Shown here one piece after another: positions 1-64,000 of a stretch of 64,000 bases of DNA (positions are counted from its first letter, which is position 1; the number at the start of each line of letters is the position of its first letter). The stretch is from Salinimicrobium catena. GTDB lineage: Bacteria > Bacteroidota > Bacteroidia > Flavobacteriales > Flavobacteriaceae. The notes beneath the pieces were generated by a model. That model was given only the letters and a program-made list of their open reading frames with translations, searched no databases and was not told where the DNA came from. The DNA is taken from positions 62,001 to 126,000 of the forward strand of contig NZ_FNGG01000001.1 in NCBI RefSeq assembly GCF_900102915.1, in the 5' to 3' direction. A program made the translations under genes and the position numbers.

Positions 1-925
1 GAAGGTCAAAAGAGGTGTTTTCGATCAACATTTCGGTCACATCGTTAAGCAACTGCTGGTCGCTTTGCTGCTCGAACTGCTTGGCCGCATCTTCCTTGAT
101 CTTTTCCTTAAGTTCGGTAACCGAAGTAACTTCTCCTTTTCCGAAGAGCTTATCGAACAATTCCTGGTCAAGGTCTGCCAATTCTTGCTGATTCACTTCA
201 GAAACAGTGAATTCAACCTCAACATCAAGGTCATGCGCCTTGTCATGCTCCACTTGAAGGAACTCCATAAGATCGTGCTCGTCCTCAAAAAGACCTTTGG
301 TCTTGAGTTTGATCACGTCTCCGGCTTTTGCCCCAATGAACTTGTCTTTGTTCTTCTTTCCTTTGATCTTATCTAGCGGAAGGGTTGCTCTGGCATCGAT
401 CCCTTCTTCTTCATTTTTGAAAGTACCGGTCACCTGGTCACCTTCTTCGGCAGTTTCTTTGGAAACCAGTTTCCCGTACTGCTTTTGAATGGTCTTAACC
501 TGGTTCTCGATCATCTCATCACCGGCCACGATCTTGTAATGGGTGATAGGTTCTTTGTTATCAAGGCTTACTTCGAATTGCGGAGAAAGCCCAAGTTCGA
601 ATTCGAAGGTATAGGTTTCGCTATCCCAGTCGAAGTTTTCCTGCTCTTTAGGTAACGGATTTCCAAGAACATCCAGTTTTTCTTCGGTAAGGTACTTATT
701 AAGGGCATCCTGAAGCAACTTGTTCACTTCGTCTACCAATACTGCCTTTCCGTACTGCTTCTTCACCATCCCCATAGGCACGTGCCCTTTCCTGAAACCG
801 GGAATATTGGCATTCTTCCGGTAGTCTTTTAAAACCTTTTCAACTTTGCTGCTGTAGTCTTCTTTGGCTATGTCAACCTTTACTACCGCATTAAGTTCAT
901 CAATGTTCTCTCTCGTTATATTCAT
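1..925 (-). CDS. tig: Trigger factor, C-terminal part cut off by the window edge
   Basis: Ribosome-associated chaperone that meets nascent chains at the exit tunnel. The reading frame is open from an ATG at 925-923 to base 1, giving 308 visible codons, so the C-terminal chaperone arm is incomplete here. Residues 43-50 read GFRKGHVP, the ribosome-docking loop signature (family GFRxGKxP). The middle of the visible part (about residues 150-245) fits the FKBP-like insert of trigger factor. The start is supported by a well-placed promoter 27 bases upstream. The gene is monocistronic at its 5' end; its downstream neighbours lie outside the window (clpP/clpX would be usual, but this is inference). 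Confidence 0.93.
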   Translation of the reverse strand, partial: MNITRENIDELNAVVKVDIAKEDYSSKVEKVLKDYRKNANIPGFRKGHVPMGMVKKQYGKAVLVDEVNKLLQDALNKYLTEEKLDVLGNPLPKEQENFDWDSETYTFEFELGLSPQFEVSLDNKEPITHYKIVAGDEMIENQVKTIQKQYGKLVSKETAEEGDQVTGTFKNEEEGIDARATLPLDKIKGKKNKDKFIGAKAGDVIKLKTKGLFEDEHDLMEFLQVEHDKAHDLDVEVEFTVSEVNQQELADLDQELFDKLFGKGEVTSVTELKEKIKEDAAKQFEQQSDQQLLNDVTEMLIENTSFDL

Positions 926-951
926 TATAAACTCTTATAAAAATTGGTTTG

Positions 952-982
952 CAAAAGTACAACTTTTTTAAGAGCAAGCAAA
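952..982 (-). promoter_or_regulatory. Bacteroidota-type promoter for tig
   Basis: On the minus strand TTTG (982-979) is followed after exactly 19 bases by TACTTTTG (959-952), a full match to the -33 TTTG / -7 TAnnTTTG consensus of Bacteroidota primary sigma promoters. The expected transcription start is near 945, giving a leader of about 20 bases before the tig ATG. Confidence 0.7.
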
Positions 983-1010
983 GTTTCAATTTCCTGAAAT
1001 TCAGAAGGCT

Positions 1011-1352
1011 TTATTTCCTTTCAGCCAAAGAGAAAAGAAGAGATTGGAAAATGGACAGCAGAATACTGAACAACACCGCGATCCAGAATCCCGATACATC
1101 AAATCCGTCCACAAAGGCATCTGCCAGGAGGATGATAATGGCATTGATAACAATGAGAAAAAGACCGAAAGTGAGAATGGTAACCGGCAGGGTGAAAAGA
1201 ATAAGAATTGGCTTAACAATAAGGTTGAGCAAAGCCAGCACCAGGGCCACAATAATGGCGGTAAGATAACCGGCAACTGTCACACCGGGTAGGAATTTGG
1301 CCAGGAAAACCACTACTACAGCGGTAAGGAGTATGCGAAGAATAAAGATCAT
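1011..1352 (-). CDS. Small four-helix membrane protein, phage holin superfamily IV type
   Basis: A 113-residue protein made almost entirely of hydrophobic segments (about residues 2-22, 26-47, 50-80 and 85-108), with the NLIVKPIL and FG-rich features of the 'phage holin family 4' (PF04020) proteins. These are common housekeeping membrane proteins in many bacteria, and no lysin or other phage gene is nearby, so the holin name should not be read as prophage evidence. It sits between tig and the SGNH lipoprotein gene, separated from the latter by a terminator, so it probably has its own promoter. The function is unknown. Confidence 0.75.
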   Translation of the reverse strand: MIFILRILLTAVVVVFLAKFLPGVTVAGYLTAIIVALVLALLNLIVKPILILFTLPVTILTFGLFLIVINAIIILLADAFVDGFDVSGFWIAVLFSILLSIFQSLLFSLAERK

Positions 1353-1391
1353 TTTGGTTAGATTTTAACCCTAAGATACACTTTCAAAATA

Positions 1392-1420
1392 AAAACGCCG
1401 GAAAAAATTTCCGGCGTTTT
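1392..1420 (-). terminator. Intrinsic terminator after the SGNH lipoprotein gene
   Basis: A perfect 10-bp stem (AAAACGCCGG / CCGGCGTTTT) with a 9-base A/T loop lies 22 bases past the stop at 1443. On the minus strand it is followed by TATTTTGAAAG. It ends the fadL-lipase transcript. Confidence 0.85.
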
Positions 1421-1442
1421 CTAATTTCAATTTTGTAGGAAC

Positions 1443-3068
1443 CTACTGGGCAACATTGTTACTCACAGTAATTGTTCCGTAGTTGCTAATATTAACTTTA
1501 GGCACAGTGGCACCATAAGTTTCATTGATCGCATCGATCATGCGGTTAGCAAGCAATGCTGAAGCCCGCGGAGTAAGGTGGATCCCGTCAAGAGAAAAAG
1601 CACCTCCAGTCGCAAATTCTGCGGTAAGCGTACCTTCATCATATGGAATTCCTCCAGAAGCAAGCTCCTGGATGATCTCATTCACATCTACATAAGCCAA
1701 TCCTTTTGATTGGGCTATTCCCTGAATCGCAGTGTTGAATTGAGTGCGAGCAGTATTTAAGATCTCCACTTCATCAGTAGTAAGCACATACCGGTCGGCC
1801 ATAGGAAGGGTAATACCCCTAACAGATAATTGTCCAGCTTCTTCCTGTGACAATCCTACAGCCATCCATGCTGCTAAGACTTCCATATCTATTTCTGAAA
1901 TTGCACTGGCACTGGTTAACAGAACACGATCTCCTGGAGTCGCCTGCCGAACCTGACCATATTGCTGACCATACTGCTCAGCAACAGCTTCTGGATAACC
2001 AGCCTGCATCAAAGCGCCCTTGATCTGGGCTGATATGTCAGTTAAAGACTCATCCTTTATCACTAATGGACTTGCTCCTGCCGGATCAAATTCTATAGTG
2101 AACTCAGTATCAGCGATCTTATTCCCTTCTGCGTCGAACTCTTGAGTATTTCTTACTGCTGAAATGATCTGATTAAGACCTGCAAAAGAAGCATTCAAAG
2201 TTGGGATCATAGGTCCAAACTCAGGATTTGTGGGATCTAATGGTGCATAGGGCACACGGGTAAAGAATGGCGCAACAGTAACATCGGGTACAGCATTCAC
2301 CACGCCTTCTTCGGCACCGGCAGCTATAAGAGCATCTACAACCTGAGAATATACTCCTGCGAACAACTGTGAGTCTGTAATATCATCAGAATCGTAAGAA
2401 GAAGCATCTAAATTTCCTGTTTGAGCAATTCCTGTACCTCCAGAAGTAGCAAAACTCAAGATATCGTTCTTTCCTATCCATAGACTGAAGAAGGTTGGGT
2501 TTTGTGCCACGGCATCTCCAAGGATAGTGGCATTAGGAGCAGAAGCGAAACGAACGAAATATGGGTTTGCAGTTCCTGCTTCCAGATTGGCGGCATTTCC
2601 ATAACCTTCAGCAAATAAATGAAAACTCTTCATCCCAGGCACCCCCATATTATTAAAGGGACCCGAAAGTACGTTTGTAATTTCAGTTGTGGGAGTTTCA
2701 TTAAGATTTTTAGGCATTGGATTTCCCTCGTTGTCGAAGGCTAAAACCAATCGGGTATTGGCTCTTTGTTCACCCGCAATTAAAAATCCTCCATAGTTAT
2801 CGGCCATTAAAGGCTGGGTGAAATCTCCCCCACCAACTTTAGCGAATTGCTGTGCCATGATGTTGGGATAAGATGCTTCTTGTGCACTTATGTACAAAGC
2901 ATTGTCTGCATACCCTGAGGTAATGGAATTCCCTATTGCCACAAAATTAGAGAAATCTGCTTCCCCGCTTGTATACGCGTCATTCGCGTCTACCGGATTT
3001 TCGAATTCCGGCTCACAGGCAACCATTCCCAAAGCAAGAATTCCGATGTATTTTATATAATTTTTCAT
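1443..3068 (-). CDS. SGNH/GDSL-family hydrolase lipoprotein
   Basis: Predicted surface or periplasmic esterase/lipase of 541 residues. It begins with a lipoprotein signal ending GMVAC (acylated Cys18). The SGNH blocks are visible: G-N-S in AIGNSITSGY with nucleophile Ser48, a conserved Gly in the NMGVPG segment (about 141), IGKND at 198-202 (Asn201), and the DxxH block LDGIHLT with Asp494 and His497. It lies 17 bases downstream of the fadL gene in the same orientation, which suggests that fatty acids released by the enzyme enter through that porin (inference). The substrate cannot be read from the sequence. Confidence 0.85.
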   Translation of the reverse strand: MKNYIKYIGILALGMVACEPEFENPVDANDAYTSGEADFSNFVAIGNSITSGYADNALYISAQEASYPNIMAQQFAKVGGGDFTQPLMADNYGGFLIAGEQRANTRLVLAFDNEGNPMPKNLNETPTTEITNVLSGPFNNMGVPGMKSFHLFAEGYGNAANLEAGTANPYFVRFASAPNATILGDAVAQNPTFFSLWIGKNDILSFATSGGTGIAQTGNLDASSYDSDDITDSQLFAGVYSQVVDALIAAGAEEGVVNAVPDVTVAPFFTRVPYAPLDPTNPEFGPMIPTLNASFAGLNQIISAVRNTQEFDAEGNKIADTEFTIEFDPAGASPLVIKDESLTDISAQIKGALMQAGYPEAVAEQYGQQYGQVRQATPGDRVLLTSASAISEIDMEVLAAWMAVGLSQEEAGQLSVRGITLPMADRYVLTTDEVEILNTARTQFNTAIQGIAQSKGLAYVDVNEIIQELASGGIPYDEGTLTAEFATGGAFSLDGIHLTPRASALLANRMIDAINETYGATVPKVNISNYGTITVSNNVAQ

Positions 3069-3085
3069 TGTATAGAAATCTTTTA

Positions 3086-4345
3086 TTAAAGTTTATAAGT
3101 CACACCCAGGCCAGGAATAAAGGCCACAGATTTATAGGTTCCACCAAAAGGAGCACCCTGATATTCGGGAAACTCCTGTGGATCTGGGCTGTAAGTAGCA
3201 TCAACCTCATCAAATCTTATATATGCGAATGAAGCATCTATGGCCAGTTTTGAGGTGACATCCAGAGAAAGTCCGCCGGTGAAGCCCATGGAATCATTTC
3301 TTGGAGTTTCAGGGGCAAAATACCCTTCCTGTACAGGTGATTCATCATAATAATACCCTGCTCTTAATACCAGTTTATCGGTCGCAGTATACTGTGCTCC
3401 AAATCTCCAGGTATTGGAATCTTTGTAATTACGTGGGTTTTTGGAATCCGGGATATTCGGATCTGCAAAATCAAGATCTAAGGACCTATAGACTTCCCAG
3501 AAAGTACGATTAAAATCAAATGCAAAAAGCCATTTATCATCAAACTGATAAGAGGCACCAACGGTCAATTCTGCCGGCAAAGGCAAAGAGGCGTCAAACG
3601 TGGTATCACGGAACGGAGTCATTGGAGAGTTTGGAATGTTTTCAAAATCTGCACTACCGCCTTCAGCATTCATCATGATCTCTGAACGATAGTTAACCCC
3701 AAACTTAAGATCATCACTAGCCACGAACATGGCACTCGCACTCCAACCCCATTCATTCACTCCCGAAGCATCTACAGTTACGTTTGAACGATTTCCCTCC
3801 TCATCGGTAAGGGTTCTGGTAAGGTTACGGTTAAAGTTAACGGCACCGGTCACGAAGATAGGACCACCTCCAAGGCTAAGGAAGTCGGTCACTTTTACAG
3901 AAACCAAAGGCTGTACATAAATTGCCTGTAACTCTATATTATTTACGAGGTGTGATCCTGGCCAGTCTTGCTCCCACTCAACCGTACTACCGTAAGGAGT
4001 GTAAACACTAAGACCAACAGAGACCCAGTCTCTTAATTTGTAAGACGCATTGATGTAGAAAGGAGTACCAACAGGGTTGTCTGTGCGGGCTATATCCCCG
4101 GTTTCCTGATTTTGCCAGGCCACATCGGAAAAAATAGCACTGGCCCCTGCCGATATTGTAAGTTTATTCTCAAGGTAGACTAACCCGGACGGGTTAAAGA
4201 ATCCTAATTCGGCACTGTTAACGACCGCCACCCCTGTGTGTCCCATCGCCAGGGCTCGCTGCCCCTGAACACTTACGCGGTAACCGCCGGCATAAGTCAC
4301 GGCACTTGCCAAAGCAAATACCGCCAGAAATAAAAATTTTCTCAT
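3086..4345 (-). CDS. FadL/OmpP1-family outer-membrane transporter
   Basis: A 419-residue outer-membrane beta-barrel of the FadL/TodX/OmpP1 family, which moves long-chain fatty acids or other hydrophobic compounds across the outer membrane. A signal peptide ends AVTYAGGYR. The N-terminal plug region contains the family pattern ...QGQRALAMGHTGVAVV... and the FNPSGLVYL motif (NPAG-like, about residues 51-59). Alternating hydrophobic strands run to a terminal VTYKL that fits a barrel C terminus. It is the first gene of a two-gene unit with the SGNH lipoprotein and has a good promoter upstream. Confidence 0.9.
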   Translation of the reverse strand: MRKFLFLAVFALASAVTYAGGYRVSVQGQRALAMGHTGVAVVNSAELGFFNPSGLVYLENKLTISAGASAIFSDVAWQNQETGDIARTDNPVGTPFYINASYKLRDWVSVGLSVYTPYGSTVEWEQDWPGSHLVNNIELQAIYVQPLVSVKVTDFLSLGGGPIFVTGAVNFNRNLTRTLTDEEGNRSNVTVDASGVNEWGWSASAMFVASDDLKFGVNYRSEIMMNAEGGSADFENIPNSPMTPFRDTTFDASLPLPAELTVGASYQFDDKWLFAFDFNRTFWEVYRSLDLDFADPNIPDSKNPRNYKDSNTWRFGAQYTATDKLVLRAGYYYDESPVQEGYFAPETPRNDSMGFTGGLSLDVTSKLAIDASFAYIRFDEVDATYSPDPQEFPEYQGAPFGGTYKSVAFIPGLGVTYKL

Positions 4346-4380
4346 AATTGCAATTGTAGATTAAAGTATGGATAATGGGT

Positions 4381-4411
4381 CAAAAATAGCATAAAATGGG
4401 GATTACGCAAG
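4381..4411 (-). promoter_or_regulatory. Promoter of the fadL-lipase unit
   Basis: On the minus strand CTTG (4411-4408) is followed after 19 bases by TATTTTTG (4388-4381), matching TTG-N19-TAnnTTTG. The leader before the ATG at 4345 would be about 30 bases. Confidence 0.65.
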
Positions 4412-4457
4412 AATAAAGCGATTTTTATTATGCGTGCACAATAAATTGCCGGTTTAT

Positions 4458-5219
4458 TTACAGGAACTGCATTACAGCTGTGAAAAACGCCTTTTTATCC
4501 TCAGCATGTACCCAGTGTCCGGTATTGGGAATGGAGACTATTTCCGCTACGGGAAAATGACTCAAAATATCTTTTTCATCTTCTGCCGTGATGTAGTTAG
4601 ACCTCTCCCCTTTGATGATTAAAGTAGGTTTAGAATAAGTAGCATCATTGGGTAGAGCCTGCCCTACTTCTTCGATATTTTTCACCAGAGACTCAAGATT
4701 CATTCTTAAAGCCAGTTGTCCTTTGGTCTTCCAATAGAGGTTCTTCAGCAGAAAAAGCCGAACTCCCTCCTCTTTCACATATTTTGCAAGCAGATCCTCT
4801 GCGTCTCCCCGGGAAGGAAGGTGAGCTTCATCTACAGCCTGCAGACCTTCCAGGATCTGCTGATGATGCGGCGCATAATATTTTGGAGCAATATCTACCA
4901 CTATCAGCTTCTCGATAATATGAGGAAACAGGGAAGCCGCCAACATGGCCACCTTCCCACCCATGGAATGACCCAGCAGGACGCAATCCTTTAGCTGATG
5001 CGAATCGCAATATTCTTTTACATCGCGAGCCAGCAGCAGGTAATTAAACTCATCACTGTGCGGGCTCCTCCCATGGTTGCGCTGATCTATCAAATGCACC
5101 TGGTATCCTTCTTCGGCAAACTGCCGACCAAGAGTCTTCCAGTTATCGCTCATGCCCAGGAATCCGTGAAGGATCAACATGGGCTTTCCTTCTCCTAATA
5201 TGGTAGAGTGTAACTTCAT
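4458..5219 (-). CDS. Alpha/beta-fold hydrolase (YbfF-type esterase)
   Basis: Cytoplasmic hydrolase of 253 residues with no signal peptide. It shows the oxyanion HGFLG segment (about 18-22), the nucleophile elbow GHSMGG (Ser about 85), and a C-terminal GHWVHAED that holds the catalytic His. This pattern fits the small acyl-CoA/short-chain esterases of the YbfF group. The start codon overlaps the pdxJ stop as ATGA (5216-5219), so the two are translationally coupled. The substrate is unknown. Confidence 0.85.
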   Translation of the reverse strand: MKLHSTILGEGKPMLILHGFLGMSDNWKTLGRQFAEEGYQVHLIDQRNHGRSPHSDEFNYLLLARDVKEYCDSHQLKDCVLLGHSMGGKVAMLAASLFPHIIEKLIVVDIAPKYYAPHHQQILEGLQAVDEAHLPSRGDAEDLLAKYVKEEGVRLFLLKNLYWKTKGQLALRMNLESLVKNIEEVGQALPNDATYSKPTLIIKGERSNYITAEDEKDILSHFPVAEIVSIPNTGHWVHAEDKKAFFTAVMQFL

Positions 5220-5935
5220 GAATCCTTTAACAATTTTAAATATCGTTGTATCACATTTTCCAGCCCCAGGTAAATTGATTCTGCTATTAGGGCATGCCCA
5301 ATAGAAACTTCAAGAAGACCGGAAATAGACCTCTTGAAGAACTCTATGTTCTCAAGCGAAAGATCATGGCCCGCATTAATACCTAATCCCAATTTATTGG
5401 CCAGTTCAGCGCATTCCACGTAAGGACGTACCGCTTCTTTATTGCCCTTGGCAAATTGACTGGCATATTCTTCGGTATACAACTCTATCCTGTCTGTACC
5501 AGTCTCCACAGCTCCCTCGATCATTTTGGGCACAGGGTCTACAAAAATGGAGGTTCGAATGTTATTTCTCTTAAATTCAGAGATCACTTCCTTTAAAAAA
5601 TCGCGGTTCTTGATCGTGTCCCAGCCGGCGTTGGAAGTTATCGCATCTTCAGCATCGGGCACCAGGGTCACCTGTTCGGGCTGCGCCTTTAAAACAAGGT
5701 CAATAAATTGCTTTATAGGATTTCCTTCTATATTGAATTCAGTATATACCACCGGCCTCAGATCGAATACATCCTGATACCTGATGTGCCGTTCATCGGG
5801 CCTTGGATGGACGGTTATGCCCTGCCCCCCAAACTTTTGCACATCTTTGGCCACCTGCACCACATTGGGAACATCTCCCCCGCGTGAGTTTCTCAGGGTT
5901 GCGATCTTATTAATATTTACGCTTAATTTTGTCAT
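5216..5935 (-). CDS. pdxJ: Pyridoxine 5'-phosphate synthase
   Basis: Condenses 1-deoxy-D-xylulose 5-phosphate with 3-amino-1-hydroxyacetone 1-phosphate to give pyridoxine 5'-phosphate, the last ring-forming step of the DXP-dependent vitamin B6 route. With the start at 5935 the protein is 239 residues, the usual size; it opens MTKLSVNINKIATLRNSRGG and carries the signature HPRPDERHI at residues 43-51 and INAGHDL near 190. The frame stays open upstream to 6082, but those codons are not PdxJ-like, so the internal ATG is chosen. On the minus strand TATTTTTG at 5962-5955 may be its -7 box. Confidence 0.95.
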   Translation of the reverse strand: MTKLSVNINKIATLRNSRGGDVPNVVQVAKDVQKFGGQGITVHPRPDERHIRYQDVFDLRPVVYTEFNIEGNPIKQFIDLVLKAQPEQVTLVPDAEDAITSNAGWDTIKNRDFLKEVISEFKRNNIRTSIFVDPVPKMIEGAVETGTDRIELYTEEYASQFAKGNKEAVRPYVECAELANKLGLGINAGHDLSLENIEFFKRSISGLLEVSIGHALIAESIYLGLENVIQRYLKLLKDS

Positions 5936-6023
5936 TTTTAGCAAGATTTTCAAACAAAAATACAAAGTTGAAGATGCAAAAAAGTACTTTATTTTAATTA
6001 ATTTGCAGGAAAAAGGAGGAGCC

Positions 6024-6680
6024 ATGAACATTGAGCCGTATATCATTAATGACATTAAAATGCCTGGAGTTACCGACAGCATCGGGGAAATTCAGTCGCT
6101 TTTTAGTGAGCTCACCTACTCCCATATCCCTATACAGCATGACGGCCAGTATATTGGATGTATTTCTGAAAACGACATCCGCTCCTTTGACCCAGAAAAA
6201 CCCGTTGAAGAATATCAATATGCGCTGGAAGGTTTCTTCGCCCGCGCACATGACAACTGGCTGGATACATTGCATGCCTTCGCAAAGAATGATACCAATC
6301 TCTTACCAGTCCTGGATGAGGAGAACAACTACCTGGGTTACGTGGAACTTCATGATATCATGAATATTTTTACCGAAGCTCCTTTTCTGAACAATCCGGG
6401 CGGAATCCTTATCATTGAAAAAGGTTATAAAGATTACTCTTTTAGCGAGATCAGCCAGATCGTGGAATCAAACGGCGCTCACCTGTTGGGGGCATTCGTG
6501 TCCGGTATGGACAATGACATGACTCAGATAACACTCAAAATAGGACAATCACCGCTCAACGCCATTCTGCAATCCTTCCGGAGATATGGCTATAAAGTGG
6601 TCTCTACTCATGAAGAAGACAGTTTTTCAACAGATCTACGAGACCGCTCCCGCTACCTCGATAAATATTTAAACATATAA
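6024..6680 (+). CDS. CBS-domain pair protein, AcuB-like
   Basis: A 218-residue soluble protein. Two CBS repeats are visible, about residues 5-58 (SHIPIQHDGQYIGCISENDI) and 75-117 (LPVLDEENNYLGYVELHDI), followed by a C-terminal ACT-like region from about 126 (GGILIIEKGYKDYSFSEI...). This CBS-CBS-ACT order resembles AcuB-type regulators that sense adenine nucleotides. The start at 6024 is set by a strong AAAGGAGGA ribosome site a few bases upstream. The gene diverges from pdxJ and runs into nadK with a 7-base gap, so a link to NAD(P) supply is possible but unproven. Confidence 0.8.
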   Translation: MNIEPYIINDIKMPGVTDSIGEIQSLFSELTYSHIPIQHDGQYIGCISENDIRSFDPEKPVEEYQYALEGFFARAHDNWLDTLHAFAKNDTNLLPVLDEENNYLGYVELHDIMNIFTEAPFLNNPGGILIIEKGYKDYSFSEISQIVESNGAHLLGAFVSGMDNDMTQITLKIGQSPLNAILQSFRRYGYKVVSTHEEDSFSTDLRDRSRYLDKYLNI

Positions 6681-6687
6681 TGCCAGG

Positions 6688-7575
6688 ATGAGGAAAGTAG
6701 GGATTTACGGGCAGTTCTACCACGCCAATTCAGAACTTTACATTGAAGAACTTTTGAATGTACTGGACAGGAAAGATGTCGAAGTGTGCATTGAAAAAGA
6801 ATTTCTGCAGCTCATTGACGAGAACAAGTCCATTGAAAAAGAGTTTACTCAGTTCAGTACCTTTCAGGAGCTGGATGAGTCTTTTGATCTTTTTATAAGC
6901 GTTGGAGGTGACGGTACTATTCTCAAATCGGTAAACTTTATTCGCGACCTTGACATTCCTATCGTCGGGATCAACACAGGAAGGCTTGGGTTCCTAGCAA
7001 CCGTGAACAAGGAAGAGATCCGCAGCACGATCGAACGGATACTGAACAATGAATACAGCATTTCTGAACGCTCCTTGCTGTGCATCAAAACCGAACCGGA
7101 GGAAAAAGATCTCTGCGACAACAACTTTGCCCTCAATGAGATCGCCGTCAGCCGAAAGAACACCACCTCGATGATCACTATCGAAACCTGGCTGGATGAT
7201 GAATACCTCACCGCCTACTGGGCAGACGGACTCATTGTCTCCACCCCTACCGGCTCAACCGGCTACTCCCTGAGCTGCGGCGGACCAGTGATCACCCCCT
7301 CTACCAAGGCCCTGGCCATTACGCCTATAGCGCCTCACAACCTCAACGCCCGCCCCCTTATCATTAAAGACAACACCAAGATCGTTCTAAAAGTTTCGGG
7401 AAGAGAAGATGACTACCTGGTTTCCATGGACTCCCGCATCGCTTCCCTAAAGAACAATACTACCGTCATTATTGAGAAAGCCCCCTTCAAAATAAAAATG
7501 ATAGAATTCACCGGAGACACTTTTTTACGCACGCTTCGCAAAAAGCTTCTATGGGGAGAAGACAGGCGCAATTAA
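6688..7575 (+). CDS. nadK: NAD kinase
   Basis: Phosphorylates NAD to NADP in the cytoplasm. The 295-residue protein has the diagnostic GGDGT motif at residues 73-77 (SVGGDGTILKS), the GINTGRLGFLA segment soon after, and the glycine-rich TPTGSTGYSLSCGG motif in the C-terminal domain. Length and motif order are typical. It is 7 bases downstream of the CBS gene and probably co-transcribed with it. Confidence 0.97.
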   Translation: MRKVGIYGQFYHANSELYIEELLNVLDRKDVEVCIEKEFLQLIDENKSIEKEFTQFSTFQELDESFDLFISVGGDGTILKSVNFIRDLDIPIVGINTGRLGFLATVNKEEIRSTIERILNNEYSISERSLLCIKTEPEEKDLCDNNFALNEIAVSRKNTTSMITIETWLDDEYLTAYWADGLIVSTPTGSTGYSLSCGGPVITPSTKALAITPIAPHNLNARPLIIKDNTKIVLKVSGREDDYLVSMDSRIASLKNNTTVIIEKAPFKIKMIEFTGDTFLRTLRKKLLWGEDRRN

Positions 7576-7647
7576 ACAATAAAAAACCTCTTAATCTGTT
7601 AATGAAGAACGCAGCAGGCTAATTTATTAAAGAGCAAACATATTTGC

Positions 7648-7655
7648 TATATTTG
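7648..7655 (+). promoter_or_regulatory. Possible -7 box for the porG-uppS-bamA block
   Basis: TATATTTG matches TAnnTTTG 15 bases before the ATG at 7671. No good TTTG lies 19 bases upstream, so the assignment rests on the -7 element and position only. Confidence 0.45.
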
Positions 7656-7670
7656 CAAACTTTCGACCCC

Positions 7671-8384
7671 ATGAGGTATACAGTTGTTATGGTTTTACTA
7701 TTTTTTTGCGGAAACCAGGCATATTCCCAGAATTTCGAAATAGGCCCCTTTGCAGGAGGCGCTAACTATGTTGGGGATGTGGGCAACTCTACCTATATAA
7801 ATCCGAACACCACAGTCTTTGGCGGCATCTTCAAATGGAATCGCAGTCACCGCCACACCCTCAGGTTCTCTGTTATGTATGCTGAGATCAAGGCCGATGA
7901 CGCCAAGTCTCACGACACCAGAAGGCAGCAAAGAGGCTACTCTTTTGTCAACAATATTACCGAAGCATCTTTGGGGCTGGAATTCACTTTTTGGGACTGG
8001 GACCTACATTCTGATAAATATCAAGCCACACCTTACCTTTACACGGGAATAAATTATTACTTTGCCAACCATTTTATGCTAAGGAATAATGCTTATACCA
8101 ATCCGGCCAACAATGAATTGCTGGAAGCGGGGAACAATTGGGAATTTTCCATTCCCATGGTCTTTGGGTACAAACAGACCCTCAACTCGTTTTTGGCAGC
8201 AGGTGTTGAAATTGGTGCAAGGTACACCTTTACAGACAACCTGGATGGCAGCCAGCCATCTGAAGTTGACGGCAGCTACGGCTCCAAGGATTTTGGGAAC
8301 AGCAACACGACCGATTGGTACATCTTTACGGGTGTTTACCTGACATTGAATTTTGGACCCAAATCATGTTACAACGAATATTAG
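7671..8384 (+). CDS. DUF6089 outer-membrane protein, PorG-like T9SS component
   Basis: A 237-residue protein with a signal peptide (MRYTVVMVLLFFCGNQAYSQ) followed by strands of a small outer-membrane beta-barrel, opening FEIGPFAGGANYVGDV. This start and the AGGANYxGD pattern fit the DUF6089 family, which includes PorG of the Porphyromonas gingivalis type IX secretion system. The order PorG-uppS-bamA-skp-skp is the same as I recall around porG (PG0189) in that species, which supports orthology. The internal ATG at 7671 is preferred over 7644 because it gives a clean signal peptide and lies downstream of a -7 box. The stop is two bases before the uppS ATG. Confidence 0.75.
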   Translation: MRYTVVMVLLFFCGNQAYSQNFEIGPFAGGANYVGDVGNSTYINPNTTVFGGIFKWNRSHRHTLRFSVMYAEIKADDAKSHDTRRQQRGYSFVNNITEASLGLEFTFWDWDLHSDKYQATPYLYTGINYYFANHFMLRNNAYTNPANNELLEAGNNWEFSIPMVFGYKQTLNSFLAAGVEIGARYTFTDNLDGSQPSEVDGSYGSKDFGNSNTTDWYIFTGVYLTLNFGPKSCYNEY

Positions 8385-8385
8385 A

Positions 8386-9126
8386 ATGAATTTTAAAGAA
8401 AAGATTGATCCCAAAAACCTCCCCCAACACATTGCCATTATCATGGACGGCAATGGAAGGTGGGCAAAGAAGCAGGGATTGATGCGGGCTGTGGGGCACG
8501 AAAAAGGAACCAAGGCCGTAAGAGAAGTAGTGGAAGGCTGCAGTGAAATAGGGGTGAAAAATCTCACTTTGTATGCCTTTTCTACAGAGAACTGGAACCG
8601 CCCTAAACTGGAGGTGGATACTTTGATGAAGCTTCTGGTATCCAGCCTTAAGAAGGAGATCAAGACCCTTCAGGACAACAACATCAGGCTGAATGCCATT
8701 GGCCGCCTGGAGAATCTTCCGAAAAAAGCTTACAGCGAACTTTCCGAAGTGATCAAAAAAACCAGCAACAATGACCGTATGACCCTCACCCTGGCTTTAA
8801 GCTACGGATCAAGGGAAGAACTCACCCATATGGTCAGGGAAATTTCAGAAAAAGTAAAAAACAACGAGATTTCATCAAAAGCTATTGATGAATCGGTTAT
8901 AAATGAGCATCTTTACACCCGAAATTTGCCAGACGTGGATCTTTTGATAAGAACCAGCGGCGAACAGCGCATAAGCAATTTCCTTTTGTGGCAAATAGCT
9001 TATGCCGAATTATATTTTTCAGAATTACTATGGCCAGATTATCGCAAAGACGATCTATTTGAAGCCATCTATAATTATCAAAACAGAGAACGAAGATTTG
9101 GAAAAACAAGTGAGCAACTTAGCTAG
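8386..9126 (+). CDS. uppS: Undecaprenyl (isoprenyl) diphosphate synthase
   Basis: Cis-prenyltransferase that adds isopentenyl units to farnesyl diphosphate, making the C55 lipid carrier for peptidoglycan and O-antigen. With the start at 8386 it has 246 residues. MDGNGRWA at 20-27 includes the catalytic Asp21, and the C-terminal RTSGEQRISNFLLWQ and ELYF motifs bind substrate and close the active site. The ATG follows the previous stop by one base, and the 3' end overlaps the bamA start, so the three genes form one unit. Confidence 0.96.
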   Translation: MNFKEKIDPKNLPQHIAIIMDGNGRWAKKQGLMRAVGHEKGTKAVREVVEGCSEIGVKNLTLYAFSTENWNRPKLEVDTLMKLLVSSLKKEIKTLQDNNIRLNAIGRLENLPKKAYSELSEVIKKTSNNDRMTLTLALSYGSREELTHMVREISEKVKNNEISSKAIDESVINEHLYTRNLPDVDLLIRTSGEQRISNFLLWQIAYAELYFSELLWPDYRKDDLFEAIYNYQNRERRFGKTSEQLS

Positions 9127-11752
9127 TGCAATTACAACAAAACACATTATAGCACTTTTGGCCTTCTGCCTTTTTTATAGTTTCCCCACCACAGCCCAGG
9201 ATCTGCCGCTTGCAAATGGCAAAGAATACACGATAGGAGACATAGATGTCACCGGCACGGTTTCCTACAATGAACAGACGGTGATCGCGTTCACCGGGTT
9301 AAAAAAAGGAGAAAAGATCTACATTCCGGGAGACCGGATAAGTAAGGTCCTTAAAAAACTCTGGGACCTTGGCCTTTTTAGCGACATCAATATCTACGTG
9401 ACCAGCATTGAAGGCGACACCGCCAACCTTGAACTGGAGATACAGGAAGTTCCTACCATGGCCCAGGTGAAGTTTCAAGGTATAAAAAAGAAGGCCCAGG
9501 AAGAGTTCATCAAGGAAAACAAGCTCACCCCGGGAGCCAAGGTTACCGAAAACCTGCTTACCACCACCAAAAATTATATCGAAAACACTTACCGTGAAGA
9601 TGGTTACCTGAATACCAAGGTGCACATAAACACTATTCCCGTTGAAGATACAGTGGCCTCTAACCAGGTGAACATGGTGGTTAACATTGACAAGGGAGAA
9701 CGCGTGAAGGTAGAAGATATTGAGATCGTAGGAAACGAAGCTATTTCTGACGCTAAATTGCGTCGGAAGATGAAGAACACCAAAGAGGAGAACTTCTTCC
9801 GGTTCTGGAAAAGGTCTAAATACATTCCAGAAGATTACGAAGAAGACAAGCAGAACATCCTGAAGGCCTACAAGAAAGAAGGATATCGCGATGCCCGAAT
9901 TGTGTCCGATACATTAATAAAAAAGGATGCTGATGATGTTGCCCTTCGGATAAACATTGAAGAAGGAAACCAGTATTATTTTGGTAATATCGACTTCATA
10001 GGAAACAGTGTGTATACTGATGCTCAGCTTGCACGAGTACTGGGGATCAACAAAGGCGATGTTTATAATGGAGTATTGCTTGAAAAGCAGATCGCAGACG
10101 CCACCAAGCCCGATGCCAACGATCTTACCAACCTTTACCAGAACAATGGGTACCTGTTCTCGACTATCAACCCGGTAGAAACAAGGGTGTACAATGACAC
10201 TATTGACTTTGAAATTAGGATAAGAGAAGGAAAGATAGCTTACTTCAATGAGATCAATGTCATTGGAAACGACAAGACCAAAGATCACGTGATCTACCGT
10301 GAAATGAGAACCAAGCCCGGGAACAAATACAGCAAACAGGATGTGGTAAGAACCATTAGGGAATTGGGGCAATTAGGATATTTTGATGCCGAGAACCTAC
10401 AGCCTGAGTTCAAGAACGTGGACCCTAATAGCGGAACTCTTGATCTTGAATATTCTGTGGTAGAAAGTGGCGCGAGCCAGATCGAACTTCAGGGAGGTTA
10501 CGGTGGTGGAGGTTTCGTAGGAACCTTGGGACTTTCCTTTAACAACTTCTCCCTCGCTGGAATTTTTGACAAGGAAGCCTATAAGCCATTGCCAATGGGA
10601 GACGGTCAAACTCTTTCTTTGAGAGCTCAGGCCAGTACTTACTATCAAACCTACAGCCTTTCCTTTTCTGAACCCTGGTGGGGCGGTGTGAAGCCGGTGA
10701 GATTATCTACTTCCTTCCAGCACACTGAGCAATATTTCTATGACTACAGAAGACGTGAGGCCGATAAGGACAGGAAGTTCTCTATCACCGGAGTTACTTT
10801 GGGACTTGCAAAAAGATTAACTGTGCCTGATGACTTTTTCACCCTGTCTCATGCTGTGGCTTTTCAGCACTACAACCTGAGCAATTATAATACAGGGCTT
10901 TTCACATTTGGGGATGGATATTCCAACAACCTGTCTTATACAGTAGGACTTACACGGGACAACACCTTCACAAACCCGATCTTCCCACTGGGAGGCTCCA
11001 AGTTTGAGATCATTGCCAAGTTAACCCCTCCATATTCCTTATTTAACGATACAGACTATGGGAATCTTGGTAACCAGAGAGAGTTCCAGTTGCAAAACGA
11101 TGCTGGAATCCTGATCAATCGCCAGGGAAGACCATTGCGTGCCGGGGAAGATCCTGTACCCGATCAATCAAAGATCGATCAGGAGAAATTTAAATGGCTT
11201 GAATTCTACAAGATCAAATTCAACGGTACCTGGTATGAAAACCTTTATGATAAATTAGTAATGAGAGCCCATACGGAATTCGGATTCCTGGGAGCTTATA
11301 ACAATGAGCGTGGAGTTCCTCCTTTTGAAAGATTCTATCTTGGAGGTGACGGGCTAGGAACCTATAGCCTTGACGGAAGGGAAGCGATCGCCTTAAGAGG
11401 ATATCCAAACCAATCGCTTATTCCTGTTGACCGCGGAACATTAAGTACGGCAACAGACAATGACGGGGCAACAATTTATAACAAATATTCGTTAGAGTTA
11501 AGATACCCCATCACATTAAAACCTACTGCCTCTATTTATGCGCTTACCTTTGTTGAAGGAGGTGCGTCTTTTGACGGGTTCAAGAATTTCAACCCGTTTC
11601 AGCTGAACCGATCTGCCGGCGCAGGGATTCGTATCTTTATGCCAGCCTTCGGATTATTAGGGATAGACTTTGGTTATGGATTTGACCCTGTACCGGGTGA
11701 GACACAGGCTAACGGCTGGGAGACTCACTTCATTATAGGACAGCAATTCTAA
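9098..11752 (+). CDS. bamA: Outer-membrane protein assembly factor BamA
   Basis: Central beta-barrel of the BAM complex that inserts outer-membrane proteins. After a signal peptide (KHIIALLAFCLFYSFPTTAQ) come POTRA repeats over roughly the first half, then a 16-strand barrel ending ETHFIIGQQF with the usual C-terminal aromatic. The frame is open upstream to an ATG at 9002, but that would put about 45 non-signal residues inside uppS. A TTG at 9098 (LEKQVSNLAS...) or a GTG at 9110 gives a sensible signal peptide; I chose TTG, though the exact start is uncertain. Either way it overlaps the uppS 3' end. Total length is about 885 residues, normal for the family in this phylum. Confidence 0.93.
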   Translation: MEKQVSNLASAITTKHIIALLAFCLFYSFPTTAQDLPLANGKEYTIGDIDVTGTVSYNEQTVIAFTGLKKGEKIYIPGDRISKVLKKLWDLGLFSDINIYVTSIEGDTANLELEIQEVPTMAQVKFQGIKKKAQEEFIKENKLTPGAKVTENLLTTTKNYIENTYREDGYLNTKVHINTIPVEDTVASNQVNMVVNIDKGERVKVEDIEIVGNEAISDAKLRRKMKNTKEENFFRFWKRSKYIPEDYEEDKQNILKAYKKEGYRDARIVSDTLIKKDADDVALRINIEEGNQYYFGNIDFIGNSVYTDAQLARVLGINKGDVYNGVLLEKQIADATKPDANDLTNLYQNNGYLFSTINPVETRVYNDTIDFEIRIREGKIAYFNEINVIGNDKTKDHVIYREMRTKPGNKYSKQDVVRTIRELGQLGYFDAENLQPEFKNVDPNSGTLDLEYSVVESGASQIELQGGYGGGGFVGTLGLSFNNFSLAGIFDKEAYKPLPMGDGQTLSLRAQASTYYQTYSLSFSEPWWGGVKPVRLSTSFQHTEQYFYDYRRREADKDRKFSITGVTLGLAKRLTVPDDFFTLSHAVAFQHYNLSNYNTGLFTFGDGYSNNLSYTVGLTRDNTFTNPIFPLGGSKFEIIAKLTPPYSLFNDTDYGNLGNQREFQLQNDAGILINRQGRPLRAGEDPVPDQSKIDQEKFKWLEFYKIKFNGTWYENLYDKLVMRAHTEFGFLGAYNNERGVPPFERFYLGGDGLGTYSLDGREAIALRGYPNQSLIPVDRGTLSTATDNDGATIYNKYSLELRYPITLKPTASIYALTFVEGGASFDGFKNFNPFQLNRSAGAGIRIFMPAFGLLGIDFGYGFDPVPGETQANGWETHFIIGQQF

Positions 11753-11785
11753 TTTGGCATGGTATTTTCTATAAACACTTGAGAT

Positions 11786-12589
11786 ATGAAAAAATCAATT
11801 CTTGTAGCCCTCGCTTTAATTTTTGCCGGTTCCACCGCAAAGGCACAGCAAACGGTGAGAATTGGTTATGTAGACATGGAGTACATCCTGGAAAACGTTC
11901 CGGAGTACCAGGAAGCATCAGCTCAATTGGACAAGAAAGTACTGCAATGGAAACAGGAGATCGAAACCGAGCTTAGCCGGATAGATCAGATGAAAAAAGA
12001 CCTGGCAAACGAAAAACCACTTTTGACCAGTGAGCTCATTGAAGAACGGGAAGAAGAGATCGCTTTTGAAGAACAAAAGATCCTGGACTACCAGCAAAAA
12101 AGGTTTGGTCCAAAAGGAGACCTGATGATCCAAAAAATGCAGCTGGTAAAGCCGATCCAGGACCAGGTTTTTGTAGCGGTTCAGGAAATAGCAAAGAACA
12201 GGGACTATGACCTGATCTTTGATAAGTCGGCAGATGTGATCACCCTATACGCGGCAGATCGTCTGGATGTGAGCGATCAGGTATTGCGCAGCATCACCAG
12301 GGCCTCAAAAAGAGAGCAACTGGAGACCCGCAAAGAAAAGCAGGAACTGATAAGAGATGAGGAAAAGACCGTGGAACAAAGCGAAGCGGTAACCGAAAGG
12401 GAAAAGATACAGGAGGCTAAAAAGCAGGAAAGAGAAGCCCTTTTAAAGGAAAGAATGAGAGTGAGGGATTCCATCAGAACGGCCAAGCAAAAGGCTTATG
12501 AAGAAAGAAGGGCCAAGATCCTGGAAGAAAGACAACGTAAAAAAGATTCGATAGCCAAGGCAAGAGAACAGAAAAAAGACGACAATTAA
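11786..12589 (+). CDS. OmpH/Skp-family periplasmic chaperone, long form
   Basis: Periplasmic holdase that carries unfolded outer-membrane proteins to BamA. A signal peptide ends STAKAQQ, and the Skp core starts IGYVDMEYIL. The core covers about residues 22-170 and has the long charged coiled-coil arms. Unlike the neighbouring copy, it has an added C-terminal tail of about 95 residues (about 172-267) made of Lys/Glu/Arg-rich helix with repeated RDSI/KDSIAKA units. The tail is low-complexity and its role is unknown. It lies 33 bases after bamA and is probably in its operon. Confidence 0.88.
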   Translation: MKKSILVALALIFAGSTAKAQQTVRIGYVDMEYILENVPEYQEASAQLDKKVLQWKQEIETELSRIDQMKKDLANEKPLLTSELIEEREEEIAFEEQKILDYQQKRFGPKGDLMIQKMQLVKPIQDQVFVAVQEIAKNRDYDLIFDKSADVITLYAADRLDVSDQVLRSITRASKREQLETRKEKQELIRDEEKTVEQSEAVTEREKIQEAKKQEREALLKERMRVRDSIRTAKQKAYEERRAKILEERQRKKDSIAKAREQKKDDN

Positions 12590-12653
12590 AATCAGCCGGA
12601 TATACGGCACCCCATAAATCAGGAATTATAAATCAACAATTAATACTTTAACA

Positions 12654-13163
12654 ATGAAACAATTCAAGACCCTTTTAATAGCTGTAGCCTTAATTTTAGG
12701 AGCAACTTCATTTACTAACGCCCAAACCAAAGTGGCACACATCGCCACCCAGGAGTTGATCGAGCAAATGCCTTCCTATAAAGCAGCTATGAATCAGTTG
12801 GAGAAACTACAGAAGACGTATGATACTGAGATAAAGGATATGGTTACCGAAGCACAGAGTACCATGAAGAGATATGAAGCTGAAGCGCAAACTAAAACTG
12901 ACGAAGAGAACGCTAAAAGAGCAACCGAACTTCAGCAGACCCAAAGAACAATTGGAGAGTACCGTCAAAACGCGATGCAGGAACTTCAGAAGAAAGAAAT
13001 GGAGCTTTTAAAGCCTGTATTGGAGAAAGCACGTACTACCATTCAAAAAGTGGCTCGTGCAAAAGGTTACGACTACGTTCTTGATTCTACTACCGGAACC
13101 GGAGTGATCATGGCCGACGGGTATGACCTAATGCCAGACGTCAAGAAGGAATTGGGAATCTAA
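12654..13163 (+). CDS. OmpH/Skp-family periplasmic chaperone, short form
   Basis: Second Skp-type holdase, 169 residues, the usual length. A signal peptide ends TSFTNAQ, then KVAHIATQELIEQMP starts the core, followed by a coiled-coil arm rich in Gln/Glu/Lys and a C-terminal strand (YDYVLDSTTGTGVIMADG). Tandem Skp genes after bamA are usual in Bacteroidota. An intrinsic terminator lies 30 bases after the stop, closing the bamA operon. Confidence 0.92.
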   Translation: MKQFKTLLIAVALILGATSFTNAQTKVAHIATQELIEQMPSYKAAMNQLEKLQKTYDTEIKDMVTEAQSTMKRYEAEAQTKTDEENAKRATELQQTQRTIGEYRQNAMQELQKKEMELLKPVLEKARTTIQKVARAKGYDYVLDSTTGTGVIMADGYDLMPDVKKELGI

Positions 13164-13192
13164 GAACCCAACTTTAGAAAATAATTTCAGGA

Positions 13193-13217
13193 AACTGCGC
13201 ATCATTGATGCGCAGTT
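13193..13217 (+). terminator. Intrinsic terminator after the second skp gene
   Basis: A 10-bp perfect stem AACTGCGCAT / ATGCGCAGTT with a 5-base loop, followed by TTTATTTTT. The murI ATG begins only 15 bases later. Confidence 0.85.
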
Positions 13218-13232
13218 TTTATTTTTACACCA

Positions 13233-14021
13233 ATGAGCAAAGACAGTCCCATTGGTATATTTGATTCCGGCGTGGGCGGAACTTCCATCTGGAAAGAGGT
13301 GCATAGCCTGCTCCCCCTGGAGCACACCATCTACCTTGCCGATAGCGCGAACGCCCCTTATGGTGAAAAATCACCGGAAGAGATAACCAGGCTCAGCATA
13401 AAGAACACCGAGAAATTGTTGAATATGGGCTGCAAGCTTATCATAGTGGCCTGCAATACTGCGACCACCAACTCCATCCAGACCCTTAGATCGACCTACG
13501 ACGTTCCTTTTATCGGGATAGAACCCGCCATAAAGCCGGCTGCGCTTCAGACAAAAACAAAAAGCATAGGTATCCTGGCAACAAAAGGAACCCTCTCCAG
13601 TGCCCTTTTTGCCAGGACATCAGATCTTTATTCAAAAGATATAAAGGTCATTGAAGTAGTAGGAAAAGGACTGGTGCAGGAAATTGAACGCGGCAACAAA
13701 GATTCGGTCCAGGTGGAAGCCATGCTGGCCGAATTGCTCCGACCCATGCTCGATGCCGGAATCGATTACCTGGTGCTGGGCTGCAGCCATTATCCTTACC
13801 TCATTCCTAGTCTGAAAAAAATCCTCCCTAATCACGTAAGCATTATCGACTCGGGAATGGCGGTGGCAAAACAAACAAAGCTGGTGCTTCAGAGCCTCGA
13901 TCTTTTGACCGAAAGCCAACAGGCCGCACCGGAATTCTTCACTAATGCCGACCCTATAATTCTTAAAAATCTTCTTTCGGAAACCGGTGAAAACCTTAAG
14001 GTTTCTTACCTGAATTTCTAA
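13233..14021 (+). CDS. murI: Glutamate racemase
   Basis: Makes D-glutamate for peptidoglycan from L-glutamate without a cofactor. The 262 residues include IGIFDSGVGG at 7-16, the first catalytic cysteine in VACNTATT (Cys74) and the second in LGCSHYPYL (Cys184), the two-base pair of this racemase. Length is normal. It starts almost directly after a terminator, so its promoter must overlap that hairpin region or readthrough is used. Confidence 0.96.
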   Translation: MSKDSPIGIFDSGVGGTSIWKEVHSLLPLEHTIYLADSANAPYGEKSPEEITRLSIKNTEKLLNMGCKLIIVACNTATTNSIQTLRSTYDVPFIGIEPAIKPAALQTKTKSIGILATKGTLSSALFARTSDLYSKDIKVIEVVGKGLVQEIERGNKDSVQVEAMLAELLRPMLDAGIDYLVLGCSHYPYLIPSLKKILPNHVSIIDSGMAVAKQTKLVLQSLDLLTESQQAAPEFFTNADPIILKNLLSETGENLKVSYLNF

Positions 14022-14068
14022 CAGGTAAGAATCGTTCTAAATATCCGACTGAAAACCATCTGATTTTG

Positions 14069-14076
14069 TAATTTTG
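14069..14076 (+). promoter_or_regulatory. Possible -7 box for the NifU-type gene
   Basis: TAATTTTG matches TAnnTTTG and is 13 bases before the ATG at 14090. No TTG is found at the expected -33 position. Confidence 0.45.
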
Positions 14077-14089
14077 CAAAAAATTTGAT

Positions 14090-14998
14090 ATGTCTGAATT
14101 CACTATATCCATACAGCCCACCACCAAACCTACCATAGTTAAGTTTGAGGCCAATAAATTCCTGACCCAACACGAAAGTTTTGAGTTCCATAACATTGAA
14201 GAAGCGGCAAGGTCACCCCTCGCCCAACAGCTTTTTCATCTGCCGTTCGTAAAAACGGTTTACATCGCTCAGAATTTCGTGGCCCTGGAAAAATATAACA
14301 TCGTGCACTGGAAAGACGTGCAGCAGGAAATAGCTGACACCATACAGGATTTCCTCAACAAAGGCGGTGTCGTGGTAACTCCTTCTGAAAAGGAGAACCA
14401 AAAGGTGCCGGTAACGGTTTATGCGGAAAGCACCCCGAATCCCACTGTAATGAAGTTCGTCGCCAACAAGAAGCTCGTACTTCAGTCGGTGGAATTCAAA
14501 AATATTGATGAAGCCAAGAACGCCCCCCTGGCAAAAGCCCTTTTCCATTTCCCTTTTGTGAAGGAAGTTTTTATGGATGATAATTACATTTCCATTTCAA
14601 AATATGATATAGCCGAATGGGGAGAGATCACTTCGGAATTAAGAGAGTTCATCAGAGAATATTTGGAGCAGGGAAAAGAAGTGATCACAGATGATCATGT
14701 GAATTCCTCTTCCGCAGCAGCTTCAGAAAAAGTCGAGATCAAAGAAGTTCAGCTGGATGATACTTCACAAGAGATCGTCGCCATTCTCGATGAGTATATT
14801 AAACCGGCTGTGGCCAGCGACGGCGGAAACATTCAGTTCGAGTCTTATGATGCCAATGAGAAGCTGGTGAAAGTGATCTTACAGGGCGCCTGCAGCGGAT
14901 GTCCTTCTTCTACCTTTACGCTGAAGAACGGGATCGAAAACATGCTGAAAGAGATGATGCAGGGCCGCGTGGAAAAAGTAGAAGCCATCAACGGATAA
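14090..14998 (+). CDS. NifU-family Fe-S scaffold/carrier with duplicated N-terminal domain
   Basis: A 302-residue cytoplasmic protein of the Nfu type, which carries and delivers iron-sulfur clusters. Two tandem Nfu N-terminal domains are visible: about residues 5-90 (PTTKPTIVKFEANK, FHLPFVKTVYI) and about 107-190 (STPNPTVMKFVANK, FHFPFVKEVFM). The C-terminal NifU domain (about 220-300) holds the cluster ligands Cys268 and Cys271 in GACSGCPSS. The NifU label does not imply nitrogen fixation. Fe-S delivery fits the many Fe-S proteins nearby (ActB, QueG). A terminator follows. Confidence 0.9.
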   Translation: MSEFTISIQPTTKPTIVKFEANKFLTQHESFEFHNIEEAARSPLAQQLFHLPFVKTVYIAQNFVALEKYNIVHWKDVQQEIADTIQDFLNKGGVVVTPSEKENQKVPVTVYAESTPNPTVMKFVANKKLVLQSVEFKNIDEAKNAPLAKALFHFPFVKEVFMDDNYISISKYDIAEWGEITSELREFIREYLEQGKEVITDDHVNSSSAAASEKVEIKEVQLDDTSQEIVAILDEYIKPAVASDGGNIQFESYDANEKLVKVILQGACSGCPSSTFTLKNGIENMLKEMMQGRVEKVEAING

Positions 14999-15020
14999 AC
15001 CTCCTAAAATCTAATTTTTA

Positions 15021-15054
15021 AGGCTGAAGAGATCGCAGGATCTTTTCAGCCTTT
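15021..15054 (+). terminator. Intrinsic terminator after the NifU-type gene
   Basis: A 15-bp stem (left arm 15021-15035, right arm 15040-15054, one G-T pair) with a 4-base loop, followed by TCTTTTTTGC. Confidence 0.85.
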
Positions 15055-15174
15055 CTTTTTTGCATTCGCCTGAAAACTAAGGTTTAACAGTTTCTTAAAA
15101 AACATCCAGGCTTTCATTTTGTAACTTGATAATAAGCAAGTTAACCGCATTAAAAACACCAAAAACATCCAATT

Positions 15175-15378
15175 ATGGCTACAATGAAAGTTTTAGAGAT
15201 AATGGCAAACTCCGACCAGAGTTGGGAGCAGGCCGTTAAAAATGCTGTGAAGACGGCAGCCAAATCAGTTAAAAATATTCGTTCGGTCTATGTGAAAGAT
15301 CAGACCGCGAATGTATCAGGCGACAGCATAACCGATTACAGGGTGATCGTAAAGATCACATTTGAGGTAGAAGCCTGA
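15175..15378 (+). CDS. Dodecin family flavin-binding protein
   Basis: A 67-residue protein with the dodecin fold pattern: MKVLEIMANSDQSWEQAVKNA (strand-helix), then AKSVKNIRSVYVKDQTANV, then ITDYRVIVKITFEVE. Dodecins form hollow dodecamers that store or buffer flavins in the cytoplasm. It stands alone between two terminators, so it is a single-gene transcript. Confidence 0.92.
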   Translation: MATMKVLEIMANSDQSWEQAVKNAVKTAAKSVKNIRSVYVKDQTANVSGDSITDYRVIVKITFEVEA

Positions 15379-15404
15379 TCCAAATTAATTTAATTAGTTA
15401 GCTT

Positions 15405-15429
15405 AAAGCTCCTGCGATTCAGGAGCTTT
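15405..15429 (+). terminator. Intrinsic terminator after dodecin
   Basis: A 10-bp stem AAAGCTCCTG / CAGGAGCTTT with a 5-base loop, followed by TTTTAT. Confidence 0.88.
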
Positions 15430-15521
15430 TTTTATCTTACGCTTTTCAGAAAAATCCTTCTAAAATGACCTTTTCAGAAGGGTTTTTATTTGTGGAAACA
15501 TTTAAAATTCAAAAAAACTCT

Positions 15522-16379
15522 ATGGAAGAATTTAACAACTTGAAAGATGTTACGGAAGAATATATCGGGCAGTTCATCAGTTTTTTACCCGATCTTTTAC
15601 TGGCAATACTTTACCTGGTCATTGGCTGGTGGCTCATCAAGATGTTGATCAAATACATGAAAAAGTTCTTTGTAAAGAAGGATTATGACCCGGCTCTTTC
15701 CAACTTCCTGGCAACCATCTCAAAATGGGCTTTAGTCATACTCTTGCTGGTAAGTGTTGTGGAGACCCTTGGAGTTGAAACAACTTCTTTCATCGCTGTA
15801 TTGGGTGCTGCCGGTCTTGCCATTGGTCTTGCCTTACAGGGATCCCTTTCAAACTTCGCGGGAGGAGTGCTCATTATTGGACTCAAACCCTTCAAAATTG
15901 GAGACTGGATCGAAGTGAACGGAATTTCGGGCAGTGTAAAAGAGATCTCCCTGTTCTATACCAAATTGAACACTTTCGGAAATCAACTCGCTGTCATTCC
16001 AAACGGGGAACTTTCCAACTCCAACGTGGTGAATTATTCAGGCGAAGCCACAAGAAGGGACGCGATCACCATTGGGATCTCCTATGAAAGCAATATTAAG
16101 GTTGCCAAACAAACCTTGCTGGACCTGCTTCAGGAACAGGAAGACATCTTAAAAGATCCTGCCCCCGCGGTTGTGGTGACCGAACTTGCCGACAGTTCTG
16201 TAAATCTCTCAGTTCGATTCTGGGCCCGTAATGAGGTTTTCTGGGACAGACACTGGTACACCATAGAAGAAGGAAAAAGAAGGCTGGAGGCCGCCGGTAT
16301 ATCCATTCCGTTCCCGCAACGGGATGTGCATTTCTTTGATCACAGCAAAGAAAAGGCGACTACGGAAAAATCGGTTTAA
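15522..16379 (+). CDS. Small-conductance mechanosensitive channel, MscS type
   Basis: A 285-residue inner-membrane channel that opens under membrane tension on osmotic downshock. Three hydrophobic helices lie in the first 110 residues. The pore helix region AAGLAIGLALQGSLSNFAGG (about residues 89-108) is the MscS Gly/Ala signature. The cytoplasmic beta domain follows (FKIGDWIEVNGISGSVKEI). The upstream ATG at 15465 would add 19 polar residues; the ATG at 15522 gives a normal MscS N terminus. Confidence 0.92.
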   Translation: MEEFNNLKDVTEEYIGQFISFLPDLLLAILYLVIGWWLIKMLIKYMKKFFVKKDYDPALSNFLATISKWALVILLLVSVVETLGVETTSFIAVLGAAGLAIGLALQGSLSNFAGGVLIIGLKPFKIGDWIEVNGISGSVKEISLFYTKLNTFGNQLAVIPNGELSNSNVVNYSGEATRRDAITIGISYESNIKVAKQTLLDLLQEQEDILKDPAPAVVVTELADSSVNLSVRFWARNEVFWDRHWYTIEEGKRRLEAAGISIPFPQRDVHFFDHSKEKATTEKSV

Positions 16380-16398
16380 TAGACAATTTGATAAATAT

Positions 16399-16436
16399 AA
16401 AAGCGCCGGCCTCAAAGATATGAAGCCGGCGCTTTT
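16399..16436. terminator. Bidirectional terminator between mscS and tsaB
   Basis: A 12-bp stem AAAAGCGCCGGC / GCCGGCGCTTTT with a 14-base loop lies between converging genes, with T-rich tails on both strands. It can end both the mscS transcript and the efflux-tsaB operon. Confidence 0.85.
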
Positions 16437-16458
16437 TGGTATTATTCAGTTTCAGGAG

Positions 16459-17121
16459 TTATCCTGCCATAAAATCTTTCAGATAATACGGCTCGAAGTA
16501 AGCCACATCTTCAAATTCTTTTTTCGCGAACTTTTCCGAAGCGATAACTACCATTTCGGCAGCCGAAGGTAATTTCCCATCGACAAAGCTGGCATTTTTA
16601 TGGCTACAGATTTTTTTGAACTTTTCTACCCCGTTACCAATAAAGGTCACTTTGCCTTTTTCAAGGTACTCCAGAAAAGAAGTATCATCAAGCACCTGCG
16701 CCCGGGTCTCAAAAACAGCTTCCATTCCTGAAGTGAATCCGGCAGTGTAGACTTCCATTCTGCGGGCATCTAATAGCGGGATGATGAAATCTCCCGCATT
16801 TTTATCAACCTGCAAAGCCAAAGAGGTTAAAGTAGGAATGGAAATAAGCGGAAGGTCCAGGGAAAAACACAATCCCTTTGCCGCCGAAACCCCAATGCGA
16901 AGACCGGTATAGGAACCGGGCCCTTTGCTTACAGCCACCGCGGAAAGATCGCCGGGAGTTAGGCCACTCTCTTTTAGAATTTCGTCAATATATTTATGCA
17001 GCCGCTCTGCATGCGAATAGTTATTGTTATAGTCTTCTTTTAAAGCCAGTAATTTTCCTTCTTTTCCCAAAGCTACCGAACAGTTCGTGGTAGCCGTCTC
17101 AATACTCAATATTACGTCCAA
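16459..17121 (-). CDS. tsaB: tRNA threonylcarbamoyladenosine biosynthesis protein TsaB
   Basis: Partner of TsaD/TsaE in forming the t6A modification at position 37 of ANN-decoding tRNAs. The 220 residues open MDVILSIETATTNCSVAL and contain SKGPGSYTGLRIGVSAAKGL (about 65-84), the characteristic TsaB stretch of the ASKHA fold. It is the last gene of the seven-gene unit headed by the ABC ATPase, 12 bases after the upstream adaptor gene. That placement is odd functionally but the spacing argues for co-transcription. Confidence 0.95.
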   Translation of the reverse strand: MDVILSIETATTNCSVALGKEGKLLALKEDYNNNYSHAERLHKYIDEILKESGLTPGDLSAVAVSKGPGSYTGLRIGVSAAKGLCFSLDLPLISIPTLTSLALQVDKNAGDFIIPLLDARRMEVYTAGFTSGMEAVFETRAQVLDDTSFLEYLEKGKVTFIGNGVEKFKKICSHKNASFVDGKLPSAAEMVVIASEKFAKKEFEDVAYFEPYYLKDFMAG

Positions 17122-17133
17122 AATGCTTCTTTT

Positions 17134-18408
17134 TTATTCTGTTTCTTCCTTCCCGGTCACTTCAACCTTATCACCCGGTTTAAGGGTTTTGGTCACGGTA
17201 TTGTAAGGACCGGTGATCACCTCTTCTCCTACTTCAAGGCCAGAGGTTATCTCAATCCTGGCATCATCCTGTATCCCCGTTTTTACAACGCGCAATTTAG
17301 CCTCTTCTCCTTTCTTAACGAAGACAGTTTCAAACTTTTTATCTGTAGCTACGGCTTTTTCCTCCACTTTTTTCTTGCCTGCAGTGGCCGAAGTATCGCT
17401 TTTCACCACGATCGAGCTGATAGGAACTGCGATGACATCATCTTTCCTGTTGGTGATGATATCAACAGTGGCCGTCATTCCTGGTCTGAAAGGAGAGTAA
17501 TTTTCCGGCTTTCCTTCCAGCAGGTGCTCGTAAGATTCTTCAAGGATCCTCACCTTCACTTTGAAGTTGGTCACCTGGTCTGCAGTTTGCGCGGTATTGG
17601 CAGAATTGCTGATCTCTGTTACCAGCCCTTTGAACTGCTGCTTGAGGTAAGCATCCACTTCCACTATAGTCGAATCGCCTATAGATACCTTCACAATATC
17701 ATTTTCGTTCACGTCTACCTCAACCTCCATGTTCGAAAGATCGGCCACACGAAGAATTTCTGTTCCCGCCATTTGCTGGGTCCCCACTACCCTTTCTCCC
17801 AACTCAGCACTCAAAGAGGAAATGGTTCCAGACATAGGCGCGAAAATGGTAGTTCTTCCCAGGTTTTCCTGAGCTTCGTTCACACTGGCAGCAGCGCTCT
17901 GCACATTGTAGTAAGCCGATTGCCTTCCGGCCTTCGCCACTTCATAAGCTGATACGATACGGTCCCACTCTGCCTTTGAGATGATGCCTTTTTCAAAAAG
18001 CGATCTATTCCTTTCATAATTTGACACAGCCTCTTTCAGGTTAGCTTCGGCCTGGGCCAACCCGGCACGAATGTTCTGCAGTCCGGCGCGGGAACGTTCC
18101 AGGTTTGACTGGTAAATTTCAGGATTAACCCTCACCAAAAGATCACCTTTTTCCACCTGCTGTCCTTCAACAACGGGCAGTTCTATGATCTCTCCGGAAA
18201 CTTCCGAAGAGAGCTTTACCTCCACCTCCGGCTGAATTTTTCCGGTAGCCGATACGGTCTCTATAAGATCTGTCTTCTCAACCTGGGTGATCTCCACTTC
18301 TTTATAATTTCCCGATTTACCGAACCATCCGGCCTTTTTACCCACTATCAGCAGGACGATCAAAACAAGCGCGACTCCAACAATTATGAAAAGGGTCTTT
18401 TTTTTCAT
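17134..18408 (-). CDS. Periplasmic adaptor (HlyD/MacA-type membrane-fusion protein)
   Basis: A 424-residue adaptor that bridges an inner-membrane pump and a TolC channel. It has one N-terminal membrane anchor (about 5-24) followed by a barrel-lipoyl half (SATGKIQPEVEVKLSSEVSG), a coiled-coil hairpin (about 105-180), the second lipoyl half (IFAPMSGTISSL) and beta-barrel/membrane-proximal domains. The C terminus carries a Lys/Glu-rich loop (about 345-365) and ends KVEVTGKEETE. It is the second of two adaptors in this operon, 3 bases after tolC. Confidence 0.9.
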   Translation of the reverse strand: MKKKTLFIIVGVALVLIVLLIVGKKAGWFGKSGNYKEVEITQVEKTDLIETVSATGKIQPEVEVKLSSEVSGEIIELPVVEGQQVEKGDLLVRVNPEIYQSNLERSRAGLQNIRAGLAQAEANLKEAVSNYERNRSLFEKGIISKAEWDRIVSAYEVAKAGRQSAYYNVQSAAASVNEAQENLGRTTIFAPMSGTISSLSAELGERVVGTQQMAGTEILRVADLSNMEVEVDVNENDIVKVSIGDSTIVEVDAYLKQQFKGLVTEISNSANTAQTADQVTNFKVKVRILEESYEHLLEGKPENYSPFRPGMTATVDIITNRKDDVIAVPISSIVVKSDTSATAGKKKVEEKAVATDKKFETVFVKKGEEAKLRVVKTGIQDDARIEITSGLEVGEEVITGPYNTVTKTLKPGDKVEVTGKEETE

Positions 18409-18411
18409 TCT

Positions 18412-19848
18412 TTAGAATTTAAGTTCGGTTACGGGAACTCCAAAGTACAGCTCCAGAACTTTTAGATTAAAAATATACTCGTACTTGGTTCTTACCACCT
18501 CGCTCTGAGCGTTCTCAAAGTTGAATTTCGCCTGACTAAAATCAAAGGCATTGGTAAGACCCACATTATATCTTTCGGTCGCATAATCATAGGCCAGCGA
18601 TTGCGCCTCCAGGGCGACAAGGGCAGCTTCATATGCTTTAAGAGCACCTTTGGCATCTACGTAAGCCTGATAAACATCAGATTCCAGGTCAAGCTTGGTT
18701 TGTTCCAGCTGATATTCTGACCGCAATACATTCACTTCGCGACGCTTAACTGCGTTGCGGGTAGAAAAGCCGTTAAAAATGGGAATATCAAGCTGTACCC
18801 CGTAAGTGATACCATCATTATTTTGAAGCTGCTCAAAAAACGGCAATGGGTTGCCAATTTCTGTTACCATGTTCGGCGCTACCACGATCTCCTCGGTGCT
18901 TTCCACAAATCCGATCTGCCTGTATGGTTCATCCGGATCAAGACCTCCTGAAATGATCCTTCCGGCACCAGATTCCCTGGTATTGTAATTGAAGAATGCG
19001 GCAAGGCTTGGCCAGTAAGCTGCTTTCGCGATCTCGGTTTCTTTCTGAGCCATCTCAAGGTTCGCCTGGGCCACTTTCACCTCGTAACGCTCTTCCTTCG
19101 CGTTTTCGATAACTTCAGAAACAGGCATTTCCATCACCTCACTGCCAAAGATCTCGTAATCACGTTCGGCGATATCAAAGTTTTCATAGTCTTTGATCAA
19201 AAGCGTCTGCGCAAGCGCTATCAGAGAAACCTTCACGTTGTTTGCGGCAACGATCATTCTTTGCTCTTCATTGGCCGCTGTCGCTTTGATCTCCAGGAGG
19301 TCTCCCCTGGGCAACGAACCCGCCTCTACAAGTTCCTGAACGCGCTCCAGCTGTTCAAGGGTGATCTCATGCTGCGCCTCGATCACTTTTAGGCTTTCTT
19401 TGTTAAAAAGCACCTGCAGGTAAGCATTGGCCACGAACAAGGCAATGTCATCTTTCATCTGCTCCAGGGAATACTCGCTGGCCAATTGAGAAAGTTTAGC
19501 CAGCTGCAACCTTTTCCAGTTGCTTAAGCCTGAAGACAGGTTGGCGCTTGCCGTAGCTCCTGCGGAAAAGTTTCGGGTGGTCTGAGTTTGCAGGATCCCG
19601 GTGGTAACGTTTTGGGTTAGTCCCGTATTCCATGAGTTGGAAGCCGAAGCATTCAGCCTTGGCAGGAAGTTCCCGACAGCCTCAGCACGGTCTATCTCGG
19701 CGAGCTCCACCTCCAGCTCTGACTGTTTTATCGAGATGTTATTTTCAAGGGCGTAAGCTACGCACTCCTCAAGTGTCCATTCTTTATTTTGTGCATTTAC
19801 ATTAATTCCGAAGAAAAGAAAAAGTACAGGTAATAAAAGTTTTTTCAT
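18412..19848 (-). CDS. TolC-family outer-membrane efflux channel
   Basis: A 478-residue protein with signal peptide ending GINVNAQ, then WTLEECVAYALENNISIKQ, the standard TolC opening. Two repeated halves of long amphipathic helices follow, with the second half marked by FNGFSTRNAVKRREV and ERYNVGLTNAFDFSQAK. It forms the trimeric exit duct for the ABC pump encoded upstream. It sits between the two adaptor genes. Confidence 0.92.
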   Translation of the reverse strand: MKKLLLPVLFLFFGINVNAQNKEWTLEECVAYALENNISIKQSELEVELAEIDRAEAVGNFLPRLNASASNSWNTGLTQNVTTGILQTQTTRNFSAGATASANLSSGLSNWKRLQLAKLSQLASEYSLEQMKDDIALFVANAYLQVLFNKESLKVIEAQHEITLEQLERVQELVEAGSLPRGDLLEIKATAANEEQRMIVAANNVKVSLIALAQTLLIKDYENFDIAERDYEIFGSEVMEMPVSEVIENAKEERYEVKVAQANLEMAQKETEIAKAAYWPSLAAFFNYNTRESGAGRIISGGLDPDEPYRQIGFVESTEEIVVAPNMVTEIGNPLPFFEQLQNNDGITYGVQLDIPIFNGFSTRNAVKRREVNVLRSEYQLEQTKLDLESDVYQAYVDAKGALKAYEAALVALEAQSLAYDYATERYNVGLTNAFDFSQAKFNFENAQSEVVRTKYEYIFNLKVLELYFGVPVTELKF

Positions 19849-19899
19849 AATTGAGATTGTAAATGATAAGTCTTCCTTATCTGAAAGATGTTACAGTAG

Positions 19900-21015
19900 T
19901 TAATTAGCGGTAAATCCTGCAGGTTTGATCTGGTTCCACACCTTGATCTTGTCATCTTTGGAAATTCCTTCTTTCACCTCAACATATATCCCATCGCTTA
20001 TTCCCAATTCCAGGTCCTGCCGCTCGAATTCCTGATCACCTTTTTCCACTTCTACATAAGGCTGCTTGGTTTTGTCATCAAACTGTACTAGGGCCTCTTT
20101 TATAGCCAGCACCTCATTGGCCCTGTCCAAAATAATGGACGCATTGGCACTCAGTCCTGCCCTGATAAAGGTGGTATCGGCCTTGTTCAGGCTTCCTTTT
20201 ATATTGAACTGAATGGCCCCGTTCTCTTCCACTCCTTTTGGCGCTATATAATCAAGCACCGCGTCAAAGGTCTTGTTCTCAATGGCACCCACTGTCACCT
20301 CAAGAGGCAGGTCTTCTTTGATCTTTCCAACTTCGCTTTCATCCACCTTTCCGTCGAAGATCATCTTGTTCACATCGGCAAGAACAGCAAGGGTAGTCCC
20401 GTCATTGAAGTTGTTACTCTCTATCACCTGGTTACCTTCTTTCACCGGGACATCGAGCACCATGCCCTCAACCGTAGAACGGATAAGGGTATTGGCAGAA
20501 CTTTCAAGCCCGCTGGTAGTACCTGTTTTCACGATCTCATAGTTCTCGCGTGCAGAAGTGTAATTCTGCTCCACCCTCTTGTAGGCCACTTCGGCATTGT
20601 CAAACTCATTCGCCGAGATCACCCCTTTTTCAAAAAGACTTTTTTGTCTCTCAAAGTTCTTTTTCTCATTGTCAAGATTGATCTTCGCAGTAGCCACTGC
20701 ATCTTTCGCGCTTTGCAAGGCAGAAACGTTCGGGATCACCCTGATCTTGGCGATAAGATCTCCGGCCTTCACCTTGTTCCCCGCCTCTATGTAGATCTCT
20801 TCAATGATTCCTGAAATATTCGGTTTTATAAGCACCTCTTCTTTTGGCACAATATTACCCGTGGCCACTGTTTTCTTGACAATGGTTTGCGTGGAGGCTT
20901 GTTCGGTCTCATACACAACCGGGTCTTCCTGGTTCTTCTGGTACAGGTAGTAAAGGGCTCCTGCAAATCCCAGGACAATGCCTACTATGATCACGATGGT
21001 TACAACTCTTTTCAT
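19900..21015 (-). CDS. Periplasmic adaptor (HlyD/MacA-type membrane-fusion protein)
   Basis: A 371-residue adaptor with an N-terminal membrane helix (about 4-24), lipoyl halves around VKKTVATGNIVPKEEVLIKP and TVEGMVLDVPVKEG, and a coiled-coil hairpin between about residues 95 and 165. It directly follows the second permease gene (30 bases), so it is the likely MacA-equivalent partner of the pump. It is related to, but clearly different from, the second adaptor downstream of tolC. Confidence 0.9.
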   Translation of the reverse strand: MKRVVTIVIIVGIVLGFAGALYYLYQKNQEDPVVYETEQASTQTIVKKTVATGNIVPKEEVLIKPNISGIIEEIYIEAGNKVKAGDLIAKIRVIPNVSALQSAKDAVATAKINLDNEKKNFERQKSLFEKGVISANEFDNAEVAYKRVEQNYTSARENYEIVKTGTTSGLESSANTLIRSTVEGMVLDVPVKEGNQVIESNNFNDGTTLAVLADVNKMIFDGKVDESEVGKIKEDLPLEVTVGAIENKTFDAVLDYIAPKGVEENGAIQFNIKGSLNKADTTFIRAGLSANASIILDRANEVLAIKEALVQFDDKTKQPYVEVEKGDQEFERQDLELGISDGIYVEVKEGISKDDKIKVWNQIKPAGFTAN

Positions 21016-21045
21016 GCTGATATTTATTAAACTTTGATTTTTAAT

Positions 21046-22308
21046 TTATTCTGTTCTTAATGCATCAACCGGTTTTACCCTTATGGCATTCTGCGCCGGA
21101 ATGAGTCCCGCCAGCAATCCTGATATCACCAGAATGGCCAGGGCGGTCATCACCACCTGCAGGTCAACGCTTGGGTTGGCAAACATCATTTCTGAAGTAT
21201 CCATGCCCTGCATCATGTAATTTATACCGGCAATGATCAGCGTTGCCAGAACGATCCCTGCCATTCCCGAAATGATAGTAAGGAAAACCGATTCGGTAAG
21301 CACCTGCCCTCTTATTTTCCAGGGTCCCGCTCCCAGGGCACGGCGTATGCCAATTTCGTTCGTACGTTCCTTTACAACAATAAGCATGATGTTGCTTATT
21401 CCAATGATCCCGGAGAGCAACACCAGCACTCCCACGAAATAAGCCACGCCCTTAAGTGCCACGAAAAGTCCGTTGATCTTGCTGAATTCTTCATAAAGGT
21501 CAAAATGGCCTACTGCCCTGTCGTCTTCGGGGTGAATGGAATGCCTCGATTTGATCACATCCATAATAGAGCCTTTAAGTTCGGTTATTGAAGAACCGTC
21601 ATTGGCAGTTATTGCCATCCAGCCCACGTCTTCTCCACGATTAAAAGCCTGGGAAAAGGCAGTGAAAGGCACATATATCTGTTTCTGGGCCTCTTCCATA
21701 TTACCGTTGTTGCCTTTCTTTTTATAAGTACCTATTACCATGAAGTTCACCCCGTTGATCTTAATATAAGATCCAAGCACTTCCTCTCCCTGGTCATACA
21801 TTTCCCTGCGCACTCCGTCTCCTATGACCGCGACCTTTCGTTTCTCGTTTATATCGGAATAATTGACGAACCTGCCAGAAGTGATATCCATAGGCTCCTG
21901 CTGAATGATCTCGGGGTAATCGCCATAGACATTATAGGCTCCGGTATTTAATCCTCTCACCACGTTATTGGTTCCGCCGAAGCCTCCCAGCTGATTTCGG
22001 GGAGAAACGAAGCGAAGATCGGGGACCGCCTCTTTAATGGCAGCCACATCACTTATTTTAAAACTATACCGCCTTCCTTTGGGCAAACCTTTATAAGGCC
22101 TGGAAGCCGTTTGGGTCCACATGAACATGGAATTGGTAGCTATCCCTCCAAAACCCTGTTTCACACCGTTCTCCAAGCCTTTCCCGGCGGCCAGGAGGAT
22201 CACCAGGATAAAGATCCCCCATAACACGCCAAAGGCCGTTAAGGTGGTCCTGAACCAGTTGGAGCTTAAAGCTTCTATTATTTCGTTCCAGTTATCTCTG
22301 CTGAACAT
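21046..22308 (-). CDS. ABC transporter permease, MacB/FtsX type
   Basis: A 420-residue inner-membrane permease with the MacB topology: one helix after residue 18 (FRTTLTAFGVLWGIFILVILL), a large periplasmic domain (about 45-280), then three helices and the conserved segment IMLIVVKERTNEIGIRRALGA. It ends AIRVKPVDALRTE, typical of the family. No nucleotide-binding domain is attached; the separate ATPase upstream serves it. MacB-type systems use ATP to drive periplasmic export through TolC rather than transport across the inner membrane. Confidence 0.92.
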   Translation of the reverse strand: MFSRDNWNEIIEALSSNWFRTTLTAFGVLWGIFILVILLAAGKGLENGVKQGFGGIATNSMFMWTQTASRPYKGLPKGRRYSFKISDVAAIKEAVPDLRFVSPRNQLGGFGGTNNVVRGLNTGAYNVYGDYPEIIQQEPMDITSGRFVNYSDINEKRKVAVIGDGVRREMYDQGEEVLGSYIKINGVNFMVIGTYKKKGNNGNMEEAQKQIYVPFTAFSQAFNRGEDVGWMAITANDGSSITELKGSIMDVIKSRHSIHPEDDRAVGHFDLYEEFSKINGLFVALKGVAYFVGVLVLLSGIIGISNIMLIVVKERTNEIGIRRALGAGPWKIRGQVLTESVFLTIISGMAGIVLATLIIAGINYMMQGMDTSEMMFANPSVDLQVVMTALAILVISGLLAGLIPAQNAIRVKPVDALRTE

Positions 22309-22310
22309 GG

Positions 22311-23555
22311 CTATTCATCTCTAAGTGCGACAATTGGTTTGATCCTGGCTGCTCTCCAGGCAGGGAAAAAGCCTGCAACGGCTCCGGCGATGATCAGGAT
22401 AAAAACGGTGCTAAGGGCAACATTGAAATTCACTGAAGGATTAGCTATGTACTGGGTCTCTATCATTGGGCCCACAAGCTCAAGAAGGGCAAGGCTTCCT
22501 ATTAGTCCGACAAAACCCGCAATAGCCGTTACAAAAATAGATTCGTGCAGCACCATCATTACAATGGACCAGGGCCGCGCTCCCAAAGCTTTTCTCACCC
22601 CAATCTCACGCGTTCTTTCTTTTACTATGATCAACATGATATTGCTTACTCCCACGATCCCAGCGATGATGGTACATATTCCCACCCCCCAGAAAAAGAA
22701 TTTGATCATATCCATGAGGTCATAGAACCTTTTGGCATTTTCAAGGGAATTATTGACCACTACGGCCCGGGTATCTTCGGGCGCTATGGTATGCTGTTCT
22801 TTTAGGAATTGCTGAAGTTGTTCTGAAAACCTGGTGGAAGCTGCAAGGGCCGCTTCAAAACTTTCCTCCTTTTCAAGAGTGAAAGCCATGTTGTTGATGT
22901 TGTTCGACCCGTTAAAGACTCGCTGCGCTGTAGAAAGGGGAACATACACCCGGGTTTCTTCCCGTTCTCCTCCGGGATCTGTAAATACTCCGATAACCTT
23001 AAAATTGATTCCGGAGATCTCTATGTATTCCCCTACGGCTTGCTTGCCTTTGAAAAGATCATCATTCACACGTTTTCCAATGACCGCTACCTTTTCATAA
23101 CCGGAATGATCATTATGATTAATGAATCTCCCGCTCATCATCCCGCTGTTCTCCAGGAACTGGTAGTCGGGTAGCACGCCTTCAACTCTGTAAGAACCCG
23201 ATTCCTTGTTATAATTGACCACTCCATTCCAAATGCGGAACATGGAGGATTTATATTCGAGCTCATCCTGGTGCTTCTGCACTGCAAAATCATAATCGGC
23301 GTTCTTCATCTGAATGCGCCGTCCGGGATTCATCCCTTTATAACCCACCGAAGTAGATCCAGTCCACACATAGAGGATATTGGCGGCGTCCTGCTCGAAC
23401 TCCCTCGAAATACCGTTTCGCATGCCTTCACCAATCCCCAGCAGGATCACGAGAATAAAAATACCAGAGGCCACAGACAAACTGGTAAGAAAGGTGCGAA
23501 GTTTATTCTTACTTATCGTCTCAAAGATCTCCTCCCAACGTTCCAGATCAAACAT
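22311..23555 (-). CDS. ABC transporter permease, MacB/FtsX type
   Basis: Paralogue of the next gene, 414 residues with the same single N-terminal helix (FLTSLSVASGIFILVILLG), periplasmic domain and three C-terminal helices. The family segment reads IMLIIVKERTREIGVRKALGA, and the tail AARIKPIVALRDE mirrors its neighbour. Two different permeases with one ATPase suggest a heterodimeric MacB-like pump. The start overlaps the ATPase end by 8 bases, and its stop is two bases before the next permease. Confidence 0.92.
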   Translation of the reverse strand: MFDLERWEEIFETISKNKLRTFLTSLSVASGIFILVILLGIGEGMRNGISREFEQDAANILYVWTGSTSVGYKGMNPGRRIQMKNADYDFAVQKHQDELEYKSSMFRIWNGVVNYNKESGSYRVEGVLPDYQFLENSGMMSGRFINHNDHSGYEKVAVIGKRVNDDLFKGKQAVGEYIEISGINFKVIGVFTDPGGEREETRVYVPLSTAQRVFNGSNNINNMAFTLEKEESFEAALAASTRFSEQLQQFLKEQHTIAPEDTRAVVVNNSLENAKRFYDLMDMIKFFFWGVGICTIIAGIVGVSNIMLIIVKERTREIGVRKALGARPWSIVMMVLHESIFVTAIAGFVGLIGSLALLELVGPMIETQYIANPSVNFNVALSTVFILIIAGAVAGFFPAWRAARIKPIVALRDE

Positions 23556-24249
23556 ACTGCTGCGCTTTAACCTGATCTACTAAAGTATCGTCTATGATCA
23601 CACCGTCCTTGAGATTAACGATGCGCTTGGTCATCTGGGCAATGTCGTGCTCGTGGGTAACGATTAGAATGGTACGGCCTTCTTCGTTTATTTCCTGGAT
23701 AAGATCCATTACCTCGTAGGAAGTCTTACTGTCAAGGGCTCCCGTAGGCTCATCGGCAAGCAGCACTTTCGGGTCACTGGCCAGGGCACGGGCAATCGCC
23801 ACCCTTTGTTTTTGTCCACCTGAAAGTTCATTGGGAAGATGCGAAGACCAGTCCTTAAGCCCTACTTTTTCCAGGTAATTCATGGCACTCTCCATTCTCT
23901 CCTTCCGCTTCACCCCTTGATAGTACAGAGGCAGGGCCACGTTATCAAGAGCCGATTTATAGGAAATAAGATTAAAGGACTGAAAAATGAATCCCAGGAA
24001 CTTGTTCCGGTAGCGGGCCGCCACTGTTTCATTCAGGTTCTTTATAGGAACTCCGTCAAGGGTATAGGTTCCTTCATCGGCCTCATCCAACATGCCCAGA
24101 ATATTGAGCAAAGTAGATTTACCTGACCCCGAGGAACCCATAATGGATACCAGCTCTCCTTCAGCAACACTGAAATTGATCCCCTTAAGCACATGAAGGG
24201 AAGAACCTCCTGTCTTATAGGACTTGTGTAAGTCTTTTATCTCTATCAT
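23548..24249 (-). CDS. ABC transporter ATP-binding protein (MacB/LolD type)
   Basis: A 233-residue cytoplasmic ATPase. It has Walker A GSSGSGKST (about 39-47), the signature LSGGQKQRVAIARAL (about 142-156), Walker B VLLADEPTGALDS (about 162-174) and the H-loop in LIVTHEHDIA. The DEPTGALDS form is typical of the LolD/MacB/FtsE class that powers FtsX-like permeases. It is the first gene of the efflux operon. Confidence 0.94.
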   Translation of the reverse strand: MIEIKDLHKSYKTGGSSLHVLKGINFSVAEGELVSIMGSSGSGKSTLLNILGMLDEADEGTYTLDGVPIKNLNETVAARYRNKFLGFIFQSFNLISYKSALDNVALPLYYQGVKRKERMESAMNYLEKVGLKDWSSHLPNELSGGQKQRVAIARALASDPKVLLADEPTGALDSKTSYEVMDLIQEINEEGRTILIVTHEHDIAQMTKRIVNLKDGVIIDDTLVDQVKAQQYV

Positions 24250-24347
24250 AATCCTGGAAAATCTAATTCGGGTTCAAACTCACCCATTAGACTATCCAAA
24301 TCATGAAATGTTACATTCTAAGGAAAATTCCGCAGAAAAATTTCAGC

Positions 24348-24590
24348 TTACTGCTGCTGATCAGGATCGATCTGCTTGTCTTTTTTACGGGAGCGCCACA
24401 CCATATAAGCCACTCCTCCCATCAGAAGATAGGGGAATACCATGAGGTACATGATCCCGTCATTGATGCCTTTTGCGGCAGACTGGTCACTTTCACTCTC
24501 CAATACGGCACGACACATGGCGCACTGAGCCTCAACCTCAAAAGAGAAGAGCAGCAGCAACAATAGGATAAAAACGGTCTTAGTTCTCAT
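24348..24590 (-). CDS. Small membrane protein with N-terminal CxxC, oxidase cluster
   Basis: An 80-residue protein with a signal peptide or first helix (VFILLLLLLFSFEVEAQ), immediately followed by CAMC (CxxC, about residues 22-25), then a second hydrophobic segment (GIMYLMVFPYLLMGGVAYMV) and a short charged tail. I do not recognise a named family. It is the last gene of the SCO-DUF420 unit, 4 bases after DUF420, so a part in copper or heme handling for the oxidase is a reasonable guess only. The CxxC would lie on the periplasmic side. Confidence 0.7.
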   Translation of the reverse strand: MRTKTVFILLLLLLFSFEVEAQCAMCRAVLESESDQSAAKGINDGIMYLMVFPYLLMGGVAYMVWRSRKKDKQIDPDQQQ

Positions 24591-24594
24591 ATTT

Positions 24595-25131
24595 TTAATA
24601 ATAAGGAGCCATAAAGATATAAACCAGCACTCCGGTCACAGCTACATAAAGCCAAACCGGAAAAGTGTAGCGGGCGACCTTTCGGTGTTTCTCGACTTCA
24701 CCCGTAAGCCCTCTGTACATCGTGAACAGAACGAGCGGAACAATTATGGCCGATAACAGGATATGGGTTATCAGCACAAAGAAGTAGACAGGCCTTAGAA
24801 TTCCCTCGCCACCGTAAGGCACAGGATCATTACTGATCTTGGAGACCACATAACTCACAAGGAAAATAGCCGAGAGGAAAAATGCCCCGATCATTAAATT
24901 TCGGTGCCAGGTCAATTCTTTCATCCTCATGGAAAAATATCCGGCGATCAATAAAAGGGCAGTGCAAAAATTAAGCACGGCATGAAAGAAGGGGAAGGTT
25001 CCCATTTCTATCCCGGTGAAGTTATACCGTTCTGGCAGGTACATCAATATAAGCACCAACACGGGCACTAAGATCGATAGCCCTACAATGGTCGGCACCA
25101 TCACCCTGTCTCTGTTCTTAAGCATCATCAT
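24595..25131 (-). CDS. DUF420 membrane protein, cytochrome oxidase assembly associated
   Basis: A 178-residue integral membrane protein with five predicted helices and His residues in the second, fourth and fifth segments (FFHAVLNF, ITHILLSAI, and others), matching the DUF420 family found beside SCO genes; its Bacillus relative CtaM is needed for oxidase maturation. Three ATGs in a row (25131, 25128, 25125) overlap the sco 3' end, so the exact start is not fixed. It is translationally coupled to sco. Confidence 0.85.
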   Translation of the reverse strand: MMMLKNRDRVMVPTIVGLSILVPVLVLILMYLPERYNFTGIEMGTFPFFHAVLNFCTALLLIAGYFSMRMKELTWHRNLMIGAFFLSAIFLVSYVVSKISNDPVPYGGEGILRPVYFFVLITHILLSAIIVPLVLFTMYRGLTGEVEKHRKVARYTFPVWLYVAVTGVLVYIFMAPYY

Positions 25132-25858
25132 TCAATAAATTCTTAACGTCCTGTATCAAAATATCAATTTGCGGCTCTTCCTGACCCGCTCCCACGACTT
25201 TATCCCTTTCTACGGAACCCCTGTAATAAATGATCGGGTTTCCGAACTTGTCTTTCCTGGACCTGATGTATCCCTCTTTATCTATCAAAGCGAAATACCC
25301 CGAATGCTCGAATCCGCCCTCAGCTTCGGGATTTTGCCCCGCATAGATATTAAAGCCGGAATTGGCCAGTTCATAGATATCTTCCCTTGAACCTGTCAAT
25401 AAATGCCAGTTTTCATGCTCAATTCCGTTAAGCTCTGCATATTCTTTGAGTACAGCGGGAGTGTCATGAATGGGGTCTATGCTGTAAGAGGCAATTCCAA
25501 AATCGTCATTACTCTTGAATTCATTTTGCACCGCTACCAGATTATCCTTCATGATAGGACAAATGGTTGGACAGGTAGAAAAGAAGAATTCTGCGATGAA
25601 CACCTTGCCTTCATAATCTTTATTGCTGATGGTATCACCATGCTGGTCTACAAATTCAAAAGCAGGGATCCTTTTCTTTTCCCCGTTTACCAAAATATAG
25701 GACAAAGGCTCTGCTGAAGCCATACGCTCTTCCTGACCGTCTGAACGGCTGGAACTAACCACTTTTTCGGCTCCAACCCTGTCAATGATCTCAGGGATCA
25801 CAATGATCCCGAAAATAAGGATCACCAGGGAAATTCCTATGTATGAATAGTTCTTCAT
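25118..25858 (-). CDS. SCO1/SenC-family copper chaperone
   Basis: Thioredoxin-fold protein that inserts copper into the CuA site of oxidase subunit II. The 246 residues have an N-terminal membrane anchor (about 5-22), the copper CxxxC motif FFSTCPTICP with Cys96 and Cys100, SYSIDPIHDTP in the middle and the third ligand His185 in GGFEHSGYF. All SCO ligands are present. It lies in the oxidase accessory operon between a cysteine-less SCO-like gene and DUF420. Confidence 0.94.
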   Translation of the reverse strand: MKNYSYIGISLVILIFGIIVIPEIIDRVGAEKVVSSSRSDGQEERMASAEPLSYILVNGEKKRIPAFEFVDQHGDTISNKDYEGKVFIAEFFFSTCPTICPIMKDNLVAVQNEFKSNDDFGIASYSIDPIHDTPAVLKEYAELNGIEHENWHLLTGSREDIYELANSGFNIYAGQNPEAEGGFEHSGYFALIDKEGYIRSRKDKFGNPIIYYRGSVERDKVVGAGQEEPQIDILIQDVKNLLNDDA

Positions 25859-25860
25859 AT

Positions 25861-26505
25861 TTACTTTTTACGCTTCTCGTTGTACTTCTTTAGCTCCAGC
25901 CTGTACTCGGCCAGGATCACCTTCACATCGTCATTCATTTTATTGTTGAGCACAGCAATGGAATTGGTGTCATATCCGTATAATTTTCCAACATCTTCAT
26001 CATCCTTCCGGCCCCGCAGCTTGGCATCCTTGTCAATGATAAAAACATTAGGTGTAGAAAGATCTTCAGACAGCTCAAGATTCGATCCAAGACTTTCAAA
26101 AAGCTGTTTCACCTCTTCTTCGGAAGCGGTAACGAATTTCCATTTTTTGAGGCCGATCACCGTTGAAAGTTCCTTCTTCAACTTTTCAATTTCTTCTTCA
26201 TTCCCCTCTGGGACTACAGACACAAAGTGAAAGTCTTTGAACTCGGAATAAGGATCATAGATCTTTTCGGCCAGGTGATAGGCATTGGTAAGGTAGTCCA
26301 TTGGCTTACTTCCGGGAAATCCAAGAATGGTGATATGGTTCTCAAAGCTTACAGTATCGCCTTCAATAGACTCAAATTCTTCGAGCGGCTGTATTTCAGA
26401 ATTAAGGACAGGCAAACGTGCAAAATTGTTCACTCCCGATGCAAAGAAAAGATAGGCAACCAGCGGCAGGGCGAACAAAACGGTTATTACAAAAAACTTC
26501 TTCAT
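25861..26505 (-). CDS. SCO/thioredoxin-like secreted protein lacking cysteines
   Basis: A 214-residue protein with an N-terminal membrane anchor (about 3-22) and a soluble domain that follows the SCO/thioredoxin outline. ITILGFPGSKPMD (59-70) sits where SCO1 has its CxxxC, HFVSVVPEGNEEEIEKL resembles the strand-helix after it, and TPNVFIIDKDAKLRGRK (151-167) parallels FALIDKEGYIRSRK of the neighbouring SCO1. There is no cysteine in the whole protein, so it cannot bind copper or do thiol exchange in the SCO manner. It ends 2 bases before sco1 and is probably co-transcribed. The function is unknown. Confidence 0.75.
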   Translation of the reverse strand: MKKFFVITVLFALPLVAYLFFASGVNNFARLPVLNSEIQPLEEFESIEGDTVSFENHITILGFPGSKPMDYLTNAYHLAEKIYDPYSEFKDFHFVSVVPEGNEEEIEKLKKELSTVIGLKKWKFVTASEEEVKQLFESLGSNLELSEDLSTPNVFIIDKDAKLRGRKDDEDVGKLYGYDTNSIAVLNNKMNDDVKVILAEYRLELKKYNEKRKK

Positions 26506-26538
26506 TTCCGTGTTTAGAAATAGTGCACAAAAATAAAA

Positions 26539-26562
26539 AAAGGCGGTCTTAAAACCGCCTTT
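26539..26562 (-). terminator. Intrinsic terminator after oxidase subunit IV
   Basis: A 9-bp stem AAAGGCGGT / ACCGCCTTT with a 6-base loop, followed on the minus strand by TTTTATTTTTG. Its T-run includes TATTTTTG (26535-26528), which also fits a -7 box for the gene starting at 26505. Confidence 0.85.
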
Positions 26563-26579
26563 CCAATATCATTTAACTT

Positions 26580-26936
26580 TTAGAAGTCCCAGGCGACATG
26601 TCCCCTGTTCATGACCTCATGAACATAATCCCCTTCGGTCAATAGAATGAACACCAGGTATACGATAAGGAAACCGGCGGTCCACACTACAGAGCGTCTA
26701 AGACCTTTTGTCTCGCCCTCCATGTGCATGAAGGCCCAGGTAATATAATATGCTTTCCAGATGGTAAGGATAATGAATATCCAGTTCAATAATTTAAGAC
26801 TAATAAAGTACGTATGTACCAGGAAATCTGGTTTAATGATTCCAAGTATCACCTCCACCAGGGTGATGGCAGAAAGAATAATGAATACTGTCCAGATCCT
26901 TTTTGAATTCGATTCGTGTGCTGTATCGTGTGCCAT
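26580..26936 (-). CDS. Cytochrome c oxidase subunit IV-type protein
   Basis: A 118-residue membrane protein with three helices: IWTVFIILSAITLVEVILGI, LNWIFIILTIWKAYYITWAF and VVWTAGFLIVYLVFILL. The short conserved segment FMHMEGETK between helices two and three fits the CyoD/CtaF-type subunit IV family. It lies 15 bases after the longer subunit III gene and ends the oxidase subunit block, just before a terminator. Confidence 0.85.
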   Translation of the reverse strand: MAHDTAHESNSKRIWTVFIILSAITLVEVILGIIKPDFLVHTYFISLKLLNWIFIILTIWKAYYITWAFMHMEGETKGLRRSVVWTAGFLIVYLVFILLTEGDYVHEVMNRGHVAWDF

Positions 26937-26951
26937 TGTTATGCTCGTTTA

Positions 26952-27932
26952 TTATACCAGATAAAAGAAAGTAAATACAAATACCCATACCAGATCCACA
27001 AAGTGCCAGTACAGTCCAACTTTTTCGACCATCTCATAGCTTCCTCTTCTTTCATAGGTTCCTAAAAGAACGTTGAAGAAGATGATGATATTGATCAAGA
27101 CCCCTGTGAATACGTGGAATCCGTGGAATCCTGTAATGAAGAAGAAGAAATCTGCGAAAAGCGGGTTTCCGTACTCATTGCTTACCAGGTTGGCTCCTTC
27201 TATCACTCCTGTTGCTTCATCCTTAAGCTTGGCCAGAGATTCCTGGCGGGTAAGCACCACTTTCTCCCCTCTTTCGGTCAATTCCTGAGTTCTTATCAAT
27301 AAGCCAGAATTAGCTTCAAAGCTATTAATCACATCCTGCACATCGTAAGCAGGGATGGTAGGCTCATCTACGAACCATAATCCATTAGATCTTTCGTGCT
27401 GCAATCTTTCCTTTGGAGTTGAAGTTACAAAATCGGCGATAGCTACTCTGTGTCCTTCATCATCAACCACCTGCAGAATGTTTCCACCTTCGGTTTGGAT
27501 CGCACCATAAGTACCTGTAATGAAGTTTTTCCACTCCCACGCCTGAGACCCAAGGAAGATCAAACCTCCAATAATGGTCAAAAGCATATACAAGGTCACT
27601 TTGGCCTTCTTCATCTGGTGCCCGGCATCTACTGCCAATACCATGGTCACAGAAGAAAAGATAAGAATAAAGGTCATTAAGGCCACGTAATACATGGGAG
27701 CATCTACTCCATGCAAGAACGGGAAGTGATTGAACACCTCATCTGCGATCGGCCAGCTGTTGGAAAATTTATATCTTGCAAAACCGTAAGAGGCCAAAAA
27801 GCCCGAAAAGGTAAGCGCATCGGACAAGATGAAGAACCACATCATCATTTTTCCGTAGCTAACCCTTAATGGCTCATTTCCGCCGCCCCAGGTTTTTCCT
27901 TCGGTACCTGTTCTGGTAACAGTAGCTTCCAT
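26952..27932 (-). CDS. ctaE: Cytochrome c oxidase subunit III, long-loop form
   Basis: A 326-residue oxidase subunit III in the inner membrane. The conserved C-terminal signature GFHGFHVFTG (268-277) and GLYWHFVDLVWVFVFTFFYL (306-325) are clear. Between helix segments at about 115-137 and 259-290 there is an insert of about 120 hydrophilic residues (about 138-258), absent from the other subunit III encoded next to it. The ATG at 27932 (MEATVTRTG) is chosen; the longer frame to 28025 reads into the upstream gene. The gene follows a shorter subunit III gene by 46 bases. Confidence 0.9.
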   Translation of the reverse strand: MEATVTRTGTEGKTWGGGNEPLRVSYGKMMMWFFILSDALTFSGFLASYGFARYKFSNSWPIADEVFNHFPFLHGVDAPMYYVALMTFILIFSSVTMVLAVDAGHQMKKAKVTLYMLLTIIGGLIFLGSQAWEWKNFITGTYGAIQTEGGNILQVVDDEGHRVAIADFVTSTPKERLQHERSNGLWFVDEPTIPAYDVQDVINSFEANSGLLIRTQELTERGEKVVLTRQESLAKLKDEATGVIEGANLVSNEYGNPLFADFFFFITGFHGFHVFTGVLINIIIFFNVLLGTYERRGSYEMVEKVGLYWHFVDLVWVFVFTFFYLV

Positions 27933-27978
27933 AGAAAGAATTTGAAATTTAAGTATTCCGCAAAAATACAGTTTTTTA

Positions 27979-28560
27979 TTATCTAAAGAAATATAAAAAG
28001 AAAAACAGGTAGATCCAGAGGGCATCTACAAAGTGCCAATAGGTCGCACCGAGTTCTAATCCAAGGGTTTGCCCCGGCCGGTACTTCTGTTTAAAATGGT
28101 TATAAATTAAGACCAAAAGGACCACAATACCCCCTGCCAGGTGGGCAAGGTGAGCCAGAACAACCACATAAATAAAAGAGGTGGTAACGGTACTCTCACT
28201 TCCGGTGAAGTAATACCCTTCAGAAATAAGAGCGCTAAAACTTTGAAACTGGAGGAAAATAAAAACAGCCGCAAGTCCCAATGTCGCCCATAGCAAACCT
28301 GTCGCCGCACCGCGATTATCTTTCTTGACAGCTTTTTCAGCTAAATAAATAGTGATGCTGCTCAGAAAAATAACAATGGTACTCCAGTAGAAGGCATCGG
28401 GCAACTGCAGGTCTGAGAGCCAGTCCGGGCGATTCTTGCTCACCACGTAAGCACTCGTTAACCCGGCAAACATCATAGCCATACTTATGATACCAAACCA
28501 TAACATCATTTTCTTGGCTCTTCCGGCCTTATGCTGATGACTTCCTTGTGTTAAATCCAT
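27979..28560 (-). CDS. Heme-copper oxidase subunit III, short form
   Basis: A 193-residue membrane protein with five helices and the subunit III C-terminal signature YWHFVDALWIYLFFFLYFF. HLAHLAGGIVVL is the counterpart of the usual HGxHVxxG. It opens GRAKKMMLWFGIISMAMMFAG. It lacks the 120-residue insert of the second subunit III downstream. The start overlaps the cyoE stop by 10 bases, which couples the two genes. Confidence 0.9.
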   Translation of the reverse strand: MDLTQGSHQHKAGRAKKMMLWFGIISMAMMFAGLTSAYVVSKNRPDWLSDLQLPDAFYWSTIVIFLSSITIYLAEKAVKKDNRGAATGLLWATLGLAAVFIFLQFQSFSALISEGYYFTGSESTVTTSFIYVVVLAHLAHLAGGIVVLLVLIYNHFKQKYRPGQTLGLELGATYWHFVDALWIYLFFFLYFFR

Positions 28561-29453
28561 GTACGAATCAATTTATCTAAAACATATATTATTTGAAGCA
28601 AAGTAATATAGGAAACACTTGCCAGCATTAATTTCTTGGCCGACCTTTCATCACGGTCACGGTACAATTTTACCGCATAATACAGCATTCCCAATCCTAA
28701 CAGCAGAACAATTACTACGGAAAACGGCGTTATGTACAGTTTGCCCGTAAGACCAAAAACAGGGATCAGGGAAACCACAACCGTCCAGATGGTGTACAGC
28801 ACGATCTGCACCGCTGTACCTTTGTCTTTCTTCCCCGTAGGCAGCATGAAAAAACCTCCTTTTTCGTAGTCATTGTACAACCACCAGCCAAGGGCCCAAA
28901 AGTGAGGGAACTGCCAAAAGAATTGAATCATGAACAAAGTACCGGGCTCGATCCCAAAGTTACCCGTAGCGGCTACCCATCCGAGCATAAAAGGGATAGC
29001 ACCCGGAATGGCACCTACAAATACCGATAACGGAGTCTTCGTCTTTAGCGGAGTGTATACGCTCACGTAAAGGAAAATACTTATAGCCCCGAACATGGCA
29101 GTCCTGGGGTTGATAAGGTACAGGATCACCAACCCAAGAATGGTAAGCGAACTGGCGATCACAAAAGCGGTGTTGACCGACATTCTTCCTGAAGGCACCG
29201 GGCGGTTTCGGGTTCTGTCCATCAACAGGTCGAGGTCTTTTTCAATGATCTGGTTGTAAGCGTTCGAAGCACCTACAAGACAATAACCCCCAATAGAAAG
29301 CATCACTACCGTTAAAAGGTCTACGGAATCTGCCCCGAGAAAATATCCGGCAACAGAAGAAAAGACCACGCTTATAGCGAGCCTCATCTTGGTAATCTCT
29401 TTAAGATCTGATATTACGGAAACCTGGGAAGTATGTACGCGGGTATTCTCCAA
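28551..29453 (-). CDS. cyoE: Heme O synthase (protoheme IX farnesyltransferase)
   Basis: UbiA-type prenyltransferase that adds farnesyl to heme B, making heme O for the oxidase. The 300 residues hold about nine helices. The first Asp-rich motif lies in NAYNQIIEKDLDLLMDRTRNR (about 64-84, with DLDLLMD), and the second in WWLYNDYEKGGFFM (about 190-203). It is the first gene of the oxidase biogenesis unit and has a good promoter 22 bases upstream. Confidence 0.95.
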   Translation of the reverse strand: MENTRVHTSQVSVISDLKEITKMRLAISVVFSSVAGYFLGADSVDLLTVVMLSIGGYCLVGASNAYNQIIEKDLDLLMDRTRNRPVPSGRMSVNTAFVIASSLTILGLVILYLINPRTAMFGAISIFLYVSVYTPLKTKTPLSVFVGAIPGAIPFMLGWVAATGNFGIEPGTLFMIQFFWQFPHFWALGWWLYNDYEKGGFFMLPTGKKDKGTAVQIVLYTIWTVVVSLIPVFGLTGKLYITPFSVVIVLLLGLGMLYYAVKLYRDRDERSAKKLMLASVSYITLLQIIYVLDKLIRTWI

Positions 29454-29474
29454 AAAGGTAGTTCTTTAGTGGCG

Positions 29475-29505
29475 CAAAGATACTCCTTAATTGCTTTTTA
29501 GCAAG
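29475..29505 (-). promoter_or_regulatory. Promoter of the cyoE-oxidase unit
   Basis: On the minus strand CTTG (29505-29502) is followed after 19 bases by TATCTTTG (29482-29475), matching TTG-N19-TAnnTTTG. The leader to the ATG at 29453 is about 15 bases. Confidence 0.65.
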
Positions 29506-29571
29506 GAGTTGAAAACGTTAATTTTTTCACACTTCAAAAAACCAGAATTTGATAATCAGCTTTTTAAGCCA

Positions 29572-31674
29572 TCAATAATCGAAGTACCAGTTAAGAATGT
29601 CGGTTCTTAGGCCGATGTTGATCCAGTAAGTGGAATTATCAAAAGTACTGGCAGTATTAACCTCTGCGTCAAAATTCCGGAAGATGAAACTTCCGAAGAA
29701 TTTAAGATTAGTAGCAGGATTGACGATGTAGCCCACCTCGGCTTCGGTAAAAAAGGAATTTACCGTATTTCCCTGGCCTATCGAAGCAGTTTCACCCGCC
29801 CTATCCTCTTCGGTGCGGTAAATATCGCCTCCGTAATTGGCCATATCTTCGGGAGTATTATAATCAAATCCGCGCTCGCCATAAATGACTTTGAACATTC
29901 CGTAGTAACGGCCCTTGCGATAGCGGGCAATTCCTAAGAGCTCCCTAAAATTAGCACCCCAAAAGTGAGCCATAGACTGGTTATTGTGCCCGTAGTTAAG
30001 AGTGATAGTGTTATGGGAGTAAGTGTAAGGCCGCACCTGGTTGTATTCCAGCTGCAGGTAAAGTTCGGGAATATTGAAAGCGTTAAAATATTTCGTACCC
30101 AACTGGAAGCCGTGCTTGTTCTTCCAACTGCCTTCCCCGCCAAAGACATCTACCGAAGAAAACTCATCGATCAACCACTGCCCATAAGTAAGGAAATGAT
30201 CGTTCCACTTGAATTTTCCTGTGAGCCCCATGATGGCGTTCCCTGCCTGGTGGCCTGTAGAATATTCAATGGCGCGATAAAAGATGATCGGGTTTAGATA
30301 ATTGAGATCAAAGCCCCGGTTATTGTCGTTCTCCCACATCACCGATTCAAAAAAGCCAATATTAAGCCTCTTTGTGACATTATAACTTAGGTAGTGATTG
30401 GCCATGAATTTTGTGCGGAAAGAATCTTCTCCGGTAACCTCGGGCCTCACATCGCGCAGAGACATCCAGGTGTTCGTGTACTTGATCTTCCAGAAAGTGG
30501 TGTTCAGCTTAAAGAACGGGTAAGGGGAAGCATTGTCACTCATGAATAACGATCGGTAACCATCACCAATAAAATTCTTGCTGTGCCCGAACTGAAGGTT
30601 GAAGAATTTCGCCGGACTAAAGGAAAGATAACCTTCAGCTACAGGATAATCATAGGCCTGCCCCATAAAACTCTTGGCCACGCCCCTTGCCGGAATAATG
30701 GCAGCACCTTCGGTGCCGGGCCTGATAGATTCAGCATAACGATTGATATAGTCGGCGAACCTGCCCTGGCTTTCATAGACCACCGAGTAGAAATTGAATT
30801 TCTTCCCCAAACCTCCCTGGAAAATGGCTGCCCGGGTGTTGTTGTAAGTAACATCAAGATCACTGTCAAGATCTTTCCCCACCTGCAGGTCAAGCCCAAA
30901 ATCCACCGTGAACCAGTAATCGGGCCCCTGGAACCTAAACAGATACTCATTCCACACCTTTCGACCCAGCCAGGAATCAACCGGTTTTAGGAGTTGGTTG
31001 GTTTGTTTTTCAAAATCATAATAAGACTGAACTTCAGCATATAAAAAGGGCTTTGAAGCGGTGTGAAAATTAGTGCCCACCCGGTTCACCTCATCATCAA
31101 ACCTGCTGTACAGTTCATGAGAAAAGGGAATATTCAGGTCACTTGACGCCCGCTGGTTGGTAATAGGTAGTGTCTTTATTTGATCGTATTCCTGCGTTAC
31201 CGAATCCTGAACCGCACCATTTTTATCTATATCTTCAAATTTTTGAACCGATGCCGTTTTCCAGGAATTCTTATCAAGCGGAACTTTCACCGGCATTCTG
31301 AACTGCATATCAATAGGACGGCTGTTATACTCTGCCGGCTTTACCTGCGGCAGGTTGTTAAAAACACGGTTCACCTCTTCTTTCAGCTCTTCAAAAGGCG
31401 CGTCCACATATATGATCTCAAAGCTGCCTTCACGGGTCACCTCGAACAGGATCACCATCTCTCCTTTAAATTCATCTTTGACCACTGCCTGTGGTAATTC
31501 GAATTCCTGCAGGACATTCGCCTTTAAAGTACTGATAAAGCATGCTTCTTCCCGGTCATAGGTCACGTAGCGACATTCATCAAAAGTCGGGTAACGCTCA
31601 CGATCTCCTGGTGTAGATTGGGGGAAGGAAATAAAGGGGATAAAGAAAAACAGCAGCGGATAAAACTTCCTCAT
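29572..31674 (-). CDS. RemB-like outer-membrane protein with TonB-C-like N-terminal domain
   Basis: A 700-residue secreted protein with signal peptide MRKFYPLLFFFIPFISFPQS. Residues about 28-133 resemble the TonB C-terminal domain of the neighbouring gene: PTFDEC and a second Cys, then VILFEVTREGSFEI, DAPFEELKEEVNRVFNNLP and a final MPVKV strand. The rest, from about 210, is a beta-strand-rich outer-membrane barrel of the Wzi/capsule-assembly kind (GFELQFGHSKNFIGDGYRS-like segments, SYNVTKRLNIGFFESVMWEN). This layout fits the gliding protein RemB of Flavobacterium johnsoniae as I recall it, but I cannot confirm orthology. It lies downstream of tonB, separated by a terminator. Confidence 0.6.
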   Translation of the reverse strand: MRKFYPLLFFFIPFISFPQSTPGDRERYPTFDECRYVTYDREEACFISTLKANVLQEFELPQAVVKDEFKGEMVILFEVTREGSFEIIYVDAPFEELKEEVNRVFNNLPQVKPAEYNSRPIDMQFRMPVKVPLDKNSWKTASVQKFEDIDKNGAVQDSVTQEYDQIKTLPITNQRASSDLNIPFSHELYSRFDDEVNRVGTNFHTASKPFLYAEVQSYYDFEKQTNQLLKPVDSWLGRKVWNEYLFRFQGPDYWFTVDFGLDLQVGKDLDSDLDVTYNNTRAAIFQGGLGKKFNFYSVVYESQGRFADYINRYAESIRPGTEGAAIIPARGVAKSFMGQAYDYPVAEGYLSFSPAKFFNLQFGHSKNFIGDGYRSLFMSDNASPYPFFKLNTTFWKIKYTNTWMSLRDVRPEVTGEDSFRTKFMANHYLSYNVTKRLNIGFFESVMWENDNNRGFDLNYLNPIIFYRAIEYSTGHQAGNAIMGLTGKFKWNDHFLTYGQWLIDEFSSVDVFGGEGSWKNKHGFQLGTKYFNAFNIPELYLQLEYNQVRPYTYSHNTITLNYGHNNQSMAHFWGANFRELLGIARYRKGRYYGMFKVIYGERGFDYNTPEDMANYGGDIYRTEEDRAGETASIGQGNTVNSFFTEAEVGYIVNPATNLKFFGSFIFRNFDAEVNTASTFDNSTYWINIGLRTDILNWYFDY

Positions 31675-31790
31675 ACTTTAGGTTGAATTAGCTGCCTGAA
31701 AGATACATTTTTTTAAAGAAGTGAACCTCTCCACTGGAAAAAACCCTTCCGGAGCAGAATATTAAAAAGCCTTAGATCTAAAGCAAAAAA

Positions 31791-31812
31791 ATCCCGCACC
31801 AAAGTGCGGGAT
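31791..31812 (-). terminator. Intrinsic terminator after tonB
   Basis: A 9-bp stem ATCCCGCAC / GTGCGGGAT with a CAAA loop, followed on the minus strand by TTTTTTGC. Confidence 0.88.
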
Positions 31813-31836
31813 CTTCTATATCATATTTAGACTTGT

Positions 31837-32562
31837 TTAGTCTTGAACTCTAAAGGTGATTGGCAGAGAGTAAAGTACCCCAACGGCTTTTCCACGCTGT
31901 TTACCAGGTTGCATTTTAGGCAGCATGTTCACAACACGCTCTGCCTCCTGCTTTAGACGAGGGTGCGGTGCACGGGCCCCAAGAACCGTAACATCACCAT
32001 TCTTCTCGATCCTAAACTGCACGTAGATCCTGTTAATACCCGTCAATCCAAGATCACTGCCCAGTCCGGTGTCGAATCTGCGGTTCACAAATTCGTTGAT
32101 CTTTTCACTCATACAGTCTTTACGTTCCTGGTTGTTCCTTTTGCTTTCACAACCCGGAAAGATTGGCACATCTTCAATTACTGCAAACGGAACATCCCCA
32201 ATCTCTTCTTCTTCCTCTACAACCTCAACTTCTTCAACCTCCACGATCTCCTCCTGACTTGTCTCGGTAGACTCGATAATGGTCTCCTCCACTTCTTCTT
32301 CATCTTCCACAACCTCGATCACTTCGGGAGCTGGCGGTGGCGGCGGTGGCGGTGGCGGCGGGGTATTTTGAAGTTCGGTGATTGGCACATCTTCCTCTTC
32401 AAAAGCATCCATATCTACCATTCCGGTATCTATGGCTTCTTTGTCATAGGTTTTCCACTCAATTGCCCTCCATGTTATAAAAAGCATCAAAATCATTCCA
32501 ATCTGAAAGAAGAGAATGCTTCTCCTGGACAAATCAGCTTTTGGGTTTTTCTTGGGTTTCAT
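31837..32562 (-). CDS. TonB family energy transducer
   Basis: A 241-residue transducer that links proton-motive force to outer-membrane receptors. It has one N-terminal membrane helix (about 15-31), a run of ten prolines (68-77), a long Glu/Val-rich periplasmic linker (80-125) and the TonB C-terminal domain (about 130-241) ending LPITFRVQ. Two Cys (138 and 150, in PIFPGC and RKDC) are typical of this Bacteroidota subtype. The linker is acidic rather than the Lys/Pro-rich type of enterics. It ends the ruvA-sprA-gcvH-vanZ gene row. Confidence 0.92.
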   Translation of the reverse strand: MKPKKNPKADLSRRSILFFQIGMILMLFITWRAIEWKTYDKEAIDTGMVDMDAFEEEDVPITELQNTPPPPPPPPPPAPEVIEVVEDEEEVEETIIESTETSQEEIVEVEEVEVVEEEEEIGDVPFAVIEDVPIFPGCESKRNNQERKDCMSEKINEFVNRRFDTGLGSDLGLTGINRIYVQFRIEKNGDVTVLGARAPHPRLKQEAERVVNMLPKMQPGKQRGKAVGVLYSLPITFRVQD

Positions 32563-32595
32563 AAATCCGTTTTAATTATAGGTTGGCTAAAATAA

Positions 32596-33012
32596 TTATT
32601 TTTTAATAAAAAATAAATTAATCTTAGCTTTTAACCTGATTAGAGAATCCTTTAGGAGCCACACTATAATTCCCGCGCTTACCACTCCAATGCTATTGGC
32701 TAAAACATCATAGAGATCGAGTTGGCGATAAGTGGTCAATCTATCCTGAAGAACCTCAATAAAAATGCCAAAAACGATCGCAGCTAGCGAGATCACTAGT
32801 ATTTTTGCCAAAAACCTGTTATTCTTATAGTTAAAGATCACAAAGAACATCCAAAGAAGGTTGAGCCCAAAATAAGCCCCTCCATGCATGACCTTGTCAC
32901 TCATCCCCAGCTCTTTCACAGGCGTGTCGGCCAGGTTTATAAGAGATAAATACAAAATGCCGATCGTATAAACGATCGCGGGAATTAAAAACAGGTATCT
33001 AGCCTTCAACAA
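32596..33012 (-). CDS. VanZ-family membrane protein
   Basis: A 138-residue protein with four predicted helices. It shows the VanZ pattern: an early loop with [18 protein letters not shown] (about 39-56) and later [27 protein letters not shown] (two parts, about 83-109, with the conserved EVLQ and D-x2-AN residues). VanZ relatives are common in Bacteroidota and do not by themselves mean teicoplanin resistance. The start overlaps the gcvH 3' end by 14 bases. Confidence 0.85.
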
Positions 33013-33379
33013 CTTCAGTGTACTCTTCGGCGCTCAACAGGTCATCTACTTCAGAAGCATCGCTGAACCTTATCTTCACCATCCAACCTTCTCCGTAAGG
33101 ATCTGTATTCACTTTTTCAGGTTCGTCTTCAAGACTTTCATTGAACTCAATGATCTCTCCCGATAGCGGCGCAAAAAGATCAGATACTGTTTTCACAGCT
33201 TCAACAGTACCAAAAACCTCTTCTCTCTCAAGAGTCTCATCAACCGTTTCAACTTCTACATATACGATATCACCCAATTCACCCTGGGCAAAATCTGTAA
33301 TCCCTACTGTGGCTACATCGCCTTCAATTTTCACCCACTCGTGATCATTGGTGTACTTTAAATCTTTTGGAATCTTCAT
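32999..33379 (-). CDS. gcvH: Glycine cleavage system H protein
   Basis: Lipoyl carrier of the glycine cleavage complex, 126 residues, cytoplasmic. The lipoylated Lys63 lies in [20 protein letters not shown], the classic H-protein signature, with [17 protein letters not shown] near the start. The P, L and T proteins are not in the window. It has its own promoter inside the end of sprA, so it need not depend on the ruvA-sprA transcript. Confidence 0.97.
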
Positions 33380-33402
33380 TGGTTAGCTATTATTTATGGT
33401 TA

Positions 33403-33433
33403 CAAAGTTAATTTTTTAATCGTTCTGTTCAAG
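33403..33433 (-). promoter_or_regulatory. Promoter of gcvH
   Basis: On the minus strand CTTG (33433-33430) is followed after 19 bases by TAACTTTG (33410-33403). The leader to the ATG at 33379 is about 18 bases. Confidence 0.65.
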
Positions 33434-33442
33434 AGCCAAGTG

Positions 33443-36400
33443 TTAATTTCCGAAGTTATAGCGCAAAGTTATCCCAGACCTGATGGTGGTTTGCGGAAAA
33501 GCGGTGGAAATGGCATACTCCGAAAAACTGTGGTCATAATAGACCAGCGCAGTAAGGTTTTTTGAAAGGGCATAATCTGCCGTGAAATTGATGGCCCAAA
33601 TATCCTGTCCTGCCGTTACCTGACTGTTTTCCACATCAAGGTACCTGATGATGGTCTCGTTGTGACGATAAGAAACATCTGCCTTGAAGTTAAGATCACT
33701 GCTCAAAATGCGTTGTCTACCGCCCACCGTGGTGGTGAACTTGAGGTCTTTTATTCTGTAACCCAGCCCCACGGTGTATTGATTTCCGCTGATCTCGGTC
33801 AACAGGTTGTTGTCAAAACTCAGGGAAAGTGCCCTGTCCTTTTGCACGTCGGCCAGGATTTTTACAGAATTGTTCATTTCCATGTCTATCCTCACTAACG
33901 GACTGAACTGTTCTGTTAGGTTTACATTCGAGTAAAGCAGCTCGCTTTTATAATTCCCTGCCTGGTCAACATCTGTCGGGTTCTCAGGGTCGTAATCAAG
34001 GTTGGTCTGGAACTGGTTGATGGTATATCCCGCAGTATAACCATGGTTCACAGAAAATCGTTTGAATTTCTTCTGAAACCATGGGATCCGCATAAATCCG
34101 GTGTATTTCAGGTTCCAGTTAGGCAAAGGAAAATCCCTGAAGGCTCCCAGCGAAATCTCACCAGCATCCTTACCCGAATAAGCCGCAAGGAAGGCCGGCA
34201 AGAGCACATCCTGACTGGTCTTTCCGAAGCCTACAGGATATCCTTCCGCATCTGTATTATTGGGGTTGAATCCGCGTTCAACTGCCAGCCTTCGAGCAAC
34301 CTCCAGCCTGTTGTCCCTGAACTCCTGGAAAGTGGCAGAAGATTCCGCAGTGCTTTCATTGAATGCCGTTCCCAGAAGTATGGTAGAAATATTGAAGTTT
34401 CCGAAGGTTACCGGGGTGAGCGGCATGTACTGGCCGCCAACGACACGGTAGTTTTCAGAAAAAGTTTCTGAATACATTCTGCCTGCAGATAGCTCTATTG
34501 TCAGATCGGGAAGCAGGGAAGCGCTGGCATTTATGCCCAGTTGTTCGTTCTCCACCTCTGAATACTGCTGATTGAAATCCTGGTAAAGCGTGAGCCAGCC
34601 TTTTCTTGCCGCCAGGTAGCGTACCTCTTCCTGGCTGCCCAAAGTGAACCCAAAAGTAGGTTTCCAGGTTCCCAAAAAACCGATGTCATTGGTGTAACCC
34701 GGAAGGTAGATCCCGTTGTTTTCCTGATAATTCACCTGTATCTTTTTGATCGCAGTGATCAAACCAACAAAGGTATTATAGGTCTTGTCACCTCCACTTA
34801 GGCGATTATCGTCTTCCCCGCCTTCCTCCTGAGCGCCTTCGGGCTTAAGTGTAGGCACATTTCGGCTTCTCTCTTCAATGGTCGTGCCTGCAGCCTGTGC
34901 GGTCCTTTTCTTCAGCCCCACATAGTCATAAAGCGTTTGCATCTCAAGGTTCGCATTGATCTTGTGTGAATTCGAGTTCTGAACCGAATTCCCCAGATCG
35001 GGAATTTCATCCAGGAACCTGAACATTTCTGAACCTCTTTCCCACTGGAAGTTCCCGGTGTAAGAATAGGTGGTATTGATGAATTCCAGAACAGGGATCT
35101 TCGAGAACGGTAGTTCATAGTTCACCTGAAGGGACTGGAAATGCTGATTGGGAATACCCGTGTTAAAAAACCCATCCCAGATATCAGTTGTTGTATCTGG
35201 TCTGTTCTCTTCATCCAGGTAATTGCGAATGATCCTGTTTGTAGAAGAGTTAAAATTAAGACTCAGACTTTTGGTGAAATTATAATTGATAGTGTACTGC
35301 CAGTCAAAAAGGAAGTTTCTCTGATAAAGGGTGGGTATTCCATTCAGGAAACCGGGAGGTAAATTGATCTCCCTGAAGGTTTGCTCATTGTACTGCCTAA
35401 AAATGGTAGAACTCGCCGAAATAGTAGAGGGAAAAACATTAAAATTGATATCCTTGAGGAGCGCAAAATAAGCGCTGCTATCAAGAACCGCTACATTCTT
35501 CAACGGCTCTATTGAAAGCGGCGCGAAGGTATAGTCATAGGTCGCTCCCAGCCTCACATTTTGATCAAAAGCATCCTCGATCTCAAAATCGCGGTGATCT
35601 ATCTGATTGTAACTGGCTGAAACGGTTAGGTTCTCCACATCATAAGGCATAGGCTTACTCTCTCCTACCCTGTCTTTTCTAAGACCGATCACGTTTATGC
35701 TTTGTCGTTTTGTATAACTCTCTGCCCTTTCCTTAAGGTCTTCACGTACCTCGGGAGTGGCAGCATTATCCAGAACGGTTTCCAGTTCAAGATCCAGAAA
35801 CTCAGGATCATATTTTGGGGTCACCAGCTCTTCACCAATGCTATAGCTCACAGGTATTTTTATACCCCATTTCTTCGGAAGCAGCTGCCCCATGTTCACA
35901 TTGCTCACCACATCATACTGCTGCAGGTCTTCACGACTTCTCTGATTGGGACCGTATTCCAGAGCCCCGAAACCCACTGTACTTCTTCTTCCGGTAGCTG
36001 AAAGATTTGCAAAATCGGCCACATTAGCATCCATGTTTACAATGGCCGCCCATCCGCCTTCGTTCTTAAGGTCGGTCAGCCGCAGCTCGTTGAACCAAAC
36101 CTCCCCGCACAGGTCCCTCGAATTGCCTTCGGGAAGGCCATTTTTGACACCCAGCATCAGCATACGTATGTTCCCGAAACTTGGATTTCCCTTGATCCCT
36201 ATGCGAAGGTCCCCCACTTCATATGGCGTGTTTGCATCAACAGGAGTGAGATCTTCAGAATAAAACTTCAGTTCTGTGGCATCTAATGTCGGCTCCCCAA
36301 TTTGTTTGGCCTTTACCTCCTGAAGCAGGTCGAGGGGCAGGCTCAAAAAGTTCTCCTCAGGCCATATTTCTGAGGCACTTGCCGCGCCAAAATCTGTTGG

Positions 36401-39400
36401 TTTCAGCGGCACTTCGATCTGGTAGAAGTTATTGGTGAAATCTGTTCCTATCCTGATAAAGGCCACGAGCTCTCCCTCGCTCCACTTAAGACGATCTACC
36501 AGGGCTTCGGCATGAATGTACATCTCCAGGTTCTTGTACTGCCTCATGTCTATCTGGAAATTCTTGTACACCGCACGCGCATCCTGAGGCTCCAGTTCGC
36601 ATACCGAAAGCGAAAGGGACTGTTCGTTTTGGCGGATGCGGGTATTGTTGTTCATCAGCTCTTCCCGATCCACTCCCGGAGGAAGCACATACGGAATTGG
36701 CTGCCGGTTCTCATTCTCTTCAATGCTCACTGCAGCCACCTGAAAGGAGGTCTCCTCATTGGCAGGATCAGACTTGTCCGGATCAAGGGTTTGGGTATAG
36801 CGTCTGTAATCTCCCCGCACCAGATCCATAGTTCCAAATCTTAGAACAGTTGGATCCTCAAAATTAGTTAGGTACATTCTCATGAACCTGATAGACCTGA
36901 AGTCGCCTATCCCTCCAATAGCTTCGGTGGGCTCATATATTGGCACCTTGAACTGCAACCATCTCACCGGCATCTCCTGCCCGTTGGCGAGAGTTGTATT
37001 GAACTGCTTCACATCTGTAATGTATTGACTGTTGTCAATGTTCATTCCCGGGAATAGCGGCACCTCGTATTCAAAATAACTGTCTACCGTGTTCATAGTA
37101 TTATCACGGTTGATATCTTCAACAGTGGGCAGGGTAGTATTCCCCCTGTCGGTATTGGTTACGGTTGGAGGAGAATTCCCCTCGATACCGTTATAATCAA
37201 AGTAGCGGTTTAAAATACTACCTTCAGCACTGAGGAAATATGAGTAGTTATCGGCCGCGGGATCGGGCAAATTGGCAAAGTTTCCGAATTCGGCTGCCTC
37301 TTCTGCATCGCTCAATCCGTCAAAACCAATGTCCTGGTTCAGCCTTTGTTCCCCTTCAGTATTAAACGCATAAATGAGGGATTGGTTTGAAGGCACTTTA
37401 CCAAAGACGGTTTCTGTAGTGTTAAGATCTCCTCCGTTTTCAGGAAGACCGTTCTCATATTGCTTTCGGCCGTCCTTTAAGACGTCTTCGGAAATATTCC
37501 CCAGGTTGAAAACCAGAGTACCCCCGCTATTTCCGGCATTCTCCGAATAGATGAATGGATCCATCATCCAGAATTCGATATACTCAACATTGCTTTGCTC
37601 AAAGTTGGTGGAGTTCAGGGCCCGGGTGATCCCTCCAAAATTGCTCGCGGGATCCTGAAGTTCGTTCGTTCCCGCAGCTGACGGGTTGTAGTTGTAGGGG
37701 CCTCTAATTCCGGGGTAATAAGCAAGATCCATAGTGTATAGCACCTGAGACTGTCCCTGCACTACATCCACGTTAGGGAAGATCTCATCTAGAAACACCC
37801 TTCTGGTGGCGTAACTGGAAAGGTCGGCATCTGTGATCCCGTCGGGGCGGCTGCTTCCGTAGAAAATAGGGTCAATGCTGTACCAGGCCAGTTTTGCCCT
37901 TTTGTAGCCCGTGGCCAGGTCTCCGTTGCCCAGCTCCCCTCCGAAACCTATTGGCACACTTGAAAGTTCCCAGCCCAATGGGTTATCAATGGAGATCGAG
38001 GTTTGAGCCGCTTCAAAATCATCTATATAGGTGGTAGCTTTGCCGTCAAATTCATTCCCTTTGGGCGCCCCGGGCAGAAGGTAAGCCACCTCCCCTCTCA
38101 GCGACAGGTTGGAAACCACATCTGTATCAATGTTGGGAAGTTTGTTGACCATGCGGGTCAAAAAGGGCACTTCGGTGGAATAATTCAGGTTAAGCCCAAA
38201 GATCGTATTGTTGATGGGTTCGTAGCTGTAATTGGATTTTTGGGTAAGAGGCCGCTCGTTCAGATTAAGGTAAGTGGCGCCCACCAGGAAATTCTCTGTG
38301 AACATATGCTCCACATTGATCCCGGTGAACCGTTTGGTCTGCTGCCCAAAAAGGGCGTTATTTTCGGTCGATACCTGGATAGGAATATTGGAAGCCAGGA
38401 GCGCCTCATCCAGTATCTGCACTCGCCCAAACTGATAGTTCACCACGTAATCCACCCCTTCCTGCAACACCCTTCCGCCGGCAGTCACCGTCACCGATCC
38501 CTGCGGCACGTTAAAAGCGCCAATGGGAATTCCTTCCACATTCGAGGTTTTGTAACGCCCGCGTAACTGGAACTTGTTCTTATCGGCCTGCAGCTGCTCT
38601 GCCTGTGTTTTGGTGGTATTGTAAAGCGCGCTGAAAACGTATTTTTCCTGGTTCGCGTTATAGGTTTCCGGAAATTCGTAATCTTCGGGGCCAGTGTTCG
38701 GATTGGGATCAAGCTTGTCAAAAAGGTATTTTCCGAAGGGCTCTACCGAGGTGAAAATAATGTTCCCCGTTTGCGGATCAACCGTTATTCCGGGAACAAA
38801 ATCAAAGAATCCGTCCCCGCCAATTATGGGATCTCCGTTTATTGTAAGATTGTCAAGGTTGAAAACCTTCAAAAGTGTGGTCTCTTCAACATCTTCGGGC
38901 AGCGGCACCCCGTCAACCCCGGTAATGTAATTGAGGGGCTGCGGATCTGTATAAACGATGTTCATCCTGAAATCCTCCCTTTCCAGCTGAAGGGCTCCTA
39001 GATTATAGATGTTCTTCATCATGAGGTCCCACACCGGCTCGTTCACGTTGGTGACCGAACTTTTTAAGAGTTTCACTACCAGGTTCTGTGAAATAGCAGC
39101 CTCTCCCGTTCCTCCCGAAGCATCTATTCCGTCATTGGCGAATTCCCCTACCTGGTACACCTCACCCCCCACGGTATACTGAAAGGCCACGGCCAGTATC
39201 TCGTCACCGGCAAGCCGTTGGTTCAAAGAAATATACCCCAGTCTGCTGTTGAGGGTATATTCAGTACGTCTTAATTGTCTCGCATTCTCCAGTTTCACGT
39301 AATCGGTACCCTCCGCCACCTGCAGGGGGCCGAATCCGCTTTCTACCGTGGCTATATCCCGAATGGCCGGAGTAAGCACGGATTCCTGTGGGCCGGTAAT

Positions 39401-40585
39401 GCCAAAAGGGTTCAGGTCGTTGTTGGTGTTATCGGCGTAAGCTCCCGGAGGCGCATTAAAAAATCCGGCAGGCGGATTCTCCAAACCAATATTACCTTCT
39501 ACCGGTGACTCCCCCAGGTCCTGAATTGCCACAATATTTCGAGAATCGGTGAGATTTTGGACGCTGTTGCTGCGATTGGTCACCCACACCTGTACCCGGG
39601 TGATCTGCACATTGGAGTTTATAAAAGGGTAATTTTCCAGCGCTTCATCGTAATGGTCCCGAAAGTAATGCGCCAAAAAGAAGTGACGATTCTCGTCGTA
39701 TTCTATGGCGAACTTTTCGAATTCCTGCACCGTGGCACCACCTTCCACGTTCACCGTGCGTCGCTCTGATTTCTGCTCAGAAAACACCCCGGTGATCCGC
39801 GTTTTTCCGAACTGCAGCTCGGTCTTGACCCCAAACAGGCTTTGCGCACCCTGGATGAGGGCAGAATTGAGCGGCATGTTGATGTTCCCCACCTCGATCT
39901 TGCGCACGATATCATCTTCGGTGGGGGTGTATTCCAGCTTTAACTGATTCTGAAAGTCGAAAGTGGATTCGGTGTCGTAATTGGCGGTAACCCTCAGCCT
40001 TTCCCCGATATTTCCGAGCAAACTCAGCTGAATCCGCTGATCAAAATCAAAGGTGAACGTACGGCGGTTTCGGGGCGAAAAAGCCGGATTATCGCGCTTG
40101 GAGTACAGGATCCCTAAATCTAAGGCCACAGATCCCTGCGGAATGAGCTCGATCTCTCCCCCTCCAAAAATGTTCTGAAAGAAATCTGAATTCACATAGA
40201 ACCCGGGCAAAAGATCTTTTTGCTCCTCTTCGGTTCCTTCTTTTCTTCCGGAAAGCGCATCTATCTTCTGCTGGAAGTAATTCTTCATTTCCTCCTGCAT
40301 CACCAGTTCCTCATACTCTTCAGGAGTAAGGATGAGCGGGGCTGAAATATTAAAATTTCCGAGGGTCTCTTTATAAACATACCGGTCTATCACCGGATCA
40401 TATTCATAAGAAGCTACAATGCTGTTAGGACGGGGCAGTTCAATGCGCCCCAGAGAATAACCTGTTTTAGTGGTATCCTGCTGGGTTTCGGTTTCCTGGG
40501 CCAAGGCAGAAAAAGGAAATGCCATTACACAAAGAAGCGCAAAGGCAAGTGAAAGCGGAAACCGATGATTGTAGTTCTGCCTCAA
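33443..40585 (-). CDS. sprA: SprA, T9SS outer-membrane translocon / gliding motility protein
   Basis: A 2380-residue protein with a signal peptide (FPLSLAFALLCVMAFPFSALAQ). SprA (Sov in Porphyromonas) forms the very large single-chain outer-membrane barrel through which type IX substrates leave the cell, and it is needed for gliding in Flavobacterium. Visible support: the length, the N-terminal run ELPRPNSIVASYEYDPVIDR, repeated SprA-type segments (for example GDEILAVAFQYTVGGEVYQVGE) and a strand-rich C terminus ending SGITLRYNFGN. The start is 6 bases after ruvA, an arrangement I recall from other flavobacteria. No frameshift is seen along 7.1 kb. Other T9SS core genes (porK/L/M/N type) are not in this window. 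Confidence 0.95.
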   Translation of the reverse strand: MRQNYNHRFPLSLAFALLCVMAFPFSALAQETETQQDTTKTGYSLGRIELPRPNSIVASYEYDPVIDRYVYKETLGNFNISAPLILTPEEYEELVMQEEMKNYFQQKIDALSGRKEGTEEEQKDLLPGFYVNSDFFQNIFGGGEIELIPQGSVALDLGILYSKRDNPAFSPRNRRTFTFDFDQRIQLSLLGNIGERLRVTANYDTESTFDFQNQLKLEYTPTEDDIVRKIEVGNINMPLNSALIQGAQSLFGVKTELQFGKTRITGVFSEQKSERRTVNVEGGATVQEFEKFAIEYDENRHFFLAHYFRDHYDEALENYPFINSNVQITRVQVWVTNRSNSVQNLTDSRNIVAIQDLGESPVEGNIGLENPPAGFFNAPPGAYADNTNNDLNPFGITGPQESVLTPAIRDIATVESGFGPLQVAEGTDYVKLENARQLRRTEYTLNSRLGYISLNQRLAGDEILAVAFQYTVGGEVYQVGEFANDGIDASGGTGEAAISQNLVVKLLKSSVTNVNEPVWDLMMKNIYNLGALQLEREDFRMNIVYTDPQPLNYITGVDGVPLPEDVEETTLLKVFNLDNLTINGDPIIGGDGFFDFVPGITVDPQTGNIIFTSVEPFGKYLFDKLDPNPNTGPEDYEFPETYNANQEKYVFSALYNTTKTQAEQLQADKNKFQLRGRYKTSNVEGIPIGAFNVPQGSVTVTAGGRVLQEGVDYVVNYQFGRVQILDEALLASNIPIQVSTENNALFGQQTKRFTGINVEHMFTENFLVGATYLNLNERPLTQKSNYSYEPINNTIFGLNLNYSTEVPFLTRMVNKLPNIDTDVVSNLSLRGEVAYLLPGAPKGNEFDGKATTYIDDFEAAQTSISIDNPLGWELSSVPIGFGGELGNGDLATGYKRAKLAWYSIDPIFYGSSRPDGITDADLSSYATRRVFLDEIFPNVDVVQGQSQVLYTMDLAYYPGIRGPYNYNPSAAGTNELQDPASNFGGITRALNSTNFEQSNVEYIEFWMMDPFIYSENAGNSGGTLVFNLGNISEDVLKDGRKQYENGLPENGGDLNTTETVFGKVPSNQSLIYAFNTEGEQRLNQDIGFDGLSDAEEAAEFGNFANLPDPAADNYSYFLSAEGSILNRYFDYNGIEGNSPPTVTNTDRGNTTLPTVEDINRDNTMNTVDSYFEYEVPLFPGMNIDNSQYITDVKQFNTTLANGQEMPVRWLQFKVPIYEPTEAIGGIGDFRSIRFMRMYLTNFEDPTVLRFGTMDLVRGDYRRYTQTLDPDKSDPANEETSFQVAAVSIEENENRQPIPYVLPPGVDREELMNNNTRIRQNEQSLSLSVCELEPQDARAVYKNFQIDMRQYKNLEMYIHAEALVDRLKWSEGELVAFIRIGTDFTNNFYQIEVPLKPTDFGAASASEIWPEENFLSLPLDLLQEVKAKQIGEPTLDATELKFYSEDLTPVDANTPYEVGDLRIGIKGNPSFGNIRMLMLGVKNGLPEGNSRDLCGEVWFNELRLTDLKNEGGWAAIVNMDANVADFANLSATGRRSTVGFGALEYGPNQRSREDLQQYDVVSNVNMGQLLPKKWGIKIPVSYSIGEELVTPKYDPEFLDLELETVLDNAATPEVREDLKERAESYTKRQSINVIGLRKDRVGESKPMPYDVENLTVSASYNQIDHRDFEIEDAFDQNVRLGATYDYTFAPLSIEPLKNVAVLDSSAYFALLKDINFNVFPSTISASSTIFRQYNEQTFREINLPPGFLNGIPTLYQRNFLFDWQYTINYNFTKSLSLNFNSSTNRIIRNYLDEENRPDTTTDIWDGFFNTGIPNQHFQSLQVNYELPFSKIPVLEFINTTYSYTGNFQWERGSEMFRFLDEIPDLGNSVQNSNSHKINANLEMQTLYDYVGLKKRTAQAAGTTIEERSRNVPTLKPEGAQEEGGEDDNRLSGGDKTYNTFVGLITAIKKIQVNYQENNGIYLPGYTNDIGFLGTWKPTFGFTLGSQEEVRYLAARKGWLTLYQDFNQQYSEVENEQLGINASASLLPDLTIELSAGRMYSETFSENYRVVGGQYMPLTPVTFGNFNISTILLGTAFNESTAESSATFQEFRDNRLEVARRLAVERGFNPNNTDAEGYPVGFGKTSQDVLLPAFLAAYSGKDAGEISLGAFRDFPLPNWNLKYTGFMRIPWFQKKFKRFSVNHGYTAGYTINQFQTNLDYDPENPTDVDQAGNYKSELLYSNVNLTEQFSPLVRIDMEMNNSVKILADVQKDRALSLSFDNNLLTEISGNQYTVGLGYRIKDLKFTTTVGGRQRILSSDLNFKADVSYRHNETIIRYLDVENSQVTAGQDIWAINFTADYALSKNLTALVYYDHSFSEYAISTAFPQTTIRSGITLRYNFGN

Positions 40586-40590
40586 GACAT

Positions 40591-41172
40591 TTATAATTTT
40601 TTAAGTGCAAGCTTAATCAATGACTCTACAGTGGCATCGGGGGCCTCCTTCACAATTCTGTCTACTACCTTCTCAGATTGCTTACGGGTGTAACCAAGTG
40701 TCTCTAATGCAGATAACGCTTCTTCGCGGTTAGTATTGCTCGCAGGGGCCGAAAGTTCATCAAATCCGAACACTTTTATGATCTTATCCTTAAGGTCCAG
40801 GATCACCCGCTGGGCGGTCTTGGCACCAATGCCTTTTATGCTCTGAATGGTTCCCACATCGCCGGCCGCGATCGCCTCGCTAATCTGCTTTGGCTCCAGC
40901 GATGACAACATGGTACGTGCGGTACTTGCCCCCACGCCCGAAACCGAGATCAACAGTCTGAAGATCTCCCTCTCACTCTGTTCCCAAAAACCGAAGAGGG
41001 TGTGAGAGTCTTCCTTTACCTGTAGATGGGTGTACAGGCGCACTGCTTCCGAACTCGGAATAAGCGCATAGGTATGAAGTGAGATGTGGATAAAATAGCC
41101 AACGCCGTTACAGTCGACCACTACATTCGTTGGATTCTTTTCAACGAGTTGGCCTTTAATCGAGTGGATCAT
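40591..41172 (-). CDS. ruvA: Holliday junction branch migration protein RuvA
   Basis: Tetrameric Holliday-junction binder that loads RuvB. The 193 residues show the OB-fold start MIHSIKGQLVEKNPTNVVVDCNGVGYFIHIS, the helix-hairpin-helix segments LLISVSGVGASTARTML (about 70-86) and IQSIKGIGAKTAQRVILDLKDK (about 108-129), and the C-terminal RuvB-binding three-helix domain (EEALSALETLGYTRKQSEK). ruvB lies 7 kb away on the same strand rather than adjacent. Confidence 0.97.
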   Translation of the reverse strand: MIHSIKGQLVEKNPTNVVVDCNGVGYFIHISLHTYALIPSSEAVRLYTHLQVKEDSHTLFGFWEQSEREIFRLLISVSGVGASTARTMLSSLEPKQISEAIAAGDVGTIQSIKGIGAKTAQRVILDLKDKIIKVFGFDELSAPASNTNREEALSALETLGYTRKQSEKVVDRIVKEAPDATVESLIKLALKKL

Positions 41173-41195
41173 GTGTTTAGGAAATCTTAATGAAT

Positions 41196-41226
41196 CAAAT
41201 GTAGTAAAATAAACGGGACGAGAAAA
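41196..41226 (-). promoter_or_regulatory. Promoter of the ruvA-sprA unit
   Basis: On the minus strand TACATTTG (41203-41196) matches TAnnTTTG; 19 bases upstream is TTTT (41226-41223) instead of TTTG. The leader to the ATG at 41172 is about 18 bases. Confidence 0.55.
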
Positions 41227-41300
41227 AACTAATCTTTTGCCGTAAATACCTTCTGAAAATGGGCTTTTCGAAAGATTTTCCAGCAGCGCCTGAAAATAAA

Positions 41301-41332
41301 AAAGCTGTTAAAGAAAATCCTTAACAGCCTTT
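41301..41332 (-). terminator. Intrinsic terminator after the malic enzyme gene
   Basis: An 8-bp core stem GCTGTTAA (41304-41311) / TTAACAGC (41321-41328), extended by A-T pairs past a one-base bulge, with a 9-base loop and TTTTTTATTTTC on the minus strand. Confidence 0.75.
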
Positions 41333-41355
41333 TAAATTTCACATTTTATTTATCC

Positions 41356-43650
41356 TTACATTCCGTCTTTCCTGGCCTTACGCTCCTTTTCCTGGGCGTC
41401 GACCACGGCCACGGCTGTCATGTTCACGATTTCTTCCACGCTCGCACCCAGCTGCAGCACGTGAACGGGTTTGTTCATCCCCATTAGAATTGGACCTACG
41501 GACTCCGTCTTGTTGAGCTCCTTGATGAGCTTGTAAGTACTGTTACCCGAGTCAAGGTTAGGGAAAATAAGCGTGTTCACTTTCATTCCTGCCAGCTTTG
41601 AGAACGGAAATTTCTTCTGAAGCATTTCCTTGTTCAGAGCAAAGTCGGTCTGCATCTCGCCATCCACCACAAGATCCGGGTAGAAACGGTGCAGGTAAGC
41701 CACGGCTTCTTTGACCTTTTCGGCATTCTCGTTCCTCGAAGAACCGAAGTTGGCGTAAGAGATCATTGCCATTACCGGCTCCAGACCAAAAAGCCTCACA
41801 GTTCTCGCTGTCATTTGCGCGATCTTGGCCAGTTCTTTGGCCGAAGGATCAATGTTCACCGAAGTATCACTCAAAAACAGCGGCCCGCGGGAGGTATTCA
41901 TCAGGTTGGTCGCCGCTACTTTTGAAACTCCCTTTGCCTTTCCTATCAGCTCCAACATCGGTTTTAAAACAGTTGGATAAGAACGGGAATAGCCTGATAA
42001 CAATGCATCGGCATCGCCGGCGTTCACCATCATGGCCGCGAAATAGTTTCGCTGGCGCATCAACAGCTCCGCATCATATTTAGTAACCCCTTTTCTTTTT
42101 CTTGTCTGCCAGTAAACTTCAGCATAACGAATGCGGCGCTCGTTCTCGTCATCAGATTTGGAATCGATGATAGCCACATCGTCTGCCTGGAAATCGATCT
42201 CGTGCATCAGTTCTTTGATCACATCCCTTCTTCCCAAAAGAATAGGAATGGCGATACCTTCGTCATGAACGATCTGGGCAGCCTTCAGCACATCCAGGTG
42301 ATCTGCTTCGGCGAAAACCACTCGCTTGGGATCCATTTTCGCGCGGTTCATCAGCAGTCGGGTGATCTTATTATCGTTCCCCATTCGCTCGAGCAGTTCA
42401 TCTTCGTACCTGTCCCAGTCCAGGATCGGACTTTTGGCCACACCGGTTTCCATTGCGGCTTTGGCAACTGCCGGCGGCACTTCGGTTATAAGCCTTGGAT
42501 CAAAGGGTTTCGGAATGATATAATCCCTTCCGAAGTTAAGGCGGGTCTCCCCATAAGCGATGTTCACCTGCTCGGGCACCGGCTCTTTGGTCAGTCTGGC
42601 AAGCGCTTTTACCGCCGCCATTTTCATCTCCTCATTGATCTTGGTGGCACGCACATCAAGTGCTCCCCTAAAGATGAAAGGGAATCCAAGCACGTTGTTC
42701 ACCTGGTTAGGATGATCACTGCGGCCGGTGGCCATAATGATATCCTTGCGGGTAGAAACGGCCAGGTTATAATCTATTTCAGGATTTGGATTGGCCATGG
42801 CAAAAACGATCGGGTTTTTGGCCATTTTCTTCAGCATTTCGGGAGAGACGATGTTCCCTACCGAAAGTCCGAGGAAAACATCGGCCTTTTCCATGGCTTC
42901 TGCCAGGTTCTTATATTGTTTCTTCACGGCAAATTTCTGCTGTAGCTCAGACAGATCAGTTCTGCCGGTATGCAACACGCCGTTAACATCAAACATTACG
43001 ATGTTACTGAGTTTTACTCCGAGAGCCACGTAAAGGTTCGCGCAGGCGATAGCAGCCGATCCCGCCCCGGAGATCACCACCTTCACCTTTCCGATCTTTT
43101 TCCCGGCAAGCTCCAAAGCATTCAGCAACGCAGCCGAGGAGATGATCGCCGTACCGTGCTGGTCATCGTGCATCACAGGAATATCCAGCTCTTCTTTAAG
43201 CCTTCTTTCGATCTCAAAAGCTTCGGGAGCCGCGATGTCTTCAAGGTTGATCCCGCCAAAGGTAGGCGCGATGTTCTTAACCGTATCAACAAACTTATCT
43301 ACATCTTTTGCGTCAACTTCTATGTCAAAAACGTCAATATCTGCAAAGATCTTGAATAGAAGCCCTTTTCCTTCCATTACCGGTTTTGAAGCTTCGGGAC
43401 CAATATCTCCCAGACCCAGAACAGCGGTTCCGTTAGAGATCACCGCCACAAGGTTGCCCTTGGTGGTATATTTGTATGCGTTTTCTTTGTCTTTGTGGAT
43501 CTCCAGGCAGGGTTCTGCAACACCGGGGGAATAAGCAAGGGAAAGATCTCGTTGTGTGGAATATTTTTTAGTGGGCACCACCTGTATCTTACCGGGGTGC
43601 GGCTTGGCGTGGTAGACCAGGGCCTCCCGCCTTTTGCGTTCGTTACTCAT
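41356..43650 (-). CDS. maeB: NADP-dependent malic enzyme with phosphotransacetylase-like domain
   Basis: Oxidative decarboxylation of malate to pyruvate, giving NADPH. The 764 residues hold a malic enzyme half (about 1-425) with [25 protein letters not shown] and the nucleotide-binding [14 protein letters not shown]-terminal phosphotransacetylase-like half (about 440-764) includes [19 protein letters not shown]-type segments. This fusion is the normal MaeB form, where the PTA part is regulatory and binds acetyl-CoA. It stands alone between a promoter and a terminator. Confidence 0.95.
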
Positions 43651-43676
43651 AGTTCCCGTATTTTTTCAGGACATAA

Positions 43677-43684
43677 CAAAGGTA
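43677..43684 (-). promoter_or_regulatory. Possible -7 box for maeB
   Basis: On the minus strand TACCTTTG matches TAnnTTTG and is 26 bases before the maeB ATG at 43650. Upstream only TTTTA is found near the -33 position. Confidence 0.45.
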
Positions 43685-43740
43685 GGTTTTTCTACATTAA
43701 ATGGTAAAATTTTCGTGAAAAGGATAGGCGGTTTCCGCTG

Positions 43741-45666
43741 TTAAAATAGCGCTTCAGGCCGGACCACTTTGTCCAGTTTCTCCCGATATTCTTCCGGCAG
43801 CAATTCGAGGCCCAGCTGGTAGGAAGCGTTCATCCAGCCAAAGCCCGAGGTAGTGATATAGTCGAACTCGGTTCCCACGTTTCCGTATTCGGCGTAGACC
43901 TTATGGGTGGTATTCACCACATCATATTTTTCGGGAATGGTACCGTTGTAGTCTGCCGCATTTTTGGTGATCATCCACAACCAGCGGTAAATGAGCTCGT
44001 GCGCCTCTTTTTCATAGCCGTAGTTGAGCAACCCCTCCCACAACAGCATCTGGTGCGGAGCCCAGCCATAGGGGTAGTCCCACTGCCGCTGCACCTCATT
44101 GGTCGCCGTCTTTTCTGCGGAAGATTTGGCACTCGCCAGGATGCCGCCCCTGGCTTTGAGATCCTGCAGCAGGTTAGGAACCATCCTTTGTACCTGCTCT
44201 TCTGAAGCCATTTTTGCCCACAAAGGATAGAAGTTGGTAGCGGAAATATATCCTGTCTGTTCCCCTTTTTGAAAGTCGTAATCAAAGAAGCTTCCCTTCT
44301 CTTCGTCCCAGAGATAGCGGTTCATCAGATCTTTTCGTTTTTCGGCTTTTTCGGCCCAATATGCATCAGAATATCCTTTCCCTGAAGAATGCGTAAAACT
44401 TCCGCCGAAATATTCAGAAATGAGATACAGAAAATCCTTTTCATACTTGTACAAGAGCGAATTGAGATCAACCGTGTTGAGATGCGCGGCCCGATTCTCC
44501 AACCTCCATGAGGTGTCGTGCCCGCTTTCCCTCACACTGCGGTCATGCCTGAAATATTCATCCAGGTCCTTGTCTTCTATTTCTTCTGACTTGTATTTTT
44601 CTTCAAATTCAGCCGCAGGAAGACCATGCTTTGCGGCGTATTCCTTTAGCACCGCTTCAAAATGCCCTTTTTCGGTCTCGGGCGGAATACCTATCCCCTG
44701 CGCAAAATATCTGTTAAGGCCATTTTCGGTCAGTCTTTCTCCTTCTTCCATCCAAACTTGTTCGTATTCGGTGATGGCTGCATCAAGAGCTTTCCGCAGC
44801 CACACGGTATCTTTTTCTTCGGAAGCTTCAAAGACCTCCCGAACAAATGAAGACATGAACGGCGGCTGGGTGCGGGTGAGGTAATAGGAACGATTGGCGT
44901 TGAGGATCTTTCCGTAGTGGTTGATCTGGTAGATGAAATTATCGACCATAGCCTTTGCGAGGTCAACCCGGCCGTCAATGATGAGACCCACGCCTTCAAA
45001 ATAACTGTCCCAGCCGTACATCTCATTGAAGCGCCCCCCGGGCACCACGAACGGCACCCCTTTTCCGTTCTCGATTTTCAAGGCAAGTAATCCCGGCTCA
45101 TCGTTAATCGACTTCACGTAATCCGGAGTGATCTTCTGCGGAAGCACCACCACTTCAAAATCCGGATATTCTCTTTCAAGATTCTTGAAATATTCCAGCC
45201 CCACAGTATCGTTTGGGGGAACGTACAAACGCTGCACATCTCCCGATGCTTTGGTGTCCCGAAGAATCTTTTTCAGACCTTTTTTGTCAATGGTTCGGGT
45301 AAGGTCATCCCAGAAATAGTTTTTGATCCTTCGGGAAATGCGCTGCGAGGGCGGCTCTTTGATCTCTGAAAGGGATATTTTCAAAGTGTCCTCGCCTTTC
45401 TCCCTGGCCTGGGCAAGCTCCTGAAGAAGGTTGGACAGGTAATAGACCTCATTTATTGCTATAGAATCCCCGGCAATAGTGGCAGCCAAAAATGGCATTT
45501 TTGGCGAGTCTTCAATTGTGATCTTTTTGTCATTATCTGTGTCTGCAGATAGTAGCAGGCGCTGCATGTTCGGCTGCACCTCCAAAGCAAAATCAGGGGT
45601 TTGCGCAAAGATGACCCCTGTAAAGACGGACAATAAAGCAGTAATAATCCCCTTTTTCAGATCCAT
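43741..45666 (-). CDS. Secreted alpha,alpha-trehalase (GH37), fungal neutral-trehalase-like
   Basis: Splits trehalose into two glucoses, probably in the periplasm: 641 residues with a signal peptide ending VIFAQ. Both trehalase signatures are present, PGGRFNEMYGWDSY at 209-222 and QWDYPYGWAP at 528-537. Likely catalytic residues are Asp384 in RESGHDTSWR and Glu579 in PEKYDV. The sequence looks more like fungal NTH1-type neutral trehalases than E. coli TreA: it has the calcium-binding motif DTDNDKKITIED (42-53), NDEPGLLALKIENGKG, NTVDLNSLLYKYEKDF, and AEYGNVGTEF in place of TreA's glycine-rich GGGGGEY. No other trehalose gene is nearby. The queG gene ends 49 bases upstream. Confidence 0.93.
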   Translation of the reverse strand: MDLKKGIITALLSVFTGVIFAQTPDFALEVQPNMQRLLLSADTDNDKKITIEDSPKMPFLAATIAGDSIAINEVYYLSNLLQELAQAREKGEDTLKISLSEIKEPPSQRISRRIKNYFWDDLTRTIDKKGLKKILRDTKASGDVQRLYVPPNDTVGLEYFKNLEREYPDFEVVVLPQKITPDYVKSINDEPGLLALKIENGKGVPFVVPGGRFNEMYGWDSYFEGVGLIIDGRVDLAKAMVDNFIYQINHYGKILNANRSYYLTRTQPPFMSSFVREVFEASEEKDTVWLRKALDAAITEYEQVWMEEGERLTENGLNRYFAQGIGIPPETEKGHFEAVLKEYAAKHGLPAAEFEEKYKSEEIEDKDLDEYFRHDRSVRESGHDTSWRLENRAAHLNTVDLNSLLYKYEKDFLYLISEYFGGSFTHSSGKGYSDAYWAEKAEKRKDLMNRYLWDEEKGSFFDYDFQKGEQTGYISATNFYPLWAKMASEEQVQRMVPNLLQDLKARGGILASAKSSAEKTATNEVQRQWDYPYGWAPHQMLLWEGLLNYGYEKEAHELIYRWLWMITKNAADYNGTIPEKYDVVNTTHKVYAEYGNVGTEFDYITTSGFGWMNASYQLGLELLPEEYREKLDKVVRPEALF

Positions 45667-45715
45667 GGTAAAGATTTACCGAAGAAGTTACGAAAAATGG
45701 CAAAAAAGAGGAAGC

Positions 45716-46648
45716 TTAGTCTTCCTTCAGAAAATCAATATTCCGGGTAAGCCCTGAAAATTTGGTCCTTTTCACGGCTGACTTTTTAAATACTTTTCGG
45801 AAAGTGTCTTCGGTGATCTCCTCCCAGTCTTTTTTGGACATGCTGAGCAGATCGGGGTGAGGATCGAACAGGGGCTCGTTATGGGGTTTTGAAAAACGGT
45901 TCCAGGGACAAACATCCTGGCACACATCACAACCGAACATCCACTCATCAAATTTACCTTTCATCTCCTGCGGCAGCTGATCTTTCAGTTCAATAGTAAA
46001 ATAAGAAATACACTTGCTGCCATCCACCTTGTAAGGTTCTATAATGGCATTAGTGGGGCAGGCGTCAATGCAGGCAGTGCAGCTTCCGCAGTGATCGGTC
46101 ACCGGGGTATCGTATTCCAGGTCCAGATCCACAATAAGTTCAGCTACAAAAAAGAAAGAGCCGGTCTGCTTGGAAAGCAGGTTGCTATTCTTCCCGATCC
46201 AGCCGAGTCCGCTCTTTGCCGCCCAGGCCTTATCCAGCACGGGGGCAGAATCCACAAAAGCCCTTCCTTCCACCTCACCTATTTCTTCCTGAATAAACCT
46301 TAAAAGATCCTTCAGCTTGTCCTTGATCACGAAATGATAGTCTGTTCCGTAAGCGTACTTGCTGATCTTATAAGAATCTTCTCGCTGCCTTTCTTCAGGG
46401 TAATAATTAAGGAGCAGTGAAATCACGCTTTTCGAACCTTCTACCAATTTGGTAGGATCCAGGCGCTTGTCGAAATGATTTTCCATGTATTTCATTTCGC
46501 CGTGCATGTTCTTCTTCAGGTAGTTTTCAAGCCGAGGCGCTTCCTCTTCAAGAAATTCCGCCTTGGAAATTCCGCAGGAGAGAAACCCAAGGCTTTTCGC
46601 CTCGGCTTTGATCATTTCTGAATATTTGGACCTGTTGGAAAGATTCAC
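45716..46648 (-). CDS. queG: Epoxyqueuosine reductase
   Basis: Last step of queuosine formation in tRNA: reduces epoxyqueuosine using cobalamin and two [4Fe-4S] clusters. The 310 residues include the QueG N-terminal region ([24 protein letters not shown]) and two ferredoxin-type clusters, [16 protein letters not shown] and [13 protein letters not shown]. The length is at the short end of the family, lacking the C-terminal HEAT-repeat extension of some homologues. It follows the P450 gene by 14 bases. Confidence 0.95.
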
Positions 46649-46662
46649 CTGTTGTTCTTTAT

Positions 46663-47985
46663 TTAGCGTGCGTCAAATTTCAAAAACGCATTCTTCGGCT
46701 TCAGGGTGATGAGCGGCTGTATCTCGATCTCGTCTTTAACCCCTGAAATTTGATATTTGGATACCAGTCCGGCAATGGTAAGCACCATCTCATACATTGC
46801 AAAATTGTTGCCAATACATTTGCGCGGACCAGCCCCAAAAGGGTAATAATGAGAAGTCTTTGCTTCTGAAAAACGCCGGGGCCGGAATTCTTCAGGTGCC
46901 TCCCAGTATTTCGGATGCCTGTGGATCTCATAGATATTGAATAGCAGGCTCGAACCTTTAGGATAAGTCTTTCCCTCGAATTCGTCATCTTCCAGGTTCA
47001 CCCTGTCAATGAAATAAGCCGGCGGGTAGAGCCTCATGGCCTCCTCGATCACCATTTGGGTGTAGCTGCACTTCCGAAGAAATTCATATAAAGAATCGGT
47101 CTCCTGTTTTGCAGCCATGACTTCAGCGAAGATCTTTTCCTGCTCGTGCGGATGCCTGGCCAGCAATTCACAGGTAAAGGTAAGCGCATTCGAGGTGGTT
47201 TCATGGCCAGCCGTGAAAAGGATAAGGATCTCATCTATCAGCTGCTCTTCGGTCATGGCGGTTCCGTCTTCGTACCGGGAGTCGAGAAGCATGTCCAGCA
47301 GGTCATCTTCTTTTTTACCTGACTTCTTTCTTTCTTCAATAATGGCTTTGAGAATCTCCCTTGCCTCCTGTGTTAACGCCAGGTGCTCCTTTATGCTACC
47401 GCTTAGTTTGAACCACCAGGTGAGGTATGGCTGCCGCAGTTCGCGCACCAACATCTTCTGGGCCGCTTCTGTAATGTATTGCAACCTGTCTATTTCCTTT
47501 TGCCCAACCGCCTCGCTAAAAAGCGATTTTACAACGGTTTGAAATGCGAGATCATTGAATACCGGGAAAATATCCATAGGAGCATCTGTGCGGATCTTTT
47601 TCAACTCCTCTAAAATGGCCTCATGCATACTCCCCAGTAGGCTAACAAGTTGCTTTTTATGGAAGGCCGGCTGGATCAATTTACGTTGCTTTTTCCAGTG
47701 TTCCCCTTCCGCGGTGAGTAATCCATGGCCAAGGTATTTAGCCATATCCCGGGTCTGGATCTCGGACTTTTTATAGTTCTTCTGGTTCTTCTGAAGTACG
47801 TATTCGGCAAAACCCGAATCTCTTGAAAAGATGATCTTGCGGTTAAAACCCAGGTTCAGCCTGAAGGTATCCCCTACCTTTTCAAATTTTTCATGATGAA
47901 ACGGCAACGGATTTTCAAGTATGCGTTTGGCGCTGGTATAGAACCGGAAACGGGAAACGGTGGGTATGCCTTTGGTTTCTTTCAT
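46663..47985 (-). CDS. Cytochrome P450
   Basis: A 440-residue soluble heme monooxygenase. Diagnostic features are the I-helix oxygen-binding AGHETTSN, the K-helix ExxR in EEAMRLYPP, the PxxFxPxRF segment ([12 protein letters not shown]) and the heme loop [11 protein letters not shown] with axial Cys390. The [14 protein letters not shown] form resembles the CYP4/CYP102-like clade rather than camphor-type P450s. No ferredoxin or reductase gene is adjacent, so its redox partner is encoded elsewhere. The substrate is unknown; fatty acids would be a guess. A perfect palindrome lies just upstream. Confidence 0.93.
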
Positions 47986-47999
47986 TTGAAAATCATCTC

Positions 48000-48032
48000 A
48001 GACCTCCCAGGTTTTGAAAACCTGGGAGGTCT
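48000..48032. repeat. Perfect palindrome, REP-like intergenic element
   Basis: Arms AGACCTCCCAGGTTTT (48000-48015) and AAAACCTGGGAGGTCT (48017-48032) are perfect reverse complements around a single G. It fills most of the 57-base gap between the ruvB stop and the P450 start. There is no T-run on either side, so it is not a standard terminator. I recall similar ACCT...CAGGTTTT/AAAACCTG...AGGT palindromes scattered in Bacteroidota genomes, but no second copy is visible in this window. Confidence 0.8.
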
Positions 48033-48042
48033 AATTCGGGAT

Positions 48043-49065
48043 CTAAAATAATCCTCCCTGCACCCCACCACGTTCACGCCCCAAATGCTTGTATGCGGCT
48101 TCGGTGACCTCGCGCCCGCGGGGAGTTCTTTGAATGAACCCCTGCTGAATGAGAAACGGCTCGTATACTTCTTCGATGGTTTCGGCACTTTCACTCACGG
48201 CAGTCGCCAAGGTAGTTATTCCCACAGGTCCGCCCTTGAACTTGTCTATAATGGTAGTAAGGATCTTGTTATCCATCTCATCCAGCCCATGCGCATCTAC
48301 ATTTAGAGCCTTCAAACTAAACTTCGCGATCTCGATATCGATCTTTCCATTGCCTTTGATCTGGGCAAAATCTCTCACCCTTCTTAAAAGGGCGTTGGCA
48401 ATACGCGGTGTACCCCGGCTGCGGCCGGCGATCTCAATGGCGGCTTCCATGGTAATCGGTACCTTGAGGATCTGGGCGCTTCGCTGAACAATATCTGAAA
48501 GTAGTTCTGTACTATAATATTCCAGCCTGCTGGAGATCCCAAAACGCGCTCTCATAGGCGCGGTGAGCAATCCGCTGCGGGTGGTGGCGCCAATAAGGGT
48601 GAACTGGTTGAGATGTATCTGCACAGAACGGGCATTAGGCCCGGTCTCTATCATAATATCGATCTTAAAATCTTCCATGGCCGAATAGAGGTATTCCTCA
48701 ACAACGGCACTAAGACGGTGTATCTCATCAATGAACAACACATCACGCTCTTCAAGATTGGTGAGCAGGCCGGCAAGATCTCCGGGTTTATCCAATACAG
48801 GCCCCGAGGTCACCTTTATACCCACTCCCAGCTCGTTGGCCAGGATGTGGGCCAAAGTGGTCTTACCAAGTCCCGGAGGACCGTGGAAAAGGGTATGATC
48901 AAGAGCTTCACCCCTCATATTGGCTGCTTCAACAAAAACCTTCAGGTTTTCAAGCACCTGATCCTGTCCGGTAAAATCATCAAATTCCAGGGGCCGCAAA
49001 GCTCTTTCTATATCCATTTCTTCGGAAGAAAAATGCTCTCCTGTAGGATCAAGGTGTTCGTTCAT
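48043..49065 (-). CDS. ruvB: Holliday junction branch migration DNA helicase RuvB
   Basis: AAA+ motor that drives branch migration with RuvA. The 340 residues contain [11 protein letters not shown], Walker [10 protein letters not shown] (62-70), Walker [10 protein letters not shown] (110-118), the sensor region [12 protein letters not shown], and a C-terminal winged-helix ([17 protein letters not shown]). It is normal in length and unlinked to ruvA in this genome. Confidence 0.97.
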
Positions 49066-49085
49066 TGCCAGATTTTTAAGTTCAA

Positions 49086-49093
49086 CAAAGATA
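49086..49093 (-). promoter_or_regulatory. Possible -7 box for ruvB
   Basis: On the minus strand TATCTTTG matches TAnnTTTG and is 20 bases before the ATG at 49065. The -33 region would fall inside the ctaD terminator hairpin and has no clear TTG. Confidence 0.4.
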
Positions 49094-49099
49094 AAAGAA

Positions 49100-49125
49100 A
49101 AAGCCTTTTCCGAAGAAAAGGCTTT
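49100..49125 (-). terminator. Intrinsic terminator after ctaD
   Basis: An 11-bp stem AAAGCCTTTTC / GAAAAGGCTTT with a 4-base loop, followed on the minus strand by TTCTTTTAT. It ends the act-cta operon. Confidence 0.82.
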
Positions 49126-49151
49126 GTAGAATATACTTTCTGAAAAGACTC

Positions 49152-50969
49152 TTAGTGATTCAGTTCTTCTTCGTCTTTTAGAAGCGGCACTGTTTGGGGT
49201 GCAAAATCCTGCCCCGGAATCACGTATTCTCCTTTTTCATTGGTTTTACTATAGTCATATGCCCAACGGTAAACAGTTGGCAGTTCTCCAGGCCAGTTTC
49301 CATGGATAGGCTCTACAGGAGTGGTCCACTCCAAAGAGTTCGAGTTCCATGGGTTGGCTGTTGCCTTCTTTCCGTAGAAAATAGAATGGATGAAGTTGTA
49401 AAGGAACACCAACTGCACCAATGCTGTGATGATAGCAAAGATCGTGATCAACACGTTGATGTCTGCAAGGTCATCAAAGTATGGGAAGGCAGTGTTGTCA
49501 TAGTACCTTCTTGGCAGCCCGGCCATTCCCACAAAGTGCATCGGGAAGAACACCCCATAGGCACCAATAATGGTGATCCAGAAGTGGATGTAACCCATGT
49601 TCTTGTTCATCATTCTTCCGAACATCTTAGGGAACCAGTGATAGATCCCGGCAAACATTCCATAAAGGGCAGAAATACCCATTACCAGGTGGAAGTGAGC
49701 CACCACGAAGTATGTATCGTGTACGTTGATATCAAGAGTACTGTCTCCAAGAACGATCCCGGTCAAACCACCAGTGATGAAGGTTGAAACGAAACCAATA
49801 GAAAAAAGCATTGACGGGTTCAATTGCAGGTTACCTTTCCAGATGGTCGTGATCCAGTTAAACGCTTTTACTGCGGAAGGGATCGCGATCAATAAGGTGG
49901 TAAAGGTAAATACCGATCCAAGGAACGGGTTCATACCAGAAACGAACATGTGGTGTCCCCAAACAATAGTCGAAAGAAACGCGATACCAAGGATAGACGC
50001 GATCATGGCACGGTAACCAAAAATAGGTTTTCTGGCGTTGGTTGCAAGAATTTCTGAAGCGATACCCATCGCCGGAAGGATCACAATATAAACCTCCGGG
50101 TGACCAAGGAACCAGAACAGGTGTTCAAAAAGTACAGGAGAACCTCCCTGGTAGTGTAATACTTCACCTTTGATATAAATATCACTCAGGAAGAAAGATG
50201 TTCCAAAGCTTCTGTCCATGATCAACATTAAGGCTGCCGATAAAAGAACCGGGAAAGAAACCACCCCAATGATGGCAGTCACGAAAAGAGCCCAGATGGT
50301 CAATGGCAAACGGGTCATTGACATCCCCTTGGTTCTAAGGTTGATCACGGTAACAATATAGTTAAGCGATCCAAGCAAGGAAGAGGCAATAAAGATGGCC
50401 ATGGAAGTAAGCCAAAGCGTCATACCCAAACCTGATCCTCCGATAGCCTGCGGTAGCGCACTTAGCGGCGGATAGATGGTCCATCCTGCCGAAGCAGGTC
50501 CTGCTTCAACGAACAAAGATCCTAACATTATGATACAGGAAATAAAGAACAGCCAGTAAGAAAGCATGTTCATGAATCCTGAAGCCATGTCTCTCGCCCC
50601 GATTTGAAGCGGGATAAGCAGGTTACTGAATGTACCACTCAAGCCCTGTGTCAATACAAAGAATACCATGATGGTACCGTGAATGGTCACAAGAGCAAGG
50701 TAGATCTCCGGAGACATTACTCCGTCTGGAGCCCATTTTCCAAGGAAGATCTCAAATATCTTAAAAGATTCAGCCGGCCAGGCGATCTGCATACGGAAGA
50801 AAACAGACATGGCGATCCCAATCGTTCCCATAATAAGCGCCGTGAAAAGGTATTGCTTGGCAATTACCTTATGGTCCATGCTAAAAATATACTTCGTTAT
50901 GAAAGTACCCTCATGATGGTGGTCATCGTGAGTGTGATCATTAACCGGTGCGTGTCCTACTGCTGACAT
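49152..50969 (-). CDS. ctaD: Cytochrome c oxidase subunit I
   Basis: Catalytic subunit of the aa3-type oxidase, 605 residues and 12 or more helices. It holds a low-spin heme ligand in [12 protein letters not shown] (His97), the CuB/tyrosine pair in [14 protein letters not shown] (His290 and Tyr294), the two further CuB histidines in [10 protein letters not shown], and the heme ligands in [14 protein letters not shown]. The Tyr in HPEVY marks an A-type heme-copper oxidase. The N terminus is His/Asp-rich ([10 protein letters not shown]). It is the last gene of the act operon. Confidence 0.97.
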
Positions 50970-51020
50970 ATTTCTTTAATCTTAACTTTTAATAATTTTT
51001 ACCTGTGTTCCTTCAGCTAC

Positions 51021-52115
51021 CTATTCTACAGATGCAGTTTGCTGATCTACGGGTTCAACTGTTTCAATGAATTCTTGCTGTTCTGCCATCCAGGCATCAA
51101 ATTCTTCCTGCGTCTCAACGACGATCTTCATTTGCATGTTGTAGTGGGCCACCCCACAAATCTTGTTACACAACAGGTAGTAGTCAAAGTCGGCATATTC
51201 GGTAAGAGGCTCCTCCCCGTTAGCCATTAGTTCTTCGCTATTCGTTTTTCTTATTTCCTGGATTCTCGCCACTTTCTCCCTCATGTACTCGGTACCTCTG
51301 ATCTCTTCGGTAGTTACAGTTGGAGTAAAGCTGAACTGTGTGATCATACCCGGCACAACGTTCATCTGCGCCCTAAAGTGCGGGAAGTAAGCCGAGTGGA
51401 GCACATCCTGAGACCTGAACTTGAAAAGAACCGGACGGTCTACAGGAAGGTGCAGCTCCCCGGTAAGTACATCATCATGCGCGTAAGAGTCACTCGCGTC
51501 AACTCCTAAAGTGTTGGCTCCTTCAATGAACCTAACGTTTGCTTTTCCAAGAACATTATCTTTCCCTGCATATCTCGCATGCCAGCTAAATTGCTTGGCA
51601 TAAAGCTCGATCACGATAGGATCTTTCTCTTCTTCCACGTCCATAATGTCTGACCAGGTGAAAAGTCCGTAGATGATAAGACCAGCCAAAACGATCACCG
51701 GAATAATGGTCCAAACGAATTCAAGTTTGTCATTATCGGCAAAGAATAGAGCTTTTGTACCTTTCTTTCCTTTGTATTTAAAAGCGAAGTAATGAAGTAA
51801 GCCCTGGGTGATCACCTGCACGAACATGATCACAGCCATGGTGATCAAAAGCAGGTTATCATAATCAGATCCATGTTCAGAAGAAGCAGCAGGCAAAGCC
51901 CTGTCGCCAAAACTCCAGAAGTTGTAGATCATGAAGATGTAAAAAGCTATACCAAAAGCGAGCATGAGGTTACCCTGCATCCTGTTGTCCTTATCACTTG
52001 CGATCTCAGAGGACTCCAGGCTCTCAGTACTTCTTGACAATTGAAAGATCTTGTTCAATTGCCAAACAGTTATCGCGAAAAGCGCTATTACTATTATGAT
52101 TAAAAATACCGTCAT
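51021..52115 (-). CDS. ctaC: Cytochrome c oxidase subunit II
   Basis: Electron-entry subunit with the binuclear CuA site. The 364 residues include three hydrophobic segments in the first half (about 2-14, 50-70 and 86-110, with another near 135-155) and a periplasmic cupredoxin domain. CuA ligands are in LLCNKICGVAHYNM: Cys316, Cys320, His324 and Met327, plus the earlier His in DVLHSAYFPHF. No cytochrome c domain is fused, so electrons must come from ActE/ActA or a soluble carrier. Confidence 0.96.
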   Translation of the reverse strand: MTVFLIIIVIALFAITVWQLNKIFQLSRSTESLESSEIASDKDNRMQGNLMLAFGIAFYIFMIYNFWSFGDRALPAASSEHGSDYDNLLLITMAVIMFVQVITQGLLHYFAFKYKGKKGTKALFFADNDKLEFVWTIIPVIVLAGLIIYGLFTWSDIMDVEEEKDPIVIELYAKQFSWHARYAGKDNVLGKANVRFIEGANTLGVDASDSYAHDDVLTGELHLPVDRPVLFKFRSQDVLHSAYFPHFRAQMNVVPGMITQFSFTPTVTTEEIRGTEYMREKVARIQEIRKTNSEELMANGEEPLTEYADFDYYLLCNKICGVAHYNMQMKIVVETQEEFDAWMAEQQEFIETVEPVDQQTASVE

Positions 52116-52143
52116 TTTATAATTTCTTCTTTAAACAATCTTA

Positions 52144-53541
52144 TTAATAGTGATAATGCTCACTCTCTTTTCTAAATGGGTTGCGCTTCACAAGTAGCGG
52201 AGCTTTGGTCAATGAATTGAATACCACAAAAATAAACAATCCGCCAAACAGAGCTAAGGCACTCAGTTCAGAAATTCCTATGAACCAGGATTCTCCAACT
52301 GTTGCAGGCATTACCATTACAAACACATCAAGGTAATGTCCAAATAGGATGATAATTCCGGTCATTACCACGAACCAGTTCACTCGTTTGAAGTCACTGT
52401 TCATCAAGAGCAGTAATGGGAAAATAAAGTTCAAGGCTACCATTCCGAAGAAAACAAGGCCATAGTCCTCTATACGGGTTACAAAATAGGTCACCTCTTC
52501 AGGAATGTTAGAGTACCAGATCAACAGGAACTGAGAGAACCACAGGTAGGTCCAGAAAATACTGATCCCGAACATGAACTTTGCAAGGTCATGTATGTGG
52601 CTGTCGTTCACATATGGAAGATATCCGCGAGATTTCAGGTAAATGCTGACTAATGCGATCACAGTGATACCAGACACGAACATACTTGAGAACACATACC
52701 ATCCAAAAAGCGTACTGAACCAGTGCGGATCAAAGCTCATGATCCAGTCCCACGCCATCATAGATTCGGTCACTATGAAGAATACAAGGAATCCGGCGGC
52801 CAGCTTAAAGTTCTTTTTGTAAAAAACATTATCGGTCGCGTCATCCTGCTTCAATGAGTTCTTCTTCATAAAATATCTGAAGATATTCCATCCAGCGATG
52901 TAGATCGCAGCCCTGATAAGGAAGAAGGTCACATTTAGGTACCCAGATTTATTCTGAATAATTTCGTCATGCGCAACTACTTCAGGATCCATCCATACAA
53001 AAAGGTGGTTTATATGGAATCCTGAAAGGGCAAGAAGAATGAACATAATGATACTTCCGGGAAGTAAATAGGCGGTAATTCCTTCCATCACCCTGAAAAG
53101 TACGGGTGACCATCCTGCCTGGGCAGCATACTGCACTGCATAGAATGCCATCACACCAAGCGCGATCATAAAAAAGAAGAACGCGGCTACATAAACAGCA
53201 GCCCATGGTTTATTTTGCAACTGGTGAAGAACGTGCTCCAGGTGCACCAGCTCGGCATCTTCGGCCATTGAATGAACCTCCTCATCGGTACGTTCGGTCT
53301 CCACCTGATGCTCAGAAGGAACATAGTCGAATCCTTTTGCATCATCTTCTAATTCATCTTCTGTTTGCCCCGTAAGCGGCATTTCTACAGCCTCACCATG
53401 ATTGTCATGGGCAACCAGTTCCCTTACCTCTTCAATAGTGGAAGGTGCGGCAATAAATCCGTAGACCAAGCCCAACAGACCTACCACCATTAGAATGATA
53501 GAAAATAATTTTAATTTACTGGATAGCGTGTACATATTCAA
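52144..53541 (-). CDS. actF: Alternative complex III subunit ActF
   Basis: Integral membrane subunit of the quinol:cytochrome c oxidoreductase (alternative complex III), 465 residues. About ten helices follow a hydrophilic acidic loop (about 30-95). ActF is a distant, duplicated relative of the NrfD-type ActC and contributes to quinol/proton handling. It is placed by order (after actE) and by segments such as MMAWDWIMSFDPHWFSTLFGWY and FSQFLLIWYSNIPEE that are conserved in this family. Confidence 0.9.
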   Translation of the reverse strand: MNMYTLSSKLKLFSIILMVVGLLGLVYGFIAAPSTIEEVRELVAHDNHGEAVEMPLTGQTEDELEDDAKGFDYVPSEHQVETERTDEEVHSMAEDAELVHLEHVLHQLQNKPWAAVYVAAFFFFMIALGVMAFYAVQYAAQAGWSPVLFRVMEGITAYLLPGSIIMFILLALSGFHINHLFVWMDPEVVAHDEIIQNKSGYLNVTFFLIRAAIYIAGWNIFRYFMKKNSLKQDDATDNVFYKKNFKLAAGFLVFFIVTESMMAWDWIMSFDPHWFSTLFGWYVFSSMFVSGITVIALVSIYLKSRGYLPYVNDSHIHDLAKFMFGISIFWTYLWFSQFLLIWYSNIPEEVTYFVTRIEDYGLVFFGMVALNFIFPLLLLMNSDFKRVNWFVVMTGIIILFGHYLDVFVMVMPATVGESWFIGISELSALALFGGLFIFVVFNSLTKAPLLVKRNPFRKESEHYHY

Positions 53542-53556
53542 TATATCTAAGTGCTG

Positions 53557-54210
53557 TTATTCTTCGTTTTGGTTGTCCTCTTTGGTTTCCATCACCTTTT
53601 CAGCATTCACTGCAGGAATCAGGTCTTCCTCGTTCTCAAATTCCCTTGCAGGTCCTCCCTCAAGGTCATTTTTAAGCTTCATCACGTAATGATCAATCAT
53701 CCATCTCTCTTCAATAGAAGTTTGAGAGGCATACGATCCCATCGCGTTAAGGCCATAATACATCACGTGATAAACACTACCTTCAGTGATCGCTCTTCCC
53801 ACATCATCATAGCTGGGAATACCCAGTATTTTTTCTCTTTCAACCAGGATGCCTTTACCGTCACCCTTGTCGCCGTGACAAACCGCACAATATATAGTAT
53901 ATAGAGCTTCACCTTTGTTCAGGTTATCTTCGGTATATGGAAGCGGGTTTTCAAGGTTGGCTTTTGCACCGGCATATCCATCAGGACTGTTCTCATACTC
54001 GTAAGGCTTCCAACCTCTTGAAACTGTCCCTTCAACCGGAAGCTTGGCCTCCTGCTCGTTCACAAAAACGTCGTATGCTCCATATGGTTCATAGGGTACC
54101 GTCTCATACATGTTTGGCATGTACTGGTAGTTAGGCTTTGAGTTCTCCATACAGGATACTGCACTCGCTGCCAAAATGAAGAATATGGATTTTCTAAATA
54201 AACTTTTCAT
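53557..54210 (-). CDS. actE: Alternative complex III subunit ActE, monoheme cytochrome c lipoprotein
   Basis: A 217-residue periplasmic cytochrome. It has a lipoprotein signal ending SAVSC (Cys20), then one c-type heme site CAVCH (108-112) followed by GDKGDGKG, and a later Met in YYGLNAMGSYASQ that can be the sixth ligand. It passes electrons from the complex towards the oxidase. The C-terminal tail is acidic. It lies 5 bases from actD and 15 from actF. Confidence 0.93.
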   Translation of the reverse strand: MKSLFRKSIFFILAASAVSCMENSKPNYQYMPNMYETVPYEPYGAYDVFVNEQEAKLPVEGTVSRGWKPYEYENSPDGYAGAKANLENPLPYTEDNLNKGEALYTIYCAVCHGDKGDGKGILVEREKILGIPSYDDVGRAITEGSVYHVMYYGLNAMGSYASQTSIEERWMIDHYVMKLKNDLEGGPAREFENEEDLIPAVNAEKVMETKEDNQNEE

Positions 54211-54215
54211 TGGGT

Positions 54216-54743
54216 TTATTTGTTATCAATTAGTTTAATTTCAGAAGCTCCGGTGTTGAACAAAAAGTCGGTCAGGTCTTCTGTATTATGGTTGGCTACT
54301 TCAACTTCCATAAGGAAATGATCGTCTGTGGTTCTCACGTCCGGGTTCTCGGCAGTTTTGAATGGCCATAATTTACTTCTCATAAAGAAGGTGAAAACCA
54401 TTAAGTGAGCCGCAAAGAATACGGTCAATTCAAACATGATAGGCACAAAAGAAGGCATGTTTTGAAGGAAGCTGAAACTCGGCTTTCCACCAATGTCCAT
54501 TGGCCAGTCCTCGATCATGATGAAATTCATCATGGCAATGGCCACAGAAAGACCAACCAGTCCATAGATAAAAGCGGTGATGGCTAGCCTTGTGGGTGCA
54601 AGCCCCATTGCTTTGTCCAATCCGTGTACCGGGAAAGGAGTATAGATCTCCCCTATTCTGTACCGGGCCTCCCTGACTTGCTTAACAGCCTGCAAAAGCA
54701 AATCGTCATCGGTATAAATTGCTTGTATAACTTTAGACGCCAT
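54216..54743 (-). CDS. actD: Alternative complex III subunit ActD (DUF3341)
   Basis: A 175-residue membrane protein with two central helices (about 53-72 and 103-123, the second being FELTVFFAAHLMVFTFFM) and cytoplasmic ends. The N-terminal part (AIYTDDDLLLQAVKQVREA and EIYTPFPVHGLDKAMGL) is the DUF3341 signature. It lies two bases after actC, so translation is probably coupled. Confidence 0.93.
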   Translation of the reverse strand: MASKVIQAIYTDDDLLLQAVKQVREARYRIGEIYTPFPVHGLDKAMGLAPTRLAITAFIYGLVGLSVAIAMMNFIMIEDWPMDIGGKPSFSFLQNMPSFVPIMFELTVFFAAHLMVFTFFMRSKLWPFKTAENPDVRTTDDHFLMEVEVANHNTEDLTDFLFNTGASEIKLIDNK

Positions 54744-54745
54744 TC

Positions 54746-56533
54746 TTATTTGTTTTTAAGTTCATTTGCCTGCTGGTTCCAGTCACCACGGTTACTTTCG
54801 GTGGTGAAATTGTCGATCACCCTGCCAAGCAATTCATAATCATCTTTGGTCAATCTGCTAACCTGTTCGTAAGTATAGATACCTACCTGGTGTAGCTTTT
54901 GTTCCATTACAGGACCTACGCCGTTAAGTTTTTGAAGGTCATCTGCAGACTGAGTTGCAGGATCAAAGGTCCCAATGCGCTGCAACATCTCATCAATCCT
55001 ATCTCTCTCTACTTCAGAATCAGTCAGACTCTCTGTATTTGTTGTAGGCTCGTGTTCTTTCTTTTGATCATACTCGTCTCTTTTGATCCAGCCTCCTTCA
55101 ACATTGGCCACAGGCTCCCTAACAATGGTATTGGTGTGATCTGCATGGTCACCGTGCTCTTTACGAAGTTTCTTGTATTTTTCTCCGGAAGATTTAAGAA
55201 TGGTCTTCACCTCTGCCTGGGCGATCACAGGGAACGTACGGGCATAAAGCAGGAATAATACGAAGAAGAATCCAATGGTTCCGATAAAGATCCCGATATC
55301 CACAAAGGTTGGAGAGAACATGGTCCAGGAAGACGGCAGGTAATCACGGTGTAATGAAGTCACGATGATCACGAAGCGCTCGAACCACATCCCAATGTTC
55401 ACGATAATAGAGATAAAGAAAGAGAACATGATACTGGTTCTAAGTTTCTTGAACCACATAAACTGCGGTGAGAACACGTTACAGGTCATCATTGACCAGT
55501 AAGCCCACCAGTAAGGTCCCGTCGCACGGTTAAGGAAAGCGTACTGTTCGTATTCTACTCCAGAGTACCACGCCATGAACAATTCGGTAATATAGGCTAC
55601 CCCAACAATAGAACCGGTGATCATGATAACGATGTTCATCAATTCGATATGCTGAATGGTAATGTAATTTTCAAGATTCGAAACCTTTCTCATGATGATA
55701 AGAAGGGTGTTCACCATTGCGAATCCTGAGAAGATCGCCCCTGCAACGAAGTATGGAGGGAAGATCGTGGTGTGCCATCCCGGAATTACCGAAGTAGCAA
55801 AGTCAAAGGATACGATGGTGTGTACAGAAAGCACCAGTGGCGTTGCCAAACCGGCCAACACAAGAGACACTTCTTCAAAACGCTGCCAGTCTTTGGCGCG
55901 TCCGCTCCATCCAAAACTGAGGATGCCGTAAATATGTTTTTGAAAGGGCTTTATTGCGCGGTCCCTGATCATAGCAAAATCAGGAAGCAATCCTGTCCAC
56001 CAGAATACAAGGGAAACCGAAAGATAGGTAGAGATCGCAAATACGTCCCAAAGCAGCGGAGAGTTAAAGTTCACCCACAGAGATCCGAACTGGTTTGGAA
56101 TAGGAAGTACCCAGTAAGCCAACCATGGACGCCCCATGTGAATGATGGGGAAAAGACCCGCCTGCACCACCGAGAAGATGGTCATGGCCTCTGCCGACCT
56201 GTTGATCGCCATTCTCCATTTTTGACGGAATAAAAGTAGTACCGCAGAAATAAGTGTTCCGGCGTGACCAATACCTACCCACCATACAAAGTTGGTGATA
56301 TCCCAGGCCCAACCTACAGTCCTGTTAAGACCCCAGGTACCAATACCGGTAGAAACAGTGTATATTATACAACCTAACCCCCAAAGAAAAGCTACAAGCG
56401 CAATTGAAAAAACAATCCACCATGATTTGTTTGCCCTTCCTTCAACCGGCGCAGCAACATCAACAGTCACGTCGTGATAGGTTTTATCGCCGGTTACTAA
56501 AGGCTTTCGTATAGGTGCTTCGTAATGAGACAT
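54746..56533 (-). CDS. actC: Alternative complex III subunit ActC (NrfD/PsrC) with C-terminal HhH domain
   Basis: Main quinol-binding membrane subunit, 595 residues, with about ten helices of the NrfD/PsrC type (SWWIVFSIALVAFLWGLG, WVGIGHAGTLISAVLLLFRQ, VSFDFATSVIPGWHTTIFPP). After the last helix (about 415-440) there is a soluble tail of some 150 residues. Its end, about 522-595, forms a helix-hairpin-helix domain (DLQKLNGVGPVMEQKLHQVG, then IYTYEQVSRLTKDDYELLG). That tail is not part of the NrfD family core. Spacing to actB (34 bases) and actD (2) shows one operon. Confidence 0.93.
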   Translation of the reverse strand: MSHYEAPIRKPLVTGDKTYHDVTVDVAAPVEGRANKSWWIVFSIALVAFLWGLGCIIYTVSTGIGTWGLNRTVGWAWDITNFVWWVGIGHAGTLISAVLLLFRQKWRMAINRSAEAMTIFSVVQAGLFPIIHMGRPWLAYWVLPIPNQFGSLWVNFNSPLLWDVFAISTYLSVSLVFWWTGLLPDFAMIRDRAIKPFQKHIYGILSFGWSGRAKDWQRFEEVSLVLAGLATPLVLSVHTIVSFDFATSVIPGWHTTIFPPYFVAGAIFSGFAMVNTLLIIMRKVSNLENYITIQHIELMNIVIMITGSIVGVAYITELFMAWYSGVEYEQYAFLNRATGPYWWAYWSMMTCNVFSPQFMWFKKLRTSIMFSFFISIIVNIGMWFERFVIIVTSLHRDYLPSSWTMFSPTFVDIGIFIGTIGFFFVLFLLYARTFPVIAQAEVKTILKSSGEKYKKLRKEHGDHADHTNTIVREPVANVEGGWIKRDEYDQKKEHEPTTNTESLTDSEVERDRIDEMLQRIGTFDPATQSADDLQKLNGVGPVMEQKLHQVGIYTYEQVSRLTKDDYELLGRVIDNFTTESNRGDWNQQANELKNK

Positions 56534-56567
56534 ATGCTTTTTATAATTGATTCTTTATTAAAATTTA

Positions 56568-59500
56568 TTAAGCTTCAGATGTATTTCTAACTTTCGTCTG
56601 GTACATCACGTTTGGCTTTGTACCTATGTATTCCAGCAGGTGATACATCCTGTCGTCTTCTTTAAGTTCTGCGACCTTGCTGTTCTCATCATTCACATCT
56701 CCAAAGATGATCGCACCTTTGTCACAGGCAGCCGAACAAGCGGTCTGGAATTCGCCATCCTCAATAGCTCTTCCTTCTCTCTTGGCGTCAAGAATGGTCT
56801 TCTGAGTCTTCTGGATACAGAAAGAACATTTTTCCATCACCCCACGAGATCTAACGGTCACATCTGGGTTCAATACCATACGGCCAAGGTCGTTGTTCAT
56901 GTGGTAATCGAACTCATCGTTCTTGTTGTAAAGGAACCAGTTGAATCTTCTTACTTTGTAAGGACAGTTGTTGGCACAATAACGAGTACCCACACAACGG
57001 TTATAGATCATCTGGTTTTGTCCCTGGCGCCCGTGCATGGTAGCAGCAACAGGACATACAGTCTCACAAGGAGCATGGTTACAGTGCTGACACATTACCG
57101 GCTGGAACACAACCTGAGGATTGTCTGCAGCTACTTCCATTTCTCCGAACTGAGAAAGAGAATCTCCTAAACCAGACATATTCTCCTTTTTCTCAAGATC
57201 TGCCTCAAAGCTTTCTTCAGAAGAGTAATAACGGTCAATTCTCAACCAGTGCATATCTCTGTACTTGCGCACCTCTTCTTTACCTACAACAGGAACGTTA
57301 TTCTCAGCATGACAAGAGATCACACAAGCCCCACATCCTGTACAGGCATTAAGGTCAATAGACATGTTGAAATGGTGCCCGGTAGAACGGTCAAATCCAT
57401 CCCAAAGGTCAACATCTGGCGAAGTCACCGGGGTTTCCACGTGGTTAAGGGAAACTTCTGGCATCTTGTTCCACACATGAGAATCTTTGGTATTGAAGAT
57501 CTCAAGAGTGGTTTCTTTAATGATATCATTTCTTCCCATCAATGTGGTATGAAGCTGAAGGCAGGCAAATTCATGCACTCCTGCAGTCTTCTCAATAGTC
57601 ACATTCTGGAAAGATTTAAAATCTTTATATACCGGGTAGGCATTCACCCCTACCTGCATTTCTTTCTGAATTCCTTCCTTCTTGCCATATCCAAGCGCAA
57701 GAGCAACAGAACCTTTTGCCTGCCCAGGCTGAATAAATACAGGAACGTTCTTAAGAACGGTTTCCCCAACCTTCAGGTTCACCAAACTTCCGTTCAATGC
57801 ACCGTTGGCCACATGTTCGTTTTCAAGACCAAGCTCAGCCGCATCGGCCCTGGAGATCTTAAGGTAGTTATCCCAGGATGCTCTGGTGATAGGATCTGGC
57901 ATTTCCTGCAACCAAGGGTTATTTGCCTGGTTTCCTGATCCCATTGCGGTTGAAGTGTACAATTCAAGCTCAAGGCCTTCTCCGGCCGCTCCCGCAAGGT
58001 TTCTTGCAGCCACACTGTCGCTGTTCACGCTGATGCTTCCGGCACCGGCAGCTTCTTCTGAAACTCCAACTGCAGGAGCTGTAGCTTCAAAAACCCCATC
58101 GTGCAAAGCATCTGTCCAGGAAGTATTCCCAAGAGAACCAGACCAGGTGTCTTTAATATAATTATAATATGAAGTTGAGTTGTCTGTCCATCTCAACAAA
58201 GTATCCTGAAACTGGCTAGTATCAAATAACGGTTTGATAGTAGGCTGCATCAGGGTAAATGTTTTTTTCGTAAACTGGATATCTCCCCAGCTCTCCAGGT
58301 AGTGCGGAGTCGCCGCAACATAGTTACACAACAAAGCAGTTTCATCCTTCTTCATTGAGAAAGCCACAGAAAGATCTACTTTCTTGAGTCCTTCCACGAA
58401 TTCTTCAGCAAACGGAAGGCTGTAAGCAGGATTCACTCCGGCTATAAGAATCGCTCCCACCTGTCCGGCATTCATATCTTTCACCAGTTGCTTAACCTGG
58501 GCAGCATTACCCTGTCTTAGCATTCTCGGGTTCTCGGTATCCATAACCGCACTTCCAAGCGCCTCGTTGATAGAAAGCACAAGAGACTGAGCATCTGTAT
58601 CTGGAATACCTGTCACGACAACAGCACTGCTTCCAGATTTACGAAGTTGTCTCGCAGCTTTCACCACAGCGTCATCAATTGCTGCAGGCAGGTTGCTTGT
58701 AGATGCCCCACCGGTCACATACCCATGGAGTGCGGCAAGCACCATTTTTTGCTGAGAAGGAGTTACAGGAACCCTTTTATCTGCATTTCCTCCCGAAAGA
58801 GAAAGGTTTGATTCAAATTGTACGTGACGGGACATTTTTCCATTCTTCGGAATACGTCCTTTGGCATAAGCCGCATCATAACCTCCGCCGGCCCAATCGC
58901 CAAGGAAGTCAGCTCCAACAGAAACGATAGTTTCGGCCTTGGAAAAATCGTAGTTTGGAAGGGCACGGGTTCCATATCTAGCCTGGAAAGCATCCAAAGC
59001 AGCATCTTCAGAAACCGTATCATAGACAACATGCCTTACATTCCCATATTTTTGAGAGAAATCATTTATCAAACGTGAAGTAGACGGACTCGCAAAAGTC
59101 TGAGTCAACAACACGATCTCACCTGAAAGATTGTTCAGCTTCTCCTTCACCTCCTTATCGAACTGCTCCCAGGAAACAACCTGTCCGTTTGCCTCAGGTC
59201 TCTGCAACCTCTTATTATCATACAATGACAAAACAGAAGCCTGCACCCTTGCATTAGCACCGGTGTTAGCCATGGTGTTATGCTCTATCTTGATAGGACG
59301 CCCTTCACGAGTCTTTACAAGCACTCCCGCAAAGTCAAACCCATCGGCCATAGTGGTGGCATAGTAGTTAGCAACACCCGGAACGATTCGTTCAGGTTGC
59401 ACCACGTAAGGAATAGATTTCATAACAGGACCCTCACAAGCCGCCAGCGAAGCAGCAGCAGTACTGAATCCAACATACTTAAGGAAATCCCTACGCGAAG

Positions 59501-59648
59501 TAGTTGAACTTTCAAGAGTTTCTTTATCACCCAAAAATTCATCTGTAGGTATCTCTTGTGCAAATTCTTTTTGCTGGTGCGTCTCAACAATAGAGCTCGA
59601 TTCTTTCAGCTCTTCAACACTTTGCCAGTATTTCTTGTTTGATGACAT
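56568..59648 (-). CDS. actB: Alternative complex III subunit ActB (Fe-S / molybdopterin-like fusion)
   Basis: A 1026-residue periplasmic subunit. A twin-arginine variant signal with SRRDFLKYVGF (51-61) ends LAAC (Cys71), suggesting lipid anchoring. The middle (about 80-720) is the molybdopterin-oxidoreductase-like domain, which in characterised ActB proteins holds no molybdenum. The C-terminal part has four cysteine groups (from 769): CTGCGACVISC, CQHCNHAPCETVC, CVGTRYCANNC, and CSFC with CSAAC, giving the 3[4Fe-4S] + [3Fe-4S] set. The ATG at 59648 is chosen; the longer frame reads into actA. Confidence 0.94.
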   Translation of the reverse strand: MSSNKKYWQSVEELKESSSIVETHQQKEFAQEIPTDEFLGDKETLESSTTSRRDFLKYVGFSTAAASLAACEGPVMKSIPYVVQPERIVPGVANYYATTMADGFDFAGVLVKTREGRPIKIEHNTMANTGANARVQASVLSLYDNKRLQRPEANGQVVSWEQFDKEVKEKLNNLSGEIVLLTQTFASPSTSRLINDFSQKYGNVRHVVYDTVSEDAALDAFQARYGTRALPNYDFSKAETIVSVGADFLGDWAGGGYDAAYAKGRIPKNGKMSRHVQFESNLSLSGGNADKRVPVTPSQQKMVLAALHGYVTGGASTSNLPAAIDDAVVKAARQLRKSGSSAVVVTGIPDTDAQSLVLSINEALGSAVMDTENPRMLRQGNAAQVKQLVKDMNAGQVGAILIAGVNPAYSLPFAEEFVEGLKKVDLSVAFSMKKDETALLCNYVAATPHYLESWGDIQFTKKTFTLMQPTIKPLFDTSQFQDTLLRWTDNSTSYYNYIKDTWSGSLGNTSWTDALHDGVFEATAPAVGVSEEAAGAGSISVNSDSVAARNLAGAAGEGLELELYTSTAMGSGNQANNPWLQEMPDPITRASWDNYLKISRADAAELGLENEHVANGALNGSLVNLKVGETVLKNVPVFIQPGQAKGSVALALGYGKKEGIQKEMQVGVNAYPVYKDFKSFQNVTIEKTAGVHEFACLQLHTTLMGRNDIIKETTLEIFNTKDSHVWNKMPEVSLNHVETPVTSPDVDLWDGFDRSTGHHFNMSIDLNACTGCGACVISCHAENNVPVVGKEEVRKYRDMHWLRIDRYYSSEESFEADLEKKENMSGLGDSLSQFGEMEVAADNPQVVFQPVMCQHCNHAPCETVCPVAATMHGRQGQNQMIYNRCVGTRYCANNCPYKVRRFNWFLYNKNDEFDYHMNNDLGRMVLNPDVTVRSRGVMEKCSFCIQKTQKTILDAKREGRAIEDGEFQTACSAACDKGAIIFGDVNDENSKVAELKEDDRMYHLLEYIGTKPNVMYQTKVRNTSEA

Positions 59649-59673
59649 ATAAATAAATGTTTCTTCTAGTTTA

Positions 59674-61038
59674 TTAATAGTGGCATTTACCACATTCAAT
59701 TCCACCAATCTGGGAAACGGTAAGTTCCTCTACCCCGTACTTCTTAGAAAGCTCTTCGTGTACTTTTTCGTAGTACTCGTTACCGGCAGTTCTAACATTG
59801 GTTTCACGGTGACAGTTCACACACCAGCCCATTGTAAGCGGTGCGTTCTGATACATGATCTCCATTTCCTGAACAGGACCGTGACAGGTTTGACAGGCAA
59901 TTCCACCCACTTCTACGTGCTGCGAGTGATTGAAATATGCGAAATCAGGAAGGTTATGGATCCTGATCCATTTTACAGGTTCGGTCTCGCCGGTGTAAGC
60001 CTGCTGACTTACATCCCAGCCCACAGCGTCGTAAAGCTTGGCGATCTCCCCGTCGTAGAATTCTTTTGAATATTCATCTGTAGCAGTTTCAGGAGCCACT
60101 TCACTAATAGATTTGTGACAGTTCATACAAACATTCAGAGAAGGTATTCCTGAAGTCTTTGAAACTCTTGCTGAAGAGTGACAGAACTTACACTCAATCT
60201 GGTTATCTCCGGCGTGAATTCTGTGTGAGAAGTGTATTGGCTGGATTGGCTGATAACCCTGATCAACACCAACCTGCATAAAGTACCCGTACAAAAAGTA
60301 AGTTCCAATAAGCACAAGAACCACAGCACTCACCAACACCAGAAACTGGTTTTCAACAAATGCCTTCCAGATTGGCTTTCTTTTAGGACTCACAGGAAGC
60401 TCAACTCCGCTTGCAGCCGCAAATCTTCTAAGAGTACGGTTCACAAGGAAAAGGATCACCAATAGCATTGCTAGCACAAACGCCAGGATCACAAGCAGAA
60501 TATCTGTAGAGATCCCTCCGCCACCGGAAGCAGCACCACCGGCAGCCTCGGCACCGGCTTGCTGAGCCTGAGGCACAGCTTTCGGCTGACTCACATACGC
60601 AAGAATGTTATCGATATCCGCATCACTTAACTGCGGAAACGGCGGCATGGCCACCTGATTGTACTCGTTATAGATCTCAACCGCCTGCTCATCTCCCTGG
60701 GCGATCAAAGCAGAACTGTTCCTGATCCAGCTGTGCAACCACTCGGTATCTCTTGTTTCGGTCACCCCTCTTAGAGCCGGTCCAATAGACTTGCTATCCA
60801 ACTTGTGACAGGCAGCACAAAGAGTATTAAAGATCTCTTTACCTGCGGCAGCATCACCACTACCGGCCTCGGCCTCTACGTTAGACTCCTGGGCACCCTG
60901 CACCGTTTCCTGAACCACGGATTCATCCTCAGCCAGAGGAGAATCCTGCGCGTAAACCAATGCATTAAAGGTTAAGAAGAAGGATACACTTAAGGAAAGT
61001 ATTCGAGCGACTGAATGGCGGTATTTCACCTTTTTCAT
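59674..61038 (-). CDS. actA: Alternative complex III subunit ActA, multiheme cytochrome c with extra N-terminal cytochrome domain
   Basis: A 454-residue membrane-anchored multiheme cytochrome. A signal peptide ends LVYAQ. A monoheme cytochrome c domain (about 60-152) has CAACH at 74-78 and a possible Met ligand in MPPFPQ. An Ala/Gly-rich linker and two helices (about 177-200 and 230-253) follow, then the pentaheme domain with CKFCH (283), CMNCH (304), CQTCH (382), CVNCH (406) and CGKCH (449). That is six CxxCH motifs in total; the reference ActA of Rhodothermus is pentaheme. It is the first gene of the act-cta operon. Confidence 0.92.
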   Translation of the reverse strand: MKKVKYRHSVARILSLSVSFFLTFNALVYAQDSPLAEDESVVQETVQGAQESNVEAEAGSGDAAAGKEIFNTLCAACHKLDSKSIGPALRGVTETRDTEWLHSWIRNSSALIAQGDEQAVEIYNEYNQVAMPPFPQLSDADIDNILAYVSQPKAVPQAQQAGAEAAGGAASGGGGISTDILLVILAFVLAMLLVILFLVNRTLRRFAAASGVELPVSPKRKPIWKAFVENQFLVLVSAVVLVLIGTYFLYGYFMQVGVDQGYQPIQPIHFSHRIHAGDNQIECKFCHSSARVSKTSGIPSLNVCMNCHKSISEVAPETATDEYSKEFYDGEIAKLYDAVGWDVSQQAYTGETEPVKWIRIHNLPDFAYFNHSQHVEVGGIACQTCHGPVQEMEIMYQNAPLTMGWCVNCHRETNVRTAGNEYYEKVHEELSKKYGVEELTVSQIGGIECGKCHY

Positions 61039-61091
61039 ATATATGTAGAATTAACGTCTTTTTTGGTACGGTTTTTTGGGGAATAAAAATG

Positions 61092-61103
61092 TGATAATTA
61101 TCA
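61092..61103. promoter_or_regulatory. CRP/FNR-like palindrome upstream of actA
   Basis: TGATAATTATCA is a perfect 12-base palindrome with the TGAT-N4-ATCA core seen in FNR/CRP-family operators. It lies 54 bases before the actA ATG in the gap between the divergent actA and SPOR genes. Binding by a regulator is inference. Confidence 0.4.
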
Positions 61104-61131
61104 TAATTTTAAGAGCCCAAAATTTTACCGA

Positions 61132-61139
61132 CAAAAGTA
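61132..61139 (-). promoter_or_regulatory. Possible -7 box of the act-cta operon
   Basis: On the minus strand TACTTTTG matches TAnnTTTG, 93 bases before the actA ATG. No TTG is found 19 bases upstream. If real, the 12-base palindrome lies in the transcribed leader. Confidence 0.35.
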
Positions 61140-61225
61140 ATACTTAAAGTCGATTTTAGCGGGCTGAAGCCTAATTTATAACTGTTCTAAATAGTCAAAA
61201 AAGGTAATTTTGACCGATTTAGTTA

Positions 61226-61233
61226 TACATTTG
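61226..61233 (+). promoter_or_regulatory. Possible -7 box of the SPOR-domain gene
   Basis: TACATTTG matches TAnnTTTG and is 23 bases before the ATG at 61257. A TTTG at 61209-61212 is too close (13 bases) to be a standard -33 element. Confidence 0.45.
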
Positions 61234-61256
61234 TGAATCAGAAAATTAAAAATGAA

Positions 61257-61643
61257 ATGTTAAGAAGAACCAAGCTCATTATCACCTCTTCCCTCCTACT
61301 GGGATTCAGCGCCTTAGGGACGGCTCAGGAGGGCACTCAAAATATAGTTCAGGACGAGAGAATCCCGGAATTACTGGCCTTAAAAACCCAGATGACCAAG
61401 GACAGCCGACTTGGAGATCGGTACCGAATTCAATTGTATTCGGGAGACAATAACCAGGCCAGCAAGATCATTAAAGAATACCGCGCATTATACCCAGATT
61501 GGCCGTCTACAGTAGTCTATGAAACGCCAAATTACAAGGTATGGGTTGGCAACTTTAGAAACAGTCTCGAAGCCGATCGCGCATTGCTGGAGATCAAAAA
61601 AACCTTTCCGGCGGCTTTCAGGTTCAAACCAGAGAAAAGATAA
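61257..61643 (+). CDS. SPOR-domain secreted protein
   Basis: A 128-residue protein with signal peptide (MLRRTKLIITSSLLLGFSALGTAQ) and one C-terminal SPOR domain (about 55-125: YRIQLYSGDNNQASKIIKEY, YKVWVGNFRNSLEADRALLE). SPOR domains bind denuded glycan strands of peptidoglycan, often at division sites. The ATG at 61257 is preferred over the in-frame GTG at 61233, because the GTG overlaps the -7 box and would spoil the signal peptide. It diverges from actA and converges on infB. Confidence 0.88.
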   Translation: MLRRTKLIITSSLLLGFSALGTAQEGTQNIVQDERIPELLALKTQMTKDSRLGDRYRIQLYSGDNNQASKIIKEYRALYPDWPSTVVYETPNYKVWVGNFRNSLEADRALLEIKKTFPAAFRFKPEKR

Positions 61644-61666
61644 GATCAGTTGATCTATGGAAATAA

Positions 61667-61696
61667 AAAAAGGGATGCGTTTGCATCCCTTTTTTG
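61667..61696. terminator. Bidirectional terminator between the SPOR gene and infB
   Basis: A 13-bp stem AAAAAAGGGATGC / GCATCCCTTTTTT with a GTTT loop, T-rich on both strands, between converging genes. Confidence 0.9.
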
Positions 61697-61713
61697 GTTC
61701 TATACAATCTTAA

Positions 61714-64000
61714 TTACTTAAGCTTCTTTTTAACGGCTACTTCCTGGAAGGCCTCTACCACATCTCCTTCTTTAATGTCGTTATAGTTCTTGATCTGCAA
61801 TCCGCAGTCATAACCTTTAGAAACTTCTTTCACGTCATCTTTGAAACGCTTCAAGGATGCCAATTCGCCGGTGTAAACCACGACCCCGTCGCGAATAAGG
61901 CGAATCTGTGAGTTCCTGTAGATCTTACCATCGGTAACCATACAACCGGCAATACTTCCGATCTTGGACACTTTAAAGATCTCCCTGATCTCTGCGTTAC
62001 CAGTGATCTCTTCTTTCATCACAGGAGAAAGCATTCCTTCCATCGCATCTTTAAGATCGTTGATGGCGTCGTAGATGATCGAGTAAGTTCTGATATCGAT
62101 CTCCTCTTTCTCGGCAACCATTCTGGCATTTCCGGCAGGACGCACATTAAATCCGATGATGATCGCATCTGAAGCCGAAGCTAACAGCACGTCACTTTCA
62201 GTAATGGCACCCACACCTTTGTGTATGATGTTCACCTGGATCTCTTCCGTAGAAAGTTTCTGGAAACTATCGGTAAGCGCTTCCACAGAACCGTCCACGT
62301 CACCTTTGAGGATAATATTCAATTCTTTGAAATCTCCAAGAGCGATACGCCTTCCAATCTCGTCAAGAGTAATATGACGCTGCGTACGTACAGACTGCTC
62401 TCTTTGAAGCTGAGTTCGTTTTGCGGCAATGTCCTTGGCTTCACGCTCATCAAGCATCACCTTAAACTTGTCACCCGCCTGCGGCGCGCCATCAAGTCCA
62501 AGAATGGAAACAGGAGTGGAAGGACCGGCCTCTTTGACCTCTTTTCCACGCTCATCATGCATGGCTTTCACCTTACCGCTGTGCTTACCTGCCAATACAT
62601 AATCTCCTATTCTAAGGGTACCGGCTTGTACAAGTATCGTTGATACATAACCTCTACCTTTATCAAGATAAGCTTCTACTACGGTTCCGTTAGCCAGCTT
62701 TTCAGGGTTGGCCTGCAGTTCAAGGATCTCGGCCTCAAGAAGTACTTTTTCAAGCAGTTCTTTCACACCCATTCCGGTTTTAGCCGAAATGTCGTGAGAC
62801 TGAACTTTACCTCCCCAGTCTTCAACCAGAAGGTTCATTCCTGCCAGTTTTTCCTTGATCTTTTCAGGATTTGCGGTAGGAAGGTCAGATTTGTTGATGG
62901 CAAACACGATAGGAACTCCTGCCGCCTGGGCGTGAGAGATCGCTTCTTTTGTTTGCGGCATCACATCATCATCTGCCGCGATCACGATGATCGCAATATC
63001 GGTAACCTGGGCACCCCTTGCACGCATCGCCGTAAAGGCCTCGTGACCCGGAGTATCCAAAAATGCTATTTTTTGTCCGTTTTCCAGCTCCACCCCGTAA
63101 GCTCCGATGTGCTGGGTAATTCCACCACTCTCGCCGGCGATCACATTCTCTTTACGAATGTAATCCAGCAAAGACGTCTTACCGTGGTCAACGTGTCCCA
63201 TTACGGTCACGATCGGCGCACGCGGCTTAAGATCTTCCGGATTTTCGGGTTGTTCGTCTTTGGTCTCTTCAAGATCTGCAGTAACGAACTCTACTTCATA
63301 ACCAAACTCGTCGGCTACGATAGAAAGCGTTTCTGCATCAAGACGCTGGTTCATGGTCACCATCATTCCAAGAGACATACAGGCAGAGATGATCTTGGTA
63401 ACCGGCACATCCATCATCGTAGCAACTTCACTAACGGTAACGAATTCGGTCACCTTCAATACCTTGTTGTCTTCCTCCATCTGGGCCTCTTCTGTACGCT
63501 GACGGTGGGTATCCCTTTTGGTTCTACGGTATTTGGCTCCTTTTCCTTTTCCGGATTTACCCTGAAGTTTTTCAAGGGTTTCCCGAACCTGCTTTTGTAC
63601 TTCTTCTTCACTCGGCTCCTCCTTGGCAACAGGCCTGGTGCGTTTTCCTCTTCCTTTGGAAGCTCCACCTGCTCCTGCCCCGGGGGCACCTTTTACATCT
63701 TTGCTTATTCTTCTGCGACGCTTCTTGCGTTTATCCTTATCGGCATCCGCTTTTTTGTCGTCTTTTTTCTTAGCCGGCTTCTTGAACTGGGAAAGGTCGA
63801 TCTTTTCTCCTGTAAAGTTAGGACCGCTAAGCTTCTGGTATTTTGTGGTCACTGTAGAAGATTCCTCCTCTTTTTCTTTAGGAGCTTCTTCAGGCTTTTC
63901 TTCGGCCTTCTTCTCCTCTTTTGGAGCGGCCGGTTTTTCAGCTTTTTCTGCCGGTGCAGGTTTTTCAGCCGCAGGCTTTTCTTTCTTCTCTTCGGGCTTG
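61714..64000 (-). CDS. infB: Translation initiation factor IF-2, N-terminal part cut off by the window edge
   Basis: GTPase that brings initiator tRNA to the 30S subunit. The frame is open from the stop at 61714 to base 64000, so 762 codons are visible and the true start lies outside. The part nearest the edge is a Lys/Glu/Pro/Ala-rich low-complexity stretch, then a basic region ([16 protein letters not shown]), the IF2-N fold ([17 protein letters not shown]), and the G domain with GHVDHGKTS (near 63,180-63,210), DTPGHEAF and NKSDLP. Domains II, III and the C-terminal tRNA-binding domain follow ([16 protein letters not shown]). An internal GTG at 63852 is not the likely start. Confidence 0.96.

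Follow-up and report, generated by a model that had tools for sequence, protein, structure and literature searches.

The window analysed here, a stretch of 64,000 nucleotides from Salinimicrobium catena, encodes a genuine bacterial, presumably exported member of the Nth1 type of trehalases, the type of the neutral trehalases of fungi. The gene (43741..45666, on the minus strand like its own features and the two flanking genes given below) reads from 45666 to 43741 as an open reading frame with an ATG start, a TAA stop and no internal stop codons, and codes for an alpha,alpha-trehalase of 641 amino acids. Its product passes the Pfam profile for GH37, PF01204, over residues 107-622 (486.1 bits against a cut-off of 21) and is the only protein of the S. 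catena genome to match it. Considered by itself, the enzyme adds a variant to an established type; its interest lies in its origin and in a possible split between the docking of a calcium domain and control by 14-3-3 proteins. The joint explanation that we consider best, and quite probable, is that of an exported Nth1-type trehalase with a constantly docked calcium domain, and of fungal enzymes derived from a signal-less bacterial relative.

A phmmer search against all PDB sequences aligned residues 27-639 of the window protein with yeast Nth1 (565.7 bits, E 1.2e-168), whereas two bacterial TreA structures scored 149.9 and 147.6 bits and were aligned from residue 205 on only. The window protein and Nth1 (5jta, 5nis, 5m4a, 5n6n) have the same domain order, a calcium domain followed by the GH37 domain, with an EF-hand-like loop in the same place and the GHD and EKYD active-site motifs in both; where they align, they are about 45% identical. 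They differ in that Nth1 has an extended N-terminal tail, which bears the PKA and 14-3-3 sites, and the window protein a presumed signal peptide. The periplasmic or cytosolic TreA/TreF enzymes of bacteria (2jf4, 5z66) have the GH37 fold and the catalytic residues in common with the window protein, but they score only about 150 bits, lack the calcium domain and read GGGGGEY where the window protein reads AEYGNVGTEF. An ordinary TreA/TreF whose likeness to Nth1 is limited to a few motifs would share this fold and these residues, and TreF/TreA models were indeed the only NCBIfam models matched, all of them below their cut-offs (209.5 bits of 512, 195.3 of 941 and 178.2 of 560). The gap between the scores to Nth1 and to TreA, the separate clade formed at 100/100 by the TreA/F rows in our 53- and 60-row trees, and the occurrence of the calcium loop in none of the 50 other GH37 rows (intermediate and TreA/F) nevertheless make such an identity next to impossible. 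The assignment to the fungal neutral-trehalase type rather than to TreA/TreF, proposed in the preliminary description of this DNA, is thus upheld by the scores and by the position of the protein outside the TreA/TreF clade in GH37 trees built with one fungal sequence and Bacteroidota.

The catalytic (alpha/alpha)6-type trehalase domain spans residues 106-641 (43744..45351), as judged from the PF01204 match and from fold matches to both Nth1 and TreA. D478 and E674 of Nth1, which we take to be the GH37 catalytic pair, face D384 (44515..44517) and E579 (43930..43932) of the window protein, the presumed catalytic acid and base, respectively; both residues are invariant in the 47 Nth-type rows of one alignment and in the 8 rows of a second. 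The three segments singled out in the preliminary description as resembling fungal neutral trehalases, ESGHDTSWR, NTVDLNSLLYKYEKDF and AEYGN.G..F, were all found, the last reading AEYGNVGTEF (residues 592-601; 43866..43895). This segment occupies the place of the TreA glycine-rich loop, is modelled with low pLDDT and may act as a lid over the active site. The features ascribed there to E. coli TreA were borne out for the GGGGGEY loop and not for ESGWD, as the aligned PDB chain has ASGWD; ESGWD does occur in a TreA-type protein of Bacteroidota (L099).

The calcium-binding domain region was delimited to residues 27-105 (45352..45588) from the alignment of sequence and model to yeast Nth1 and from a sub-threshold match to PF07492; the boundary at 105 was chosen because the alignment of the apo Nth1 chains begins at about residue 104. 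It contains the EF-hand-like loop DTDNDKKITIED at residues 42-53 (45508..45543), exactly where the preliminary description had placed it and facing the D114-D125 loop of yeast Nth1. In the phmmer alignment, D42, D44, D46 and D53 stand opposite D114, D116, N118 and D125, and these acidic ligands are present in the window protein; yeast Nth1 has N118 and Q120 where the window protein has D46 and K48. Among the 47 Nth-type rows, D42, D46, I49, T50 and D53 are invariant and D44 is kept in at least 90%, while K48 is not among the conserved positions. The Pfam search proposed earlier did detect PF07492 (residues 34-54, E 4.9e-4), although at 20.2 bits it falls under the curated cut-off of 25. The same profile matched 44 of the 47 Nth-type rows at E<=0.1 (best E 2.1e-14) and, in the second alignment of 8 rows, the window protein and none of the seven non-Nth rows. 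The loop itself was found in 119 of 120 distinct Nth-type proteins of Bacteroidota, and the one without it is truncated at the edge of its contig. Sorted by motif instead, 111 of 112 distinct rows with RESGH and 8 of 58 rows without it carry the loop, those eight (L041, L057, L190-L195) being classed as Nth-type by their scores. The window protein presumably binds calcium.

An AlphaFold2 model built from 47 sequences reached a mean pLDDT of 90.2 and a pTM of 0.90, with low values in the signal peptide and in residues 591-610, which have the lowest confidence beyond the N-terminus (mean pLDDT 56 and 68). The top Foldseek match was the 14-3-3-bound Nth1 chain 5n6n_C (E 2.3e-57), with which VIA-align superposed 609 residues of the model (21-641) at a Z of 44.0 and an rmsd of 2.1. 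For the Nth1 structures 5jta, 5nis and 5m4a, the alignment begins at residue 104 or 105 and covers about 515 residues (Z 42.5-42.8); for the best TreA, it covers 413 (Z 35.5). The model supports, short of proof, a calcium domain that docks on its catalytic partner as in the activated 14-3-3-bound yeast complex; AlphaFold2 was probably trained on that very complex, hence the docking may be remembered.

The N-terminus of the trehalase consists of MDLKK, a hydrophobic stretch and FAQ/TPD, and read by eye it resembles a Sec signal peptide (residues 1-21; 45604..45666). Hydrophobic N-termini are also present in the closest relatives (L001-L003). Of the 41 residues ahead of the calcium loop, about 21 belong to the presumed signal peptide; since merely about 20 then separate it from the loop, there is no room for the phosphorylated tail of the yeast enzyme, and the sequence accordingly lacks a PKA/14-3-3 tail. 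Both observations had been made in the preliminary description and stand. The window trehalase is therefore likely exported, and its presumed signal peptide sets it apart from the cytosolic location that is a trait of the Nth1 type.

For a mechanism we used yeast Nth1 as a model, as it is set out in two reviews, PMC9523730 among them; there, the docking of the calcium domain depends on phosphorylation and 14-3-3 binding. The window enzyme would act outside the cytoplasm as an inverting GH37 trehalase, splitting trehalose into two glucoses with D384 as the acid and E579 as the base. Its small N-terminal domain, in which a single EF-hand-like site would hold calcium, would pack onto the catalytic domain and help order the flexible active-site loop, or lid, as in the activated yeast enzyme, so that the calcium domain might control the lid. 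Calcium would serve as a structural cofactor supplied from outside the cell. Docking is probably constant in this enzyme because both the tail and the 14-3-3 partner are absent. That same absence fits a rival that we would as readily accept as reject, in which the loop is purely a structural relic that may take up calcium or some other ion tightly during folding, and calcium has no regulatory role; an exported marine enzyme would moreover presumably face constant calcium. The near-invariance of the loop shows selection, which does not tell a structural role from a controlling one, while the low confidence of residues 591-610 leaves scope for lid control.

Proteins of this type occur in other Bacteroidota. 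The best 80 matches of a GTDB scan are 53-77% identical to the window protein and belong to Bacteroidota wherever a group is named. Near full-length Nth-type matches of at least 641 bits were found in 20 of 395 Bacteroidota genomes, that of the window included; seven others encode an intermediate type (268-310 bits, with matches that begin past residue 100), and all remaining matches score at most 178 bits. Two class-wide draws, which overlap with this set, gave Nth-type matches of at least 509 bits in 3 of 244 and 28 of 294 genomes. The intermediate proteins (L132-L138, to which L111 from a Granulicella plasmid locus may be added) measure about 530-555 amino acids and lack the calcium loop and domain, yet they are nearer to Nth1 than to TreA (267.8 against 230.7 bits for L132); in our trees, L132-L138 form a separate clade that is sister to the Nth-type clade. 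Mobile or viral carriers were rejected on scans of plasmid records and viral contigs. Among 72,556 plasmid records 79 matched, and in the 60 of these matches that were listed only one covered at least 80% of the query; the best of those listed, at 33.9% identity, comes from Acidobacteriota and belongs to the intermediate kind. Four pattern matches turned up in the viral contigs, none of them a relative.

Export is a variable trait within the Nth-type family. A hydrophobicity rule was applied to the 118 distinct Nth-type rows for which 400 or more bases of upstream sequence exist; it called 63 of the proteins signal-less and 50 exported and left 5 as ambiguous. As a mark of the family, then, export did not survive the wider comparison. 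A gene for an MFS transporter of the L008 type lies directly upstream in 62 of the 63 signal-less rows, in 3 of the 5 ambiguous ones and in none of the 50 exported ones, the last being preceded by an SSS gene (12 rows), by a GPH-like MFS gene (3) or by none of the three transporters (35). The association of MFS genes with signal-less trehalases has a Fisher p of 1.4e-31 if kinship is ignored. On manual revision, L060 (called exported) and L039 (ambiguous), in which the MFS gene overlaps an upstream-extended reading frame, are probably signal-less, and L123 (called exported, MFS absent) may be so too. On the tree, export changes at least six times and the MFS gene five times; independent pairs, scored without L197, L198, L104 and near-copies and with L060, L123, L005 and L039 left unscored, gave four opposite differences, no parallel one and one without difference, too few for significance (p 0.125).

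The MFS genes (L008 4788-6014, L142 22-1338 and similar ones) stand directly upstream of the signal-less trehalases and often overlap them. Pfam assigns MFS_1 to the L008 and L142 transporters, which would import trehalose, and SSF to that of L011. In Robertkochia and Aquimarina, where the Nth-type trehalases are lipoprotein-like, the gene directly upstream of them encodes an SSF sodium:solute symporter (L011 4262-5980, L031 4243-5961) that possibly serves glucose uptake. The GPH-like protein matched the NCBIfam model for sucrose/proton symporters below its cut-off. The signal-less proteins beside MFS genes (L008, L142, L143) resemble the window protein in their calcium loop and full-length homology, with 53% identity in the case of L142, and differ from it in having no signal peptide and an MFS gene immediately upstream. 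Queries with MFS, GPH and SSS proteins retrieved no homologues in the window, and regulation through a co-transcribed transporter was consequently discarded for this locus. Across the whole genome, the MFS query likewise found no homologue (in a search without a positive control of its own) and the SSS query found distant relatives, the best at 31%. A Fusarium trehalase of the neutral-trehalase type, FsTreA, is described with an N-terminal signal (PMC13274424), and export of this type may thus occur in fungi too.

Three trees were computed, with 53 and 60 rows under a mixture model and with 51 rows under LG+G4 and the intermediate group as the sole outgroup; all sample one fungal sequence, the long-branched yeast Nth1, and one bacterial phylum, Bacteroidota. 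The 60-row tree leaves out ARATH_TRE1 and L111 for their long branches and L048, L038, L016, L007, L136, L124 and L103 for size, and has L142 in exchange for L126, the same gene. In all three trees, yeast Nth1 is nested among the Nth-type rows of bacteria, and several bacterial lineages branch off ahead of it in each. Its sister is L126 in the 53-row tree (99/95) and the group of L142, L143 and L144 in the 60- and 51-row trees (98/90 and 95/88), all four being members of Bacteroidota families f26 and f30; two of the three rows of this yeast-nearest lineage are signal-less. A clade of bacteria only was recovered in 0% of 200 bootstrap trees for each of the three trees. AU tests against such a clade gave p values of 0.01, 0.0535 and 0.117; at the two higher values, it is not rejected. 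One would expect long-branch attraction to draw yeast toward the outgroup, not into the clade. L142 scores 660.7 bits against Nth1, more than the window protein does. Rare residues in common with yeast number 12 in f26/f30 and 0-7 in other groups; they were given little weight because a control by single rows did not discriminate (L037 22, L113 19, L143 17, L142 14).

On this sampling, descent of the fungal neutral trehalase from the bacterial family, rather than the reverse, is favoured though not proven. The reverse, a transfer from fungi or another eukaryote into Bacteroidota with subsequent spread and loss of the tail, would agree with the fungal provenance of the calcium-domain trehalases in print and, by the two higher AU values, with yeast as sister of all bacterial rows, in which case the direction is open. 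We regard this transfer as improbable, given the bacterial lineages that diverge before yeast in the three trees, a bacterial diversity that exceeds the distance to yeast (600 bits between the window protein and L131, 514-620 bits between yeast and bacteria), and a gene order that argues for long residence in Flavobacteriaceae. In the window, the trehalase is flanked by queG (45716-46648) on one side and by the malic enzyme gene maeB (41356-43650) on the other, with ruvB, ruvA, sprA and a cytochrome P450 gene (46663-47985, PF00067) also around it. The order ruvB-P450-queG-Nth-maeB-ruvA-sprA is common to three Salinimicrobium loci and partly retained in Robertkochia, Aquimarina and Dokdonia, which contradicts a recent gain by this genome. 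Of the two origins suggested in the preliminary description, a bacterial root of the fungal enzymes is thus the one favoured by the trees, within the limits of the AU values, while a recent transfer from fungi into this genome is not supported.

A third source, be it another bacterial phylum or another eukaryote, may have given the gene to both fungi and Bacteroidota. Systematic sampling covered Bacteroidota only, and the Acidobacteriota plasmid protein mentioned above speaks for such a source; yet positive evidence is lacking and yeast joins a Bacteroidota lineage at 95-99% bootstrap, so we consider this source doubtful. We lean toward a bacterial invention with two long-used layouts in Bacteroidota, one cytosolic with an MFS importer and the other exported without it, from which a signal-less member would have entered a fungal ancestor. 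The fungal neutral trehalases would most likely stem from such a signal-less protein, the regulatory tail for 14-3-3 control having been added later.

Should the calcium domain prove to be an ancestral, bacterial feature, the yeast mechanism would split into two steps, domain docking first and 14-3-3 control later. The tail-less bacterial enzymes would then be natural controls for the ordering of the active site by a docked domain, and through them the origin of a much-studied regulatory enzyme of fungi can be tested on a wider tree. A 2024 review names control by phosphorylation, calcium and 14-3-3 proteins as what separates Nth1 from the trehalases of prokaryotes (PMC10847541). Passages of a review on bacterial trehalases mention calcium for the fission-yeast enzyme and contain no word that starts with Bacteroid- (PMC10969515). 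Bacterial Nth1-type trehalases with a calcium loop were not described in the passages searched, and we do not present them as unpublished. TreZ of Zunongwangia, a marine flavobacterium, is reported as a characterised GH37 trehalase of 530 amino acids with 44% identity to E. coli Tre37 (PMC4731906); it is TreA-like, unlike the window protein.

Some of the neighbouring genes recur at related loci. In 25 of 80 loci (counted by eye, many loci ending at contig ends), the trehalase is followed by a maeB homologue that begins no more than 300 bases downstream, and 16 of 80 retain the P450 gene next to queG and ruvB. In the Dokdonia locus L023, the trehalase is followed by a gene (7888-9057) whose product has a Pfam match to GH100 (neutral invertase). 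Elsewhere in the genome of the window, on contig C4 (70285-73546; L201, L202), a GT20 protein of 737 amino acids, the C-terminal part of which resembles a phosphatase by eye, is encoded beside a GH15 gene, and this pair probably serves a separate, intracellular trehalose turnover.
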